54,104 nucleotides of DNA from Prevotella sp. Its GTDB lineage: Bacteria; Bacteroidota; Bacteroidia; Bacteroidales; Bacteroidaceae. Shown here in pieces: positions 1 through 54,104 of this stretch. The stretch covers positions 1 through 54,104 of the forward strand of contig JAFUUL010000054.1 of assembly GCA_017483805.1 (NCBI GenBank), given 5' to 3'. Position numbers and translations under genes: made by a program. The stretch's first letter is position 1; each line of letters begins with the position of its first letter. The notes under the pieces are model-generated. The model was not told where the DNA came from. It ran no database searches and saw only the letters and a list, made by a program, of their open reading frames with translations.

Positions 1-252
1 ACCGTCGACAACCTCGGCATGCAGGTAGAGGGTCTGCCTGCCGCCCTCCATCTGAACAGGGTCGCCGACACTGGCTGAACGAGAAGCGCGTGTCTCGGAC
101 GGCTCATCCCAGCCGTTCACCACCGAGGTCGAAAAGCCGATTCCCCGCCCCGACAATGCCCGACGTTCCTCAGGCAGTTCCTCCACGCAGCCCGCTAGCA
201 CGAGTGACGCCAGGCCGCAGAGCAATGCGAAGAAATAATGTTTCCTCATCAT
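1..252 (-). CDS. Fimbrillin-like lipoprotein, N-terminal part (3' end outside window)
   Basis: The visible 84 codons start with two Met codons and a signal peptide ending in the lipobox LVLAGC, so the product is a lipoprotein. After the lipidated Cys come a short acidic linker and the block GRGIGFSTSVVNGWDEP, then QMEGGRQTLYLHAEVVDG. The same blocks occur almost unchanged near the N terminus of the next upstream gene (284-3223), so the two are tandem paralogues. The family is the Mfa/FimA-like fimbrillin superfamily, whose lipidated members are exported to the outer membrane and build pilus shafts, anchors or tips. The gene is the last visible one of the fimbrial operon, 31 bases after its neighbour. 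A tip role is inferred from the paralogue; most of the protein is not visible. Confidence 0.8.
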   Translation of the reverse strand, partial: MMRKHYFFALLCGLASLVLAGCVEELPEERRALSGRGIGFSTSVVNGWDEPSETRASRSASVGDPVQMEGGRQTLYLHAEVVDG

Positions 253-283
253 ATACCTTATTATAATATATCGTCTTCCTATC

Positions 284-3223
284 TTAATTCGATGACATGG
301 GTACCGTTGTTTCGCCCTGACTTTCATCCCACGGGTTCACCGTCGGGCTGTAGGTGATGGGCGTCTCGTCATCGGCAATGGCCATCACGCTACAACCGAA
401 CACCTGATTGTATTGCATGCGACCATTGAAATTGTTTCCATCTGTGCTAAACTGGAATAAAGTGATGCTCTGCTCGGTCGCACTCATGACAGCCGTATTG
501 CCTGTGGCACACCAGTAATATCCTCGGAATGGCCATAAAGAGACACCATCGTTTGTCGCTTTGTTGCCCTGACGGTATCCTAACGACGGGATATAGACCT
601 CCTGGCCATTGACCGTACTATGCCATGCATAGTATGGTATGTACAGGTCATCGTTATAGCCACCGTCATGATCAGTTACGACTTTCTCAATTGTCGACCA
701 CGAGTCGCGCTCTGCCACATGGAAACCAACGGGGCAGGGGTCGTAGACCGTCTTCACACACTTTCCAACGTAAAGCGTCAAGTATCCTATGATACCACTC
801 TCCCGATTGGAGCCCCACTTGGGTATGCAGTTCTGATCCCAAAGGTTGTGGATGACGTTATTGCTCTTATTGGCATCCGTCAATTCACTTTCTGGCAGTG
901 CACAGCCTTTGAACCAATTGTATCCACTGTATCCGTAGAAAGTTCCGGGGTGCGTGATGGCCTGCCAGAAGTTGACTCTGGAGTCAGCGGTGCTGGCAAA
1001 CTGGAAGTTGAACCCCTCAACATTAGTTGCCGGCATCGGGTCTTTGCGCCCCCACTGATAGTAGGGGGCCTGGCGCAAGGGCTCGTCGGTCAGCACCAGC
1101 CGTGTCTGCCTCAGGCGGACAATGGCCTGCTTACCGCTTTCTGATTGTACGATGCGGGCCAGAATGTCGCGGCCGGGATAGGTATAGGTGACAGTGTTGT
1201 CCACGTAGCCTACGGGCACCTTCATCCAATTATAGGTATTACCTGACTCTGTGCTTTCCAACGGCCACTGCTGGCTGAGGTCTTCGTCAGTGGCCCAGAT
1301 GTGCCAACTCCACAGAACCGTGCCGTCTGCGTCGCTCACCTGAATCACCGCATTGCCCTCATAGATGTCTTCGGCCCTGACTTCGAAGTTGACGAAGTAT
1401 TTGCCATCCTCCTGCGTCAGGCGGACGCTTTCGGGTCGAATCAGATAATTAAAGTCTTGCCATACTATGGATGCCGTCGTTGGCACGATAGCGTTGCCGT
1501 CATGAGTATTGTTCTGAATCCACGGATCGGTGATGTCGTCACCGTATCCATTCTTGAAGTTGTAAAGGATTCTGGGCCTCGTAGTATTCTTCCATCCATC
1601 TTCCGCTGACTCGGCGGTATCAAAGTGCGGTGTAGCATCCTGTGCCAGTTGCGTGTCGGTGCACGAAGAATGATACGCCTTGGTATTAGTTGTCCCCTTT
1701 TTGATAGCGTTGCCATAGACAACGGGGAATTTATACGTGCCCGGCCCGTGTATCACGTAGCAGTTGGCGGTGTTCCGCTCTGTCAGCACACTGCCGTCGG
1801 CAGCCCGCAGCGAGAGGTCGCAGTCGCTCTCGGCGGCCTTGTTGGTCAGTGCCTCTGAGAAAGGAGTGGTCGTCGTGAATGGAGCCGCCAACAGCACAAT
1901 GGTAACTTCCTGGGGTGTAGCTCCACCATCTCCGTACTTGTTGGGATAGTTGTTGGGATAGTAGACAACTTTGTCGTAAGTCGTCGTCACCCATGTATCC
2001 CCCTCGTCGAGTGAATAACTGTTCAGCATCCACTTGACGGGCTCTATCGTATTGCCAGTCTGCTTGTAACTCACGACGTTCAGCGTATTCTCATAAATGC
2101 CGTCGGGCCGGTACTCCAGCAGGTTCTCATCCACCGAGAGGACGTATTGCGTCTCAGTGGGGTTAATGCTGATGGTGTAGGTGACGGTCTGCCCCTGATT
2201 CCAGTAGGCACGGCCCTGGAGCGTCGTCGTGTATTTGACGGCGGTGGATTCGCCGCTGGGCGTGAATTCAATTTCTACTGCGGCATCGCCGGAGAGTTCC
2301 TGGGGCAACATCATAAAGACCTGATTGCCGGTATTGACCTGCACGTTAGCCATGCCAGTGGTAGCGAAGGCGGGACTGCAAGTGAAGTCCTTCGTATCGT
2401 CGTCGCTGATAGTCCACGAACCCTTGTCCGTTGTCCACGGTGCGACGGCGGGGAAGGTGTAGGTGCCCTTGTACTTGATGTTCTTCAGCGTAATCTTATT
2501 GATGGTGCCGTCAGCCATGCTGTCACCTATCTTGAAGCAGACGGCTGTCAGCAGGTGGTGGAACTCGATGTCTTGGGGGCTGGTGTGGGGCGCCGTGGCT
2601 GTCTCGTCGCAGAGAGTGGCCAGCAGGTCTGACTGCTTCGTCACGTCAGCAGGCACTTCGTAGGCAAGTTGAGGTATACCTGCCACACTGGCCAGCGAGG
2701 GTGTGATGCCGTCCGCATCATCGGAATGCGGGGCATAGGCATAGAAACGGATATTCGTTGACTCATCATTTGGCCAATAAGTGGTAGTTTTATATACACT
2801 GCCGCCTTTCGCAGCCTTGAGGTTACACATAAAATCAGGCGTCAGAGTGCCGTCCCAACTGCCGGAAAACGAATAGCCCATCACCCCGATAGCACCATAC
2901 ATATTAGTTGCTGTCCTCATCTCGCCACGAGTAGTAGTCTGCAGTGGTTGGTCGTTTTTCCGCATTATAATGCCATCCAGCACCTCGGCGTGCAGGTAGA
3001 GCGCCTGGCCGCTGCCCTCCATCTGCACGGGTTTGCCAATGCTGTCAGCCTGTGCCGTTCTGGTCGTGGCAGGGTTATCCCAGCCGTTCGTCACCGATGC
3101 CGAGAAACCGATGCCACGCCCATTTCCGGGCATCTGCTCCTGTTCCAACTCATCCGTGCAGGCTGTCAGCACGAGCGCCGCCAGACTGCAGACAATCATT
3201 CGGATGTAATACTTACGTTTCAT
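284..3223 (-). CDS. Large fimbrillin-like lipoprotein with FISUMP-like C-terminal domain (probable pilus tip protein)
   Basis: This 979-residue lipoprotein starts at the ATG at 3221-3223, which is preceded by AAAGGA at good spacing and opens a signal peptide with lipobox LVLTAC. A further in-frame ATG 48 bases upstream has no signal peptide after it. Residues about 30-380 are fimbrillin-like (GFSASVTNGWDNP, then WPNDESTNIRFYAYAPHS). The middle is beta-rich. The C-terminal third has YYQWGRKDPMP and DPCPVGFHVAERDSW, typical of FISUMP-type domains found on Bacteroidales pilus tip proteins. The last residues, NPWDESQGETTVPMSSN, resemble the end of the 525-residue fimbrillin in the same operon. 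It is about twice the length of the shaft-like paralogues, which favours a tip or adhesin. The ligand is unknown. Confidence 0.82.
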   Translation of the reverse strand: MKRKYYIRMIVCSLAALVLTACTDELEQEQMPGNGRGIGFSASVTNGWDNPATTRTAQADSIGKPVQMEGSGQALYLHAEVLDGIIMRKNDQPLQTTTRGEMRTATNMYGAIGVMGYSFSGSWDGTLTPDFMCNLKAAKGGSVYKTTTYWPNDESTNIRFYAYAPHSDDADGITPSLASVAGIPQLAYEVPADVTKQSDLLATLCDETATAPHTSPQDIEFHHLLTAVCFKIGDSMADGTINKITLKNIKYKGTYTFPAVAPWTTDKGSWTISDDDTKDFTCSPAFATTGMANVQVNTGNQVFMMLPQELSGDAAVEIEFTPSGESTAVKYTTTLQGRAYWNQGQTVTYTISINPTETQYVLSVDENLLEYRPDGIYENTLNVVSYKQTGNTIEPVKWMLNSYSLDEGDTWVTTTYDKVVYYPNNYPNKYGDGGATPQEVTIVLLAAPFTTTTPFSEALTNKAAESDCDLSLRAADGSVLTERNTANCYVIHGPGTYKFPVVYGNAIKKGTTNTKAYHSSCTDTQLAQDATPHFDTAESAEDGWKNTTRPRILYNFKNGYGDDITDPWIQNNTHDGNAIVPTTASIVWQDFNYLIRPESVRLTQEDGKYFVNFEVRAEDIYEGNAVIQVSDADGTVLWSWHIWATDEDLSQQWPLESTESGNTYNWMKVPVGYVDNTVTYTYPGRDILARIVQSESGKQAIVRLRQTRLVLTDEPLRQAPYYQWGRKDPMPATNVEGFNFQFASTADSRVNFWQAITHPGTFYGYSGYNWFKGCALPESELTDANKSNNVIHNLWDQNCIPKWGSNRESGIIGYLTLYVGKCVKTVYDPCPVGFHVAERDSWSTIEKVVTDHDGGYNDDLYIPYYAWHSTVNGQEVYIPSLGYRQGNKATNDGVSLWPFRGYYWCATGNTAVMSATEQSITLFQFSTDGNNFNGRMQYNQVFGCSVMAIADDETPITYSPTVNPWDESQGETTVPMSSN

Positions 3224-3542
3224 CGTGTCCTTTATTTTTATATTCTTCAGAACTCCGACGCACTGACACAAAACAATCGCACAGGGGAAACTTTTGCAGA
3301 AAGCAACAAGGGGAAAACATAGGGTGGTCTGTCGCAGAGGACCCTATGGTCTTCGGTGCCAAGCCTTCACAGGGTGAGCCCGAATCGAGATGACTTTTTG
3401 CTAAAAAAGTCAGAGTTGTGATTATACATTTATGCCGCCGAAGCAGCACAGTTCATTTCCACGATTATTTTGTGCCAGTAAGTCAAAGAGCCTCATTTTT
3501 TTACTTCTTCGTTTCGTTATTTTCTGTCCGCGGTCAGATGTG
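3224..3542. other. 319-base gap inside the fimbrial operon with two stem-loops
   Basis: No gene is visible here. Two inverted repeats stand out: an 8-base stem CATAGGGT/ACCCTATG (3318-3325 with 3341-3348), and a hairpin TGACTTTTT/AAAAAGTCA (3391-3399 with 3404-3412) whose T- and A-rich arms could act as a terminator or processing site. I see no clean TAnnTTTG promoter on the minus strand. Other gaps in this operon are 6 to 126 bases, so this one may separate expression of the last tip-like genes from the rest. Confidence 0.4.
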
Positions 3543-6386
3543 CTAATAGTCCTTCACGGGCATGATGGGAAGAGCCGATGCCTTGGAGTACATGTAGCCT
3601 GACACTCCTGGTACATCGACGGTATATGCATATGACCCATAATCTATGACATAAGCCGATATATAGGCAGTATAACTGCCCGATGAATTGGGAGAGACAC
3701 AGAGATTACGACCAGCCTCATTCTCACAGGCAGCAGTCCAAAACACAGCATGAGTGGCTCGACTGGAGATGGCTCCATTCGACTCGTTACGATATCCTAC
3801 AATGGGCAGTGTATAGGTTGTGCCATTGTTGGTCAGCTTATATGAAGCAGAGGCAGCATCATAAGTTATCGTGCTTATGTTACTCCATCGACCATAAGCA
3901 CCACACTCCGGCACATGCCATCCTGCGGGAGAGGGGTCGTAGATCGTCTTAACTACAGCCTCATTGCGTAATGGATAAACTCCACTGATGTAACCACCAT
4001 TAGCATCCCATAGATTGGCATAGTCAGTTCCGCCATACCAATATGATGAACCAAAGGAGCCGCTGCCACCATAGAGTATGCCAGGATTGCGGATGCCTTC
4101 ATAAACCTGTGCCTCCTCACGACTATAGGTATATTGCCCCGTTGACCAGTTGAGAGTTCCTGTACGCGGAGAACCCGTATACCCATCCACATTCTGTATC
4201 GGGAACGGGTCTTTTCGCCCGAACTGATAGTATGTTGCTCCAGAATAGGTTACGGTCTTACCTGTTTCGCCCTTTTGGTGCAACTTGACAATAAGTTCCT
4301 TATTGCTGTCGGTCTGAACCAGTTTAACCCAGACATCCCGTGCAACAAAATCGGCGGTGCAAGAACCCGAAGCACTACCTAAGGGTAAGTTCAATAATGT
4401 ATAGTCCCGATTCTGAGGTGTTGTATAGTTTAGATTTCCCGAGTTGAGCGTCTTTTGATTGGCAGTAAAATCTGCATCAGTAATCCATATATGCCAACTC
4501 CACTGTGTGTTGCCGCTGGCATCCTTCACAGCCAGCAGGGCATTGCCCCGCTGGATGTTTGCTTTAGGTACAGTGAAATAGAGATATTTATAATTGCTCT
4601 CGGTGCCAATGGAAACATCGGTTATAAGATTAGAGGCATCCTGCCAGACAACGGCGGCACTGGTGGGTGTCGCACCGCAGTTCTGCAGCCAAGGGTCTGT
4701 GATATCCACATTGTTACCATTAACGAACGGAGTAAGGAAATTAGCGGTAGTACCTGTAGATGTATAGGCACTGCTATTCGTTGCACCACCTTTGATGGCA
4801 TTACCATAGACACAGGGTATCTTATATTGACCTGCTGCACGCACCACATAGCAGTTGGCAGTGTTACGCTGGGACGTAGAGTTGCCCATCACGTCGTACA
4901 TGGAAAGGTCACGGCGAGTGGTTATTTCGGTAGCATTGCTAAGGGTTGTCGATTTATAGTCTGGGTTTGTCGTATATGTAGGTGTGATTGCCTGCATGGA
5001 GGTTGTCACATTGTTTGTTGAGGTAGCATGTCCATTGCCAGTCGTGGTAGAGAAAGTCGTGTATGAAGGCTTGGTAGTGGAATACGTCGTACCATCAGTA
5101 GAGTACTGTGATATTTTCCACCCTACCGCCTGCTTGGTCGTGGCACCGGTTTTCACATTCGTGAGCGTTTTGTAACTGGTAATCTTCATAGTCTGACTAC
5201 CGCCAGTATATGCATAATCATTCAAGGCTTCAACCGAGAATGTATATTCCGTATCGTTCAGGTCACTGATTTTATAGGTATAGGTCTTTCCCATTACCCA
5301 CGAAGTGGTGAAACTTCGCAACAGGCACTTGTAGGTCTTCACCTCCGAAGTGCCGTCTTTTTGGAACTCCAGTTCAAGCAGGGCGGGATAGTTGGCATTG
5401 TTCGACAGCGTTTGGGGAATCATCATCCATGTCTTATCACCACCAATGATTAGAACATCTTTCTGAGCCTTTGCATCGAAATTGAGTTCCTGCGTGAAAA
5501 CGGTGTTAGTATACGAACCAGTAGTCGACCACCGCTCGGCTATAGTCTGTTCTACACCAGATGCGTTGTTGTATTTGTAACCGAAAGTATAGGTACCGCT
5601 TTTATATACATTCCTGAGGCTGACGCTCTTGATGATGCCATCGGGGAAGTCGCCACCTATCTTCACCCGCACGGCAGACAGGATGTGGTTGAACGTAACT
5701 GCCCAGGGCTTTTCGCGCAAGGGCGACTCCAGATCATCGATAATCGAGTAGCCCGCCAAGAGGTCGGGCTGCTTGTCTGCCTCTTCGGGTATTTCGAAAA
5801 CTAACTGCGGAAGTCCTTTGGTCGTAGCCGACAGTTTGGTGGTGAGATAGTTCTTGCTGTCAGTGTTGACGGAACTGCCATGAGGTGAATAGAGGAAAGT
5901 GCGTATCAGTTTATCGGCTACGTCATCCCATAGATATTTTTGCTGCGGCGCGTAGACACCATTGGCCTCCGTGGCGCACTCGTTGTTCATAAAGGGCGTA
6001 AACGAAGTATAATTACTATTAGTCCAGGCTGCATCATAAGAATAGGTGAACGCGCCTATGGTGGAATAGAGGGTTGCACCGGTGTTGTCATAGGCCAGTG
6101 CACGGGTCTGTGCATCGGGGTGGGACTGCTTCGGCTCGATGCCGTCCGTAACCTCCAGACTGACGGGCAGCGTGTCGCCCTCGTCGCTGTCCATGGTGAA
6201 CAGGGCGGAACGCGTCGCCGCGCTGTCCTGCCCCGCATTCCAGCCACCAGTGGCGTCGACGGTGAAATTGATATTGCGGGATGGCTGCAGCAAGTTGCTT
6301 TCAAGGGTATCATCCTCCGAACAGGCTGGCAGCAGCAGAGCCGCCAGTCCACAGAACGGAGCGAGAAAGACATATCTATATTTCAT
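3543..6386 (-). CDS. Large fimbrillin-like lipoprotein with FISUMP-like C-terminal domain
   Basis: The 947-residue product has a signal peptide with lipobox LLLPAC and an acidic stretch after the Cys. Residues about 35-380 form a fimbrillin-like region (NINFTVDATGGWNAG, then FNHILSAVRVKIGGDF). The central part is rich in Thr, Ser and Tyr. Near the C terminus are YYQFGRKDPFP and DPSPAGWHVPECGAYG, the same signatures as in the 979-residue neighbour, so the two are diverged paralogues. It lacks the WDES-type C-terminal tail and ends in a short LPIMPVKDY. Its start lies 26 bases after the stop of the preceding fimbrillin. A pilus tip or minor subunit role is inferred from length and domain order. 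Sequence divergence between the tandem copies may reflect diversifying selection on surface proteins. Confidence 0.82.
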   Translation of the reverse strand: MKYRYVFLAPFCGLAALLLPACSEDDTLESNLLQPSRNINFTVDATGGWNAGQDSAATRSALFTMDSDEGDTLPVSLEVTDGIEPKQSHPDAQTRALAYDNTGATLYSTIGAFTYSYDAAWTNSNYTSFTPFMNNECATEANGVYAPQQKYLWDDVADKLIRTFLYSPHGSSVNTDSKNYLTTKLSATTKGLPQLVFEIPEEADKQPDLLAGYSIIDDLESPLREKPWAVTFNHILSAVRVKIGGDFPDGIIKSVSLRNVYKSGTYTFGYKYNNASGVEQTIAERWSTTGSYTNTVFTQELNFDAKAQKDVLIIGGDKTWMMIPQTLSNNANYPALLELEFQKDGTSEVKTYKCLLRSFTTSWVMGKTYTYKISDLNDTEYTFSVEALNDYAYTGGSQTMKITSYKTLTNVKTGATTKQAVGWKISQYSTDGTTYSTTKPSYTTFSTTTGNGHATSTNNVTTSMQAITPTYTTNPDYKSTTLSNATEITTRRDLSMYDVMGNSTSQRNTANCYVVRAAGQYKIPCVYGNAIKGGATNSSAYTSTGTTANFLTPFVNGNNVDITDPWLQNCGATPTSAAVVWQDASNLITDVSIGTESNYKYLYFTVPKANIQRGNALLAVKDASGNTQWSWHIWITDADFTANQKTLNSGNLNYTTPQNRDYTLLNLPLGSASGSCTADFVARDVWVKLVQTDSNKELIVKLHQKGETGKTVTYSGATYYQFGRKDPFPIQNVDGYTGSPRTGTLNWSTGQYTYSREEAQVYEGIRNPGILYGGSGSFGSSYWYGGTDYANLWDANGGYISGVYPLRNEAVVKTIYDPSPAGWHVPECGAYGRWSNISTITYDAASASYKLTNNGTTYTLPIVGYRNESNGAISSRATHAVFWTAACENEAGRNLCVSPNSSGSYTAYISAYVIDYGSYAYTVDVPGVSGYMYSKASALPIMPVKDY

Positions 6387-6412
6387 ATCGGAGTTTTACT
6401 GATTTCTGTTCT

Positions 6413-7990
6413 TCAATTCGACGTCAGCGGCAGAGGAACAGCCTCTTGGCTGTCATCCCAGTCCTCGACTTGCGGGCCAAAGGTGATGGGATCCTCTTCG
6501 TCTTGCTGTCCGCCGCCGGGCAACCATTCCTCACCCTCGGCGGGTTCTTTTTCTATCCAGGTGCCTACCTCGGCATTGAACTTCACCGAATTAAGACCCA
6601 GGTGCAGTTTCAGCGTGTAGCGCTTGCCAGACTCCAGGCCGGCACCAGCAGCACCGCCAAAGTTCACAGTCTTGGTAATCTTGTTTTCGATGCTCACACC
6701 GTGGGTCACGCCATCGCTGATGAAGCCGCTGAGATTAGGACTTGTGGTCTCTATATCATAGACAATGGTGACGGTCATCTCCTCACCTGTCGGGATGACG
6801 CAGACGGCATCGTTCAGACGCGCCTCCAGTTCCTCATCGGTGGGATTCTCCGGGTCGGCGATGGGCGAGGAGGGCCTGAAGAGGTTCTGGTATTTATGTG
6901 TCACGCCAGGCGTGGAGGTGGAGTTTTGGATGATGTCGGGATTGAGCCCCTGTGGTGTCTCATTGTAAGCCTCGGCACCAGCGGCACCCTCGCGCGAGTC
7001 GCGACGACCGTCATGCACGGTCACCGTCTCACCAAAGGGCAGGTCGGTGCAACCGCACCAGTCGAGCCACAAAGCCTTGTTGGCAACGGTGTTGTTCAGA
7101 TTGAGCACGCCCTGCTGGGCAATGCCTGTAAACGAGATGCTCCTCACGTAGACCTTTGTGCCAGGGGCGAGATCGTCGTCACTGTCTTGGTGTGTAGTCA
7201 CGTCGGCATCGGTGTCTATCTGGACGTTCAACTGTGCCAGGGCATGGTTGAACTTGAACTTAATGCGCGACGAGTTGGCAGCGGCCTGCGTAGCCGTCTC
7301 CTTGGGGTGATACACATCCACCCAAGGAAGCCCCTCGGTCAGCGTCTGCGACAAGCCGCCCTGAGCGAGGGCCCATGTCGTACGGTCGCTGGGCACAACA
7401 CCCCAGCACAGGTCTACCGACTCCTTCGGATCGAACGATGCGATATACCTCACCAGCGGATCGCCCACGTCAGTGTTGCGTGAGAAACCCACGATGCCAT
7501 ACGTTGCATCGGCGACACTACCTGCTGAGGGTGAAACAGACTCGGCATAGGGTGCATAGGCGAAGAATGTCAGATGCTCTTCGTCACTGCTGGACGCATC
7601 GGAGCCATACTCGTTGGGCCAGTACATCACGGGGTCATAGGCCCAGTAGTCTTCGGTGAGGGCTCCGTCGGCTCCCTTCCAGAATACCCCCTGATTGTAC
7701 ATGAAGTTGGGCACGTAGGTCTGGCAGTACTGCTTCAGGTCTGTGTAGTAGGCGAACACACCAAAGCCGCCGCCATCGGCCTTCTTCTTCTGCAGAGTTC
7801 CGATGGTGGTCACGCCTACCTGACCAGAGCGCGTGGTCTTGCGGCTGTTGTAGGCATCGAAGCCTACGGGCAGCGTGTCTCCGGCTGATGTGTCAGGCAA
7901 GGTGCTCAACTGCTCAATACGCTCATCACAACCGACGAACATGACTGACAGCAGGGCGCAGAACAAAAGTTTCTTCTTCATTTCTTTCAT
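6413..7990 (-). CDS. Fimbrillin family lipoprotein (shaft-like paralogue, 525 aa)
   Basis: The protein begins MKEMKKKLLFCALLSVMFVGC. The lipobox is VGC-type and two ATG starts nine bases apart are possible. The mature part starts with GFDAYNSRKTTRSG, an Arg-containing region like the propeptide of type V pilins that is trimmed after export. The stretch GGFGVFAYYTD...PNFMYNQGVFW...VMYWPNEYG is shared almost block for block with the 656-residue fimbrillin at 9254-11224, so these are paralogues. The C terminus VEDWDDSQEAVPLPLTSN resembles that of the 979-residue tip-like protein. Family knowledge (Mfa1/FimA-like) places such proteins in outer-membrane-anchored pili assembled by strand exchange. 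Shaft or accessory subunit cannot be distinguished here. Confidence 0.82.
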   Translation of the reverse strand: MKEMKKKLLFCALLSVMFVGCDERIEQLSTLPDTSAGDTLPVGFDAYNSRKTTRSGQVGVTTIGTLQKKKADGGGFGVFAYYTDLKQYCQTYVPNFMYNQGVFWKGADGALTEDYWAYDPVMYWPNEYGSDASSSDEEHLTFFAYAPYAESVSPSAGSVADATYGIVGFSRNTDVGDPLVRYIASFDPKESVDLCWGVVPSDRTTWALAQGGLSQTLTEGLPWVDVYHPKETATQAAANSSRIKFKFNHALAQLNVQIDTDADVTTHQDSDDDLAPGTKVYVRSISFTGIAQQGVLNLNNTVANKALWLDWCGCTDLPFGETVTVHDGRRDSREGAAGAEAYNETPQGLNPDIIQNSTSTPGVTHKYQNLFRPSSPIADPENPTDEELEARLNDAVCVIPTGEEMTVTIVYDIETTSPNLSGFISDGVTHGVSIENKITKTVNFGGAAGAGLESGKRYTLKLHLGLNSVKFNAEVGTWIEKEPAEGEEWLPGGGQQDEEDPITFGPQVEDWDDSQEAVPLPLTSN

Positions 7991-7999
7991 TTTTGATGT

Positions 8000-9127
8000 T
8001 TATAAATCAGGAATAGAGAGCGTGAGTCGCAGGTCGCTGCCGTTGCCGGCAGAAGCGACACTTGTCAGGGATACCACTGTTGTCACGAACCCCGTTCTAC
8101 CCGTACTCACTGTATAATAGACCGTAACCGTCACCTTCTGACTGCTGGCTCCCACGTCCAAAGGAATGTAGAAGATGCCCTGATCGGAGACCGAGTAGTC
8201 GGTCAGCGTGCAACTGGAGGCAGAGGTGGCCGTGGCCACCACCTGATCAGGATTCAGTTCCAGGCGGCGATGTATCATGGGTTCGCCTGACTGCAGCGGT
8301 TTCCAATTGGGCTGTATGCTGCCATTGAGCACCAGCCGGGCCTTACTGGTCAGTTCGTAGTCGAGCAACAGACGGTCGATGGTCAGCGTCACGTCGGTGG
8401 CACTGCCCGCGCAGAGGGCCTTCAGCCGACTCTGCAGGCTTTCGCTGCACGTCAGTGTGATTTGGTCGCCCACGCAGGCCAGAGCATGGCGAAAACTGAA
8501 GGTTGTCTTTGCTGATGTGCTGGTGGGCTTCACCTGGTCTTTCTTGAAGTCGTAGAGCAGATCCACCTGCCGTGCCTTCCAGCCGTTGGCACCGTCGGCG
8601 TCGGCTGTTCCGCCGAGTTGATAGGTCAGCCAAGGATCGCCAATCTCTCCAGATAGTGAGAAATCAACGATGCTGGCGGAGAACTCGTCAGAAGATCCGT
8701 TGCTGTAAGGCGCATAGGCGAAGAACGTGACGTAGCCGCTGACCCCATCGTCGGTGTTAGGCCAATAGACAACAGGACTGTAGGTCCAACTGGCCGCTGT
8801 GCCTTTCCACTCCACTTGCTGGTTCCACATCAGGTTGCTGGTGGTGGTTGAACTGACGTAGGGGTGGCTGCCCGTATGGGATGCGAAGACGCCGAACCCT
8901 GTATCCTTCAGGCTCTGCTCGTTGGTGCCAGTGCCGCTGATGGTCAGCGTATTGGAGGCCGTGCGAGTGGTGCCCGGCATGGCCACAGAGAAGCCGATGG
9001 CATCCCTGGGCTGTTCTTCGGAGCACGATGAGTCATCATCGTCGATGAGGGAGCAACCAGCCATGAGGGCCGCCCCGAAGAGGGCCGCAAGAAGGAATCT
9101 GAGGTTGTATCGTCTTTCTTCCATCAT
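8000..9127 (-). CDS. Fimbrillin-like lipoprotein (375 aa, probable minor or anchor subunit)
   Basis: The signal peptide ends in LMAGC and is followed by a strongly acidic segment (SLIDDDDSSCSEE). The block TGFGVFASHTG...NLMWNQQVEWKG...PVVYWPNTDDG...FFAYAPYS matches the N-terminal domain of the larger fimbrillins in this operon. The protein is much shorter (375 residues) and ends after a second beta-rich domain with LRLTLSIPDL. It lies nine bases upstream of the next fimbrillin gene and 126 bases downstream of the 656-residue fimbrillin, separated from the latter by a strong hairpin. Short fimbrillin-like lipoproteins beside a main subunit often act as anchors (Mfa2/FimB type). That assignment is an inference from size and position. 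Confidence 0.8.
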   Translation of the reverse strand: MMEERRYNLRFLLAALFGAALMAGCSLIDDDDSSCSEEQPRDAIGFSVAMPGTTRTASNTLTISGTGTNEQSLKDTGFGVFASHTGSHPYVSSTTTSNLMWNQQVEWKGTAASWTYSPVVYWPNTDDGVSGYVTFFAYAPYSNGSSDEFSASIVDFSLSGEIGDPWLTYQLGGTADADGANGWKARQVDLLYDFKKDQVKPTSTSAKTTFSFRHALACVGDQITLTCSESLQSRLKALCAGSATDVTLTIDRLLLDYELTSKARLVLNGSIQPNWKPLQSGEPMIHRRLELNPDQVVATATSASSCTLTDYSVSDQGIFYIPLDVGASSQKVTVTVYYTVSTGRTGFVTTVVSLTSVASAGNGSDLRLTLSIPDL

Positions 9128-9163
9128 CTTGTTGAGTTTCCTATCTGCTATTTCTTTTAATAA

Positions 9164-9216
9164 GGGAGGGGGTGGCAGAGGTCTTGCCTTCTGCCAGCAA
9201 TCATATTCCCCCTCCC
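9164..9216 (-). terminator. Nested hairpin between main fimbrillin and downstream genes (attenuator or processing element)
   Basis: Two nested inverted repeats lie here: GGGAGGGGG (9164-9172) with CCCCCTCCC (9208-9216), and inside them TGGCAGA (9173-9179) with TCTGCCA (9190-9196). On the minus-strand transcript the fold is followed by UUAUUAAAA rather than a clean U run. It could be a partial terminator, or a 3' stabiliser that lets the upstream fimbrillin be made in excess. Confidence 0.5.
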
Positions 9217-9253
9217 GGTCAAGGTTATATTGGTTGATAAATACGGTTTAATA

Positions 9254-11224
9254 TCATGATCCAACCGTGAAAGTGACAGTCTCAGCAGGTGCATCGTTGG
9301 CCTCGATGGTAAACGTGTAGACTTCACCAGAAGACGGTGCAGAATTCATCTGTATCGTCATGCCAGATTTGGTGTAGTCGGTTGACGCTACATCTGATCC
9401 GTTCTTTTTCACTGAGACAGTAATGCCTGAAGCACTGAGATCAGTCACGCCTGTTGCAGTCACGGTAAATGTGAACGTATTGCTTGAGAGAGACGGCTCG
9501 TTAAGTCCGAGCGGAGCAGCCTCTTGGATGATGTTCAACTGCACACTCTTGGATGAGCCTGCTACTTTCACGTTACCTGTCGTTGTCTTGACCGTAGTCG
9601 TATTGGCGGTAATAGTTGCTTCGACCAATGCACTTCCAGCAGCATTACTCTGATTGCTTGTTCCCGCGCCGTCAGTAACAGTTGCTGCTGTAACAGGACT
9701 AGTCGGTGTAGGTGTCAGCGTCTCTGATGCACCTAATCCCGTGATACCGAAGGTATAGGAAGTAGTAGCGGCGGGGAGGACGAGGTTGTATTCTGCGTCA
9801 GTGCCAGCCATATACTGCGGCACGTTGGCAGGCAGCCATGCATCGTTGGGATCGGCGACATCAGTCCATTCGTTTGCAACCTCAGCATCAAATTTCACAG
9901 AGTTCATGCCCAGGTGCAGATTCAGGGTGTATGCATTGCCACTCTTGAAGCCGCCAGTGGTACCGCCAAAGGTGATGGTCTTCTTGATGCGGTTCTCAAT
10001 GCTGGAGCCGGGAGTCTTGCCATCGCTCAGATAGGTTCCCAGGTTCGAGTCCTCAGTCTCTACGTCGTAGACAATCTCCACCTCAACGGTCTCGCCAGTA
10101 GGAATGACATAGACCGACCCTGAGGCAAAGAGATTCTGCAGTTCATGGGTGACACCGGTCTCCGTACCGTTCTCTGTCTGTATGAGTTGAGCATACAGGC
10201 CCGTCTGCTTCTCGTTGCTGGCCGTCGCATTGAGGGTGCCCTCCTTGCCGTCCTTACGACCGTCGTAGATGGTAACGACCTCGCCAGTCTCCAGGTCGCC
10301 CGTACCGTTGTAGTCGAGCCACTCGGCAGTATTGGCAATGCTGTTATTCAGGTTGAGGGAGCCTTTCATTGCGATGCCGCTAAAGGATACGCTACGCACA
10401 TAGACCTTCGTTGCGGCATCCAGACCAGTAGTAGCGTCGTGAACTGCAACATCTGGATCGACATCAATCTGCACATTCAGTTTTGCCAGCGCATGATTGA
10501 AGGTGAACTTCACACGCTGCTGGTCGGTAACGGTCTGTGCCTTTGCATCGTAAGGACGCTCCACATTGAGCCAGGGCAGACCAGTGGTCAGCGTCTGCGA
10601 ACCTCCCTGAGTGAGAGCCCACGAAGAGGTTGCGGCATTGACACCCCAGCAAAGATCCACGATCTCGTCAGCGTTGAACGAAGCAACATACTTGACGAGC
10701 GGATCGCCGTTGGCACTGTTGCGCGAGAGGGCAACGATGCCGCCTTTATTGTTTTCTGCGTCCGTGACCTTACCCGTATTGGGATTGACCTCCACGTAGG
10801 GAGCGTATGCGAAGAAACTCACCTTGTCCTGGTCGTCGGAAGAGGCGTTGTTTCCATACTCGTTCGGCCAGTACTTGATGGGGTCGTACACCCAGTAACC
10901 AGAAGAGCCATCTTCTTTCCATGTCACCAACTGGTTATACATGAAGTTAGGCATCGACTGGGGATCGTACTCGTTGTTGTCGGTGTAGTAGCCGAACACA
11001 CCGAATCCGCCATGCTCAGCCACGGGCTTCTTCAGGTTGGCCAACGTCAAATCGCCAGTGAGACCAGCACGTGTCACGTTGCGCGACTGATAAGCCTCAA
11101 AACCTACTGCTACATCCTGTGCGGATGACTCCTTTGCGACGTTCTGATCATCCTCCAGAATGTCGTTACTGCTGCAGGCAGCAAACATGGCTGCCACGGC
11201 TGCGAATAAATAGATTTTCTTCAT
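9254..11224 (-). CDS. Fimbrillin family lipoprotein (656 aa, probable main shaft subunit)
   Basis: The start MKKIYLFAAVAAMFAACSSND gives a signal peptide and lipobox FAAC. The mature region opens with VGFEAYQSRNVTRAG, the Arg-bearing stretch expected before the trimmed first strand of type V pilins. Residues about 75-460 hold the fimbrillin core (GGFGVFGYYTD, PNFMYNQLVTW, KVSFFAYAPY, FTFNHALAKLNVQID). Residues about 470-656 are an extra Ala-, Thr- and Ser-rich beta region that the 525-residue paralogue lacks; it resembles tandem Ig-like or BACON-like repeats, without a firm match. It is the first fimbrillin gene after the OmpA-like and DUF5119 genes, and a hairpin follows it. That position fits the most highly expressed subunit, but this is inferred. 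Confidence 0.83.
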   Translation of the reverse strand: MKKIYLFAAVAAMFAACSSNDILEDDQNVAKESSAQDVAVGFEAYQSRNVTRAGLTGDLTLANLKKPVAEHGGFGVFGYYTDNNEYDPQSMPNFMYNQLVTWKEDGSSGYWVYDPIKYWPNEYGNNASSDDQDKVSFFAYAPYVEVNPNTGKVTDAENNKGGIVALSRNSANGDPLVKYVASFNADEIVDLCWGVNAATSSWALTQGGSQTLTTGLPWLNVERPYDAKAQTVTDQQRVKFTFNHALAKLNVQIDVDPDVAVHDATTGLDAATKVYVRSVSFSGIAMKGSLNLNNSIANTAEWLDYNGTGDLETGEVVTIYDGRKDGKEGTLNATASNEKQTGLYAQLIQTENGTETGVTHELQNLFASGSVYVIPTGETVEVEIVYDVETEDSNLGTYLSDGKTPGSSIENRIKKTITFGGTTGGFKSGNAYTLNLHLGMNSVKFDAEVANEWTDVADPNDAWLPANVPQYMAGTDAEYNLVLPAATTSYTFGITGLGASETLTPTPTSPVTAATVTDGAGTSNQSNAAGSALVEATITANTTTVKTTTGNVKVAGSSKSVQLNIIQEAAPLGLNEPSLSSNTFTFTVTATGVTDLSASGITVSVKKNGSDVASTDYTKSGMTIQMNSAPSSGEVYTFTIEANDAPAETVTFTVGS

Positions 11225-11271
11225 AAGATGTTAACATTAATTAGATGAATATTGTATTAAATGAATATGTA

Positions 11272-12567
11272 TCAGAAATCCACGTCTATAGGCGTCACGT
11301 TCTCCCAGGGCACCACCTCAGCGCCGAAGTCAGTGCCATTGTAGGCATCCACATAGGGCAGGTCGATGAAGGGGTTGTCGGGGCCGAAGAAGTCGGGCCC
11401 CAGATCAATGCGCAGGACCAGTTGTTCGTCAAACGACACCACCATGTGGCCAACATTAAAATGGTAGTCCACTGTGGTTGCATGGTCGCGGAGCGTAAAC
11501 GAGAGGTTAAGGCGCAGTTCGTCTGGCTGGCAGACGCCTGTGTAGTAGTCCCACCACTCGGGATTCTCGTAGTCGGGCTCCATGTCGCCCTGGGCACGCG
11601 TGCCGTTCTGGTGGAGTACCCGGTCGGGCAATATGCTCTCCGGCCTGAGACCGAAGGTATTGATTGTCGCAGTGATATAGCCGCTATCCTCGCCTGTGCG
11701 CTCATAGTCCCATCCCCCAATGCTGAGCAGGCAGGAGCGGTCAGTGATGACGTCGCGCGGCAGGAAATGGCCGTCGGCCAGTCCTGTGATGCTTACTGGT
11801 GTCTGCCACAGGCAGTTGAAGCCGCTACGTATCCACACCCGGACGCGGAGTGTCCACACAATGGTCTCCGGCTGAGAATAGAGGTGCGTGATAGAGAGGG
11901 TGGACTGATAGGTCTCGTGCCCTCGCCAAGGGATATAGTCGCCGTAAAGGCCGCGGTCTACATACTTGTCGAGGAGAGTGTCAAGCCCCATTTGCTCAGG
12001 CGGGTTAGCCACGACATAGAGTCCTGTCTCCTCGCGTACAGGCGGACGGCTCTTTTGAAGTTCGGTCCAAGCCGGCTCGCCATATAGTTGCCAGTTCACC
12101 CTGTCGCTAAGACCAGCGGGCACGCCCTCACCGCTAACTGTCAGCGAATCAGGCTGGTAGGATGACGGCGTAGCCTCTACACGGGCCATGCTGATGGAAC
12201 TGAGGTCAAGGAACTGCTGGCGTGAATATTCTTCCGGCGAATAGTCTACGACCACGCCCTGATAGCGTCCGCCGGGGAGATAGAGTTCGTGGTGGCGCAC
12301 ATTGGCTGTCGTCGTGCGATATACTCCGTCCGTACCATCATCGAGCGGATAGAACCAGACGGTCATGCCATCGGGATCATGGTCAGCATATTGACGCCAG
12401 TCCACCTCCAGGTCCACGGAGTGGAACTCATCGCCATAGACGTACAGTTCTCGTCGCTCGCAGCCAAGGGCCAGGTAAAGGATGCCCATCACCACGACAA
12501 AGAAGACGACAGACATCACGACCGCCCCAATATTACGATATTTCTCGTTATTATCCCTGTGCATCAT
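11272..12567 (-). CDS. DUF5119 domain lipoprotein of the fimbrial operon
   Basis: The 431-residue protein has a basic N-terminal stretch, one hydrophobic segment (about residues 13-34) and the lipobox-like LALGC, so membrane anchoring by lipid is likely. The mature part runs RRELYVYGDEFHSVDLEVDW...DGMTVWFYPLDDG and YLPGGRYQGVVVDYSPEEY, as in DUF5119 proteins that accompany fimbrillin clusters in Bacteroides and Prevotella. Their biochemical role is not established; a pilus anchor or assembly factor is a reasonable guess. The gene follows the DUF3575 gene by 11 bases and precedes the main fimbrillin by 47. Two adjacent ATG codons are possible starts. Confidence 0.78.
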   Translation of the reverse strand: MMHRDNNEKYRNIGAVVMSVVFFVVVMGILYLALGCERRELYVYGDEFHSVDLEVDWRQYADHDPDGMTVWFYPLDDGTDGVYRTTTANVRHHELYLPGGRYQGVVVDYSPEEYSRQQFLDLSSISMARVEATPSSYQPDSLTVSGEGVPAGLSDRVNWQLYGEPAWTELQKSRPPVREETGLYVVANPPEQMGLDTLLDKYVDRGLYGDYIPWRGHETYQSTLSITHLYSQPETIVWTLRVRVWIRSGFNCLWQTPVSITGLADGHFLPRDVITDRSCLLSIGGWDYERTGEDSGYITATINTFGLRPESILPDRVLHQNGTRAQGDMEPDYENPEWWDYYTGVCQPDELRLNLSFTLRDHATTVDYHFNVGHMVVSFDEQLVLRIDLGPDFFGPDNPFIDLPYVDAYNGTDFGAEVVPWENVTPIDVDF

Positions 12568-12578
12568 ATCAGCGGATT

Positions 12579-14363
12579 TTATTTCTGTTCGTACTTTGCA
12601 TCCACTTTCTTCATCTCGTGCCGAAGGTCTTCCTCCAGCCGCTGTATCTTGGCATCGAGCCGCATCTTCAATCGCTCGGCACCGCTGTCGCCACCGGCTG
12701 CACGCTCAATCACTTCAGGGGTGAGCCGCCTGGCTATCCTAGCACTGTCGCGCTCGAAGGTCTCGCGAGCCTTCAGGCTGTCGCGGAAGTGCAGGTAGTC
12801 GTAGCGTTCAGATTCTGCAGCCAAGGCTTTCTGACGGCGCCACGCCCCGTTTTTCTGTCTGAACACGTATCCGATGGAGATATTGAAGTGAGGTGTTCCA
12901 ATCCAATTATTACGACCGGTTTCGCGCCACATCAGATGGTCGTCGTGATATTCCTCGTGGCCCTTGGGGAAAAGGGTACTACCTGTATAGCAACGCCAAG
13001 GGATATAGGCGTAACCTAACCCTATGCCGGCATCGAAGGCCCACTGCTTGTGACGGCCAAAGCGACGCTGCCAGCCGATGTTGACGAATGCCGAATACAC
13101 CTCGGCCTGATAGCCACGGCTCTTCCACTCCAGATCGCCGTAGCCCCCACCAATGCCCAGACCGACGTGCCAGCCGTCGAGCGTGTGGTGGAGATGACGC
13201 TGGCCCAGCCAGCGACGTAGTTCCACGGAGCCATACATAATCTCGTTGGCGTAGGCATTGAAGGCAAAGGTCCACCAAGACCACACGCCCTCGGCGTTGA
13301 TACTCCAGCGGTTCTTGTGGTCGAGCGACCACTCTGCCTGCAGGTTGGGCGTACCTGTAGCAAGCAATGGAAGATTGGTGCGCAGAATCCAGACAGGCTC
13401 GCGTAGCGCAGGCTTGCGGACAACGTGCTCGCCGCCATCCTGCAGAACGACAACAGAGCCTGAACCAGGATAGCCAGACCGGCCTATACACTCCATCACG
13501 ATGGTGTCACGCACGACGATGGTGTCGCGCCCACCCACTAGACTAAGTATGGCGGTTGCACCGCTGCGAAGGGGCGAGAGATATTTTTCCTGCAAAACCG
13601 GCCAGGCGGTGCCACCACGAAGGGCACGTAATTGCTGCTCACGATGGTCGCGCTGACTCTCGTCGGCTGAGGCCGTCTGCTCAATGATGCGCAACGCCTC
13701 GTCGCGCCAAGGCTCATTGCTGGCCGAGAGCAGATCGTAGAGCCCATCCCAGCGTGCGGCCTCGTTATGCACGATGACGCCCCCTACCCTTCTGCCCAGT
13801 TGCTGGCGGACCAGCCGCCTTATGGCGATGCCGCGGTTCTCACCCAGCCAGCGATTATGTGTTGCCGAACCTTCGGGCGATGCGCCGCTGTAGATGTCGA
13901 GGCGGATGGAGCGCGGGGATATATGGGAATAGTGCTTGTAGAAGTTACGCTCGAAGGACTGCCACGCCTCGCGGTTGCCAGCAAAGTCCATGTCGATGCG
14001 TATGCTGTCGAGGCGGAACTGAATGAAAAGGCTGTCAGCAACATTGCCTGTACCCAGCCACGGCATCGGCGTCAGGTCGGCCAAAACCGGCCCTGCCACT
14101 GGCACAGACTGCGTCACCACCACCGGAATCTGCTGCACGGGCTGTGCCTGCACTACTTTCTGTAGTTCATGCACGACACGCAGGGAATCCTGAGCACGAT
14201 TCGCGGTAACGGTCTGCCCTCCTCTGCCGAATGTCTCCTGCTGCCCAGTCTTGGTCTTCTGGATCCGAGTCTTACGGGTCCAGTAGTTGTCCTGGGCGTC
14301 TGCACTGACAGACACCGCGGCCATCACCAACAGGAGGAGTACAAAGCGACAACTCATTCTCAT
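12579..14363 (-). CDS. DUF3575 protein with OmpA-like N-terminal module
   Basis: The 594-residue product has a cleavable signal peptide (cleavage likely near VSADA-Q). Residues about 115-260 resemble an OmpA-like fold: SIRLDIYSGASPEGSATHNRWLGENRG, then a segment with W...L..L and R..AL.II spacing. Residues about 330-510 match DUF3575 (TNLPLLATGTPNLQAEW, then WTFNAYANEIM and GYAYIPWRCY), a family predicted to form an outer-membrane beta-barrel. The C-terminal 90 residues are charged and probably coiled-coil (KMRLDAKIQRLEEDLRHEMKK). DUF3575 genes commonly open fimbrillin operons. It sits 6 bases after the preceding gene, so the two are probably co-translated. Confidence 0.82.
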   Translation of the reverse strand: MRMSCRFVLLLLVMAAVSVSADAQDNYWTRKTRIQKTKTGQQETFGRGGQTVTANRAQDSLRVVHELQKVVQAQPVQQIPVVVTQSVPVAGPVLADLTPMPWLGTGNVADSLFIQFRLDSIRIDMDFAGNREAWQSFERNFYKHYSHISPRSIRLDIYSGASPEGSATHNRWLGENRGIAIRRLVRQQLGRRVGGVIVHNEAARWDGLYDLLSASNEPWRDEALRIIEQTASADESQRDHREQQLRALRGGTAWPVLQEKYLSPLRSGATAILSLVGGRDTIVVRDTIVMECIGRSGYPGSGSVVVLQDGGEHVVRKPALREPVWILRTNLPLLATGTPNLQAEWSLDHKNRWSINAEGVWSWWTFAFNAYANEIMYGSVELRRWLGQRHLHHTLDGWHVGLGIGGGYGDLEWKSRGYQAEVYSAFVNIGWQRRFGRHKQWAFDAGIGLGYAYIPWRCYTGSTLFPKGHEEYHDDHLMWRETGRNNWIGTPHFNISIGYVFRQKNGAWRRQKALAAESERYDYLHFRDSLKARETFERDSARIARRLTPEVIERAAGGDSGAERLKMRLDAKIQRLEEDLRHEMKKVDAKYEQK

Positions 14364-14369
14364 CTTATC

Positions 14370-15386
14370 CTATTTGTCCAGAACGGCTAAAGCCCTCTTC
14401 GCCTCGGGCACGCCCTGTGTCTCAGCCATCTTCAGATAGACCAGAGCCTTTTCGCGGTCGCCCTTCAACATATAGTATACACCTATATTATTATACGCGT
14501 ATGGAAGCGTGTGCAAGCCCTTCAGGCACTGCTCTGCACGCAACAATTGTCCGCGCATCATGGCTGTGGCAGCGGCATTGATGGCGGCGGCAGAACTCAT
14601 GGGGTAGATTCGCTCAGAGAGGTCCATCAGGTCGCAGAACTCAGCCGACTCCTTGGAGAAGCGCATGGCGGTGACAAACAACTGCTCGAGCGATGCTTCG
14701 CGCGGCGAGGGTGTCAGCCCCTCAACGGGGATGCGCAACACCAGTTCATACTCCAGTCGGCAAACCTGCGGAAAGACGTCGCTGCAGAGTTGGCGGTAGA
14801 GCGAGCCATTGCCTATCATCTGGAGTTGGCGTTCCCGGCCTGCACCCACCGACACGTTGCGGATGATGTCGAGTGCCGCATTGCGGAAACGCATGTCGCT
14901 GCGATCAATCAGTGTAGAGATGCTGTCCCAGTCCTCAGCAGTCCACGATACGTTCACACTGCTCGGTGCCCCCTCCTGATCATAGTCACTCATCAGGTAA
15001 TGCTTCAACTCGGTGGCACGGGTCAGAGCATTCTGCTCGTTTTTCCGATAATTGCCTATAGGAGCACCATAGACCTTAATGTCCATAGAGAGCATGAATA
15101 CACCTGGACGGTCGAGTGTCTCGGCTGCGGATTGGTATATCTCTCTGAAAATGGCTTCATGGAATTTGGCCGGATCCATCCGCCCAATCTGTTGCTTGTC
15201 GGCTAGGGGAACGGTGCCGGTTATATGCACCATGTCCATGTGGATGTCATGCGGATCTACAATCTGCACCCAGGCAGGTTCAGCCTTCAGGAAAGGCTTC
15301 TGCTGACCACTTGACGGAATTGTGAAAAAAGCCCAGAGAGACAGAATCACAACCATCCTCAACTTGAATCTCATGTGTATATACAT
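14370..15386 (-). CDS. Periplasmic OmpA-like protein with TPR-like C terminus, first gene of fimbrial operon
   Basis: This 338-residue protein has a signal peptide (hydrophobic segment about residues 9-26, then SSGQQ). Residues about 100-235 share a module with the next gene: NALTRATELKHYL, WTAEDWDSISTLIDRSDMRFRNAALDIIRN, and a Cys-containing FPQVCRLEYEL. This fits the OmpA-like proteins, often labelled DUF3868, that precede fimbrillin genes. The C-terminal about 80 residues look like two tetratricopeptide or Sel1-like helices (AYNNIGVYYMLKGDREKALVYLKMAETQG), suggesting protein binding. A start four codons further in (MRFKLR) is also possible. It is the promoter-proximal gene, behind a leader of about 290 bases. 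Confidence 0.72.
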   Translation of the reverse strand: MYIHMRFKLRMVVILSLWAFFTIPSSGQQKPFLKAEPAWVQIVDPHDIHMDMVHITGTVPLADKQQIGRMDPAKFHEAIFREIYQSAAETLDRPGVFMLSMDIKVYGAPIGNYRKNEQNALTRATELKHYLMSDYDQEGAPSSVNVSWTAEDWDSISTLIDRSDMRFRNAALDIIRNVSVGAGRERQLQMIGNGSLYRQLCSDVFPQVCRLEYELVLRIPVEGLTPSPREASLEQLFVTAMRFSKESAEFCDLMDLSERIYPMSSAAAINAAATAMMRGQLLRAEQCLKGLHTLPYAYNNIGVYYMLKGDREKALVYLKMAETQGVPEAKRALAVLDK

Positions 15387-15676
15387 CTTACTCTATTTTT
15401 TTGGACTTAGCCCCGTTTATTTATTAGATCAGCAATAGCCTGTATTGTCGCCTCTGCGCAATACGCAGAAGCATGAGATTGAAATCTTCAATCTCTAAAC
15501 GGAGGTTCTGGAATACCCATGCACAAAGATATATGACTCAATCCCACGCTATACGCGTGAGAAACTGATATGTCATCTTGCGTGCATTGAAATTTTCCAG
15601 ATTTCCGTTCACAAGATAAGCATTCGCTTCTCTTTAATTTCTTATGTCTCTGAGTCTGTTTACACAAACTCCGCTG
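15387..15676 (-). promoter_or_regulatory. Structured 5' leader of the fimbrial operon
   Basis: There is no gene between the operon promoter and its first start codon. Three inverted repeats are present: a stem with one mismatch at 15450-15472 (core TCTGCG/CGCAGA), a perfect 9-base stem with a 3-base loop at 15475-15495 (GAGATTGAA/TTCAATCTC), and a short CACGC/GCGTG stem near 15545-15560. None has a U run, so simple termination is unlikely. Control of translation or stability through RNA structure is possible but unproven. Confidence 0.5.
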
Positions 15677-15708
15677 CAAATTTACGTCAATTTTTTGAAA
15701 CTGCCAAA
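15677..15708 (-). promoter_or_regulatory. Promoter of the fimbrial operon
   Basis: Read on the minus strand, TTTG (15705-15708) is followed by 20 bases and TAAATTTG (15677-15684). This is a perfect match to the Bacteroidetes sigma-ABfr -33/-7 consensus (TTTG, about 20, TAnnTTTG). Transcription would start near 15670. I saw no inverted repeats flanking it that would suggest an invertible switch. Confidence 0.8.
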
Positions 15709-15825
15709 TATTTAGGGAAATATTTCTGTTTTAGGCCACAAGAAAGTGAAAACGGCAACAATTCGGCACTGGGAAGGGAACGGGGCCGGACAGGGGTGAG
15801 GAGGCGATGCTAGTACACAGAAAGT

Positions 15826-15917
15826 TTTTTTCGCCAAAAATCTGTCACATCTGTCACCAGCCCTGTGTTTATCGGGGTTTCAGGGGTGACAGATGTGACA
15901 GATTTTTTCCGAAAAAA
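15826..15917. terminator. 33-base imperfect inverted repeat, probable terminator of the ATPase/DUF4435 operon
   Basis: Arms at 15826-15858 and 15885-15917 pair at 31 of 33 positions; the inner 23 bases are perfect and each arm contains CTGTCACATCTGTCACC. The loop is 26 bases and can extend the stem with CCCTG/CAGGG. Both outer ends are T- or A-rich, so the fold could terminate transcripts from either side. It begins 18 bases past the stop of the DUF4435 gene. The length and internal repetition are greater than for an ordinary terminator and suggest a small mobile palindromic element. Confidence 0.6.
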
Positions 15918-15935
15918 CACGTGTGGGGGGAATGC

Positions 15936-16949
15936 TCACTTGGAGTCGAGATACTGGCGCAGATCTTCCTGCAACTGGAGGAAACGGGGACTCTGCTGGT
16001 AGCCGGCATTCTTCTTGAGCATAGCCTTGACATCCTGCTGCGAGTTCTCGTAGCACGACATCTCGTTGCGCTTTTGGGTCTTGTGGGCACGGGAGTGGTA
16101 TATCTCGTTCTGCCGCTCCTGACGGAGTTGGTTGCACACCTTGGTGAGGATGGGGGCCACGACGGTATCGAAGAGATGGTGGCCCTGCATGTAGAGATAG
16201 GTGGTCTGCGGCGTGACACCCAGGCGGCGTATGTCTTCCTTCACCTGAAGGTAGGACTCCTTGTTGTCGGGGAAAAGACGCTGCAGTTCGCGCACCTTGG
16301 CCTGCACCTTGCGGCGGATGTTGGCGATGGACACTTCGGGATTCTGGATGGTGAAGCCGCCGGGGTCGGTGACGCGGTTGAAGTCGGAGAGCGAGAAGCG
16401 GCCGTGGCGGCCGGTGCGATAGGCCCACACCGACCAGACGAAGAGGGGGAAGCAGGCCTCGCTGTAGTGCTGGAAATAGTCTACGAGGTCGATGATGCGA
16501 TGGTCGTTGAGGGTGACGGCCACGCAGACATCGTGGAGCGAGGGGGCATAGCACTGGAAGTTCTCGATGGCATAGACATAGGTGTGGAACACATAGGGGC
16601 TCTGCAGCACCTTGCGCGACTGCTCGGTGGCCCCCTGCATGAGATAGTCGTAGTCAGCATCGACGCAGGCTATCATGTCGACGCCAAGCCTGTCGTCGCC
16701 ACCGGTGCCTTCGCGCAGGAAACTCATGAGCACCGACTTCTTGCCGCGGCTGAGGTTGCCCTTCGAGGGGAGCATGACCTCGAAGTAGCGATGCTCGTCC
16801 TCGAAGCGGCTGAGCACGGTGCGCCAGAAGTAGATGTCGTCGTAACTCTCCACGTAGGCCACGATGCGCCGACGGGCATTCTTGCCCTTCAGCACATTGG
16901 CCGCCTCGATGTAGCGGCTGTTGAGGTTGTCCGTCAGCCTGTTAGCCAT
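15936..16949 (-). CDS. DUF4435 (TOPRIM-like) protein, partner of the upstream ATPase
   Basis: This 337-residue soluble protein has the two acidic signatures of a TOPRIM fold: Glu34 in VAYVESYDD and the DxDxD run Asp97-Asp99-Asp101 in ACVDADYDYL. DUF4435 proteins pair with ABC-type ATPases. In the PARIS anti-phage system the DUF4435 partner (AriB) is a TOPRIM nuclease released by the ATPase (AriA). The start lies 21 bases after the ATPase stop, so the two form an operon. The central region (residues about 125-250) keeps other DUF4435-like blocks (YAIENFQCYAPSLHDV). The ATPase here is shorter than I would expect for AriA, so a housekeeping role, for example OLD-like DNA or tRNA handling, cannot be excluded. 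Confidence 0.78.
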   Translation of the reverse strand: MANRLTDNLNSRYIEAANVLKGKNARRRIVAYVESYDDIYFWRTVLSRFEDEHRYFEVMLPSKGNLSRGKKSVLMSFLREGTGGDDRLGVDMIACVDADYDYLMQGATEQSRKVLQSPYVFHTYVYAIENFQCYAPSLHDVCVAVTLNDHRIIDLVDYFQHYSEACFPLFVWSVWAYRTGRHGRFSLSDFNRVTDPGGFTIQNPEVSIANIRRKVQAKVRELQRLFPDNKESYLQVKEDIRRLGVTPQTTYLYMQGHHLFDTVVAPILTKVCNQLRQERQNEIYHSRAHKTQKRNEMSCYENSQQDVKAMLKKNAGYQQSPRFLQLQEDLRQYLDSK

Positions 16950-16953
16950 TATT

Positions 16954-16988
16954 CACTTATCACTCATCACTTATTTATCACTCTTCAC
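16954..16988. repeat. Array with 7-base period (5 units) at the ATPase/DUF4435 junction
   Basis: Units read CACTTAT, CACTCAT, CACTTAT, TTATCAC, TCTTCAC on the plus strand. On the coding (minus) strand each carries TGA or TAA. The array encodes the last residues of the ATPase (VKSDK) and its stop codon. Confidence 0.6.
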
Positions 16989-17810
16989 TTCAATCTCGCT
17001 GACCTCAGTCACATGGTCGGCCCAGCCGTTCATGACGACGGCAGGACTGTGGGTGGTGAGGATGATCTGCACATGGGGGTTCAACTCGACGATGAGGTCG
17101 ATGAGTTGCTTCTGCCACTCGATGTGGAGGCTCACCTCGGGCTCGTCCATGAAGAGCACGTAGGGCTGGTCGTCCTCGACGAGGACGGTGAGCAGAATGG
17201 CCAGCATCTGCTTCTCGCCGCTGCTGAGTTGATAGGGCACGAGCATCTCGCCTATCTGGGTGAAGCGTATCTCGTTCTCAGTGCGTACGATGCGCTTGCC
17301 GGTCTCGGCGAAGAGGCTGTCCACCATGTCCTGGAAGCGCAGTTTCTTCTGCGACAACTGCTGGGCGGCGTCGGCGTGGCCCTGCTGCAACTGCTCGATG
17401 ATGCGGTTGCCGATGTTGACCTGATAGTCCAGATATTTGCGCTGCAGGTGGTAGAGTTGGAAGTCGAGGGCCGACGAAATGCGGGAGTCGACATGGGCCA
17501 TGGTGTCGAGGTCGAGCACGGGCGAGTCGAGCGAGCGGATGAGGTCGAAGCGCACGTGGGTGGCATCCTCTGGCGAGGCCGTCACGTGGACGCCCTTCAG
17601 CAGGTGGTTGATCAGGTCGCCATTGGTGTTGACGCTCTTGACCACCTTATTCAATATAGTGCTCTTGCCCACGCCGTTGATGCCACTGAGGATGTTGACA
17701 TGCGGGTCCAGTTCCCACACGATGTGCTTCTTGCCGCTCCAGAGCGAGTCGATCTCGATCTTCTGGATGAAGTCGGCAAACTTGACATTGGCCGTTTTTC
17801 CGTTCTGCAT
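16971..17810 (-). CDS. AAA/ABC-type ATPase, PARIS AriA-like or OLD-like
   Basis: The 279-residue protein has a Walker A motif GINGVGKST (residues 43-51), an ABC signature-like LSSGEKQML (about 195-203), Walker B with catalytic Glu VLFMDEPEVSLHIEW (about 216-230) and a switch His in ILTTHSPAVV (about 250). This is the SMC/Rad50-like 'AAA_21/AAA_15' group found in OLD, RloC and PARIS systems. The insert between Walker A and the signature is short (about 145 residues), so there is no long coiled coil. It is upstream of and in the same operon as a DUF4435/TOPRIM gene, which argues for a two-component sensor-effector unit. Its C-terminal end is formed by a repeat array. The trigger and target are unknown. 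Confidence 0.8.
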   Translation of the reverse strand: MQNGKTANVKFADFIQKIEIDSLWSGKKHIVWELDPHVNILSGINGVGKSTILNKVVKSVNTNGDLINHLLKGVHVTASPEDATHVRFDLIRSLDSPVLDLDTMAHVDSRISSALDFQLYHLQRKYLDYQVNIGNRIIEQLQQGHADAAQQLSQKKLRFQDMVDSLFAETGKRIVRTENEIRFTQIGEMLVPYQLSSGEKQMLAILLTVLVEDDQPYVLFMDEPEVSLHIEWQKQLIDLIVELNPHVQIILTTHSPAVVMNGWADHVTEVSEIEVKSDK

Positions 17811-17846
17811 AGTCTTAGGCTTTACTTGTTTCTGCTATTTCATCGG

Positions 17847-17854
17847 CAAAGATA
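17847..17854 (-). promoter_or_regulatory. Candidate -7 element for the ATPase/DUF4435 operon
   Basis: The minus strand reads TATCTTTG (TAnnTTTG), placing a start site about 30 bases upstream of the ATPase ATG. No clear TTG is found at the -33 distance, so this is a half match only. Confidence 0.45.
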
Positions 17855-17904
17855 GGAAAAAAGAATGAAAGAAAAAAGTTTTCAGGCAACAATCTGCGAA
17901 AGAA

Positions 17905-17931
17905 ATACCAAATTGTTGGTATGGGAATACC
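17905..17931. promoter_or_regulatory. Palindromic operator-like site upstream of the LuxR-type gene
   Basis: ATACCAAATTGTTGGTAT (17905-17922) fits ATACC-N8-GGTAT. The right half-site also forms a second palindrome, GGTATGGGAATACC (17918-17931). The centre of the first lies 60.5 bases upstream of the inner edge of the -7 element of the gene at 17994. Matching sites lie 61.5 bases upstream of the same point in two sulfur operon promoters (24605-24622 and 27397-27414). Confidence 0.65.
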
Positions 17932-17942
17932 AAGAACGTGCG

Positions 17943-17974
17943 ATTGCCCGATTCGCGCTTTTGCAGTACCTTTG
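17943..17974 (+). promoter_or_regulatory. Promoter of the LuxR-type regulator gene
   Basis: ATTG (17943-17946), then 20 bases, then TACCTTTG (17967-17974). The -7 matches TAnnTTTG and the -33 keeps TTG. The 5' untranslated part would be about 13 bases. The cysK promoter at 24552-24583 has the same two elements and the same spacing. Confidence 0.7.
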
Positions 17975-17993
17975 CCGAAAAATCAGAGCAAAC

Positions 17994-18635
17994 ATGGGTA
18001 ACTACATCATAGCCGACAACCAGGAACTGACCAGTTTTGCACTGGAGGGCCTGCTGAAGACGAACGAGCAGAACCGCGTGCTGAGGGCCACCAACAAGGC
18101 CGAACTGCTGGCTCTGCTGCAGAAGCACAGGCAGGCCGTCGTGATACTGGACTACACGCTGTTCGACTTCACCGATGCCGACAGCCTGCTGATACTGAGC
18201 GAACGCTTCGCTATGGCCTCGTGGGTGCTGCTCAGCGACGAGTTGACAGAGAGTTTCCTGCGCAAGGTCATCTATGCCTCCCATGCCTTCAGCGTGGTGT
18301 TCAAGGACCTGCCGCTGAAGGCTGTCCGCGATGCCATCGACTTTGCCGCAGGGGGGCGCCGCTATGTGTGCCAGCGGGCCACGGAGATGATTCTGGCCCA
18401 ACAGGAGGAAGAGGCCAAGTCGCCCGTGCTGACCACCACCGAGATAGAGATCGTGAAGGCCATCGCCCAGGGCAAGACCACGAAGGACATTGCCGCCGAA
18501 CGGTTCCTGAGCGTGCACACCGTGAACACCCACCGCAAGAACATCTTCCGCAAACTGGGGGTCAACACAGCCCACGAAGCCATCAAGTATGCCTTTCGTG
18601 CGGGCTGGGTCGACCCGAGTGAATTCTATATTTAA
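17994..18635 (+). CDS. LuxR/NarL-type response regulator next to the sulfur operons
   Basis: The 213-residue protein starts at ATG 17994 (MGNYIIADNQE); an open frame extends 43 codons further upstream but runs through the promoter, so that start is rejected. Residues 1-125 fit a receiver domain: Asp8 in the beta1 loop, Asp53 in VVILDYT as phospho-acceptor, Ser81 in WVLLSDE and Lys104 in VVFKDLP. Residues about 147-207 are a LuxR-type helix-turn-helix (LTTTEIEIVKAIAQGKTTKDIAAE...VHTVNTHRKNIFRKLGV). No sensor kinase is adjacent. The gene is convergent with the sulfur operon (its stop abuts the metY-like stop). Its promoter shares an operator-like palindrome with both sulfur operons, so it is the obvious candidate to bind them and itself. 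That regulatory role is inferred. Confidence 0.85.
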   Translation: MGNYIIADNQELTSFALEGLLKTNEQNRVLRATNKAELLALLQKHRQAVVILDYTLFDFTDADSLLILSERFAMASWVLLSDELTESFLRKVIYASHAFSVVFKDLPLKAVRDAIDFAAGGRRYVCQRATEMILAQQEEEAKSPVLTTTEIEIVKAIAQGKTTKDIAAERFLSVHTVNTHRKNIFRKLGVNTAHEAIKYAFRAGWVDPSEFYI

Positions 18636-19865
18636 CTATAAACTGCTAGAAATGTCCGCCAGCAGATCCTCAGGGGCCTCGAGGCCTATGCTGAGGCGCA
18701 CCGTCGTGTCGGCCACGCCCATGGCCTGCCGCTGCTCGTCGGTGAAGAGGCCGAAGATGGTGGAGGCGGGATGGATGGCCAGCGACTTGCGGTCGAAGAG
18801 GTTGGTGGCACGGCGGATGACCTGCAGACGGTCGATGAAGGCAAAGGCGGCCTCCTTAGATGACAGGTCGATGGTGAAGACGGCACCGGGCAATGGGCCG
18901 AACTGCGCCTCCGACAGGGCATGGAAGGGATTGTCCTCAAGGCCCGTATAGTTGACCCGCTGGATGCCCTCCAACTGCTGGCACTGACGAGCCAGCCAGA
19001 GCGTGGTCTCGGCCTGACGGCGGAAGCGCAGGTCGAGCGTATCGAGACCGAGGGTCTCCATATAGGCCACTTGGGGAGTCATGAGTGCGCCCAGATTGGT
19101 CACCAGTTCGGTTTTCACACGGGCCGTGAAGGCCATCTTCTTCCCCACCCGCTTGGCCCGGGCCTGCAGCACGGGCGACGGATGTTGGCTCCAGTCGAAG
19201 GTGCCATAGTCCACGAGCAGTCCACCCAGGCCAGTGCCACCTCCGGAGATATACTTCGTGCTGCTGACCACCTCGATGTCGACCCCCAGGTCCTTGGCCC
19301 GGAAGGCCGAGAAGGGCACGATGGTCGTGTCGGCAATGAGGGGCACGCCCTTGGCACGGGCCAAGGAGGACAGGGCACGGATGTCGGCCACGAAGAGTTG
19401 CGGATTGGTGATGATCTCGAAGAACAGGGCCGCCGTGCGGTCGTCGATCAGGGTCTCCACCTCTTCCGGATGGGTGAAGTCGGCAAAGCGAGCCTCAATG
19501 CCCAGCGAGCCCAGGGTGTCGCGGATGAGCGACACCGAGTTGCCGAAGAGGTGCTTCGAAGCCACGATGTTCAGGCCGGCGGCACTGACAGCCGTCAGCG
19601 CATAGTGGATGGCAGCCATGCCTGTATTGAGGGCGGTGACGCTCACGGCCCCCGTCAACTGTCGCACGCGCTCCTCCAGATAAGTGACGGTGGGGTTGGC
19701 GATGCGGGCATACGACGGAGCCATCGAGCGGCCGCAGAAGGCATCGCTCATGGCCTTGGCCGACGGAAACTCAAATGCCGCTGTATAGTACACCGGCATT
19801 GAGAGTGATCCGTAGGCATCAGGCTTCTGATACTTCGTTGTAAGAATCTTTGTTTCGTATTCCAT
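18636..19865 (-). CDS. Cys/Met metabolism PLP enzyme, MetY-like (O-acetylhomoserine sulfhydrylase type)
   Basis: This 409-residue enzyme belongs to the gamma-family of PLP transsulfuration enzymes. The Schiff-base lysine is Lys204 in SSTKYISGGG, preceded by IADTT (PLP-binding Asp) and by NPTVTYLEERVRQLTGA near residue 60. MetY makes homocysteine from O-acetylhomoserine and a sulfide source; related enzymes are cystathionine gamma-synthase and gamma-lyase. MetY use is favoured because a sulfur-carrier, E1 and JAMM set lies in the same locus, as in the Wolinella HcySDF-MetY pathway. The ATG at 19865 is chosen over an in-frame GTG just before it. It follows the desulfurase gene by 15 bases and is the last gene of the operon. 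Exact substrate choice cannot be read from sequence. Confidence 0.8.
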   Translation of the reverse strand: MEYETKILTTKYQKPDAYGSLSMPVYYTAAFEFPSAKAMSDAFCGRSMAPSYARIANPTVTYLEERVRQLTGAVSVTALNTGMAAIHYALTAVSAAGLNIVASKHLFGNSVSLIRDTLGSLGIEARFADFTHPEEVETLIDDRTAALFFEIITNPQLFVADIRALSSLARAKGVPLIADTTIVPFSAFRAKDLGVDIEVVSSTKYISGGGTGLGGLLVDYGTFDWSQHPSPVLQARAKRVGKKMAFTARVKTELVTNLGALMTPQVAYMETLGLDTLDLRFRRQAETTLWLARQCQQLEGIQRVNYTGLEDNPFHALSEAQFGPLPGAVFTIDLSSKEAAFAFIDRLQVIRRATNLFDRKSLAIHPASTIFGLFTDEQRQAMGVADTTVRLSIGLEAPEDLLADISSSL

Positions 19866-19880
19866 CACAATGATTAATGT

Positions 19881-21380
19881 TCAACGTCCGACAATCTTTC
19901 GCACGGCGATGACCAGCCGGTCCACGTCCTCGCGGGTGTTGTAGAGGGCGAAGGTGGGGCGCACGCTCATCTCGTAGCCCAAGGCTCGCAAGGCCGGCTG
20001 GGCACAATGGTGACCGGCACGCACGGCGATGCCCTCCTTGTCGAGCAGGGTGCCCACCTCAGGCACGGGTATGCCGTCGAGGACGAAGGACACGACGCTG
20101 ACGCGCTGCTTGGGATTGCCGATGAGCGTCAGACCGGGAATCTGGGCCAACTGCTCGCGGGCATACTCGGTGAGCCGGTGCTCATGGGCCTCGATGTTGC
20201 GGATGCCCAGATGGCTCACGTAGTCGAGGGCTGCACCCAGTCCGATGGCATCGGCCACATTGGGCGTGCCGGCCTCGAAGCGGGCAGGCGGCACGTTGTA
20301 CTCCGTGCGCTCGATGGTCACATCCTTGATCATATTGCCACCACCCTGCCAGGGCTGCATCTTGTCGAGTATGTCCTTGCGGCCATAGACCACGCCGATG
20401 CCGTTGGGGCCGTAGATCTTGTGGCCGGAGAAGACGAAGAAGTCGGCCCCGAGTGCCTGCACATCCACGGGGGTGTGGGCTATCGACTGTGCACCGTCAA
20501 TGAGCACGGGGATCTGGTGCAAGTGGGCGATGTCGATGATGCGCTGCACATCGTTGATGGTGCCGAAGGTGTTGTTCACATGGCCCACCGAGACGAAGCG
20601 GGTGCGGGGTGTGATGAGCCGCTCGAACTCAGAGAGCACCAGGTCGCCGTTCTTGTCCGTCGGGATGGCCTTGAGGGTGCACCCCTTCTCCTGGCAGACG
20701 CGCTGCCAGGGCACGATGTTGGCATGGTGGTCCAGTTCGCTGACTATCACCTCGTCGCCCGGCGTGAGATACTGCCTGCCGTAGGTCTGCGCCACGAGGT
20801 TGATGCCCTCTGTGGTGCCACGCACGAAGATAATCTCCTCGCTGGAGGCGGCATTGATGAAGCGCTGCACTTTTTCGCGCGCAGCCTCATAGGCATCGGT
20901 GGCACGGGCAGCCAGCGTATGGGCCCCACGGTGGATGTTCGAGTTGTAGTTGCGATAGTAGTCCGAGATCTTGTCGATCACCTGATTGGGCTTCTGCGTC
21001 GTGGCACCATTGTCCAGCCAGACGAGGTCGTGGCCGTTCACCTTCTGCTGCAAGACGGGGAAATCCTTCTTGATCTGCTCGCTGTTCAGGGTGTCCACCT
21101 CCTCGTAGTGCAGAGAGCGCAGTTTCTCCGTCTCAGGGATGCCGATGCCGAAGCCGTTGTCAGCAGGGACGATGGTTTCGCCTCCCTGATGCGATGGTAT
21201 CGCATCATACAGAACCTGGAGTGCTGAGAGGTCGATGGCTTCGTCGAGAGTCTGGTCAGGCACTGCGGCCTGGCGCTCTTGCTGCCACTCCTCCGGGCAG
21301 TACTTTTGTGCCACCTGCCGCAACAGTTCGAAGCCGGGATCCTCGATGCCGTAGCCGTTAATATTCTGTAATTCAATCAT
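19881..21380 (-). CDS. SufS-like cysteine desulfurase with N-terminal extension (predicted encapsulin cargo)
   Basis: Residues about 104-499 form a complete group II (SufS-like) cysteine desulfurase: PLP lysine Lys321 in SGHKIYGPNG, catalytic Cys459 in RAGHHCAQP, and LDHHANIVPW. The enzyme removes sulfur from L-cysteine as a persulfide, leaving alanine. SufS starts near the DFPVLQQKVNG block; here about 100 extra residues precede it, low in recognisable fold and rich in Gln, Glu, Pro and Gly. Family 2 encapsulin cargo desulfurases carry such extensions, which direct them into the shell. The shell gene lies immediately upstream (52-base gap). Together these make encapsulation very likely. An ordinary Suf role is less likely because no sufBCD genes are visible. 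Confidence 0.88.
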   Translation of the reverse strand: MIELQNINGYGIEDPGFELLRQVAQKYCPEEWQQERQAAVPDQTLDEAIDLSALQVLYDAIPSHQGGETIVPADNGFGIGIPETEKLRSLHYEEVDTLNSEQIKKDFPVLQQKVNGHDLVWLDNGATTQKPNQVIDKISDYYRNYNSNIHRGAHTLAARATDAYEAAREKVQRFINAASSEEIIFVRGTTEGINLVAQTYGRQYLTPGDEVIVSELDHHANIVPWQRVCQEKGCTLKAIPTDKNGDLVLSEFERLITPRTRFVSVGHVNNTFGTINDVQRIIDIAHLHQIPVLIDGAQSIAHTPVDVQALGADFFVFSGHKIYGPNGIGVVYGRKDILDKMQPWQGGGNMIKDVTIERTEYNVPPARFEAGTPNVADAIGLGAALDYVSHLGIRNIEAHEHRLTEYAREQLAQIPGLTLIGNPKQRVSVVSFVLDGIPVPEVGTLLDKEGIAVRAGHHCAQPALRALGYEMSVRPTFALYNTREDVDRLVIAVRKIVGR

Positions 21381-21395
21381 ACGCTAATTCTGTTT

Positions 21396-21432
21396 ACTCC
21401 CCTCCCCAAATGGGGAGGGGCTGGGGGTAGGT
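21396..21432. repeat. GC-rich palindromic repeat, copy A (intergenic)
   Basis: The arms CTCCCC/GGGGAG flank AAAT or a few more bases, followed by a G run (CTGGGGGTAGG). Read on the minus strand it matches the two other copies in this window (32978-33011 and 48073-48101). It fills most of the gap between the encapsulin shell gene and the desulfurase gene and abuts the shell gene stop codon. Confidence 0.65.
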
Positions 21433-22860
21433 CTATTTCCTGTCCTGATAGTCGTGATAGTAGCCCACCTCGACATTCTCCAGCACGGCGATGGCATCGT
21501 CGGTCAGGGCAGCCAGGCTGAAGTACTTCGTCAGCAGATAAGAGGCCACGCCAAACTTGTCGAGTCCCATCAGGCGGGCCGACAGGCTCGGGGCTATCTC
21601 GCCGGGTATGCCGCTCTGGTGCAGGCCCACCACGCCCTGGTTCTGCTCGCCGGTGCGCACCAAGATGATCTTTGTCGTGCCGACGCCGCGGCCCGTCAGA
21701 TACTGGCCTTCCACCTCTACCTTGTCAGAGGGGATGAGGGGCACGCCACGCCACAGGATGACCTTCGTGCCGAAGAGGTCGGTGGTCACAGGGGGCACGC
21801 CACGCCAGGTGCACTCACGCTCGAAGGCAGCGATGGCACGCGGATGAGCAATGAAGAAGGCAGGCTCCTTCCACACCAGCGAGAGCAGTTCGTCCAGATC
21901 GTCGGGCGTCGGGGCTCCATAGCGTGTGGTGATGCGATAGGCGGGATTGGCCGAAGCCAGCAGACCGAACTTGCGATTGTTGATCAGTTCCCACTCCTGG
22001 CGCTCCTTGATGCTCTCGATGGAGAGTCGCAGTTGCTCCTCCAGTTGGTTGTAGGGATTGTTGTACAGATCGCTGACGCGGGTATGCACCCTGACCACCG
22101 TCTGCAGCGTGTTGAGCGAGTACTCCGTGGGGTTCTCCTCGTAGTCGATGTAGGTCTCGGGGATGATGTTGTCCTCCTCATGTCCTGATACCAGGTCGAT
22201 GTGCTTCTCGCCGTGGTCGTTGACGGTAGCCTTCAGTCGCAGTTGCTTGTCCACAGCCTTGTTGAAGGTCTCGCGGAAGTCGGGCACCTCCTTGATGAAG
22301 CGCTCCAGTTCCTTCAGTTTCAGTCCCAGGAAGATGGTAGGTGTGACGGCACGCACCGATACGGTCGACTCGGCATCGTCCAGCAGGTCGGTCTCGCCGA
22401 AGTACTCGCCGTCGCCCAGCAGGGCAATGCGCAGTTCCTCGCCGTGAGGCCCCTTGCTGATCACCTCGGCCTGGCCGCTGGCCACGATGAAGAATTTCTG
22501 CTTGTCCTTGCCCTCCTCCACGAAGAGTTCGCCCAGTTCCACCTCCTGCGTCTCAAACGAGCGGGCCAGCCGGTTCACGATGTCATCGTCGAAGTCGGAG
22601 AAGAGGGGGATGGTCTTCAGGCTCTTGGCCGAGAACGAAGGCACGCCGTCCAGGAACTGGATGGGCAGCCGCTCGCTCTTGCGTAGTTCCACCTTCGTGC
22701 GGTTCACGCGGAAGGTGCCTCCGCTCACCTGCACCCAGGGCAGGAGTTTCAACAGTAGTCTCGGGGTGATGCTGCCCATCTGCGGGGCAGTCTTGGTGGT
22801 GGTCGCCAGTCTTCTGGCGGTGGCAGTGGTCACACTGCGCTGAAGATTTGAATCTGCCAT
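21433..22860 (-). CDS. Family 2B encapsulin shell protein (HK97 fold with cNMP-binding-like domain)
   Basis: The 475-residue protein has three parts: an N-terminal arm (residues 1-75, basic start, LLLKLLPWVQVSGGTFRVNR), a cyclic-nucleotide-binding-like domain (about 80-195, with FIVASGQAEVIS and GEYFGETDLL), and an HK97-like shell region (about 225-475, with IDYEENPTEYSLNTLQTVVRVHTRVSDLYNNPYNQLEEQLR and PDDLDELLSLVWKEPAFFIAHPRAIAAFERE). This order is characteristic of family 2B encapsulins, which self-assemble into protein cages. The cNMP domain keeps Glu156 of the FGE motif, but the Arg that grips the phosphate in CRP aligns with Ser165, so classical cAMP binding is doubtful. Its cargo is almost certainly the desulfurase encoded next. 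A CRP-type regulator is excluded because no DNA-binding helix-turn-helix is present. Confidence 0.88.
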   Translation of the reverse strand: MADSNLQRSVTTATARRLATTTKTAPQMGSITPRLLLKLLPWVQVSGGTFRVNRTKVELRKSERLPIQFLDGVPSFSAKSLKTIPLFSDFDDDIVNRLARSFETQEVELGELFVEEGKDKQKFFIVASGQAEVISKGPHGEELRIALLGDGEYFGETDLLDDAESTVSVRAVTPTIFLGLKLKELERFIKEVPDFRETFNKAVDKQLRLKATVNDHGEKHIDLVSGHEEDNIIPETYIDYEENPTEYSLNTLQTVVRVHTRVSDLYNNPYNQLEEQLRLSIESIKERQEWELINNRKFGLLASANPAYRITTRYGAPTPDDLDELLSLVWKEPAFFIAHPRAIAAFERECTWRGVPPVTTDLFGTKVILWRGVPLIPSDKVEVEGQYLTGRGVGTTKIILVRTGEQNQGVVGLHQSGIPGEIAPSLSARLMGLDKFGVASYLLTKYFSLAALTDDAIAVLENVEVGYYHDYQDRK

Positions 22861-22871
22861 AGTTGTTGTGT

Positions 22872-23096
22872 CTATTTTTTAATTATTACTCTATGTGTTG
22901 TTCCCTCCACATGCTCCACACTCAGCACGTTGTAGCCCTGCTCCACGGCGTTGCGTGGCACATTGTCCAGCGGCTCGCCCTCGCTGAGCAGCACTTCCAG
23001 CGTGTCGCCCTCGTTGAGTTTCGACAGTTCGATTTTTGTCTTGACGAAGGTCATCGGGCAGTGTTCCTTCGTGATGTCCAGTGTCTTAGTTGCCAT
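22872..23096 (-). CDS. TusA/SirA-like sulfur relay protein (variant CPxT motif)
   Basis: This 74-residue protein has the TusA fold pattern: beta strand, Cys13-Pro14 at the start of helix 1 (HCPMTFVKTK), and LNEGDTLEVLLSEGEPLDNVP. Canonical TusA has CPxP; here the second Pro is Thr16, so this is a divergent subgroup. TusA proteins accept persulfide sulfur from cysteine desulfurases and hand it to DsrE-type partners. Both a desulfurase and a DsrE-like gene are in the operon, which fits a relay. It lies 11 bases before the encapsulin start and 19 after the DsrE-like stop. Confidence 0.8.
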   Translation of the reverse strand: MATKTLDITKEHCPMTFVKTKIELSKLNEGDTLEVLLSEGEPLDNVPRNAVEQGYNVLSVEHVEGTTHRVIIKK

Positions 23097-23099
23097 ATT

Positions 23100-23120
23100 T
23101 TTTAACTCTTAATTCTTAAA
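23100..23120. repeat. Array with 7-base period (3 units)
   Basis: TTTTAAC, TCTTAAT, TCTTAAA on the plus strand, located at the DsrE-like/TusA-like junction. It overlaps the last codons of the DsrE-like gene, whose stop is TAA inside the array. Confidence 0.55.
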
Positions 23121-23589
23121 TAAACAAAGTCTGTCCGCCCTCGCTCAGTTGCAGGAACGAGGCCACGCCCAGCACGTCCTTCACCTCCGGGATGAAGTCC
23201 TCCCGCTTCAGGCCCAGCACGTGCATGGCCATCTCGCAGGCATAGAGGTTCACGCCCAGCACCTTGGCAGCCTCCACCAGTTCCTCCAGCGTGGCCACAT
23301 TGTTCTTGCGCATCAGTGAGCGGAATATCTTCGGCCCCAGACCGCAGAAGTTGAAGCGCGACGTAGGCGTCGCGTGCAGTCCGCCCATCATGAAGCCGAA
23401 TATCTTGGTCAGCCACGTGCCGCCCACAAAGGCGCGGCCCTTCTTCTGCTTGATGGCATCCAGGCCCCAGAAGGTGAAGAAGATGTTGACCTCATAACCC
23501 ACTGCGGCAGCCCCCGTAGCCAGGGTGAAGACTGCCGTCAACTTGTCGAACTCGCCACTGAAGGCGATGATGCTCAGTTTCTTACTCAT
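23116..23589 (-). CDS. DsrE-like sulfur-handling protein
   Basis: The 157-residue product starts at ATG 23589 ([21 protein letters not shown]) and overlaps the end of cysK by 8 bases, so translation is probably coupled. A longer open frame exists upstream but lies inside cysK. The fold pattern matches the DsrE/DsrF/DsrH-like group once called 'peroxiredoxin family' (COG2210): [26 protein letters not shown], then [20 protein letters not shown]. Two conserved cysteines, in NFCGLG and LYACEMAM, could carry sulfane sulfur. Members occur beside TusA-like and rhodanese genes, as here. One segment (IFGFMMGGL) is hydrophobic, but a membrane span is not clear. Confidence 0.75.
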
Positions 23590-24520
23590 GGCTGTACATT
23601 TTAGTTGAAAGATACCTCTCGCCCGTGTCCGGCAGCAGCACCACCACCGTCTTTCCCTCGTTCTCGGGCCTACGGGCCACCTTGATGGCGGCAGCCACGG
23701 CAGCGCCGCTCGACACACCCGCCAGCACGCCCTCGCGACTGGCCAGCAGACGGCCCACGCCGTAGGCCTCCTCGTCCTTTATCTTGATAATCTCGTCGTA
23801 GACGTCGGTGTCCAGCACTTTCGGCACGAAACCCGCACCTATGCCCTGCAACTTGTGCGGGCCGGGCCTTCCGCCCGACAGCACTGCCGAGCCCATGGGC
23901 TCCACGCCTATGATCTTCACCCGCGGGTTGCTCTCGCGCAGCACCTGGCCCACGCCAGTGATAGTGCCGCCCGTACCTATGCCCGCTACGAAGAAGTCCA
24001 CTTCGCCGTCGGTGTCCTCCCATATCTCCTCCGCCGTGGTGCGGCGGTGCACCTCGGGGTTGGCCAGGTTCTCAAACTGCTGCGGGATGAAAGCACGCCC
24101 ATCCGACTCGCGGGCCAGTTCGTGCGCCTTGCGTATGGCTCCCGCCATGCCCTCATGGGCAGGCGTCAGCACCAGCGTAGCCCCCAGGGCCTGCAGCAGT
24201 GTGCGCCGCTCCAGTGACATGGCGTCGGGCATGGTCAGCACCAGCCTGTAGCCGCGAATGGCAGCCACCAGAGCCAGTCCGATGCCCGTGTTGCCGCTGG
24301 TGGGCTCGATGATGGTCGTGTCGGGGTCCAGCAGTCCCTGGCGTTCCGCTTCATCGAGCATGGCCAGGGCCGTGCGGTCTTTCACGCTGCGCCCGGGATT
24401 CAGCATCTCCAGTTTGGCCAGCACGCGGGCCTTCAGCCCCAGTTCGCGCTCGGTGCGAGAAAGTTCCAGCAGCGGCGTGTGGCCCACAAGTTCAATCAGG
24501 TTTTTTGCAATCTGCGACAT
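23582..24520 (-). CDS. cysK: Cysteine synthase (O-acetylserine sulfhydrylase family)
   Basis: The 312-residue enzyme has the PLP lysine Lys47 in [11 protein letters not shown], the substrate loop [11 protein letters not shown] (73-83), [10 protein letters not shown] and the C-terminal [18 protein letters not shown], all typical of CysK. It makes cysteine from O-acetylserine and sulfide. Because a sulfur-carrier set is nearby, use of a protein thiocarboxylate in place of sulfide, as by mycobacterial CysM, is conceivable, but the sequence looks CysK-like. It is the first gene of the second sulfur operon, with a promoter 32 bases upstream and an operator-like palindrome upstream of that. The stop codon overlaps the DsrE-like start. 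Confidence 0.9.
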
Positions 24521-24551
24521 AACTTTACAGCATTAGTTAAATAATCCGCTG

Positions 24552-24583
24552 CAAAGGTACGCCCTTTTCCCTATACCCACAAT
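24552..24583 (-). promoter_or_regulatory. Promoter of the cysK-dsrE-tusA-encapsulin-desulfurase-metY operon
   Basis: On the minus strand, ATTG (24580-24583), 20 bases, TACCTTTG (24552-24559). The elements and spacing are the same as in the LuxR-type gene promoter. The untranslated leader is about 25 bases. Confidence 0.7.
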
Positions 24584-24626
24584 CACCCATCGTGGGTATT
24601 TAGCATACCTAACCTTTGGTATACCC
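24573..24626. promoter_or_regulatory. Operator-like site and extra half-sites upstream of cysK
   Basis: The main site ATACCTAACCTTTGGTAT (24605-24622) fits ATACC-N8-GGTAT and overlaps the symporter stop codon. Its centre is 61.5 bases upstream of the inner edge of the -7 element. Further half-sites lie closer to the promoter: ATACC at 24573 and GGTAT at 24595 form an inverted repeat ATACCCAC/GTGGGTAT that spans the -33 element. GGTATACC (24618-24625) adds another. Binding of more than one dimer is possible. Confidence 0.6.
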
Positions 24627-25814
24627 GTCTTCCGCCGCATCCACGATGGCGCAGACGCACGAGTCGCTCCACACGTTCTCTGCCGTCTCCACCATATCTA
24701 TAATAGTATAGACAGGCAGAATCATGCCCATGATGGCCACCGGAGCCCCGATGCCCGACATGAGTGAGAGCGTCAGGAAGTAGCAGCCCATGGGAACGCC
24801 CGCATTGCCCACGGCAGAGACCACCGAGATGAGCAGCCACAAAGCAACGGTGGGCAGTGTGATGGCCGTACCGCCATTCTGCATGACAAAAAGCGAGGTG
24901 ACCAGAATGAAGGCAGCACAGCCATTCATGTTGATGGTGGTGCAAATGGGCAGCACAAAGCGGGCCACCTCCCTGCGCGCGCCCAGTCGGCGCTCCGCCG
25001 TATCCATCGTCACGGGCAGCGTGGCAGCACTGCTCTTGGTGAAGAGGGCCATCAGCACGGCAGGCATCATGCGGCCCAGCACGCGGACGGGATTCAGTCC
25101 CCTGGCCAACAGGAACAGCGGCAACACCACAAAGAACTGTACCACATTGCCGCCCAGCACCACCAGCACATAGCGGCCCATGGAGTCGGCCACGACACCG
25201 GCACTCACCTGTGCCGACAGTTGTGCCGAGAAAGCCACGATGCCCAGGGGCAGGGTCCAGATGAGCCAGCGGATGAGCAGGTGGAGCAGGTCCTGCAGTC
25301 CCTGCAGTACCTTTACCACGGCAGTCTTGCCGTCGCCGTCGGGCAGTTTGGACAGTCCGATGCCTGTGGCAAAAGCCAGCAACAGAAGAGACAGCACGTT
25401 GCCCTCGAGAAACGGGCGTACCACGTTGCCGGGAACTATGCTGAGCAAATGGTCATAGTAGGTCAGCCCGGGTGCTTCCATAGCCGTTGCCTGCTGACCG
25501 ATTGCATCAGCCGACAGGTTGCCCGGAGCAACGAGCCAGAAAAGTAAGGCTCCCACCGAGGCAGCCGCCGCGGTGGTGAGAAGGGTGTAAGCCAGCGTAC
25601 GTCCGAAGATGCGCCCCGAGCCCGCTGAACCGAAAGTAGCAAAAGTGGTAACTACCGCCAACACAATGGTGGGCACGGCCAGCAGTTGGAACAACCGCGT
25701 GTAGACTGTCGCCACAAAGTCCGCCAGCCCGTCCAGCCATTCCAGCCCCATCATTCCCAGACAGGCACCCGCCACGAGTGCCCCCACCCATACGGCAGTT
25801 CGCTTCATCTCCAT
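24609..25814 (-). CDS. DAACS-family (dicarboxylate/amino acid:cation) symporter
   Basis: The 401-residue membrane protein has about eight hydrophobic segments and the family signatures SSAATLPVT (hairpin HP1), TINMNGCAAF (helix 7) and GNAGVPMG (HP2). This family takes up aspartate, glutamate, dicarboxylates, serine or threonine, or cystine (TcyP) with sodium or protons. Its place between a JAMM protease gene and cysK makes cystine or another sulfur amino acid the best guess, but the substrate cannot be read from sequence. It starts 22 bases after the JAMM gene stop and is the last gene of the first sulfur operon. Its stop codon lies inside the operator-like site for the next operon. Confidence 0.85.
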   Translation of the reverse strand: MEMKRTAVWVGALVAGACLGMMGLEWLDGLADFVATVYTRLFQLLAVPTIVLAVVTTFATFGSAGSGRIFGRTLAYTLLTTAAAASVGALLFWLVAPGNLSADAIGQQATAMEAPGLTYYDHLLSIVPGNVVRPFLEGNVLSLLLLAFATGIGLSKLPDGDGKTAVVKVLQGLQDLLHLLIRWLIWTLPLGIVAFSAQLSAQVSAGVVADSMGRYVLVVLGGNVVQFFVVLPLFLLARGLNPVRVLGRMMPAVLMALFTKSSAATLPVTMDTAERRLGARREVARFVLPICTTINMNGCAAFILVTSLFVMQNGGTAITLPTVALWLLISVVSAVGNAGVPMGCYFLTLSLMSGIGAPVAIMGMILPVYTIIDMVETAENVWSDSCVCAIVDAAEDGYTKG

Positions 25815-25836
25815 TTCCTCTGCGGTCTGCCCTCAC

Positions 25837-26226
25837 TTACAGGTGCTCTTCCCGGTCAACCACCTCGCCGCCGAGGATGCGGAAAGAATTGAGGTGGACG
25901 CCCTCATGCAGGGAGAGGATAGCATAGCGGATGGTGGGGTCGTTGGCCAGACGCAGGTCCTCCTGAGAGGGGCGCGAGGGCGAAGCGGGATGGGAGTGCC
26001 AGTTGGCGAGTATCTTCAGCCCCCTGCTCCGGGCATACTTGAGGGCGGCAAACTGGTCCTTGGGAGCGAAGGAGAAATGCTCGGGCGAGTGGTCGATGTT
26101 CTCCATCGGATAGTTCTCGGTGACCTGGCCGTCGGCTGTTCCCAACAGATAGCCGCAGGTCTCGCAGGGTGCATCCTGCCGGGCCTGGGCTATCAGTTCT
26201 TCTATGACATTTTGTGGTATGTTCAT
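25837..26226 (-). CDS. JAMM/MPN+ metalloprotease (HcyD/Mec+-like)
   Basis: The 129-residue protein is a bare JAMM domain with every catalytic residue: Glu22 in CETCGYLLG, and His77, His79, Ser87, Asp90 in HSHPASPSRPSQED (zinc ligands and the Ser/Asp pair). Small bacterial JAMM proteins of this type (Mec+ in mycobacteria, HcyD in Wolinella) cut after the Gly-Gly of MoaD/ThiS-like carriers. They either expose the C terminus for activation or release the amino acid made on it. The carrier in this operon ends in two residues after the glycines, which gives a clear candidate substrate. The ATG at 26226 (MNIPQNV) is preferred; an upstream TTG lies within a repeat array. Confidence 0.85.
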   Translation of the reverse strand: MNIPQNVIEELIAQARQDAPCETCGYLLGTADGQVTENYPMENIDHSPEHFSFAPKDQFAALKYARSRGLKILANWHSHPASPSRPSQEDLRLANDPTIRYAILSLHEGVHLNSFRILGGEVVDREEHL

Positions 26227-26253
26227 CTCAATCTTCAATCTTCATTTTTCAAT
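26226..26253. repeat. Array with 7-base period (4 units)
   Basis: TCTCAAT, CTTCAAT, CTTCATT, TTTCAAT on the plus strand, filling the junction between the E1-like gene and the JAMM gene. The E1-like stop codon lies inside it. Confidence 0.6.
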
Positions 26254-27055
26254 GCTTCAAGTCGCAGGCGGCCTGCTCGTAGTCTATCAGGTGGTCGATG
26301 GTGGGATGGGTGCCACAGACGGCGCACGTGTCGCGATGGCGAACGGGCACGGTGTGGAACTGCATGGTCTTGGCATCGAAGGTGAGCAGGCGGTCGGTAA
26401 GCAACTGGCCCACGCCGGTGAAGTACTTCAGGGTCTCGGCGGCCTGGATGGTGCCCAGCATGCCGGCAATGGCTCCCAGCACGCCGGCCTGAGAGCACGT
26501 GGGCACGGCACCCACGGGGGGCGGCTCCTTGAACATGCAGCGATAGCAGGCGGTGCCGGGCAGATGGGTGAAGGTCTGGCCACGGAAGCGCAGGATGCCA
26601 CCGTGGGAGAAGGGCTTGCCGGCCATGACGCAGGCATCGTTGATGAGGAACTTGACGGGGAAGTTGTCGGTGCCGTCGACGATGAAGTCGTACTCGCGGA
26701 TGATGTCGAGGGCATTGCTCGAATCGAGGAACTCGTAGTAGGTGTCTACCTGGACATCGGGGTTGATGGCCTGTATCTTCTCACGGGCGCTCTCCACCTT
26801 GGGCACACCTACGTCCTTGGTGAAATGGATGACCTGCCGCTGCAGGTTGCTCAGGTCGACCACGTCGGCATCGACGATACCAATGCGACCTATGCCTGCG
26901 GCGGCCAGATAGAGTGAAACGGGGGCTCCCAGTCCGCCTGCGCCCACCACGAGCACCCGGGCCTGGAGTATCTTCTCCTGTCCCTCCACGCCCACGTCCT
27001 GCAGCAGGATGTGGCGCGAGTAGCGTTGTATCTGTTCTTCGGTGAAATCGTACAT
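26249..27055 (-). CDS. ThiF/MoeB/HesA-type E1-like adenylyltransferase (sulfur-carrier activating)
   Basis: The 268-residue enzyme has the ATP-binding GAGGLG motif (residues 38-43) and RYSRHILLQDVG near the start. It also has the Asp127-Asp130 loop (DGTDNF) and two zinc-binding CxxC pairs (Cys170/Cys173 in CYRC and Cys244/Cys247 in CAVC). Cys187 in PTCSQAG is the likely thiol that holds the carrier or sulfur. There is no C-terminal rhodanese domain, so sulfur must come from another protein, perhaps the TusA-like product. It adenylates the Gly-Gly end of a MoaD/ThiS-like protein so that a thiocarboxylate can form. No thiamine or molybdopterin genes are nearby, so a dedicated carrier partner (27087-27299) is more likely. 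Confidence 0.88.
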   Translation of the reverse strand: MYDFTEEQIQRYSRHILLQDVGVEGQEKILQARVLVVGAGGLGAPVSLYLAAAGIGRIGIVDADVVDLSNLQRQVIHFTKDVGVPKVESAREKIQAINPDVQVDTYYEFLDSSNALDIIREYDFIVDGTDNFPVKFLINDACVMAGKPFSHGGILRFRGQTFTHLPGTACYRCMFKEPPPVGAVPTCSQAGVLGAIAGMLGTIQAAETLKYFTGVGQLLTDRLLTFDAKTMQFHTVPVRHRDTCAVCGTHPTIDHLIDYEQAACDLKH

Positions 27056-27058
27056 TTC

Positions 27059-27086
27059 TCTTAACTCTTAATTCTTAACTCTTAAT
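27059..27086. repeat. Array with 7-base period (4 units)
   Basis: TCTTAAC, TCTTAAT, TCTTAAC, TCTTAAT on the plus strand. It fills the gap between the sulfur-carrier stop and the E1-like start. On the coding strand the units read GTTAAGA/ATTAAGA, with TAA in each; the AAGAG formed at the unit borders could serve as a ribosome binding site for the E1-like gene. Confidence 0.65.
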
Positions 27087-27299
27087 TCAATATGCTCCTC
27101 CTCCCATGAAGTAGAGGAAGTCCACATGGTCGCCTTCCTGTATCTGAATGCTATCCCAGTCTTCGCGCTCGGCGAACTCCTCGTTCACCTGCACGCTGAC
27201 CATCTCGGGGTTTTCCACCAGTAGTTGCTCGATGAGTGTGGTCACCGTGAGAGGCAGGCTGACTTCCCTGGCCTCGTCGTTCACATAGATCTTTGCCAT
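27087..27299 (-). CDS. MoaD/ThiS-like sulfur carrier with C-terminal extension (HcyS/CysO-like)
   Basis: The 70-residue protein shows the ubiquitin-like pattern of MoaD/ThiS: MAKIYVNDEARE, VTTLIEQLL, VSVQVNEEF, and the terminal VDFLYFMGGGAY. Carriers of this fold end in Gly-Gly, which is adenylated and turned into a thiocarboxylate. Here Ala-Tyr follows the glycines (stop codon TGA checked at 27087-27089), so the end must be trimmed first. A complete JAMM protease and an E1-like enzyme follow in the operon. This matches the logic of the Wolinella HcyS-HcyD-HcyF system, which feeds MetY. It is the first gene of the operon, with a -7 element 45 bases upstream. Confidence 0.85.
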   Translation of the reverse strand: MAKIYVNDEAREVSLPLTVTTLIEQLLVENPEMVSVQVNEEFAEREDWDSIQIQEGDHVDFLYFMGGGAY

Positions 27300-27343
27300 A
27301 GTCGTTGTTTCTGTTTTGTTTTGTCGATAAATATTTCCGGCGG

Positions 27344-27351
27344 CAAAGGTA
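27344..27351 (-). promoter_or_regulatory. -7 element of the sulfur-carrier operon promoter
   Basis: The minus strand reads TACCTTTG, identical to the -7 of the cysK and LuxR-type promoters. The -33 position (27372-27375) reads ATGT, without TTG. A weak -33 fits a promoter that needs an activator; the operator-like palindrome lies 61.5 bases (centre) upstream of the -7 inner edge. Confidence 0.6.
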
Positions 27352-27355
27352 CAAC

Positions 27356-27389
27356 AAAAACCGCTGTCGTGACATCACACAACAGCGGT
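27356..27389 (-). terminator. Rho-independent terminator after the FKBP gene
   Basis: On the minus strand, ACCGCTGT pairs with ACAGCGGT (27382-27389 with 27360-27367), with an inner GTG/CAC pairing, followed by TTTTTG. It ends transcription from the glyS-FKBP unit and separates it from the sulfur-carrier operon, whose promoter overlaps it. Confidence 0.7.
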
Positions 27390-27396
27390 AATCCAT

Positions 27397-27414
27397 ATAC
27401 CTAAGGTTTGGTAT
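27397..27414. promoter_or_regulatory. Operator-like palindrome upstream of the sulfur-carrier operon
   Basis: ATACCTAAGGTTTGGTAT fits ATACC-N8-GGTAT and differs from the cysK site (24605-24622) at only the two central bases. Its distance to the -7 element is identical in both promoters. Confidence 0.7.
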
Positions 27415-27418
27415 TTTT

Positions 27419-27446
27419 CAATCCTCAATCTTCAATCTGCAATCCC
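27419..27446. repeat. Array with 7-base period (4 units)
   Basis: CAATCCT, CAATCTT, CAATCTG, CAATCCC on the plus strand. On the coding strand it forms the last codons (IAD) and stop TGA of the FKBP gene. Confidence 0.6.
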
Positions 27447-28049
27447 CCTTCTGGCACTCCACACGGGCATGGCTTGCCCGGCGGGGCTGAAGTCTACAAG
27501 GGTGAGGTCGAAGATGAGGGTGCTGTAGGGCGGTATGCCGGCACTGGTTTTGTCCTGACTGCCGTAGCCCAGGTCGGCGGGAATGTAGACGCGCCAGTAG
27601 TCGCCGCGATGCATGTGCTGCAAGGCGGTGCTCATGCCGGCGATGAGGGCCGACAGTTTCATGCGGCTGGTGGCAGCGGTCTGCAACGAGTAGGTGCCAT
27701 AGACGGTGCCGTCGAAGACGTAGCCCTGGGGGTAACTGGCGGTGGGGATGATGCGTCCCTGATAGCAGACGCGCACGGAGTCGGTGTAGACGGGCCGCTC
27801 GTCGCCTGTGCCGCTAGCGATGGTCTTCACGTAGATGTAGTCTGTGGGCTGGCCTTCGGCCTGCGGGTCGAGCGAGAAGTTCTTGATGCGCTGCCACGAG
27901 GCGGGGTTGGCACGCAGCGAGTCGGCCAACGTGGCAAAGTAGGCCTCGTTGCGCTCCTGCCAGTTGGCATAGTCGTCTTCCTCGCCGGTGTTTTCGCTAC
28001 AAGAAGTGAAGAGAAGTAAGAAAGCGAAAAGGCAAACAGATGTCTTCAT
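27432..28049 (-). CDS. FKBP-type peptidyl-prolyl isomerase, lipoprotein
   Basis: The 205-residue product has a signal peptide with lipobox LFTSC and an acidic linker, so it sits in the periplasm or outer membrane. Residues about 70-190 are an FKBP domain: DSVRVCYQGRI, GYVFDGTVYGT, LIAGMSTALQHMHRGDYWRVYIPADLGYG and PYSTLIFDLTLVDF. It catalyses cis-trans isomerisation at proline and may help fold exported proteins. It starts nine bases after the glyS stop and is co-transcribed with it. The extreme C terminus is encoded by a 7-base repeat array. Confidence 0.87.
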   Translation of the reverse strand: MKTSVCLFAFLLLFTSCSENTGEEDDYANWQERNEAYFATLADSLRANPASWQRIKNFSLDPQAEGQPTDYIYVKTIASGTGDERPVYTDSVRVCYQGRIIPTASYPQGYVFDGTVYGTYSLQTAATSRMKLSALIAGMSTALQHMHRGDYWRVYIPADLGYGSQDKTSAGIPPYSTLIFDLTLVDFSPAGQAMPVWSARRGIAD

Positions 28050-28057
28050 GTCGTGCT

Positions 28058-29596
28058 CTATAGTTTCTTCAGCAGCGAGGCGATGCTCACCTTGTCCTCG
28101 ATGATGGCGGCCAGGTCGCTAATCTTCACACGTTCCTGCTCCATGGTGTCGCGGAAGCGGAGGGTGACGCAGCCATCCACGAGCGTGTCGTGGTCCACGG
28201 TGACGCAGTAGGGCGTGCCGATGGCATCCTGACGGCGGTAGCGCTTGCCGATAGAGTCCTTCTCGTCGTACTGGGTGTTGAAGTGGAACTTCAGGTCGTT
28301 CACAATCTCGCGGGCCTTCTCGGGCAGTCCGTCCTTCTTCACCAGCGGCATGACGGCCAGTTTGACGGGAGCCAGTGCTGCGGGCAACTTCAGGACTACG
28401 CGGGTCTCGCCGTTCTCCAGTTTCTCCTCCTCGTAGGCGTGGCACATGATGCTGAGGAACATACGGTCTACGCCGATGGAGGTCTCGATGACGTACGGGG
28501 TGTACGACTCGTTGGTCTGCGGATCGAAGTACTTGATGCTCTTACCAGAGAACTTCTCGTGCTGAGAGAGGTCGAAGTTGGTGCGGCTGTGGATGCCCTC
28601 CACCTCCTTGAAGCCAAACGGCATCTTGAACTCGATGTCGGTGGCAGCGTTGGCGTAGTGGGCCAGTTTGTCGTGGTCGTGGAAGCGGTAGTTCTCGGCG
28701 CCGAAGCCCAGGTTCTGGTGCCACTTCATGCGGGTCTCCTTCCAGCGGGGGAACCACTCCAACTCCGTGCCAGGCTGCACGAAAAACTGCATCTCCATCT
28801 GCTCGAACTCGCGCATGCGGAAGATGAACTGGCGGGCCACAATCTCATTGCGGAAAGCCTTACCAATCTGGGCGATGCCGAAGGGAATCTTCATGCGGCC
28901 GGTCTTCTGCACGTTCAGGTAGTTGACGAAGATGCCCTGAGCGGTCTCAGGACGCAGGTAGACCTTCATCGAGCCGTCGGCCGAAGCGCCCATCTCGGTG
29001 GAGAACATCAGGTTGAACTGGCGCACGTCGGTCCAGTTGCGAGTGCCGCTGATGGGGCAGACAATCTCCTCATCGAGGATGATCTGGCGCAGTGCCTCCA
29101 GATCGGGGCCCTGCATGGCGGCGGCGTAGCGCTCGTGGAGGGCGTCGCGCTTCTCCTTAGTTTCCTTTACGCGCTCGCTGGTCTCCAGATACTTGGCCTC
29201 GTCAAACGAGTCGCCGAAGCGCTTGCGGGCTTTGTCCACCTCCTTCTGTATCTTCTCGTCATACTTGGCTATCTGGTCCTCGATGAGCACATCGGCACGA
29301 TAGCGCTTCTTCGAGTCGCGGTTGTCGATGAGGGGATCGTTGAAGGCATCCACGTGGCCCGAGGCCTTCCAGATGGTGGGGTGCATGAAGATGGCCGAGT
29401 CGATGCCCACGATGTTGTCGTGAAGCAGGACCATCGACTTCCACCAGTATTCCTTGATATTGTTTTTCAACTCAACGCCGTTCTGTCCGTAGTCGTAGAC
29501 TGCGCCCAGTCCATCATAGATATCGCTGGAAGGGAACACGAAACCATATTCCTTGCAGTGCGATACAATCTTCTTAAATACGTCTTCTTGTGCCAT
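28058..29596 (-). CDS. glyS: Glycine--tRNA ligase (alpha2 type)
   Basis: The 512-residue class II synthetase charges tRNA-Gly. It has the N-terminal block SHCKEYGFVFPSSDIYDGLGAVYDYGQNGVELK, motif 2 (GKAFRNEIVARQFIFRMREFEQMEMQFF), the GlyRS-specific RPETAQGIFVNY, and motif 3 near IGVDRMFLSIM. The C-terminal anticodon-binding domain contains DAIGTPYCVTVD. Length and order fit the homodimeric eukaryote/archaea-like GlyRS used by Bacteroidetes. A TACCTTTG element 32 bases upstream gives the promoter. It heads a two-gene unit with the FKBP gene. Confidence 0.95.
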   Translation of the reverse strand: MAQEDVFKKIVSHCKEYGFVFPSSDIYDGLGAVYDYGQNGVELKNNIKEYWWKSMVLLHDNIVGIDSAIFMHPTIWKASGHVDAFNDPLIDNRDSKKRYRADVLIEDQIAKYDEKIQKEVDKARKRFGDSFDEAKYLETSERVKETKEKRDALHERYAAAMQGPDLEALRQIILDEEIVCPISGTRNWTDVRQFNLMFSTEMGASADGSMKVYLRPETAQGIFVNYLNVQKTGRMKIPFGIAQIGKAFRNEIVARQFIFRMREFEQMEMQFFVQPGTELEWFPRWKETRMKWHQNLGFGAENYRFHDHDKLAHYANAATDIEFKMPFGFKEVEGIHSRTNFDLSQHEKFSGKSIKYFDPQTNESYTPYVIETSIGVDRMFLSIMCHAYEEEKLENGETRVVLKLPAALAPVKLAVMPLVKKDGLPEKAREIVNDLKFHFNTQYDEKDSIGKRYRRQDAIGTPYCVTVDHDTLVDGCVTLRFRDTMEQERVKISDLAAIIEDKVSIASLLKKL

Positions 29597-29627
29597 AATA
29601 AGTGTAATTTATTCGAATAATTGGGTG

Positions 29628-29635
29628 CAAAGGTA
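29628..29635 (-). promoter_or_regulatory. -7 element of the glyS promoter
   Basis: The minus strand reads TACCTTTG, 31 bases from the glyS ATG. No clear -33 TTG is seen. Confidence 0.55.
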
Positions 29636-29653
29636 CAAATTATAATTAAAAAA

Positions 29654-29681
29654 GAAGAATCAAGAGGTAAGAATTAAGAAA
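29654..29681. repeat. Array with 7-base period (4 units)
   Basis: GAAGAAT, CAAGAGG, TAAGAAT, TAAGAAA on the plus strand, lying between the divergent promoters of glyS and the cytidylate-kinase-like gene. Confidence 0.5.
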
Positions 29682-29688
29682 TATTTTG

Positions 29689-29696
29689 TATCTTTG
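29689..29696 (+). promoter_or_regulatory. -7 element upstream of the cytidylate-kinase-like gene
   Basis: TATCTTTG matches TAnnTTTG, 20 bases before the ATG at 29717. The -33 distance falls in the repeat array and lacks TTG. Confidence 0.55.
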
Positions 29697-29716
29697 CATC
29701 CACATTGCCAACAACT

Positions 29717-30370
29717 ATGAACAAGAACGAGAGATTCGTAATAGCCATCAACCGCGAACTGGGCTCCGGCGGACGCGCCATCGGACAGCAGTTGGCTGAG
29801 CGCCTCGGCGTGCCTTTCTACGACAAGGCCGTCATCCAGGGACTGCAGGAGAAGTTCAGCCTGAGCAGCGAAGAGATAGAGCGGCTGAAGGCCAAGAAGA
29901 GCAACTGGTGGACAGACATGCTGCAGACCTTCGTGCCCACCTTCGAGCGGGCCAACGTGTCGGCCTACTACCAGCCGTCGGGCCGGGTGCCCGACTCGAT
30001 GACCACCGAGGAGATGTACCACGCCGAGACGGAGATACTGAAGGAGGTGGCCGCCGAGGGCTCGTGCATCATCGCCGGGCGCAGCGCCTTCTACATATTC
30101 GACCAGCACCCCAACCACCTGAACATCCTGATACAGGCGTCGCTGGAGTACCGCATAGCCCACGTGATGCAGAAGCGGGGCATCAGCCGCGAGCAGGCCA
30201 TGAGCATCATCGACGAGGTGGACAAGGGCCGCGAGCAGTACATCCGCCGCTACACCGGCACGTCGCGCTACGATGCCCGCTACTATCAACTGGTGATCAG
30301 CATGGACGGCCTCAGCGAGGAGCAGGCCGTAGACCTGATCATGCGCTACATTGACGCTCAATCAAAATAA
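29717..30370 (+). CDS. Cytidylate-kinase-like family protein
   Basis: The 217-residue protein begins MNKNERFVIAINRELGSGGRAIGQQLAERLGVPFYDK. The P-loop is the GSGG variant of the 'Cytidylate_kin2' group. It continues with ADGSCIIAGRSAFYIF-like and HVMQKRGISREQAMSIIDEVDKGREQYIRRYTG blocks, the latter resembling a lid. A canonical Cmk is encoded separately at 41708-42394, so this paralogue probably acts on another substrate. It is followed by topoisomerase IV subunit A 27 bases later. A TTG 12 bases upstream is in frame, but the ATG fits better. Confidence 0.8.
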   Translation: MNKNERFVIAINRELGSGGRAIGQQLAERLGVPFYDKAVIQGLQEKFSLSSEEIERLKAKKSNWWTDMLQTFVPTFERANVSAYYQPSGRVPDSMTTEEMYHAETEILKEVAAEGSCIIAGRSAFYIFDQHPNHLNILIQASLEYRIAHVMQKRGISREQAMSIIDEVDKGREQYIRRYTGTSRYDARYYQLVISMDGLSEEQAVDLIMRYIDAQSK

Positions 30371-30397
30371 AGAAAACAGCAAACCCACTCTAACCCA

Positions 30398-33106
30398 ATG
30401 GACGACGAAATAAAAGACCTGATTCCTGAGACTCCTGAGAGCGAAGAGGCCGCAGACACCGCTGAAGGCCACTCCGACTATAAGCCCGTGAACCGCTTCG
30501 ACGCCTCGGTGGTGCACCACCTGAGCGGCATGTACCAGAACTGGTTCCTCGACTATGCATCCTATGTCATCCTGGAGCGCGCCGTGCCTCACATCGAGGA
30601 CGGCTTCAAGCCCGTGCAGCGACGCATCATGCACTCGATGAAGCGCATGGACGACGGCAGATATAACAAGGTGGCCAACATTGTGGGCCACACCATGCAG
30701 TTCCACCCCCACGGCGATGCCAGCATCGGCGACGCCCTGGTGCAACTGGGACAGAAGGACCTGCTGGTGGACACGCAGGGCAACTGGGGCAACATCCTGA
30801 CCGGCGACCGTGCGGCCGCCCCACGATACATCGAGGCCCGACTTAGCAAGTTTGCCCTCGACACCGTCTTCAACCCCAAGACCACCGAGTGGCAACTGTC
30901 CTACGACGGCCGCAACAAGGAGCCCATCACGCTGCCCGTGAAGTTCCCGCTACTGCTGGCACAGGGAGCCGAGGGCATCGCCGTGGGTCTGTCGTCGAAG
31001 ATCCTGCCCCACAACTTCTGCGAGATCTGCGATGCGGCCATCGCCTATCTGCACGGACGCGAGTTCCACCTCTACCCCGACTTCCAGACGGGCGGCTCCA
31101 TCGACGTGTCGAAATACAACGACGGCCAGCGCGGCGGCGTGCTGAAAGTGAGAGCAAAAATAGAAAAACTGGACCAGAAGACGCTGGTCATCCGCGACCT
31201 GCCCTTCTCGAAGACCGTCAGCACCGTCATTGAGAGCATCACCAAGGCCATCGAGAAAGGCAAAATAAAAGCCCGCAACGTGACCGACCTGACATCGGCC
31301 CAGGTGGAGATTCAGGTGCATCTGGCCCCTGGCGTCAGCAGCGACAAGACGCTCGACGCCCTCTACGCCTTCACCGACTGCGAGATCAACATCTCGCCCA
31401 ACTGCTGCGTCATCAAGGACGAGCGGCCGCAGTTCCTCACCGTGAGCGACGTGCTGCGCCACTCCGTAGAGCGCACCAAGGACCTCATCCGTCAGGAACT
31501 GGAGATTCGCAAAAACGAACTGCTGGAGCAGTACCACTTCTGCTCGCTGGAGAAAATCTTCATCGAGGAGCGCATCTACAAAGACAAGAAGTTTGAGGAG
31601 GCACCCAACGTGGACAAGGTGTGCGAGCATATCGACAACCGGCTGACACCCTTCTACCCCCAACTGGTGCGCGAGGTGACCAAGGACGACATCCTGCGCC
31701 TGCTGGAGATCAAGATGCAGCGCATCCTGAAGTTCAACAAGGAGAAGGCCGACGAACTGATGGCCCGCATCAAGGCCGAGATTGAGCAGATAGACCGCGA
31801 CCTGCAGAATCTGGTGGAGGTGACTGCCGACTGGTTCCAGTTCCTGAAGGACAAGTACGGCAAGGACCATCCGCGACTGACCGAGATTCGCAACTTCGAC
31901 ACCATCGAGGCTACCAAGGTGGTGGAGGCCAACCAGAAACTCTACATCAACCGCCAGGAGGGCTTTATCGGCACGGGCCTGAAGAAAGACGAGTTTGTGT
32001 GCAACTGCTCCGACATCGACGATGTGATCATCTTCTACAAGGACGGCAAGTTCAAGGTGGTGCGCGTGGCCGAGAAACTCTTTGTGGGCAAGAACGTCAT
32101 GTGGCTGAGCGTGTTCAAGAAGAACGACAAGCGCACTATATATAATATGGTGTACCGCGACGGACGCCAAGGCCCCTGCTACATCAAGCGCTTCAACGTG
32201 ACCGGCATCACCCGCGACCGCGAGGTGGACACCACACAGGGCACGCCGGGCACGAAGGTGCTCTACTTCACGGCCAACCCCAACGGCGAGGCCGAGGTCA
32301 TCAAGGTGACGCTCGACGCCTCGGTGCAGGCCGCCCATCCGCGCATGAGCATCTTCCTGGAGCGCTCGTTTGCCAACATCGACATCAAGGGCCGTTCGGC
32401 CAGGGGCAACCTCCTGACGAAGTTCCCCGTACACCGCATCACGCTGAAGGCTCAGGGCCACTCCACGCTGGGCGGACGCAAGGTGTGGTTCGATCCCGAC
32501 GTGAACCGTCTGAACTACGACGAGCACGGCACGCTGCTGGGCGAGTTCTTCGATGACGACCAGATCCTGGTGACGCTGAAGAACGGTGACTTCTACCTGA
32601 CCAACTTCGACGTCAACAACCACTACGAGGAAAACATCCTGCGTATAGAGAAGTACCAGCCCGACAAGGTATGGACGGCGGTGCTCTTCGATGCCGACAA
32701 CCAGGGCTACCCCTACATGAAGCGATTCCTGATGGAGGGTCTGAAGCGCAAGCAGAACTTCCTGGGCGAGAATCCGCAGTCGATGCTGGTGCTGCTCAGC
32801 GATGTGGTCTATCCGCTCATCCGCGTCACCTACGGCGGTGCCGACGAGTTCCGCGGATCGGAGGACATCGATGCCGAGCAGTTCATTGCCGTGAAGGGCT
32901 TCAAGGCCAAGGGCAAGCGCATCAGCACCTGGCAGGTTGAGAGCATCGTGGAACTGGAGCCCACGCGCTTCCCAGAAGCCTCCCCCGACCCCTCCGAAGG
33001 AGGGGAGGACCTTTCGGACGCTGACAACCTCGACCCCGATGCCGGCAAGAGTGAGCAGCAAATCATAGACGAGATGACCGGTCAACTGAGATTGTTCGAT
33101 GATTAA
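30398..33106 (+). CDS. DNA topoisomerase IV subunit A (ParC/GyrA-like)
   Basis: The 902-residue protein is a type IIA topoisomerase subunit A. The catalytic Tyr is Tyr144 in [10 protein letters not shown], after [21 protein letters not shown]. Residues about 40-500 form the breakage-reunion core; the C-terminal region (about 530-870) has the beta-pinwheel repeats in a lineage-specific form. It lacks the GyrA box, which supports topoisomerase IV over gyrase. It would decatenate daughter chromosomes with a ParE partner not in this window. Between the pinwheel and the last block ([14 protein letters not shown]) is a stretch [14 protein letters not shown] encoded by a GC-rich palindromic repeat, an in-frame insertion into a linker. 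The stop overlaps the next gene by 8 bases. Confidence 0.9.
32978..33011. repeat. GC-rich palindromic repeat, copy B (inside topoisomerase IV subunit A gene)
   Basis: The core CCCCTCC/GGAGGGG with a preceding CCTCCCCC run matches copy C (48073-48101) at 26 of 29 positions. It adds about 11 codons ([11 protein letters not shown]) without breaking the frame. Confidence 0.7.
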
Positions 33107-33875
33107 GAGACCCGCCCCTTTGCACATTGTGCTCCGTACAGTGTTCTTCGCACTTTGCACTTTGCTCTTTAGCCCTGCAAGGGCGCAACAGAGTTATCAG
33201 GTGGGCGTCGGCCCCACCCGCATTCTGGACACCTATCTGTCGCAGGAGAAGTTCAGCGGCACGGGCATCACCTTCCTCGGCAGCAGCATGAGCACTCGCG
33301 CCGACAGCCGCTGGAGCACGCTCTGGCTGCACATGGTGAATCTCTCCACCGTCAGCGACCGCTCAGAGGACGGCAGCGAACTGGAGGGTGCCTACCATCT
33401 CGGCTTCGGACGTTACTACGAATGGAACCTCATCGGCGACCGCTGGACACTGCAAGCCGGCGGACTGGCCGACCTGGGGCTGGGATTCATCTACAACACC
33501 CGCAACGGCAACAATCCGGCACAGGCACGGCTGGGGCTGCAACTCTGTCCATCGGCCATCACCACCTACCGCCTCCACCGCTTCTCCTTCCGCTATGCCC
33601 TCGACCTGCCCCTGCTGGGCGTGGCCTTCAGTCCTAACTACGGCCAGTCGTACTACGAAATATTCTCGCAGGGCAACTACGACCACAACGTGGTGCCCAC
33701 TACCTTTGTCTCGCAGCCCTCGTTCCGACAGCAACTGACAGTCGCCTGGCAGTTCTCGCGCAAGACAGCCCTCAGCGTGGGCTATATGGGCGACTACCAG
33801 CAACTGCAAGTAAATAACCTGAAGCAGCACGTACTGACGCACCGCTTCATGGTTGGCATCGTTCGCGGGTTATGA
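33099..33875 (+). CDS. DUF3316 family outer-membrane-like protein
   Basis: The 258-residue protein has a signal peptide (hydrophobic segment about 10-27, cleavage near PARA-Q). The mature part is made of alternating beta strands with aromatic belts ([44 protein letters not shown]) and ends with a strand closing in GL, as in outer-membrane barrels. It matches the DUF3316 pattern seen in Bacteroidales ([13 protein letters not shown]). The function is unknown. Its ATG overlaps the end of the topoisomerase gene by 8 bases (ATGATTAA), implying coupled translation. Confidence 0.75.
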
Positions 33876-33905
33876 GAAACCCACCAACATAACAGAGTTT
33901 CAATA

Positions 33906-35522
33906 TTACTTTCTCACTCTCAGCACGGGCGCAATCTGGTTGCATGGCTTGGGCAGATTCACTTCAAGACCCTCTGCCGTCTGACGGACTTTCAACTTGC
34001 CATATCCCAGCAGATACACCTCGCTGATACGCTTCTTGAAGTTGGGATTCCCCTTGGCCAGCGACTTCACTACGAGTTTGCCGTCCTTGGGCCAGCCCAT
34101 TGCCGTCACATAGAGGTACTTCCCCGTTTGGTTGAAACGGATGTCACGATAGTCCATGCCGTTGTATTGTTTCTCGTTGAAGCCCTGCGAGTTGATCTTG
34201 ATGTCTTTCTCAGCCACCGGGCCCTCACCGAACTTCACCCAGGGGCGGGTGCCGAAGATGCTCTCTCCGTTCTGTGTCATCCAAGCCTCCAGTTCATCGA
34301 GGAAGGCCGATGCCTTCTCGTCGTAGGTACCATCGGCGCGCAAGGGGATATTCAGCAGCAGGTTACCGTTCTTCGACACGATATCCACCAGTTGCTTCAC
34401 CATGTTCGTGGCCGACTTATAGCCACGCTCATAGGTAGCAGTGTTGTAGTGCCAGTCGCCTATGCAGTTGCAGGTTTGCCAAGGTCGTTCTATCATCTGG
34501 TTGGGAGCACCGCGCTCCACGTCCCAGGTCAGTGCCTTCTTCTGGTCCTCGTTCAGTATCTTGCCAAACACCACGCTACGCGGGTTCTTATTGTAGAGGT
34601 GTGCAGCAATCTTCAGACCGCAGTCGCTCAGGGGATAGAACGGCAGCACGGTGACGTCGAAATAGATCAGGTCGGGATTATAGCGGTTGATGGCATCGAG
34701 GGTGCGGTCATAGAAATTGGTGACAAACTCACGTGACGGCGGACAGGCACCATGGCTCCAGTCCCACTGATCGTGCATAGCATTGTTATCCCACGAGCCC
34801 TTACTCATCGGGTGGTTCTGCTGGTAGAGCATCTGCGGGTCCAGTCCTTCCCACCACTTGCCTTTGCCGTCTTCCTTCGTCAGATTGCCGTCGTAATAGA
34901 CACCGGCCATCGGACCTTCGAGGTCATAGCGCTGCGAGGGTTCGAACCAGGTCCATGCATGGTCAGCATGGAACGAGATGCCCAGTGGCAGTCCCTGCTT
35001 CTTGGCGGCCGCAGCCCATTCGGCCAGGATGTCGCGCTTCGGACCGATATTCTTCGAGTTCCAGGGCTGGTACTGCGAGTCCCACAGGTCGTAGTTGTCG
35101 TGGTGGTTGCCCAGCACGAAGAAATACTGTGCGCCGCAACGCTTGTAGCGGGCCACCAGACTGTCGGGCTGCCATTTCTCGGCCTTGAACAGCGGGAGGA
35201 CGTCCTTATAGCCAAACTCCGACGGATGGCCGTAGTGCTCACGGTGGAAGTTCGACTTACGGTGTCCCTCCATATACATCTCGCGTGCCATCCAGTCGCC
35301 GCTGCCCTCCACGCACTGTGCACCCCAGTGGGCCCAGATGCCGAACTTCGCGTTGCGGAACCACTCTGGCGTCTGGTGCGTCTCCAGCGACTGCCATGTG
35401 GGTTCAAACTGTCCCGTCTGCATCTTCTCATGCTCCTCGCTCACGGGAATTCTGTAACTCTCTTGTGCCGTTGCAGTCACAAACAGGCCGCCCAGCACCA
35501 TTGTCAACCATATCTTTTTCAT
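33906..35522 (-). CDS. Alpha-L-fucosidase (glycoside hydrolase family 29)
   Basis: The 538-residue enzyme starts at ATG 35522 (MKKIWLTMVLGGLFVTATAQ), a signal peptide; an upstream in-frame ATG lies in the promoter region. GH29 signatures follow: WFRNAKFGIWAHWG, YFFVLGNHHDNYDLWDS, and IYFDVTVLPF, which holds the candidate catalytic Asp. SKNGNLLLNIPLRADGTYDEKA is the typical late core block. It removes terminal alpha-linked L-fucose from glycans, probably in the periplasm or at the surface. C-terminal residues about 440-538 form a beta-sandwich. It is transcribed alone, convergent with the DUF3316 gene. Confidence 0.93.
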   Translation of the reverse strand: MKKIWLTMVLGGLFVTATAQESYRIPVSEEHEKMQTGQFEPTWQSLETHQTPEWFRNAKFGIWAHWGAQCVEGSGDWMAREMYMEGHRKSNFHREHYGHPSEFGYKDVLPLFKAEKWQPDSLVARYKRCGAQYFFVLGNHHDNYDLWDSQYQPWNSKNIGPKRDILAEWAAAAKKQGLPLGISFHADHAWTWFEPSQRYDLEGPMAGVYYDGNLTKEDGKGKWWEGLDPQMLYQQNHPMSKGSWDNNAMHDQWDWSHGACPPSREFVTNFYDRTLDAINRYNPDLIYFDVTVLPFYPLSDCGLKIAAHLYNKNPRSVVFGKILNEDQKKALTWDVERGAPNQMIERPWQTCNCIGDWHYNTATYERGYKSATNMVKQLVDIVSKNGNLLLNIPLRADGTYDEKASAFLDELEAWMTQNGESIFGTRPWVKFGEGPVAEKDIKINSQGFNEKQYNGMDYRDIRFNQTGKYLYVTAMGWPKDGKLVVKSLAKGNPNFKKRISEVYLLGYGKLKVRQTAEGLEVNLPKPCNQIAPVLRVRK

Positions 35523-35553
35523 ATATTTCGATTTGTAATCTCTATTCACTGTG

Positions 35554-35561
35554 CAAAGGTA
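35554..35561 (-). promoter_or_regulatory. -7 element of the fucosidase promoter
   Basis: The minus strand reads TACCTTTG, 31 bases upstream of the fucosidase ATG. The -33 is not clear. It lies next to the divergent S41 promoter. Confidence 0.55.
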
Positions 35562-35580
35562 ACAAAAAAACTCCAATAAT

Positions 35581-35612
35581 TTTGGTTTTTCTCTCACTTA
35601 TTCGTAACTTTG
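35581..35612 (+). promoter_or_regulatory. Promoter of the S41 peptidase gene
   Basis: TTTG (35581-35584), 20 bases, TAACTTTG (35605-35612): a perfect Bacteroidetes -33/-7 pair, 20 bases before the ATG. Confidence 0.8.
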
Positions 35613-35632
35613 CCATCCAAAAGAACACTGCC

Positions 35633-36649
35633 ATGACATTTCTACGAACAATATGCTGTGCTGCATGCCTGCTGATGCTGTGCACAGCCTGCGTCGACGA
35701 AGAGCAGTTCGACGACACCCCGCAAGGCAACTTGGAAGCCTTGTGGAAGATTATTGATGAGCACTACTGCTTCCTGGACTATAAGCACGAGGCATACGGG
35801 CTGGACTGGAACGAGGTGCACCAACGCTATAGGGCACAGGTGAACGACGGCATGACTACCCAGCAACTCTTCGAGGTGCTGACCCGCATGCTCAGCGAAC
35901 TGCGCGACGGACACGTCAACCTGACTGCAGCCCACGACTATGGCCGCTACTGGTCGTGGTACGAGGACTACCCCACCAACTTCAGCGACACCCTGCTGCG
36001 CCGCTATCTGGGCACCGACTACCGCATCGCCTCGGGCATCGACTACCGCATACTGGACGACAACATCGGCTATATGCGCTACGAGAGTTTCAACAATGCC
36101 ATCGGCGAGGGCAATCTGGACGAGGTGTTCAAGCACATGCTGCTCTGCCAGGGACTGATAGTCGACATCCGCAGTAACGGCGGCGGCATGCTGAGTAATG
36201 CCGAGAAACTGGCGGCCCGCTTCTGTCAGGAGAAGACTCTCGTGGGCTACAGCCAGCATAAGACGGGGCCCGGCCATAGCGACTTCTCGGCCAAGGAACC
36301 GCTCTATCTGGAGCCCTCTGCCAACCTGCGCTGGAACAAGCCCGTGGTGCTGCTCGTCAACCGCCATGTCTACAGTGCTGCCAACGAGTTTGCGGTCTAC
36401 ATGCAGGCCATGCCCCATGTGACCATCGTTGGTGACCATACGGGCGGCGGTGCCGGCATGCCTTTCAGCAGCAGCCTGCCCTGCGGTTGGAGCGTGCGCT
36501 TCTCTGCCGTGCCGATGTACGATGCCCAGGGGCATTCCGTCGAGTTCGGCATCGCTCCCGACTACAACGTCCAGCAGACCGATGCCGACTTCATGCGCGG
36601 CCGGGACACCCTCATCGAGTTTGCCCGCTCATTGTTGCAACAGAAATAA
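35633..36649 (+). CDS. S41 family peptidase, lipoprotein
   Basis: The 338-residue protein has a signal peptide with lipobox LCTAC. Residues about 30-120 form the N-terminal helical part (LEALWKIIDEHYCFLDYK, LSELRDGHVNL). The protease core (about 140-330) has IGYMRYESF, GLIVDIRSNGGG, and the nucleophile Ser in VNRHVYSAANEFA. The usual Lys of C-terminal processing peptidases is not evident: the equivalent stretch reads VGDHTGGGAGMPF. It may belong to the tricorn/IRBP-like branch. No PDZ domain is obvious. It is a single-gene unit with its own promoter and terminator. Confidence 0.85.
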   Translation: MTFLRTICCAACLLMLCTACVDEEQFDDTPQGNLEALWKIIDEHYCFLDYKHEAYGLDWNEVHQRYRAQVNDGMTTQQLFEVLTRMLSELRDGHVNLTAAHDYGRYWSWYEDYPTNFSDTLLRRYLGTDYRIASGIDYRILDDNIGYMRYESFNNAIGEGNLDEVFKHMLLCQGLIVDIRSNGGGMLSNAEKLAARFCQEKTLVGYSQHKTGPGHSDFSAKEPLYLEPSANLRWNKPVVLLVNRHVYSAANEFAVYMQAMPHVTIVGDHTGGGAGMPFSSSLPCGWSVRFSAVPMYDAQGHSVEFGIAPDYNVQQTDADFMRGRDTLIEFARSLLQQK

Positions 36650-36675
36650 AAAAAGGAACCGATGTTGGTTCCTTT
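36645..36675. terminator. Bidirectional terminator between the S41 gene and tRNA-Ser
   Basis: AAAGGAACC (36652-36660) pairs with GGTTCCTTT (36667-36675). On the minus strand a run of seven T follows, ending the tRNA transcript; on the plus strand GGGATTTTT follows, ending the S41 transcript. Confidence 0.8.
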
Positions 36676-36686
36676 GGGATTTTTCG

Positions 36687-36774
36687 CGGAGAGAACAGGA
36701 TTCGAACCTGCGAACCAGTTTTGCCGGTTACACGCTTTCCAGGCGTGCCTCTTCAACCACTCGAGCACCTCTCC
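36687..36774 (-). tRNA. tRNA-Ser (anticodon GGA)
   Basis: The 88-base gene folds with acceptor GGAGAGG/TCTCTCC, a D arm with GAGTGG, an anticodon stem around CTGGAAA giving GGA (codons UCC/UCU), a long variable arm (CCGG...CTGG) and the T arm GGTTCGAATCC. The long variable arm and anticodon identify serine. The CCA end is not encoded; the gene is followed by GCG. Confidence 0.93.
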
Positions 36775-36791
36775 TTTGTCGTAAGCGGCTG

Positions 36792-36799
36792 CAAAGGTA
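36792..36799 (-). promoter_or_regulatory. -7 element of the tRNA-Ser promoter
   Basis: The minus strand reads TACCTTTG, 17 bases from the mature 5' end. The -33 is not clear, because that position falls inside a 7-base array. Confidence 0.5.
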
Positions 36800-36807
36800 A
36801 TAAAAAA

Positions 36808-36835
36808 AGTGAAGAGTGGAAAGTGAAGAGTGAAG
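36808..36835. repeat. Array with 7-base period (4 units)
   Basis: AGTGAAG, AGTGGAA, AGTGAAG, AGTGAAG on the plus strand, between the TatD gene end and the tRNA-Ser promoter. Confidence 0.6.
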
Positions 36836-36858
36836 AATTTGCTCCCGCCGGTCGCGAT

Positions 36859-37662
36859 TTAACTTTTTTTCTCATTTAATATCGCTCCGAAGACGCGCTC
36901 GGCATTCTCTGTCGTGCGACGTTTCAGTTCATCCTCACTGATGCCGTAGGCCTCAGCCATGCGGCTGATTACATGCACCAGATAGGCACTCTCGTTGCGC
37001 TGGCCACGCATGGGGACGGGAGCCATATAGGGGGCGTCGGTCTCCAGTACCAGCCGGTCGAGGGGCACGGCGACGGGCAGCACCTCCGGCAGATGGCTCT
37101 TCTTGAAGGTGAAGACGCCACCCACACCCAGGACAAAGCGGTCGAACTGGAGCAGTTCGGCGGCCTCGTGCTCGTTGCCGGTGAAGCAGTGGAACACGCC
37201 ACCTGGCAGTTCGCGTGCGTACCTTTTTAATATGGCCACCATCTCGTTCTGCGCCTTGCGACAGTGAATCATCAGCGGCAGGCGAGTCTCTATAGACCAT
37301 TCGACCTGCGCCTCGAAGGCAGCCAACTGCTCCTGCTCGAACTCGCGACTCCAATAGAAGTCGAGGCCCACCTCGCCAATGGCGATAACAGAGCGATGAG
37401 CGTTGAGTAATGAGCGGAGAGCGGACAACTGCTCCTGCCAGTCGGCCCGCACCTCCTCGGGGTGCAGGCCCACCATGGGGTAGAGAAAGTCCGGATACTG
37501 GCGACAGAGGTCGAGGATGCGGCGCGAGGATGCCAGGTCGATGGCAGGCAGGAGCATCGCCCCCACCCCAGCCTCACGGGCCCGTTGCATCACGGCCTCG
37601 CGGTCGGCATCAAACTCCTCGCCGTCCAGATGGATATGCGTATCTATGAAATGCACACTCAT
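36859..37662 (-). CDS. TatD family metal-dependent hydrolase
   Basis: The 267-residue protein has the TatD signatures: metal-binding HIHLDGEEFDADRE at the N terminus, IGEVGLDFYWSR, PLMIHCRKAQNE, GGVFHCFTGNEHEA and VLETDAPYMAP. Such enzymes are metal-dependent DNases or exonucleases of the TIM-barrel amidohydrolase superfamily. The ATG at 37662 is preferred to an in-frame GTG before it; both lie inside a 7-base repeat array. It is in the same minus-strand unit as the polyprenyl synthase and TonB genes, 20 bases after the former. Confidence 0.92.
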   Translation of the reverse strand: MSVHFIDTHIHLDGEEFDADREAVMQRAREAGVGAMLLPAIDLASSRRILDLCRQYPDFLYPMVGLHPEEVRADWQEQLSALRSLLNAHRSVIAIGEVGLDFYWSREFEQEQLAAFEAQVEWSIETRLPLMIHCRKAQNEMVAILKRYARELPGGVFHCFTGNEHEAAELLQFDRFVLGVGGVFTFKKSHLPEVLPVAVPLDRLVLETDAPYMAPVPMRGQRNESAYLVHVISRMAEAYGISEDELKRRTTENAERVFGAILNEKKS

Positions 37663-37690
37663 CACTTATCACTTTTCACTCATCACTTCT
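37656..37690. repeat. Array with 7-base period (5 units)
   Basis: CACTCAT, CACTTAT, CACTTTT, CACTCAT, CACTTCT on the plus strand. On the coding strand it supplies the polyprenyl synthase stop TGA and the TatD start ATG. Confidence 0.65.
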
Positions 37691-38657
37691 CCCTGTGCAT
37701 CATGGTGTTGGTGTAGAGCCGCAGTTGCTCCTTGCGCTCAGCGGGCACGCTCACCTGCTCCAGCAGTGCCTTGCCCTGCTCGAAATAGAAGTTGATTTTC
37801 TCCTCGCAGAGCCCGCGGATGCCGATCTCGTCGTACAGACGGGTCACGGCAGCCACCTTCTCCTGGCGGTCGAAGGTCTTGGCCTCAATCCAGCGCATCA
37901 GTTCCTTGCGCTGCTCGGGGTTGGCGCGGTTGACGGCATTGATCAGCATATAGGTCTTCTTGTTCGAGGTGATGTCGCCGCCGATGGCCTTGCCGAACAC
38001 CTTCGGATCGCCGTAGACATCCAGCAGGTCGTCCTGCAACTGGAAGGCCAGGCCTATCTTCTCGCCGAACTGATAGAGCAGGTCGGCATCCTCCGGTGAG
38101 GCGTCGCCCAGGATGGCACCCATCTTCAGCGCACAGGCCAGCAGCACGCTGGTCTTCAGGCGGATCATCTCGATATACTCCTCCTCGGTCACGTCGGTGC
38201 GCGTCTCAAAGTCCATGTCGTACTGCTGCCCCTCGCCTATCTCCAGTGCCGTCTCGGTGAAGAGGCTCAGCACCTGCGGCAGATGCGCCTTGTCGCACTG
38301 TGCCACGCGCTGATAGGCCAGCACCAGCATCGAGTCGCCCGACAAGATGGCCGTGTTGGCGTCCCACTTCTTGTGCACCGTCTGGTGTCCGCGTCTCAGG
38401 TCGGCATTGTCCATCAGGTCGTCGTGCAGCAGCGTGTAGTTGTGGTAGGTCTCCAGTCCGAGGGCCGTCATCAGGATATCCTCCGGATGCTCACGGAAGA
38501 GATTGTAGCCCAGCAGCATCAGCACGGGGCGGATGCGCTTGCCACCCAGTGAAAGCACATAGCGGATGGGCTCGTAGAGCGACATGGGGCGGCGGTCATA
38601 CGGGAGGGCCTCCAGACCCTCGTTCACGATTCTCAGGATTTCGTCAGATGTTATCAT
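37683..38657 (-). CDS. Polyprenyl (farnesyl/geranylgeranyl-type) diphosphate synthase
   Basis: The 324-residue enzyme has both Asp-rich motifs of trans-prenyltransferases: DDLMD in LLHDDLMDNADLRRG and DDLLD in FQLQDDLLDVYGD, plus GGKRIRP at the isopentenyl diphosphate site. The residues before the first motif are THNYTLLH-like (YHNYTLL) with no bulky pair immediately upstream, so chain length cannot be set with confidence. It condenses IPP with allylic diphosphates for quinone or cell-wall lipid carriers. It starts 62 bases after the TonB gene stop. Confidence 0.92.
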   Translation of the reverse strand: MITSDEILRIVNEGLEALPYDRRPMSLYEPIRYVLSLGGKRIRPVLMLLGYNLFREHPEDILMTALGLETYHNYTLLHDDLMDNADLRRGHQTVHKKWDANTAILSGDSMLVLAYQRVAQCDKAHLPQVLSLFTETALEIGEGQQYDMDFETRTDVTEEEYIEMIRLKTSVLLACALKMGAILGDASPEDADLLYQFGEKIGLAFQLQDDLLDVYGDPKVFGKAIGGDITSNKKTYMLINAVNRANPEQRKELMRWIEAKTFDRQEKVAAVTRLYDEIGIRGLCEEKINFYFEQGKALLEQVSVPAERKEQLRLYTNTMMHREK

Positions 38658-38670
38658 ATAGTTTACTCGT

Positions 38671-38726
38671 TTATCGCTTATTGTCTAACGGTTATTGTTT
38701 ATTGTTTCACGGTTATTGTTTATTGT
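38671..38726. repeat. Array with 7-base period (8 units), longest in the window
   Basis: TTATCGC, TTATTGT, CTAACGG, TTATTGT, TTATTGT, TTCACGG, TTATTGT, TTATTGT on the plus strand. Above the 7-base unit there is a 21-base higher-order repeat. It fills the TonB/polyprenyl synthase gap and includes the TonB gene stop. Confidence 0.7.
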
Positions 38727-39415
38727 CTAAATACCACCGGTATGCACACCTTGGTGCGACAGGGGCGGTCGTTCTCGATGCCAGGTGTCCAACGGGGCAT
38801 CATGCGCAGCACGCGCAGCACCTCGCGGTCGCACTGCGGATGCAGCGAATGGACGATGCTCACATCGGTGATGGAGCCGTCCTGATTCACGATGAACTCA
38901 GCCACCACCTTGCCCTGCACCTTCTGTTGTTCCACCACTTTGGGGTAGTGCAGGTTGCGCGTCAGCCACTTCATCAGTTCCGTGGCACCGCCGGGAAACT
39001 GCGGCATGTCCTGCACCACACGGAATGCCACGGCATCCTCGTCCTGAGGTGCGGGCGGCTCCAGTTCCTCATCCGTCGGTTCCTCCATGTCGCCGCGTGC
39101 ATCGGTCTCCACCGGTTCCGGCTCTTGCACCGTCTCCTGGGGCTGCTCCTCGTCTACCACTATCAGGCGCACCTGTGGCTTCGGCTCTGCCTTGGGGACC
39201 TGTGCCAGTTCCGGCTCCGGGCGCAGCAGTGATGACAGTTCCTCGTCGCCTGCCAGCATCTCCAGCAGTTCGGGATCGTCCAACGGGTCATCTGGCGCGA
39301 CCGAATACTCCAGTCCCACGTACAAGCAGCCCCCCGCCAAGAGCAGTCCCAGCAGGAAGCGCTTCGTCCAGCCCCGTTCCAGATCGGCCCCGCGGCTCTT
39401 CTTCACTTCCAGCAT
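38720..39415 (-). CDS. Energy transducer TonB
   Basis: The 231-residue protein starts at ATG 39415 (MLEVKKSRGADLERGW, the usual Bacteroidetes TonB opening) and has one transmembrane segment (about residues 20-38). A Pro/Glu-rich periplasmic spacer follows (about 65-140: EPEPVETD, EELEPPAPQDED). The C-terminal TonB domain (about 145-231) has MPQFPGGATELMKWLTRNLHYP, GKVVAEFIVNQDGSITDV and RMMPRWTPG. It transmits proton-motive energy to outer-membrane receptors. No exbBD genes are adjacent. A possible -7 (TAAGTTTG, 39424-39431) lies just upstream. Confidence 0.92.
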   Translation of the reverse strand: MLEVKKSRGADLERGWTKRFLLGLLLAGGCLYVGLEYSVAPDDPLDDPELLEMLAGDEELSSLLRPEPELAQVPKAEPKPQVRLIVVDEEQPQETVQEPEPVETDARGDMEEPTDEELEPPAPQDEDAVAFRVVQDMPQFPGGATELMKWLTRNLHYPKVVEQQKVQGKVVAEFIVNQDGSITDVSIVHSLHPQCDREVLRVLRMMPRWTPGIENDRPCRTKVCIPVVFRQ

Positions 39416-39500
39416 TGCGACTGCAAACTTACACAAAATTTTCGAATTACGAGCCTCTTGCGCCGAAAACTTTCACAAATCGCCCCAGAAAAGCCCCGAA

Positions 39501-40271
39501 TTATCTTGCTTTTGAGGAAATCCATGAATACAACAACCAGAGCAAGTTGTCTTTGGCTTCACTGGAGACAGGCTTGGCGGGGAAGTCCATCTTCAGACCG
39601 ATGGAGATGCTGCTGCGCATATTCCGTTCGTCAATACCAACAGTCTGCCCGGCCAATACGCCATCGGTGAACCTCAGTTGAGCCTTGTTGCTTCCCCAGA
39701 GTCCGAAGCGATAGTCATAGTCGACACACAGCGAAAGGCTGCTAAACAGGTGGATATCGAGACCAATCTGTGGAGAAAGGCTCAATGCAGGGCACTGCAC
39801 ATCGTAACTCAACACGCCATGACTGCCTGGCTGACCTTGTTCAAGCGTCACTATCGACTCTCCTTTCTGGCGTCCCAAATTCAGGACATTGGTATAGACC
39901 GAGGCCCCCACATGTGGCTGGAATATCCACTTCTTAGGAAAGAAATAGTATTTCGCCCCAGCATTCACGCCAAGCATATTCACCTTCTTCAGGCCGATGC
40001 CATCAGAATAGTCCGTATACAGGCCTTGCTGTTCAAAGGCAATTCCTCCGCTGAGGGCAAAGCGCTGTGAGAGCCAGTAGTCGGCAGAGAGATAGAATGC
40101 GTTGCCCTGGTCTTCAGAGACGAAGTGGTCGCCTTCATCATACTTATTCTCCAACATATTTATCTCGCCGAAACCAGCCTGCAGAGACCACGTCTTGTCG
40201 CCCTGCGCAAAAGCAGGAAGCGCAATGCTCATTTCGAGTAGAGCCAACAGAATGAACTTTCCACTTTTCAT
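39501..40271 (-). CDS. Predicted outer-membrane beta-barrel protein
   Basis: The 256-residue product has a signal peptide (cleavage near AFA-Q) and a series of amphipathic strands with aromatic ends (AFYLSADYWLSQRFALSGGIAFEQQG, NAGAKYYFFPKKWIFQPHVGASVY, SLCVDYDYRFGLW). The strand SISIGLKMDF would close a barrel, but about 30 residues (SSEAKDNLLWLLYSWISSKAR) follow it, which is unusual and may be a tail or a small frameshift extension. It is transcribed alone from a clear promoter. The function is unknown. Confidence 0.7.
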   Translation of the reverse strand: MKSGKFILLALLEMSIALPAFAQGDKTWSLQAGFGEINMLENKYDEGDHFVSEDQGNAFYLSADYWLSQRFALSGGIAFEQQGLYTDYSDGIGLKKVNMLGVNAGAKYYFFPKKWIFQPHVGASVYTNVLNLGRQKGESIVTLEQGQPGSHGVLSYDVQCPALSLSPQIGLDIHLFSSLSLCVDYDYRFGLWGSNKAQLRFTDGVLAGQTVGIDERNMRSSISIGLKMDFPAKPVSSEAKDNLLWLLYSWISSKAR

Positions 40272-40301
40272 TTCTTCATGATGTTATTTAGAAAACGGCT
40301 G

Positions 40302-40333
40302 CAAAAGTACGACATTTATTTGAGAACAGCAAG
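40302..40333 (-). promoter_or_regulatory. Promoter of the outer-membrane barrel gene
   Basis: On the minus strand, CTTG (40330-40333), 20 bases, TACTTTTG (40302-40309). One base departs from TAnnTTTG-like spacing norms, but TTG and TTTG are both present. Confidence 0.55.
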
Positions 40334-40391
40334 TTTTTCATCGGTGAAATCTCACCTATATTTGATTCTCTCTACAGTGCAAAAAAGAAAA

Positions 40392-40500
40392 CAATCCTGC
40401 TATCCTGCTTCTCTGGAGGCCAAACCGCTCATTTTCACCAAGTTAGGGGTAGCAGGATTGCCTTTTTATCCTGCTTCTACCCTGCTTCTATCCTGCTTCT
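40392..40500. repeat. Inverted repeat plus 11-base tandem repeats in the OMP/porQ gap
   Basis: This is part of a 495-base gap without a gene (40272-40766). CAATCCTGCTA (40392-40402) pairs with TAGCAGGATTG (40450-40460), and CTTTTTA follows. Then come three 11-base units TATCCTGCTTC, TACCCTGCTTC, TATCCTGCTTC (about 40468-40500). Upstream, GGTGA/TCACC (40343-40356) is followed by a possible plus-strand -7, TATATTTG (40357-40364), so a small RNA could start here. Confidence 0.5.
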
Positions 40501-40509
40501 GCCTCTGAG

Positions 40510-40598
40510 CGCAAAATCATTTTGGCTGGAGCCGCAAGACCTTTTGACTGGAGCCGCAAGGTCTTTTGCCTATAGGCGCAAGGAAGTTTGAAGGCTCC
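40510..40598. repeat. Four degenerate 22-base tandem repeats
   Basis: Copies begin CGCAA at 40510, 40533, 40555 and 40577, with pattern CGCAAG..CTTTTG.CTGGAGC. The two central copies are most alike. AAGACCTT (40537) and AAGGTCTT (40558) also form an inverted repeat. The unit is too short and lacks the spacers of a CRISPR. The function is unknown. Confidence 0.6.
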
Positions 40599-40766
40599 TT
40601 TCTCCCTGGTTCATAGGGTATTAGCCCCAGTTTTCGCCTTACCTCTCCCCAATAAACAATATCGGAACCAACGTAAAGTGACGTTCCTAACAAAAAATGC
40701 GACCCGAGGATTGAAAAATGCTGCCGCACTGCAATAAAACGCGGAAATGTGCGTTCTTATTGACAG

Positions 40767-41711
40767 ATGAAGAAACACGTCATCACACTACTGCTGCTAC
40801 TGCTTGTGCTCTCGGCGAGGGCGCAGGACAGCGAGGATGTGTTCAACTTTCTGCGCCTGCCGGCGAGTGCCCACGTGGCGGCCCTGGGCGGAGACAACAT
40901 CACCATTGCCGACGATGACGCGGCACTGGTGTTCCACAATCCTGCACTGATCAACATGGTGACCGACCGCACGCTCAACCTGAACATGATGACCTACATG
41001 GAGGGCTCGGTGACGGCCAGCGCCTCGTTTACCCGTGCCGTGGGCGAACGCGGCACATGGGGCGTGCAGGGCCGCTTCATCAACTACGGCGAGATGAAGG
41101 AGACCACCGCCACCGGCGAACAGACGGGCACCTTCGGCGCACGCGACATTGCCCTGGGCGGCACCTTCGCTTACGGCCTGGCCGAGAACCTGAGCGGCGG
41201 CATCACGGCACGGCTCGTGGCTTCCTACATAGGCAACTACAACGCCCTGGGAGCCTGCGTGGACCTGGGTCTGAACTACTATGACCCCGAAAAGGAATGG
41301 AGCGTGAGCGCCGTGGCGCGCAATCTGGGCGGACAGGTGAAGGCCTACGAGGATGACTACGAGAAGATGCCGCTCGACCTGCAACTGGGCGTAACGAAAC
41401 GACTCGTGGGCTCGCCCCTGCGGCTGTCGGCCACGCTGACGAGACTGAACGACTGGCAATACGGGCTGGGCAAGCACCTCATCATCGGTGCCGACCTGAT
41501 ACTGTCGGAGCAGTTCTACGTGGCTGCGGGCTACAACGGCCTGCGGGCCTCGGAGATGAAGATTGCCACCGACGACGGTGAGAGCAGCCACGGGGCCGGA
41601 CTCTCGCTGGGCGCGGGCATGACGCTGGAGCGCCTGAAACTGCACGTGGCCTACGCTAAATACCACGTCAGCAGCAACTCACTTGTGATAAACATCTCTT
41701 ACGCATTATGA
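40767..41711 (+). CDS. porQ: Type IX secretion system protein PorQ
   Basis: The 314-residue protein has a signal peptide (cleavage near ARA-Q) and the typical PorQ/PorV-like opening [37 protein letters not shown]. Repeated beta strands of an outer-membrane barrel follow and end in LVINISYAL. PorQ is a component of the type IX secretion outer-membrane complex in Bacteroidetes. Its gene overlaps cmk by 4 bases (ATGA), a widely conserved arrangement. A protein with a type IX sorting domain is encoded convergently just downstream. No clear promoter is seen in the 70 bases upstream. Confidence 0.8.
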
Positions 41712-42394
41712 AAAAGATTACCATAGCCATTGACGGCCACTCGTCGTGCGGCAAAAGCACGATGGCCAAAGACCTGGCCCGACGGGTGGGCTATGTCTAC
41801 GTAGACACGGGCGCCATGTACCGTGCCGTCACCCTCTATGCCCTGCGCCACGGGTTCTTTGCGGCCGATGGTGCCGTGCTGGAAGAGCCTCTCAGCGAGG
41901 CCATGCCCCAGATCAGCATCGACCAGCGACTGGTGGACGGACGGACGACCACCTTCCTGAACGGCGAGAACGTGGAACTGGAGATTCGCGGCCTGGAAGT
42001 GAGCAACCACGTCAGCCCCATTGCCGCCATTCCCTTTGTGCGTACGGCCCTGGTGGCCCAGCAGCAGAAGATGGGGCGCGAGGGGGGCATCGTAATGGAT
42101 GGTCGCGACATAGGCACCACCGTCTTCCCCGATGCCGAACTGAAGATCTTCGTGACGGCCTCAGCCCGCGTGCGTGCCCAGCGCCGCTACGACGAACTGC
42201 AGCAGAAGGGTATGCCGGCCGACTACGACGATATACTGAAGAACGTGGAGGAGCGCGACTATATAGACTCTCACCGTGAGGTGTCGCCGCTCCGTCAGGC
42301 CGACGACGCCATCCTGCTGGATAACAGCGAGATGACCATCGACGAGCAGAACAAGTGGCTGATGGATCGATTCGAGCAGGCCGTCAGAGCCTGA
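41708..42394 (+). CDS. cmk: (d)CMP kinase
   Basis: The 228-residue enzyme phosphorylates CMP and dCMP. It has the P-loop GHSSCGKST, the NMP-binding stretch [49 protein letters not shown] and the lid region [13 protein letters not shown]. Full-length Cmk in Bacteroidetes is of this size. Start and porQ stop overlap by 4 bases. Its stop overlaps the convergent subtilase gene end by 11 bases, leaving no room for a terminator. Confidence 0.95.
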
Positions 42395-44546
42395 CGAGCG
42401 AAGAGCCGCTGACCGAAGCGGGGCCATCGAGTTGGACGGCATAGATGCCGGCAGGCAGATGGCCGAGGGGTATCGTAAACACACACTGACCAGCACTCAG
42501 AGCGGTTGTCTTCACCAGGCGACCGCTCATGTTGTATAGGCGCAACCGGGCTGGAGCCGTCAGGGGCTCATCGAGCGTGATGCTGAGCGTGCCGCCAGAG
42601 AAGGCGACGCGGGCAGCGGTATGCACGGCAGAAACCTCCCTGATCTGGTCGACGCCCAGAATGTCGAGCAGACCGCGATAGACGTCGATCTCGCCGTAGC
42701 CATAGTGGTTGTTGGGATAGTCGAGCGTGGCATCGGGGTGGCGGCTGGTGCGGCGGATGACGTCCATAGCCTGCGTTGGCGTCAGGTCAGGCTTGGCCTG
42801 CAGCCACAGTGCGATGGCTCCGGCCACGGCCGGACACGACATAGACGTGCCGCTGTTGCTGTTCCACGGATAGGTGCGCCCCTGGAAGTCGAAGTGGGCC
42901 ACATCCCAGGCGATATCATTGGCATCGGGATGCGTCTCCAGATAGTAACTGCTGTAGGAGGAGATGACGTTGGAGCCGGGAGCCATCACGTCGGGCTTCG
43001 TGCGGCCGTCGTAGGTGGGGCCCACGGAGGAATAGTAGGTGCGCATGCCGGTCTCACCAGCCTTCGACACCATCCATTGGCCATTGACATTGAGGATGCT
43101 GTCGCGGTGGATAGTGGCTCCCACGCAGATGACGCAGGGTGCGCTGCCCGGCGAATGGATGCTTCCCACGTACTCGCCGGCACAGAGCAGGGGATTGAGA
43201 GCGTCTTCGATGAGTGAGCCCGTCACGCGCCAAAACTCCACGTCGGCCTCACTGCCCACTACCTCTGCGGAGAGTCTGGGGGAGCCGCCGAGAGGGCTCT
43301 GGCCCGTCAGCACCACGTCGTAGCAGAGTTCCTCGGGCACATAGCACGAGGGATAGGCACCCAAGGTGACGCCGGGCAGGGTGAGCACGGAGTCGGGCTG
43401 GAGGAGCACCTCGCTCATAGGCACCAGCGTGGTGTCGTTGTGCTCGCCATAGGTCACCACACGGAGGGAGAAATCGGAGGCTGACTTCAGGACAAACATC
43501 ACCGACGACTTGTCGCTATAGAGGAAGGTGCCCATGGACTCTACGCCGGCGGGCTTGCGGAACCACGACTTGTAGTGGCCGTTGTTGCCAGCGGCAGCCA
43601 CGATGATGCGACCGGGGCCCACCAGCGAGTCGAGCATCTCGTAGTAGAGCAGGTCGTAGCCGAAGAAGTCCTGACTACTGCCCTCACTGAACGACAGCAC
43701 GCAGGGCTTGTCCACCTGCCGGGCATAGTCGAACATATACTTGAAGCCCAGGGCATCGGTGGCGAAGGTGTACTTGTAGTAGTCGGCCGAGTCGATGTAG
43801 ACGACGTCTTCGGTGACGGCATTAGACACCAGACAGATGTCGGCATCGGGAGCCACACCCCGATAGGGTGAATCATAGCCGCTGCCGACGGCTATGCCTG
43901 CCGTATGGGTGCCGTGCGTCTGGTCGAGTCCGTCGCGAGAATGTGCATAGGTCAGCAGGGCCTCGCGGCCTGCATAGTCGCGCCCCACATAGAGCGGACT
44001 GCCAATAGTGTCGGCAGAGAGCATATCCCAGAACCGGCTGATGCGGTATTCGGTGGTATCGCGGGAGTAGAACGTAGGATGAGTCAGGTCGAAGCCGATG
44101 TCCATCAAGCCCACCACGACCCCCTGGCCGGTGTATGCCTGAGGCAGGTTGCGGCCCTCGTAGGCGGGCAGGGCATTGATGTGGGTGGCCATCTGGTCGG
44201 TGGTGATGCTGTTGCCCTGTCGGGCCTCCAAGCGGAGCACACGGGCATCGAGCGAGAGGGCCGTCAGCGACTCCATGGGGATGGAGGCAATGTAGATCTG
44301 GCCCACATGAGCCAGCACCTGGCAACCGTAGTCAGTCAGGGCATTAGGGTCGGTGGTTTTGACGAAGGCACACACCGTTGCCTGCGTTTTTGCCACAGAA
44401 CGCCCAACATCGCCACGCGACAATGCCGTCTGCTGGCGTGCCAGTTGGCGCAGCAGGGGTGACATCTTGTCGTAGCGCGGCATCTGCGCCATCAGCAGTA
44501 TCGGCACACACCATATCAATAGCAGGTATAGACAGCGTCTCATCAT
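42384..44546 (-). CDS. Subtilisin-like (S8) serine peptidase with type IX sorting domain
   Basis: The 720-residue secreted protease has all three catalytic motifs: Asp in [14 protein letters not shown], His in [13 protein letters not shown] and Ser in [16 protein letters not shown], with the oxyanion Asn in [11 protein letters not shown]. The domain order is signal peptide, propeptide-like region (about 25-130), and catalytic domain split by an insertion (about 330-470) that reads as a beta domain. The C-terminal type IX sorting domain (about 650-720) has [20 protein letters not shown] and [10 protein letters not shown]. The ATG at 44546 is chosen; the upstream in-frame TTG is part of a repeat array. 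It should be exported by the Por machinery, of which porQ is next door. It is the last gene of the operon starting at 53113. Confidence 0.9.
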
Positions 44547-44574
44547 CTTCAATCCTCAATCTTCAATCTTCAAT
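44547..44574. repeat. Array with 7-base period (4 units)
   Basis: CTTCAAT, CCTCAAT, CTTCAAT, CTTCAAT on the plus strand. On the coding strand it encodes the ispH C terminus and its TGA stop, and ends just before the subtilase ATG. Confidence 0.65.
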
Positions 44575-45408
44575 CTTCCTCTGGCACTGCTCCATCAACC
44601 ACTTGGGTGTGGAAGTGGCTCCACAGATGCCCACGGTCTCCACTTGCGCCAGCCACTCCGGCTGTATCTCCTCGGGGCCCTCGATGAGATGGGTGTTGGG
44701 ATTCACCCGCAGACACTCGTTGTAGAGCACCTTGCCATTGCTGCTCTTGCGTCCGCAAACGAAGAGAATCAGGTCGTGCTTGGCAGCGAACTGCGAGATG
44801 TTAGGCATCCTGTTGGCCACCGAGCGGCAGATGGTGTCGAAACTCTGGAACTTGGCTCCCGCCTGCATGTGGTTCTGTATGTAGTCGATGATGCGGTGGA
44901 ACTCGTCAAGGCTCTTCGTGGTCTGGCTGTACAGATAGATGTCGCGAGAGAAATCGAGTTTGGTCACCTCGTCAAAACTCTCGATGACGATGGCGTTCGA
45001 CTGCGTCTGCCCCACCAGTCCCAGCACCTCGGCATGGCCTTTCTTGCCGAAGATGACTATCTGTCCGTCGCCGGCCTCATACTGCTTCTTGATGCGCTTC
45101 TGCAGTTGCAGCACCACGGGGCAGGTGGCATCTATGATTTCGATGTTGTTGCGTCGAGCCAGTTCGTAGGTCTCAGGCGGCTCACCGTGGGCACGCAGCA
45201 GCACCTTTACGTTTCTGAGCCGCTGCAGGTCGTCGTGGTTGATGGTGATGAGCCCCATCTGACGCAGGCGTTCACACTCCATGCCGTTGTGCACGATGTC
45301 GCCCAGACAGTAGAGCGTCTTGCCCTCTGCCAGTTCCTCTTCGGCTTTCTTGATGGCTGTGGTCACGCCGAAGCAGAAGCCACTGCCGTTGTCTATTTCT
45401 ATCTGCAT
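44563..45408 (-). CDS. ispH: 4-hydroxy-3-methylbut-2-enyl diphosphate reductase
   Basis: The 281-residue iron-sulfur enzyme performs the last step of the MEP isoprenoid pathway. It has the first cluster Cys in GSGFCFGVTTAI, the middle Cys in IDATCPVVLQLQKR, and the third in VGICGATSTPKWLM, as well as LLRAHGEPPETYE. The ATG at 45408 shares its A with the MeaB stop (TGATG), so translation is probably coupled; an in-frame GTG precedes it. The C-terminal KIED is encoded by a repeat array. Confidence 0.95.
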   Translation of the reverse strand: MQIEIDNGSGFCFGVTTAIKKAEEELAEGKTLYCLGDIVHNGMECERLRQMGLITINHDDLQRLRNVKVLLRAHGEPPETYELARRNNIEIIDATCPVVLQLQKRIKKQYEAGDGQIVIFGKKGHAEVLGLVGQTQSNAIVIESFDEVTKLDFSRDIYLYSQTTKSLDEFHRIIDYIQNHMQAGAKFQSFDTICRSVANRMPNISQFAAKHDLILFVCGRKSSNGKVLYNECLRVNPNTHLIEGPEEIQPEWLAQVETVGICGATSTPKWLMEQCQRKIED

Positions 45409-46514
45409 CACTTTCTGTCGGTTAGTTGAGAGTAGTAGAGGTCGAGCAGGTCGCCTGCTGCCACAAACGAGGTCTTCCGGCCTTCGAGCACACTCGCCTC
45501 TGCCTGCGTCAACTGCTCACGGATGAGCGGGTTGTTGTAGAAGTTGAGCCGCAGTTGCTCGTTGATGGTCTCATACATCCAGTACTTCGACTGCTCGTTG
45601 CGCCGATAGTCGAAGTAGCCGTTGTGGCGCACGAAGTCGAAATACTCGTAAATCATGTCCCACACCTCCTTGACGCCCGTGCCGTAGAAGCCAGAGTAGC
45701 AGAGCACCCGTGGCGTCCAGCCGCTCTCAGGCATGGGGAAGAAGTGGAGGGCGTTGCGGAAGTTGGTGGCTGCCATGTGGCAGCGATCCACATTGTCGCC
45801 GTCGCACTTGTTGATGACGATGCCGTCGCTGATTTCCATGATGCCGCGCTTGATGCCCTGCAGTTCGTCGCCCGTGCCGGCCACCTGGATGAGCAGGAAG
45901 AAGTCCACCATCGAGTGGCAGGCCGTCTCGCTCTGTCCCACGCCTACGGTCTCCACGAAGATCTTGTCGAAGCCGGCGGCCTCGCAGAGGATGATGGTCT
46001 CACGCGTCTTGCGGGCCACGCCGCCCAGCGAGCCTGCCGAGGGACTGGGACGGATGAACGAGTCGGGGTGGACGGAGAGTTTCTCCATGCGCGTCTTGTC
46101 GCCCAGTATGCTGCCCTTGGTGCGCTCACTCGAGGGGTCGATGGCCAGCACAGCCAGTCGGCCGCCTTTTTCGCGTAGCAGATGGATGCCGAACTCGTCG
46201 ATAGAGGTCGACTTGCCCGCACCTGGCACGCCGCTGATGCCGATGCGCACGCTATGGCCGCTGTAGGGCAGACACTTGTCGATGACCTCCTGAGCACGTG
46301 CCTGATGGTCGGGATTGACGCTCTCCACCAGCGTGACGGCCTGCGAGAGGATGGTGATGTCGCCCTTGACGATGCCTTCTACCATCTCGCCGACGGACAT
46401 CTCCCTGCGGCGAAACTTGTTGCGCTTCAGATAGGGGTTGATGATGGAGGGCTGCTCCACCCCACTGTTGACCTGCAGGCCTGCATATTCTGAACTGTTC
46501 TCCGGATGTTCCAT
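45408..46514 (-). CDS. meaB: Methylmalonyl-CoA mutase-associated GTPase MeaB
   Basis: The 368-residue G3E GTPase has the P-loop GVPGAGKST, the Mg-binding AIDPSSERTKGSILGDKTRM, the G3-like VETVGVGQSE, and NKCDGDN for guanine recognition. MeaB (formerly ArgK) protects and loads B12 into methylmalonyl-CoA mutase, used in propionate formation. The mutase genes are not in this window. It lies 22 bases after the DUF1573 gene and overlaps ispH by one base. Confidence 0.94.
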   Translation of the reverse strand: MEHPENSSEYAGLQVNSGVEQPSIINPYLKRNKFRRREMSVGEMVEGIVKGDITILSQAVTLVESVNPDHQARAQEVIDKCLPYSGHSVRIGISGVPGAGKSTSIDEFGIHLLREKGGRLAVLAIDPSSERTKGSILGDKTRMEKLSVHPDSFIRPSPSAGSLGGVARKTRETIILCEAAGFDKIFVETVGVGQSETACHSMVDFFLLIQVAGTGDELQGIKRGIMEISDGIVINKCDGDNVDRCHMAATNFRNALHFFPMPESGWTPRVLCYSGFYGTGVKEVWDMIYEYFDFVRHNGYFDYRRNEQSKYWMYETINEQLRLNFYNNPLIREQLTQAEASVLEGRKTSFVAAGDLLDLYYSQLTDRK

Positions 46515-46518
46515 CTGT

Positions 46519-46539
46519 TGAGTTAAGAGTTAAGAGTTA
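46519..46539. repeat. Array with 7-base period (3 units)
   Basis: TGAGTTA, AGAGTTA, AGAGTTA on the plus strand, between the DUF1573 stop (TAA inside the array) and the meaB start. Confidence 0.55.
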
Positions 46540-47604
46540 TTTGATATTGACCTTGATGATAACCTTCGAGCGGTCGGGATCGTTGGTAATCATCAGCACA
46601 CGCGGACGCTGACGAGCCTTGAGCAGAGCCGCACGGTCGGCGATGGCCACCTTGAGGCGGGCCGTCTGCTGGGGCTGCAGTTCCCGTCGGTCGAGGGTGA
46701 CCTTCAGGCCGGGTGTAAACATCTGCAGCGACGAGATGTTCAGCGGCAGGCGTCCCGTGTTGGTCAGAGTGATGACCTCCTGCTTCAGCATCTTGCCGCC
46801 CGTCTTGCCCAGCACGATGCTGTCGGCAGAGAGTTGCAGGCGGGGCGCATACTGCTTGTTGGCTCCCTCGAAGCGTAGCGTGTTGGGTAGGAGCACCACA
46901 GACACCGGCAGTTCGATGTCGCTGCCCACCTTCTCGCCTAACTGCGAGGCGAGGTAGACCGTTGTCTGAGTCAGTCCGAAGTCGTGAATGTTCTCCGAGT
47001 TGAGTGTCAGCGTGATTGTTCCCGACCGGCCGGGAGCCAGCGTCTCTGGCTCTGCCTGTGCGGTGAGGTAGGAAGGCAGGTGGAGCACGTTGGGTGTCAT
47101 CAGCGAGTCGCCATTGTTCACGACGCGGATGACCACCTCCGGATGCTCACCCTTGTTCACATCGTCAAACTCCACATTGTCCACGTCGGCCAGCAGGTCG
47201 CCGAAGGCATAGGGATAGGTCTTCGAGTAGTCCTTCAGTTCGGCCAGCACCACACCCTCCATGGTCAGGTAGAACGGCTTGCGCGAGCCATTGCTATAGA
47301 CGGCAGCCTGCTTGCTGAAGTGTCCCAGCATGCGGGCATCGTAGGTCATGGTGATGGTGAACTTCTCGCCGGCATTGACGCCCTGGCGAGGGAAGTCGAC
47401 CTTCGTGCAGCCGCAGTCGGGCTTCACATCCTCGATGACCAGGTGGCGCGAGCCCTTGTTCTTCAGTTCAAAGGTGGCGGTGACGGGCACCTGATAGCCC
47501 GTCTTGCCCACGTTGACCACGGGGGCGTCAGTTATGATTTTCTGTGCCATCGCTCCAAGTGCTGTCAGGCACAGCATAGTTGCTATAATAAAGGTTCTTT
47601 TCAT
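46537..47604 (-). CDS. DUF1573 domain protein (exported)
   Basis: The 355-residue protein has a signal peptide (cleavage near AMA-Q). Residues about 25-125 are a DUF1573 domain: FELKNKGSRHLVIEDVKPDCGCTKVDFP, with the conserved Cys-Gly-Cys. Two further Ig-like ASH-type beta domains follow (SLMTPNVLHLP, LPLNISSLQMF). Such proteins are abundant in Bacteroidetes periplasm or surface; their function is not defined. The ATG overlaps the stop of the alpha-2-macroglobulin gene by 4 bases, so the two are translated in tandem. Confidence 0.85.
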   Translation of the reverse strand: MKRTFIIATMLCLTALGAMAQKIITDAPVVNVGKTGYQVPVTATFELKNKGSRHLVIEDVKPDCGCTKVDFPRQGVNAGEKFTITMTYDARMLGHFSKQAAVYSNGSRKPFYLTMEGVVLAELKDYSKTYPYAFGDLLADVDNVEFDDVNKGEHPEVVIRVVNNGDSLMTPNVLHLPSYLTAQAEPETLAPGRSGTITLTLNSENIHDFGLTQTTVYLASQLGEKVGSDIELPVSVVLLPNTLRFEGANKQYAPRLQLSADSIVLGKTGGKMLKQEVITLTNTGRLPLNISSLQMFTPGLKVTLDRRELQPQQTARLKVAIADRAALLKARQRPRVLMITNDPDRSKVIIKVNIK

Positions 47605-49196
47605 TTCACTTCGAGGATTATTGACGGAGCCGAGCCGCGGAACTCAGGACTGTAGGCACACGAGGCGGTGCAGGTGCCTGTCTCGTAGGTGCCGGCACGG
47701 TCTATGTAGAACTCGGTCTCGATGACATGACGGCCCTTCGGCAGGAGGTCGAAGAAGTAGTTGGTCGCGCAGTCCTTGGGAGCGCAGTAGTAGCCCCAGT
47801 GGTAGCCGCTGAGTTGGTTGACGGGCTCCATGCAGGCAGCACGCTTGTCGGTGACCTGCACGAAGTCGTAGTCGCGGTCGGCCTCGATGGTCAGGCGAAC
47901 CTTGATGCGGTCGCCGACCTTGAGCGCAGAGTTTGCGTCCGCCTTGAGAATCTCGCGCTTCACACTGATACCGCTCTGCTGAACGGCAATGTCGCTGGTG
48001 GGCTGCATGAACTGCATGTAGACGGCACCCCACGACGTGCCGGTGGATGTCTTCTCGGCCGTGAAGGTGTGGCCTCCCCCTGCCCCTCCCAAGGAGGGGA
48101 GCACGGTCTTCACGTAGCCCAAGCCTGCCGTGGCCTGGCTGGTCTCTATCTCCTGGCCGTCCACCTTCAGGATGCTCTTGGGCTGGGCAGAGAGCGACTG
48201 ACTATTGCCATTGAGGAAGGCATAGATGGCATCGACGCTGTTGATGGGCGTATCCCATGCTTGGGTGCGCTTCTCCTGCAGCAGCCAGCGCTGCATCTCG
48301 CTGATGGTCTGCGTGTCTTCAGGCGTCAGCCGCTTGATGGCCTCGATGGCAGCCACCTGCGTGGGGATGCGGAAGTTGCGCCACGAGTAGAGGGCGCGGT
48401 GGGTGTCGTAGTAGCGGCCCATGTCCTCACGATAGACGGTGTACTCCTTCAGGCTCTTCACGTAGGTCTTGTTGCCGAGCACGATGGCCGACATGGCCTT
48501 GTCGTAGATGCTCTGGTTGCGCGTCTCTTTCTTCAGCAGTTTGATAAGGTAGTCGTTAGCCTGCTGCACCTTGGCGGGCAACTGGCGGCCGTCGAGCGTG
48601 CAGATGTAGAGCCACTGCAGGGCCATGTGGCTGGGGAATGTGGCGGGCCAGCCTTTCTTCTCGGCCTTCTTCATCTGGTTGACCATCGTCACGATCTCGT
48701 CGCCCATGAAGCCGAAGGCACGGTCGAGCATACGCTTCGTGTCGGTCTGCTGGGTAGTCATCTCGTTCAGTCGGACCAGCATCTCGCTGATCTCCACAGT
48801 CATATACATGGAGCCGGGCATGCCGGGCCACCAACTCCACGAACCGTCGCTGCGCTGGAGGGTGTTCATCCGCTCCAGTGCCGAGGCGAGGCGCTGGTTC
48901 ATCAGGTTCTCATCGAAGAAGTCGGCCAGGTGCTCCTTCTGCTCCTGCTCGCGGTTGGCATCCATCACCCACGGTGTCTCGCTCAGCAGGAGGTCTTTCA
49001 GTTCCTGGTTCTTTTGAAGTGAAGAGTGAAGAGAATTATCCGTCTCACTTTCGCGGCTCCAGGCTTCGAAAACGCCCTTGGCGTTGGGATTCTGGGCGAT
49101 AATGTGGCGGCCGATGCTGTTGGCATAGTAGGATGCGGCCTGGCAGACGGCACAGTTGTCGTAAGGATGGCCTACGGAGGGCAGAGCCTGAATCAT
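47601..49196 (-). CDS. Alpha-2-macroglobulin family protein, C-terminal part (separate frame)
   Basis: These 531 residues are the downstream third of an MG2-type alpha-2-macroglobulin whose upstream part is at 49196-53113. In frame upstream of the ATG, the reading IEYTNNPAWL continues the family core, so the natural gene once ran through. The region covers the helical thioester-like domain, with HPYDNCAVCQAASYYAN and no CGEQ thioester, and the receptor-like end (DRAGTYETGTCTASCAYSPEF). The ATG at 49196 shares a base with the upstream TGA (TGATG), so re-initiation could make it as a separate chain. Two repeat insertions lie inside: a 14-base heptad array (49018) and the GC-rich palindrome (48073). 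Confidence 0.8.
   Translation of the reverse strand: MIQALPSVGHPYDNCAVCQAASYYANSIGRHIIAQNPNAKGVFEAWSRESETDNSLHSSLQKNQELKDLLLSETPWVMDANREQEQKEHLADFFDENLMNQRLASALERMNTLQRSDGSWSWWPGMPGSMYMTVEISEMLVRLNEMTTQQTDTKRMLDRAFGFMGDEIVTMVNQMKKAEKKGWPATFPSHMALQWLYICTLDGRQLPAKVQQANDYLIKLLKKETRNQSIYDKAMSAIVLGNKTYVKSLKEYTVYREDMGRYYDTHRALYSWRNFRIPTQVAAIEAIKRLTPEDTQTISEMQRWLLQEKRTQAWDTPINSVDAIYAFLNGNSQSLSAQPKSILKVDGQEIETSQATAGLGYVKTVLPSLGGAGGGHTFTAEKTSTGTSWGAVYMQFMQPTSDIAVQQSGISVKREILKADANSALKVGDRIKVRLTIEADRDYDFVQVTDKRAACMEPVNQLSGYHWGYYCAPKDCATNYFFDLLPKGRHVIETEFYIDRAGTYETGTCTASCAYSPEFRGSAPSIILEVK
48073..48101. repeat. GC-rich palindromic repeat, copy C (inside alpha-2-macroglobulin gene)
   Basis: It matches copy B at 26 of 29 positions. 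Read on the coding strand it gives Leu-Pro-Ser-Leu-Gly-Gly-Ala-Gly-Gly-Gly without a frame break, between YVKT and the conserved WGAVYMQF block. Confidence 0.7.
49018..49031. repeat. Two 7-base units inside the alpha-2-macroglobulin gene
   Basis: AGTGAAG, AGTGAAG on the plus strand. The coding strand reads CTTCACT, which has no stop codon, and gives Ser-Leu-His-Ser-Ser-Leu in the product. Confidence 0.5.
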
Positions 49197-52100
49197 CAGC
49201 CAGGCGGGGTTGTTGGTGTACTCGATAGTGAGTGATGAGTGATGAGTGATGAGTTCTGGGGGAGCAACGCCTGCAGGTCGATCTCACGGGTGCCCGGCTC
49301 GTTCTGCGTGAAGGGTACGGTGACGGTGACGCGCTCACGGTTGGGCAGCACGGGCAGGTAGTGCTGCTCGCCGTCGCTGAAGCCCTCGCCGCTGACCATG
49401 ACCTTTGCAACAAGCAAACTGGGAGTCTGCTCCGTGCAAACCCAGAGGAAGGACGAAGCAAAGGTGGAGTTTGCCGGCACCTCGACGGTCTGCTCGTCGG
49501 CATAGACCACCGTCTCTGTCTCGGGGTCGATGAGTTCCAGGCGAGCCTTGCCGCTGACGGGCTGCTCGCTGGTGTTGAAGATGCGGGCGGAGATGGTGGC
49601 ACGGTCGCCCATGCGGACGAAGCGGGGCACGTTGGGCTGTATCATCACATCCTTCTTGGCCACGGCCTCGTCGGTCAGCGAACCGTACATCAGATCGGTG
49701 GTATGTGCAATACCCATGAAGCGCCAGGTGGTGAGGCTCTCGGGCAGAGTGAACTTCAGGGCTACACGGCCCTCGGCGTCGGTGGTCAGTTGGGGATAGA
49801 AGAAGGCCGTCTCCTGCAGGTTCTCGCGCATCTGCACCTGTCCTGCCTGCGACTGCTGCCGTTCAGCGCCGCCATTGTCGGCTTCCTCTTCCGTCGTCTC
49901 GGCTTCCTCTGCATCCATAGCCCCGATGGACATTCCGTCCATGACGGCTTCGTCGGCGGTCTGTGTAGCCATCATCATTTCCGGCATGGCACTCTTCATC
50001 CGGGCGTTCCTCATCAACGGACCCATGCCATAGCCAACGAAGATGTGGGCCTCAGGATAGATGCTATGGTCGAACTGGCTCAGGTGCAACGAAGGCACAT
50101 TGAGCACATTGTCGCGCTTTGCCTGTCGGCTGCTCACGCCTCCCCACGACTGGAAGCGCCACGCCGTGCTGGGTGTCGGCAGCCACACGGGAGGCACGAG
50201 CGACCACTGATGCTCGGCCAGTTGATCGAGGCTCTTATCGTAGAGCGTAGCCATGAGTTGGGCCTTGGCGGGACGTCCGTCGGGGTCGAGGATGGTCAGC
50301 GTCCACTCCTCCTGCTGTCCTGGCTTCAGGCGGTTGCGGAAGGTCTGCCACTGCATCTGCAGTCGCGTGTCGGGCAGCGGGCGGCGGATGGTGGTCTGGT
50401 GGGTGTATGTCTTGCCTTCCTTCACCCAGGCGAAGGTGAGCAGGAGGCCATTTCCGTAGTCTGGCTTGTAGGTCAGTTTGCGGTTGATGAGTTCGTTGCT
50501 CTTGTCCACGGCTCCGCTCTCCAGGAGCGTCTTGCCGGCGATGACGGTGTAGACGATGTGGACATCCTTGTCAGACGAGCCCACCTGAACGGTGACGGGA
50601 CGGCCGTCGTTGGGGAACTGCGTATCGGAGACATAGAACCAGTCGCGGGTATCGGTGGCCGGACGGCGGTCGTCGAGTGAGAAGACTGTGAACGACTGCT
50701 TGACGGTATCGCCCTCGCAGACGGCCTCCACGGTGTGCTGTCCGCTCTTCAGTTGAGCCCCAGCGAGGGTCACGGGCGTGGCGGTATGGCCAGTCAGCCA
50801 GGCGCCGCCATCCAGACGGTAGCGCAGCGAGGCTTCTATGTCGTTGCCTGCGGCATTGCGCAGATGGAAGGCCACGGTGCCACCCTTCTCGGCCAGCACC
50901 TTCTGGGGCACGTCCACGCTGAAGGCTGTCCTGCGGTTGCCCAGGGGCACCGACAGTTCGGCCTGATGGGTCTCTCCGGCCTGATCGGTCACATCGGCCA
51001 CGACCACGAAGTTGTAGAACATCGGATAGCGTGTCTTGGGCACCGTGAGCGGCATGGGCACCGTGAAGTGGCCGTCGCCGTCGGTCATGGTTTCACCACT
51101 GGCCAGCGGCTCACGGTCGTCGCCTTCGATGACGTAGCCCTGATTCCAGTAGTAGGAATAGGACATCCACCAGAAGGCGCGGCGGCGCTCAACGGTGTAC
51201 GCCACCTTGGCGCCCTGCACAGGCACGCCGGCATAGGAGCGTGCGGTGCCGGTCACCTGGAGGGTGTCGCCGTCGGCATAGTTATCGGTCACGGCGGGTA
51301 TCTCCACCTCGAAGGTAGGCCGCTTGTATTCCTCCATGCGTATGTATTCGCGGGCACCGTCAGCCTCGATGCTGAAGCGGCCCGTCAGTCCCTGACGCGG
51401 CAGGGTGAACTGGGCGGCACAAGTGCCGTATTCGTCGGTCACCACCTGCTGCTCGCTGACCACCTCGTGGTTGGCATTCCTGAGTCGCATGGTGACGCGC
51501 TTGCCTGCGTCGGCCTGATGCTGGTAGCCGTGGCGGGTGGTGTAGAAGACGGCGGCTGCATGGACGGTCTGGCCGGGGCGGTAGATGGAGCGGTCGGTGA
51601 AGATGTGCACCTTCTGGGCGTCGCGGTCGTTGTCGTACATCGAGAAGTAGCCATAGGCCGACAGCGACGGACAGGCCTTGTCATTGTCGGTGGTCAGCCA
51701 CACCTGGCGCACGCTGTTGTCGCTGGTGCTGTAGAGGCACTCGCCGCGGTCGTTGGTGGTCAGCGTGACGGTCTGCTGGCCTTTTCCGTTTTTGTAGATG
51801 GAGAGCCGCAGGTGGGCGCCGCGGTCGGGCTGCCCGCTGGTGGCATTGACCACCACGTAGCGGTTCTGGTTGTCGGGCATGCGCTGCGAGAGCATACGCA
51901 GGTCGCTCACGTAGTAGAACGACTCTGACACCTGTACGCCGATATTGGTTTCGAAGGTGAGCAGATAGACGCCCACGGGCAGCCCGCTGAGCAGGAGCGA
52001 GTCCTCAGAGACCTGCCAGGGCTGCTTGCCCTGATAGGTGCGCGTCTGCTGCAGTTCGGGCATCTCGGTCATCAGCCGCTGAATCTTCTTGTAGTCCTTC

Positions 52101-53113
52101 TCGTCGGTGGGCGACAGATTGTCTACATCGGCCGCCGTGGCCTTCAGCCGATAGACGTGCATGGTGATGCGGTCGATGCCTCTCATCTCCAGCAAGACGG
52201 CCTGCGGCTTGTCGGGTATGACGACATGCTCAATGAGGCGGGTCTCCAGATACTTCTGCGACAGGGCGCTGCGGCTGTTGCGCAGCCGGTTGGTGCGCGG
52301 CCACGAGCCGTACTGCTCGAGGACGCGGTTCAGGTAGTCCCACTTCTGCTGCGCGGTGGCAGTGGTCATCTGGTCCATGTAGTCGTAGCGCTCCACGACC
52401 ACCTCGCCCACCTCCTTGAGGTCGGCATAGACGCCGATGAGCGAGTCCAGTTGCTGCAGATAGCGTGAGCCGTCGAGCGGCTCCACCTCGTCGGGGCGGG
52501 CTTGCCTGAGGGCCATCAGACTGCTCATCAGCATGGCGCGGCGGTTCTGTCCCTGCTGCAGGTAGTAGTCGCGCAGCAGATCGTAGCGTTCGGCCTCGTA
52601 GGCAATGACGCTCAGCAGGTCGTGGCCGTAGATCTCGCTGTCGGTTCCGATGCCTATCAGCGGTTCGAAATCCTTGTCTCTGGCTTGTGCCAGCAGGTCG
52701 GGGCGCTCGAGGGCCTTGTCGTAGTACTGGCGTGAGAGGGCCGTCGCATTATCGCCCAGCATCTGAGAGTTCTGCTGGTAGACGTAGCCCAGCACGGCAT
52801 CGTAGACGGCGCGCAGCACCTCGTCCTTGGCCTGCTGCTCGCGCTGCCTGAGGCGCTCCACGGCGGGCACTATGGAGTCGGAGGACACGCTGCACCGAGC
52901 CGTGGCTTCGGCCAACTCGGCCTTCATCAGTTGTCCGTACTGGCGCTCGCGCTCGGCCTTGTCGGCTATCTGGCGGAGCACTCCTATCTCCGTCTGCGGC
53001 AGGTCGTCGACACGTGCCTTGAGCACCTTGTCCCATAGTTCGCTGTAAGTCTGTCCAAACATAGTCATCGGCATCAGTATTACGAGGGCGAAAGCCCACA
53101 ACAACTTGTTCAT
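49196..53113 (-). CDS. Alpha-2-macroglobulin family protein, N-terminal part (ends early at a 7-base repeat array)
   Basis: The 1305-residue product has a signal peptide (cleavage near MFG-Q) and an N-terminal helical region (20-290) followed by macroglobulin domains. Key blocks are the MG2 domain (VHIFTDRSIYRPGQTVHAAAVFYTTRHG, about 490-520), A2M_N_2-like DSLLLSGLPVGVYLLTFETN, and the A2M domain (ETAFFYPQLTTDAEGRVALKFTLPESLTTWRFMGIA, about 1090-1125). The protein then leaves its frame at LLPQN and ends with about 18 unrelated residues (SSLITHHSLSSTPTTPPG) encoded by and after a heptad array. Whole homologues in Bacteroidetes run to about 1,800-1,900 residues, which the two parts together equal. 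The intact family traps or inhibits proteases at the outer membrane. Frameshift, phase switch or sequencing error are all possible. Confidence 0.82.
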   Translation of the reverse strand: MNKLLWAFALVILMPMTMFGQTYSELWDKVLKARVDDLPQTEIGVLRQIADKAERERQYGQLMKAELAEATARCSVSSDSIVPAVERLRQREQQAKDEVLRAVYDAVLGYVYQQNSQMLGDNATALSRQYYDKALERPDLLAQARDKDFEPLIGIGTDSEIYGHDLLSVIAYEAERYDLLRDYYLQQGQNRRAMLMSSLMALRQARPDEVEPLDGSRYLQQLDSLIGVYADLKEVGEVVVERYDYMDQMTTATAQQKWDYLNRVLEQYGSWPRTNRLRNSRSALSQKYLETRLIEHVVIPDKPQAVLLEMRGIDRITMHVYRLKATAADVDNLSPTDEKDYKKIQRLMTEMPELQQTRTYQGKQPWQVSEDSLLLSGLPVGVYLLTFETNIGVQVSESFYYVSDLRMLSQRMPDNQNRYVVVNATSGQPDRGAHLRLSIYKNGKGQQTVTLTTNDRGECLYSTSDNSVRQVWLTTDNDKACPSLSAYGYFSMYDNDRDAQKVHIFTDRSIYRPGQTVHAAAVFYTTRHGYQHQADAGKRVTMRLRNANHEVVSEQQVVTDEYGTCAAQFTLPRQGLTGRFSIEADGAREYIRMEEYKRPTFEVEIPAVTDNYADGDTLQVTGTARSYAGVPVQGAKVAYTVERRRAFWWMSYSYYWNQGYVIEGDDREPLASGETMTDGDGHFTVPMPLTVPKTRYPMFYNFVVVADVTDQAGETHQAELSVPLGNRRTAFSVDVPQKVLAEKGGTVAFHLRNAAGNDIEASLRYRLDGGAWLTGHTATPVTLAGAQLKSGQHTVEAVCEGDTVKQSFTVFSLDDRRPATDTRDWFYVSDTQFPNDGRPVTVQVGSSDKDVHIVYTVIAGKTLLESGAVDKSNELINRKLTYKPDYGNGLLLTFAWVKEGKTYTHQTTIRRPLPDTRLQMQWQTFRNRLKPGQQEEWTLTILDPDGRPAKAQLMATLYDKSLDQLAEHQWSLVPPVWLPTPSTAWRFQSWGGVSSRQAKRDNVLNVPSLHLSQFDHSIYPEAHIFVGYGMGPLMRNARMKSAMPEMMMATQTADEAVMDGMSIGAMDAEEAETTEEEADNGGAERQQSQAGQVQMRENLQETAFFYPQLTTDAEGRVALKFTLPESLTTWRFMGIAHTTDLMYGSLTDEAVAKKDVMIQPNVPRFVRMGDRATISARIFNTSEQPVSGKARLELIDPETETVVYADEQTVEVPANSTFASSFLWVCTEQTPSLLVAKVMVSGEGFSDGEQHYLPVLPNRERVTVTVPFTQNEPGTREIDLQALLPQNSSLITHHSLSSTPTTPPG
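49227..49254. repeat. 7-base array (3 units) that breaks the alpha-2-macroglobulin frame
   Basis: GAGTGAT occurs three times at 49230-49250, with partial units on both sides. The coding strand reads ATCACTC, free of stops. Twenty-six bases lie between the last codon in the upstream frame (Asn, 49253-49255) and the first of the downstream conserved block (Ile, 49224-49226). Confidence 0.75.
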
Positions 53114-53140
53114 ACGCGTACATTTATTAGTTTATAAGCG

Positions 53141-53148
53141 CAAAGTTA
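53141..53148 (-). promoter_or_regulatory. -7 element of the alpha-2-macroglobulin operon
   Basis: The minus strand reads TAACTTTG, 27 bases from the ATG. No TTG at the -33 distance. Confidence 0.5.
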
Positions 53149-53158
53149 CGAATAAAAT

Positions 53159-53240
53159 CCTATTTTCCTCGCTTAGACGGCTGAAAATAGGAAAGTTTAA
53201 CGGAATAATGCCATTTTGACTGCTCCACCTGCCATTTTGT
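53159..53240. promoter_or_regulatory. Inverted and direct repeats in the clpB upstream region
   Basis: CCTATTTTC (53159-53167) is an inverted repeat with GAAAATAGG (53183-53191). TGCCATTTTG occurs twice, at 53209 and 53230, exactly 21 bases apart (two helical turns), 80-110 bases before clpB. This could be a heat-shock or other regulator site. No clean TAnnTTTG follows for clpB. Confidence 0.45.
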
Positions 53241-53267
53241 CCGCCCGTAGCATACGGGCACGAGGTT

Positions 53268-53302
53268 TGATGATTGAAAATTGAAGATTGAAAATTAAAA
53301 TA
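53268..53302. repeat. Array with 7-base period (5 units) before clpB
   Basis: TGATGAT, TGAAAAT, TGAAGAT, TGAAAAT, TAAAATA on the plus strand. It ends 18 bases before the clpB ATG, next to the clpB ribosome binding site AAAGGAG. Confidence 0.6.
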
Positions 53303-53319
53303 AAGAAAGGAGCAAAACT

Positions 53320-54104
53320 ATGACACTCGACAAGTTTACGATCAAAGCACAAGAGACCGTGCAACAGGCGGTCACGCTGGCCCGGCAGAACGGGCAGCAA
53401 TCCATAGAGCCCGTGCACCTGCTGAAGGCACTGACCGACAAGGCGCAGGACATCACCCAGTTCGTCTTCCAGAAACTGGGCATGAACAGCCAGCAACTGG
53501 ACCTGCTCTGCCAGCAGGAGATGCAGCATCTGGCACGCGTGCAGGGCGGCGAGCCCTACCTCTCGAACGACAGCCAGAAGGTGCTGCAGAAGGCGGAAGA
53601 CCTGGCGCGCGAGATGGGCGACGAATATGTCTCGTGTGAGCCAATACTGTTGGCTCTATTGATGGTCAATTCCACCGTCAGCCGCATGATGAAGGATGCC
53701 GGCGCCAACGAGAAGGATATGCGCCAGGCCATACTCGAACTGCGCCGCGGACAGCGCGTGCAGAGCCAGAGCGCCGACGACAACTACCAGTCGCTGGACA
53801 AGTATGCCAAGAATCTGGTAGACCTGGCCCGCAGCGGCAAATTGGACCCCGTCATCGGCCGCGACGACGAAATCAGGCGCGTGCTACAGATACTCTCGCG
53901 CCGCACGAAGAACAACCCCATCCTGATAGGCGAGCCCGGCACGGGCAAGACGGCCATCGTCGAGGGACTGGCTCAGCGCATCGTGCGCGGCGACGTGCCG
54001 GAGAACCTGAAGGACAAGCAACTCTACTCGCTCGACATGGGTGCGCTGGTGGCTGGTGCCAAGTATAAGGGCGAGTTTGAGGAGCGACTGAAGAGCGTCA
54101 TCAA
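53320..54104 (+). CDS. clpB: ATP-dependent chaperone ClpB, N-terminal part (3' end outside window)
   Basis: The visible 261 codons start [38 protein letters not shown], the Clp N domain (about 1-145, second repeat CEPILLALL). The first AAA+ module follows: [43 protein letters not shown] with Walker A GEPGTGKT, and [21 protein letters not shown] at the cut edge. ClpB rescues aggregated proteins with DnaK. AAAGGAG lies nine bases before the ATG. The gene diverges from the alpha-2-macroglobulin operon. Confidence 0.95.

Follow-up and report, generated by a model that had tools for sequence, protein, structure and literature searches.

The window, by which we mean the whole analysed stretch of 54,104 nucleotides (Prevotella sp., contig JAFUUL010000054.1 of assembly GCA_017483805.1), carries a gene for a LuxR/NarL-type regulator and, on the opposite strand, a series of genes largely assigned by profiles to sulfur and cysteine metabolism. 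The encapsulin shell protein matched NF041163 with 571 bits (cut-off 400) and the cNMP-binding domain PF00027 with 56.9 bits, and the catalytic domain of the neighbouring desulfurase occupies residues 120–489 of its 499 amino acids.

Table. Genes and promoter features of the regulator locus, with window coordinates
Feature	Position	Strand	Basis
Distal palindrome before LuxR-type gene	17905..17922	+	motif search, spacing, matrix scan
Proximal imperfect palindrome ATACC-N8-GCGAT, LuxR-type gene, into TTG (-33)	17927..17944	+	consensus of 113 sites
TACCTTTG -7 element, LuxR-type gene	17967..17974	+	promoter spacing
LuxR/NarL-type regulator, 213 aa (P0001), GerE domain and divergent receiver domain	17994..18635	+	profiles, alignment
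Cys/Met PLP enzyme, nearest O-acetylhomoserine sulfhydrylases, below that model's cut-off	18636..19868	-	profiles
SufS-type cysteine desulfurase, N-terminal extension, likely encapsulin cargo	19881..21380	-	f2_encap_cargo1 (NF041166) 726 bits, cut-off 800
Encapsulin shell protein, family 2B (cNMP-binding domain)	21433..22860	-	profiles
TusA-type sulfurtransferase, 74 aa	22872..23096	-	
DsrE/DsrE2-like sulfur carrier; start overlaps cysK end	23116..23589	-	Pfam above cut-off; SulfCarrDsrE2 68 bits, cut-off 210
cysK, cysteine synthase A	23582..24520	-	TIGR01139 above cut-off
TACCTTTG -7 element, cysK operon	24552..24559	-	promoter spacing
Proximal imperfect palindrome ATACC-N8-GTGAT before cysK	24582..24599	-	consensus of 113 sites
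Distal palindrome before cysK	24605..24622	-	motif search, spacing, matrix scan
SDF-family Na+:dicarboxylate/amino acid symporter; end overlaps cysK palindrome	24609..25814	-	profile
Prok-JAB (JAMM) peptidase, Mec+-like	25837..26238	-	profile
ThiF/MoeB-type adenylyltransferase	26249..27055	-	profiles
ThiS-type sulfur carrier, 70 aa	27087..27299	-	profiles
TACCTTTG -7 element, thiS operon	27344..27351	-	promoter spacing
Weak proximal palindrome TTACC-N8-GTGAT, overlaps terminator-like hairpin (thiS)	27374..27391	-	hairpin scan
Distal palindrome before thiS-thiF-JAB genes	27397..27414	-	motif search, spacing, matrix scan

The initial annotation had reported the palindrome ATACC-N8-GGTAT in front of the LuxR-type gene, cysK and thiS, at a common distance from three promoters. 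The exact pattern does occur three times in the window, at precisely these places, and with one mismatch allowed four matches were obtained against 0.69 expected, four or more being reached in none of 100 shuffles. Measured from the last G of TACCTTTG, the palindrome centres lie 60.5 (LuxR-type gene), 61.5 (cysK) and 61.5 (thiS) bases upstream, and the sole difference between the two operon sites is the two central bases, both as originally described. Each of the three palindromes forms the distal part of a tandem element, in which TACC-N8-GGTA is followed 22–23 bp downstream by an imperfect palindrome, AATRCC-N8-GNKAT, that runs into the -33 TTG, and then by TAnnTTTG. The initial annotation had missed this second palindrome. 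It is weakest in front of thiS, where it sits inside a terminator-like hairpin (27389–27360) and where the -33 element is also weak, with TGT at the distance at which TTG is expected; terminator-like hairpins in the region overall show no excess over shuffles.

In a scan with a matrix trained on 106 sites of other genomes, the window's own sites excluded, the three window sites rank first, with scores of 65.8, 60.7 and 46.2, the next-best place in the window scoring -8.4 and the best place in the reversed sequence -23.3.

Eight sites were found in the genome's own assembly (3.63 Mb, 199 contigs, 92% complete), among them sites before metY and a PstB-like gene. The exact 18-mer occurs seven times in the whole genome against three for the reversed pattern, and 69 times against 57 with one mismatch; the palindrome alone is therefore a weak signal, and as a genome-wide search term it was rejected unless combined with the promoter spacing. 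A fourth exact copy, likewise at a spacing of 61.5, precedes the pstB-like gene (C197:2245). Two further exact 18-mers (C21:20049 and C64:1890) lie 38.5 bases before a TAnnTTTG, which is the proximal position, the former being the proximal palindrome of the C21:20019 element. Another, C64:5431, matches neither spacing.

The spacing is conserved in relatives. The initial motif survey covered 100 genomes, and spacing and regulator counts within the genus refer to 80 of these, in which the distal palindrome at gaps of 45–46 before the -7 element was found at 109 places; the reversed pattern gave 7 places, and ten other spacings together gave 36. Furthermore, in 80 named loci fetched by a match to the LuxR protein and not by the motif, some of which are the same contigs as training genomes (e.g. 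L163, L224), 68 palindromes stand at gaps 45–46 before TAnnTTTG as against 25 over 98 other spacings, so that the motif is not common at other distances. The collected sites amount to 113 distinct sequences, a few of them from genomes beyond the 80. The second palindrome, which lay outside the search pattern that gathered them, is strongly conserved (T 0.96 and C 0.90; G 0.89, A 0.97, T 0.96 and T 0.96). Two of the 113 (S008, S009) score as chance matches and are probably just that.

The genes downstream of the sites were labelled by BLASTP against 14 reference proteins (E 1e-5). Sulfur genes follow 69 of the 113 distinct sites (28 CysK, 22 MetY, 10 ThiS-ThiF, 8 DsrE and 1 metC-like), and the remainder precede 6 LuxR genes, including that of the window, 6 PstB-like genes and 32 others. 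These 32 have no evident sulfur role (20 of them were run against Pfam); since the labels come from 14 references, a sulfur gene of another kind would have been counted here. In the shifted-spacing control, a sulfur or LuxR gene stood downstream in none of 20 cases, these being the annotated ones among the 36 places; L327, L328 and L339 had no ORF to label, in the case of L339 because the contig ends there. Outside the genus, downstream genes were read for the 30 returned loci rather than for all places.

Likewise, the sites are conserved before orthologous operons. At the named loci a site lies within 4.5 kb upstream of 17 of 19 ThiS, 16 of 18 CysK, 14 of 22 DsrE and 18 of 20 encapsulin genes. 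A metY, metC-like or cysK gene occurs near LuxR, within the fetched stretch, in 69 of the 80 loci. The metY gene, often targeted elsewhere in the genus, has a site in 0 of 42 cases at these loci. In Prevotella sp. khp7 the regulator, the encapsulin cluster and the sites are all present at one locus (L210), and the regulator also occurs in genomes of Xylanibacter ruminicola.

The LuxR-type protein contains a GerE domain (PF00196, E 1.3e-16, 60.4 bits, cut-off 23.5), while its receiver domain (PF00072) scores 23.7 bits, below the Pfam cut-off of 30.2. The alignment matches VraR structures over nearly the full length (E 2.8e-23). Across 24 aligned orthologues the phospho-acceptor aspartate D53 and the conserved lysine K104 are invariant. 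The acidic metal-binding pair near the N-terminus is incomplete, D8 being invariant but followed by N, K, P, R or L where D or E is usual. The recognition segment HTxxTHRKNIFRK is almost invariant. No kinase was found among the 13 proteins profiled in the stretch 15936–27299.

The sites are more frequent in genomes that have this protein. Within the genus, sites were found in 42 of 50 LuxR-positive and 5 of 30 LuxR-negative genomes (p = 3e-9), with a cut-off of E < 1e-45 chosen after seeing the gap between best matches per genome of 2.0e-49 and 9.5e-17; eight positive genomes have no exact site. Among 75 further genomes, 6 of the genus and the remainder from other genera and families, the figures are 30 of 46 and 2 of 29 (p = 3e-7, cut-off 1e-40). 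The 46 are all LuxR-positive genomes found with at least 90% completeness, the window's own excluded; the 29 are those at least 90% complete among 40 listed without a match (222 further genomes had no match either) and were not sampled at random. Of these 29, G221 shows two sites and a full-length match of 1.6e-39, and recounting it as positive gives 31 of 47 versus 1 of 28. In two of the 30 positive genomes with a place (G159 and G282) there is no second palindrome, and the place has the appearance of a chance match; no place at all was found in 16 of the 46. Outside the order no match reached 1e-40 in the 295 genomes of the class searched; the matches there, at 1e-38 to 1e-35, may be ordinary NarL-type proteins.

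As judged from comparative sequence evidence, it is probable that an orphan NarL/FixJ-type (LuxR-superfamily) regulator binds the palindromes and controls a sulfur/cysteine regulon in Prevotella and other Bacteroidales. The LuxR-type protein as putative reader of the sites is supported by co-occurrence, gene neighbourhood, sites upstream of its own gene in a number of genomes, and its GerE domain. The first proposal, that this protein controls itself and both operons, holds up with reservations, and neither of the two outcomes that had been named as refuting it was observed. Control of its own gene is seen in a minority only, a site preceding the LuxR gene in only 5 of 79 named loci, and a second paralogue in the genome could read the same sites.

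This paralogue, on contig C49 of the same genome, is 46% identical to the window copy, and a tree puts window-type and C49-type proteins in separate groups. It is possible, if only tentatively proposed, that the two share sites, with the C49 protein as main regulator and the window copy as a duplicate specialised on the encapsulin cluster. Both have nearly the same recognition segment, many genomes with metY and cysK sites possess no copy other than a close relative of the C49 protein, and genomes with this second group alone have such sites (e.g. G024, G045, G016, G076). However, of the two copies in the window's own genome it is the window copy alone whose gene is preceded by a site and adjoins the encapsulin genes, and within 1.5 kb either side of the C49 copy (L229) neither an exact-spacing site nor a reference gene was found.

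Under the preferred reading, two dimers of the NarL-type regulator would bind in tandem at each promoter, the distal dimer on TACC-N8-GGTA, whose centre lies 61.5 (or 60.5) bases upstream of the last base of the -7 element, and the proximal dimer on the weaker palindrome, whose centre lies 38.5 bases upstream of the same point and which touches the -33 TTG. The proximal dimer would be placed to contact RNA polymerase, and activation is therefore the most likely outcome. Within the window, cysK-dsrE-tusA-encapsulin-desulfurase and thiS-thiF-JAB probably belong to the regulon; the regulator would switch on both, together with the Cys/Met enzyme gene and probably its own gene, and elsewhere in the genome metY plus a few transport or surface genes. 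We infer binding and activation by the LuxR-type protein from sequence, and the genes after tusA would be transcribed from the cysK promoter.

The signal would presumably be sulfur limitation. We consider it rather unlikely that the same regulator works in the opposite sense, by repression or by induction through surplus sulfide or cysteine, in storage or detoxification. Binding of the proximal palindrome at the -33 TTG could also block the polymerase, and an encapsulin with a desulfurase could conceivably store surplus sulfur. The sites are nevertheless situated entirely upstream of the -7 element, the thiS promoter has a weak -33 element, and, according to PMC8049743, the related Synechococcus encapsulin rises on sulfate starvation.

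It is improbable that the sites are read by some other transcription factor that only happens to occur in the same genomes as LuxR. Five LuxR-negative genomes of the genus have an exact-spacing match, and a profile rescan (E <= 1e-10) returned no orthologue-like LuxR match in any of them (best 3.5e-19). In four, which are 84, 93, 80 and 99% complete (G013, G038, G040 and G046), the sites look tandem and genuine and precede, respectively, a surface-protein gene, metY and pstB, cysK, and cysK; the match in the fifth (G061) resembles chance. Against this, the co-occurrence spans several families of the order, some genomes have sites before the LuxR gene itself, and TACC-N8-GGTA has the layout of two NarL heptamers flanking two bases (7-2-7). 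Chance similarity of the three window palindromes, for which the modest genome-wide counts of the 18-mer might speak and which had been held unlikely from the outset, can be rejected with near certainty from the spacing counts in relatives, the separation of the window sites by more than 50 matrix units from anything else in the window, the shifted-spacing control and the conservation at the named loci.

The NarL/NarP-type response regulators of E. coli, which bind 7-2-7 sites, resemble the present system in the GerE-type domain, the inverted TAC-starting heptamers around two central bases and the upstream sites at metabolic promoters. The heptamer here is TACCAHA-like, in contrast to the NarL heptamer TACYYMT given in PMC4886647, positions 5 and 7 differing. 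The system also differs in its two tandem palindromes at a fixed 22–23 bp, the lack of one acidic residue in the receiver domain, the largely sulfur-related targets and a promoter of the Bacteroidota TAnnTTTG type.

The gene set recalls CysO-CysM-Mec+, a route to cysteine in Mycobacterium tuberculosis, in that a ThiS-like carrier, a ThiF/MoeB-like activating enzyme, a JAB peptidase and a cysteine synthase are likely co-regulated. Here, in contrast, the synthase is cysK-type by profile and belongs to the neighbouring operon. CysB, CymR and MetJ exert global control of cysteine and methionine genes as sulfur regulators; their protein families are unrelated to the NarL-type candidate.

An encapsulin beside an N-terminally extended cysteine desulfurase, among sulfur genes, is likewise described for the SrpI system of Synechococcus elongatus (PMC8049743; survey PMC8346489). 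As the survey already lists 199 operons of family 2B with desulfurases, spread over 9 phyla, the pairing of these two genes is in itself no novelty. The shell in the window is of family 2B, with a cNMP domain, whereas SrpI is 2A; and whereas the likely regulator here is NarL-type, the reference list of PMC8049743 names, for the SrpI plasmid, a paper on its regulation by sulfur availability and CysR. In the open-access literature searched we found neither a NarL-type regulator of sulfur genes nor any described regulator of cysteine/sulfur genes for Bacteroidales, and searches on encapsulins in Prevotella and on LuxR and sulfur in these bacteria returned nothing on this regulon.

It appears likely that we are dealing with a previously undescribed sulfur master regulator of the Bacteroidales, an orphan NarL-type protein acting from two tandem palindromes at one fixed promoter distance, whose targets would be the synthesis of cysteine and homocysteine, sulfur carriers and a sulfur store in a family 2B encapsulin, and in some lineages also uptake across the outer membrane, transport of the PstB type, and genes for tRNA thiolation and tetrapyrroles. 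If true, this would supply a cysteine/sulfur regulator for the Bacteroidales with a site precise enough to predict targets in other genomes, and the rigid spacing of two dimers would offer a clean system for studying a NarL-type protein at an unusual Bacteroidota promoter. Moreover, it would name the likely switch for the sulfur-linked encapsulin of rumen bacteria, so that what the compartment stores, and when, would become directly testable.

The three ATACC-N8-GGTAT palindromes that the initial annotation had placed ahead of the LuxR-type gene, cysK and the sulfur carrier gene were found at exactly those positions, and a recount of the distances from their centres to the -7 element returned the same values. 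No other exact copy is present in the window. Scored with a matrix built from 106 sites of other genomes, the window sites reached 65.8, 60.7 and 46.2, against -8.4 for the next-best place.

Features in the window and regulon sites elsewhere in its genome (C, contig; distances in bases from palindrome centre to the last G of TACCTTTG)
Feature	Position	Strand	Remark
AriA/AriB-like pair (AAA ATPase and DUF4435)	15936-17810	-	best PADLOC matches AriA and AriB; divergent from LuxR gene
LuxR-type gene	17994-18635	+	palindrome and spaced site upstream, 60.5
cysK	24520-23582	-	palindrome and spaced site upstream, 61.5
ThiS-type sulfur carrier gene (thiS)	27299-27087	-	palindrome and spaced site upstream, 61.5
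12-pair terminator-like hairpin	27360-27389	-	then T-rich sequence
Spaced site	C69		upstream of a metY
Spaced site	C197		upstream of pstB-like gene
Spaced site	C21:20019		upstream of TonB receptor gene
Spaced site	C15		upstream of M16 peptidase gene
Extra site	C21:8305		longer pattern including second palindrome, ≤3 mismatches
Perfect ATACC-N8-GGTAT	C64:1890-1907		38.5; TTG in place

Within the 3.63 Mb genome the palindrome alone is weak evidence, since the exact 18-mer occurs seven times against three for the reversed pattern, and 69 times against 57 when one mismatch is allowed. The promoter spacing, by contrast, discriminates: a genome-wide search of the kind proposed in the initial annotation, for TACC-N8-GGTA 45-46 bases before TAnnTTTG, gave seven places, compared with one for ten other spacings combined. 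The product of the gene at the extra site, C21:8305, looks secreted, and Pfam gave no match for residues 1-380.

Conservation within 113 sites aligned on the -7 element was read in the columns left free by the search pattern. The conserved columns, A A T R (C/A) C, eight free bases and G (G/C) (G/T) A T T (G/T), are a second palindrome with the same geometry as the first. Measured to the end of the -7 element, its centre is 38.5 bases upstream, 23 or 22 bp away from that of the first palindrome, and it extends into a TTG that stands 20 bases ahead of the TA and corresponds to the -33 element known from Bacteroidota promoters. Whether a distal site is at 60.5 or 61.5 depends on a linker one base shorter or longer; the proximal palindrome holds a constant position relative to the promoter. 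NarL sites consist of two heptamers in a 7-2-7 arrangement, and TACC-N8-GGTA has this geometry, two heptamers around two bases. The heptamer differs at two positions from the NarL consensus TACYYMT, as quoted from an excerpt of PMC4886647.

The perfect palindrome on C64 (locus L005, in the window's own genome, G000) occupies the proximal position with no obvious distal partner, a possible single-site promoter. At the thiS promoter, the hairpin is located downstream of the distal palindrome and upstream of the -7 element, sharing bases with the proximal palindrome; it may terminate transcription of the upstream gene or act as an attenuator. Several relatives carry two divergent elements sharing one distal palindrome between the thiS and dsrE (or cysK) operons.

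Across 80 genomes of the genus, the spaced pattern occurred at 109 places, against seven for the reversed pattern and 36 for ten shifted spacings together. The first genes after 113 distinct annotated sites were cysK (28), metY, encoding O-acetylhomoserine sulfhydrylase (22), thiS-thiF (10), dsrE (8), the LuxR gene (6), pstB-like (6), metC-like (1) and 32 others, while none of 20 annotated shifted-spacing places, three of which had no ORF to label, preceded any reference gene. Pfam searches on 20 of the 32 others identified TonB receptors, SusD proteins, YtkA-like lipoproteins, an M16 peptidase, a PstS-like binding protein (G030, L131), a hybrid-cluster (prismane) protein, an OsmC protein, an esterase and a short-chain dehydrogenase, with two unmatched. 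In one genome, G071, they comprised an ATP-grasp protein, a radical SAM protein, a porphobilinogen deaminase/methylase/HemD fusion and an aminotransferase, the last three in loci L122, L124 and L125; the tetrapyrrole genes would be consistent with a supply of sirohaem to sulfite reduction. The PstB-like ATPase gene has a site in L007 (C197), L016, L083, L121, L132 and L138. It and the LuxR gene are divergent in L083 and L132 and lie close together in L121; its product may belong to a sulfur rather than a phosphate transporter. Secreted-looking proteins of about 300-317 residues follow sites in L092, L095, L113 and L128 (about 310 residues in these four) and in L287, L288 and L292, and several share a stretch like (K/R)APRFA(R/K). 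That of L092 has no Pfam match at E 0.01; as a guess, these could be binding proteins for a sulfur compound.

Eighty loci (1.30 Mb), those of the best 80 of 365 relatives, were also fetched from named genomes by LuxR protein match. Their titles are in every case Prevotella, Xylanibacter, Prevotellaceae, Bacteroidaceae or Bacteroidales, and some are the same contigs as in the matrix training genomes. The matrix found 78 sites scoring at least 5 against none in reversed sequences (95 against 4 at -10). A matrix-free count placed 68 palindromes 45-46 bases ahead of TAnnTTTG, compared with 25 for all 98 remaining spacings from 20 to 119. Fourteen of the latter, at 48-50 bases (loci L149-L228), form a minor class. 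Examples of such spacing in genomes of the genus, including G032:C32:43037 and G088:C50:27057, are divergent promoters with a common palindrome or lack the proximal element; this class may reflect a different mode of control. The comparison among relatives suggested in the initial annotation bore out conservation, with a site within 300 bases upstream of thiS in 17/19, cysK in 16/18, thiF in 15/19 and dsrE in 14/22 (best 80 of 365). Such sites were rare for encapsulin (2/22, a separate site), the symporter (1/7) and LuxR (5/79) and were absent within this distance from metY (0/42), metC-like (0/29), desulfurase (0/26) and JAB (0/19) genes in the same best 80 of 365. Within 4.5 kb, 18 of the 20 encapsulin genes with enough upstream sequence had one (best 80 of 365). 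Upstream sites compatible with the proposed self-control of LuxR occur in this genome and some relatives and are not general.

The LuxR-type protein combines a GerE domain with a receiver-like one scoring under the Pfam cut-off. An alignment of 24 orthologues shows little or no variation at D8, D53, K104 and most of the recognition segment, and the receiver pocket lacks its second acidic residue. An exact-spacing site was present in 42 of 50 genus genomes with an orthologue, against 5 of 30 without (Fisher p 2.8e-9); among those at least 90% complete, in 23/26 against 3/17. What speaks most strongly against LuxR being the only reader is that four of the five exceptions, 80-99% complete, have genuine-looking sites and no orthologue found by profile. 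A further 75 genomes at least 90% complete, of which 69 belong to other genera and families within the order, had a site in 30/46 with an orthologue against 2/29 without (p 2.9e-7); chance matches with no second palindrome probably account for at least two of the 30 (G159, G282) and for one of the two (G233). The other exception among the 29, G221, has a full-length LuxR match just past the cut-off, and a midpoint-rooted, long-branched tree of 102 proteins separated the orthologues, including that of G221, from five weak matches (G004, G053, G060, G061, G078). In 30 loci read outside the genus, sites precede cysK, metY, a longer CysK-like enzyme, a Cys/Met-type enzyme, an MnmA-type tRNA thiolase and several secreted proteins, some within 3 kb of the LuxR gene. 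A LuxR paralogue (46%) on C49 of the window's genome has no exact-spacing site within 1.5 kb on either side.

AriA and AriB are PARIS defence proteins. The AriA/AriB-like pair, or one member inside the stretch that was fetched, neighbours cysK or metY at ten further loci, some from close relatives (L026, L027, L076, L079, L135, L140, L141, L294, L295, L296). This repeated linkage, given here as a raw count, hints at a tie to the sulfur regulon.

The cysK promoter would drive cysK, the overlapping dsrE, tusA, a family 2B encapsulin shell, a SufS-type desulfurase extended at its N terminus and a Cys/Met PLP enzyme that comes closest to O-acetylhomoserine sulfhydrylases, presumably as one transcript, and the thiS promoter would drive thiS, thiF/moeB, the JAB peptidase and an SDF symporter. 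Taken with a cysteine synthase, ThiS, ThiF and JAB are reminiscent of the CysO-Mec+ pathway of cysteine formation. The shell is related to the Synechococcus encapsulin, which, according to an extract of PMC8049743, holds a cysteine desulfurase and increases under sulfur starvation; family 2B shells with desulfurases were previously catalogued, as an extract of PMC8346489 states. Activation is favoured by the position of the sites, and the thiS promoter in the window has a poor -33 element: most likely two dimers would bind in tandem, the proximal one in contact with the -33 region, although the sense of control and the signal are deduced indirectly. The pattern first noted is genuine, conserved and more extensive than could be seen in the initial annotation.
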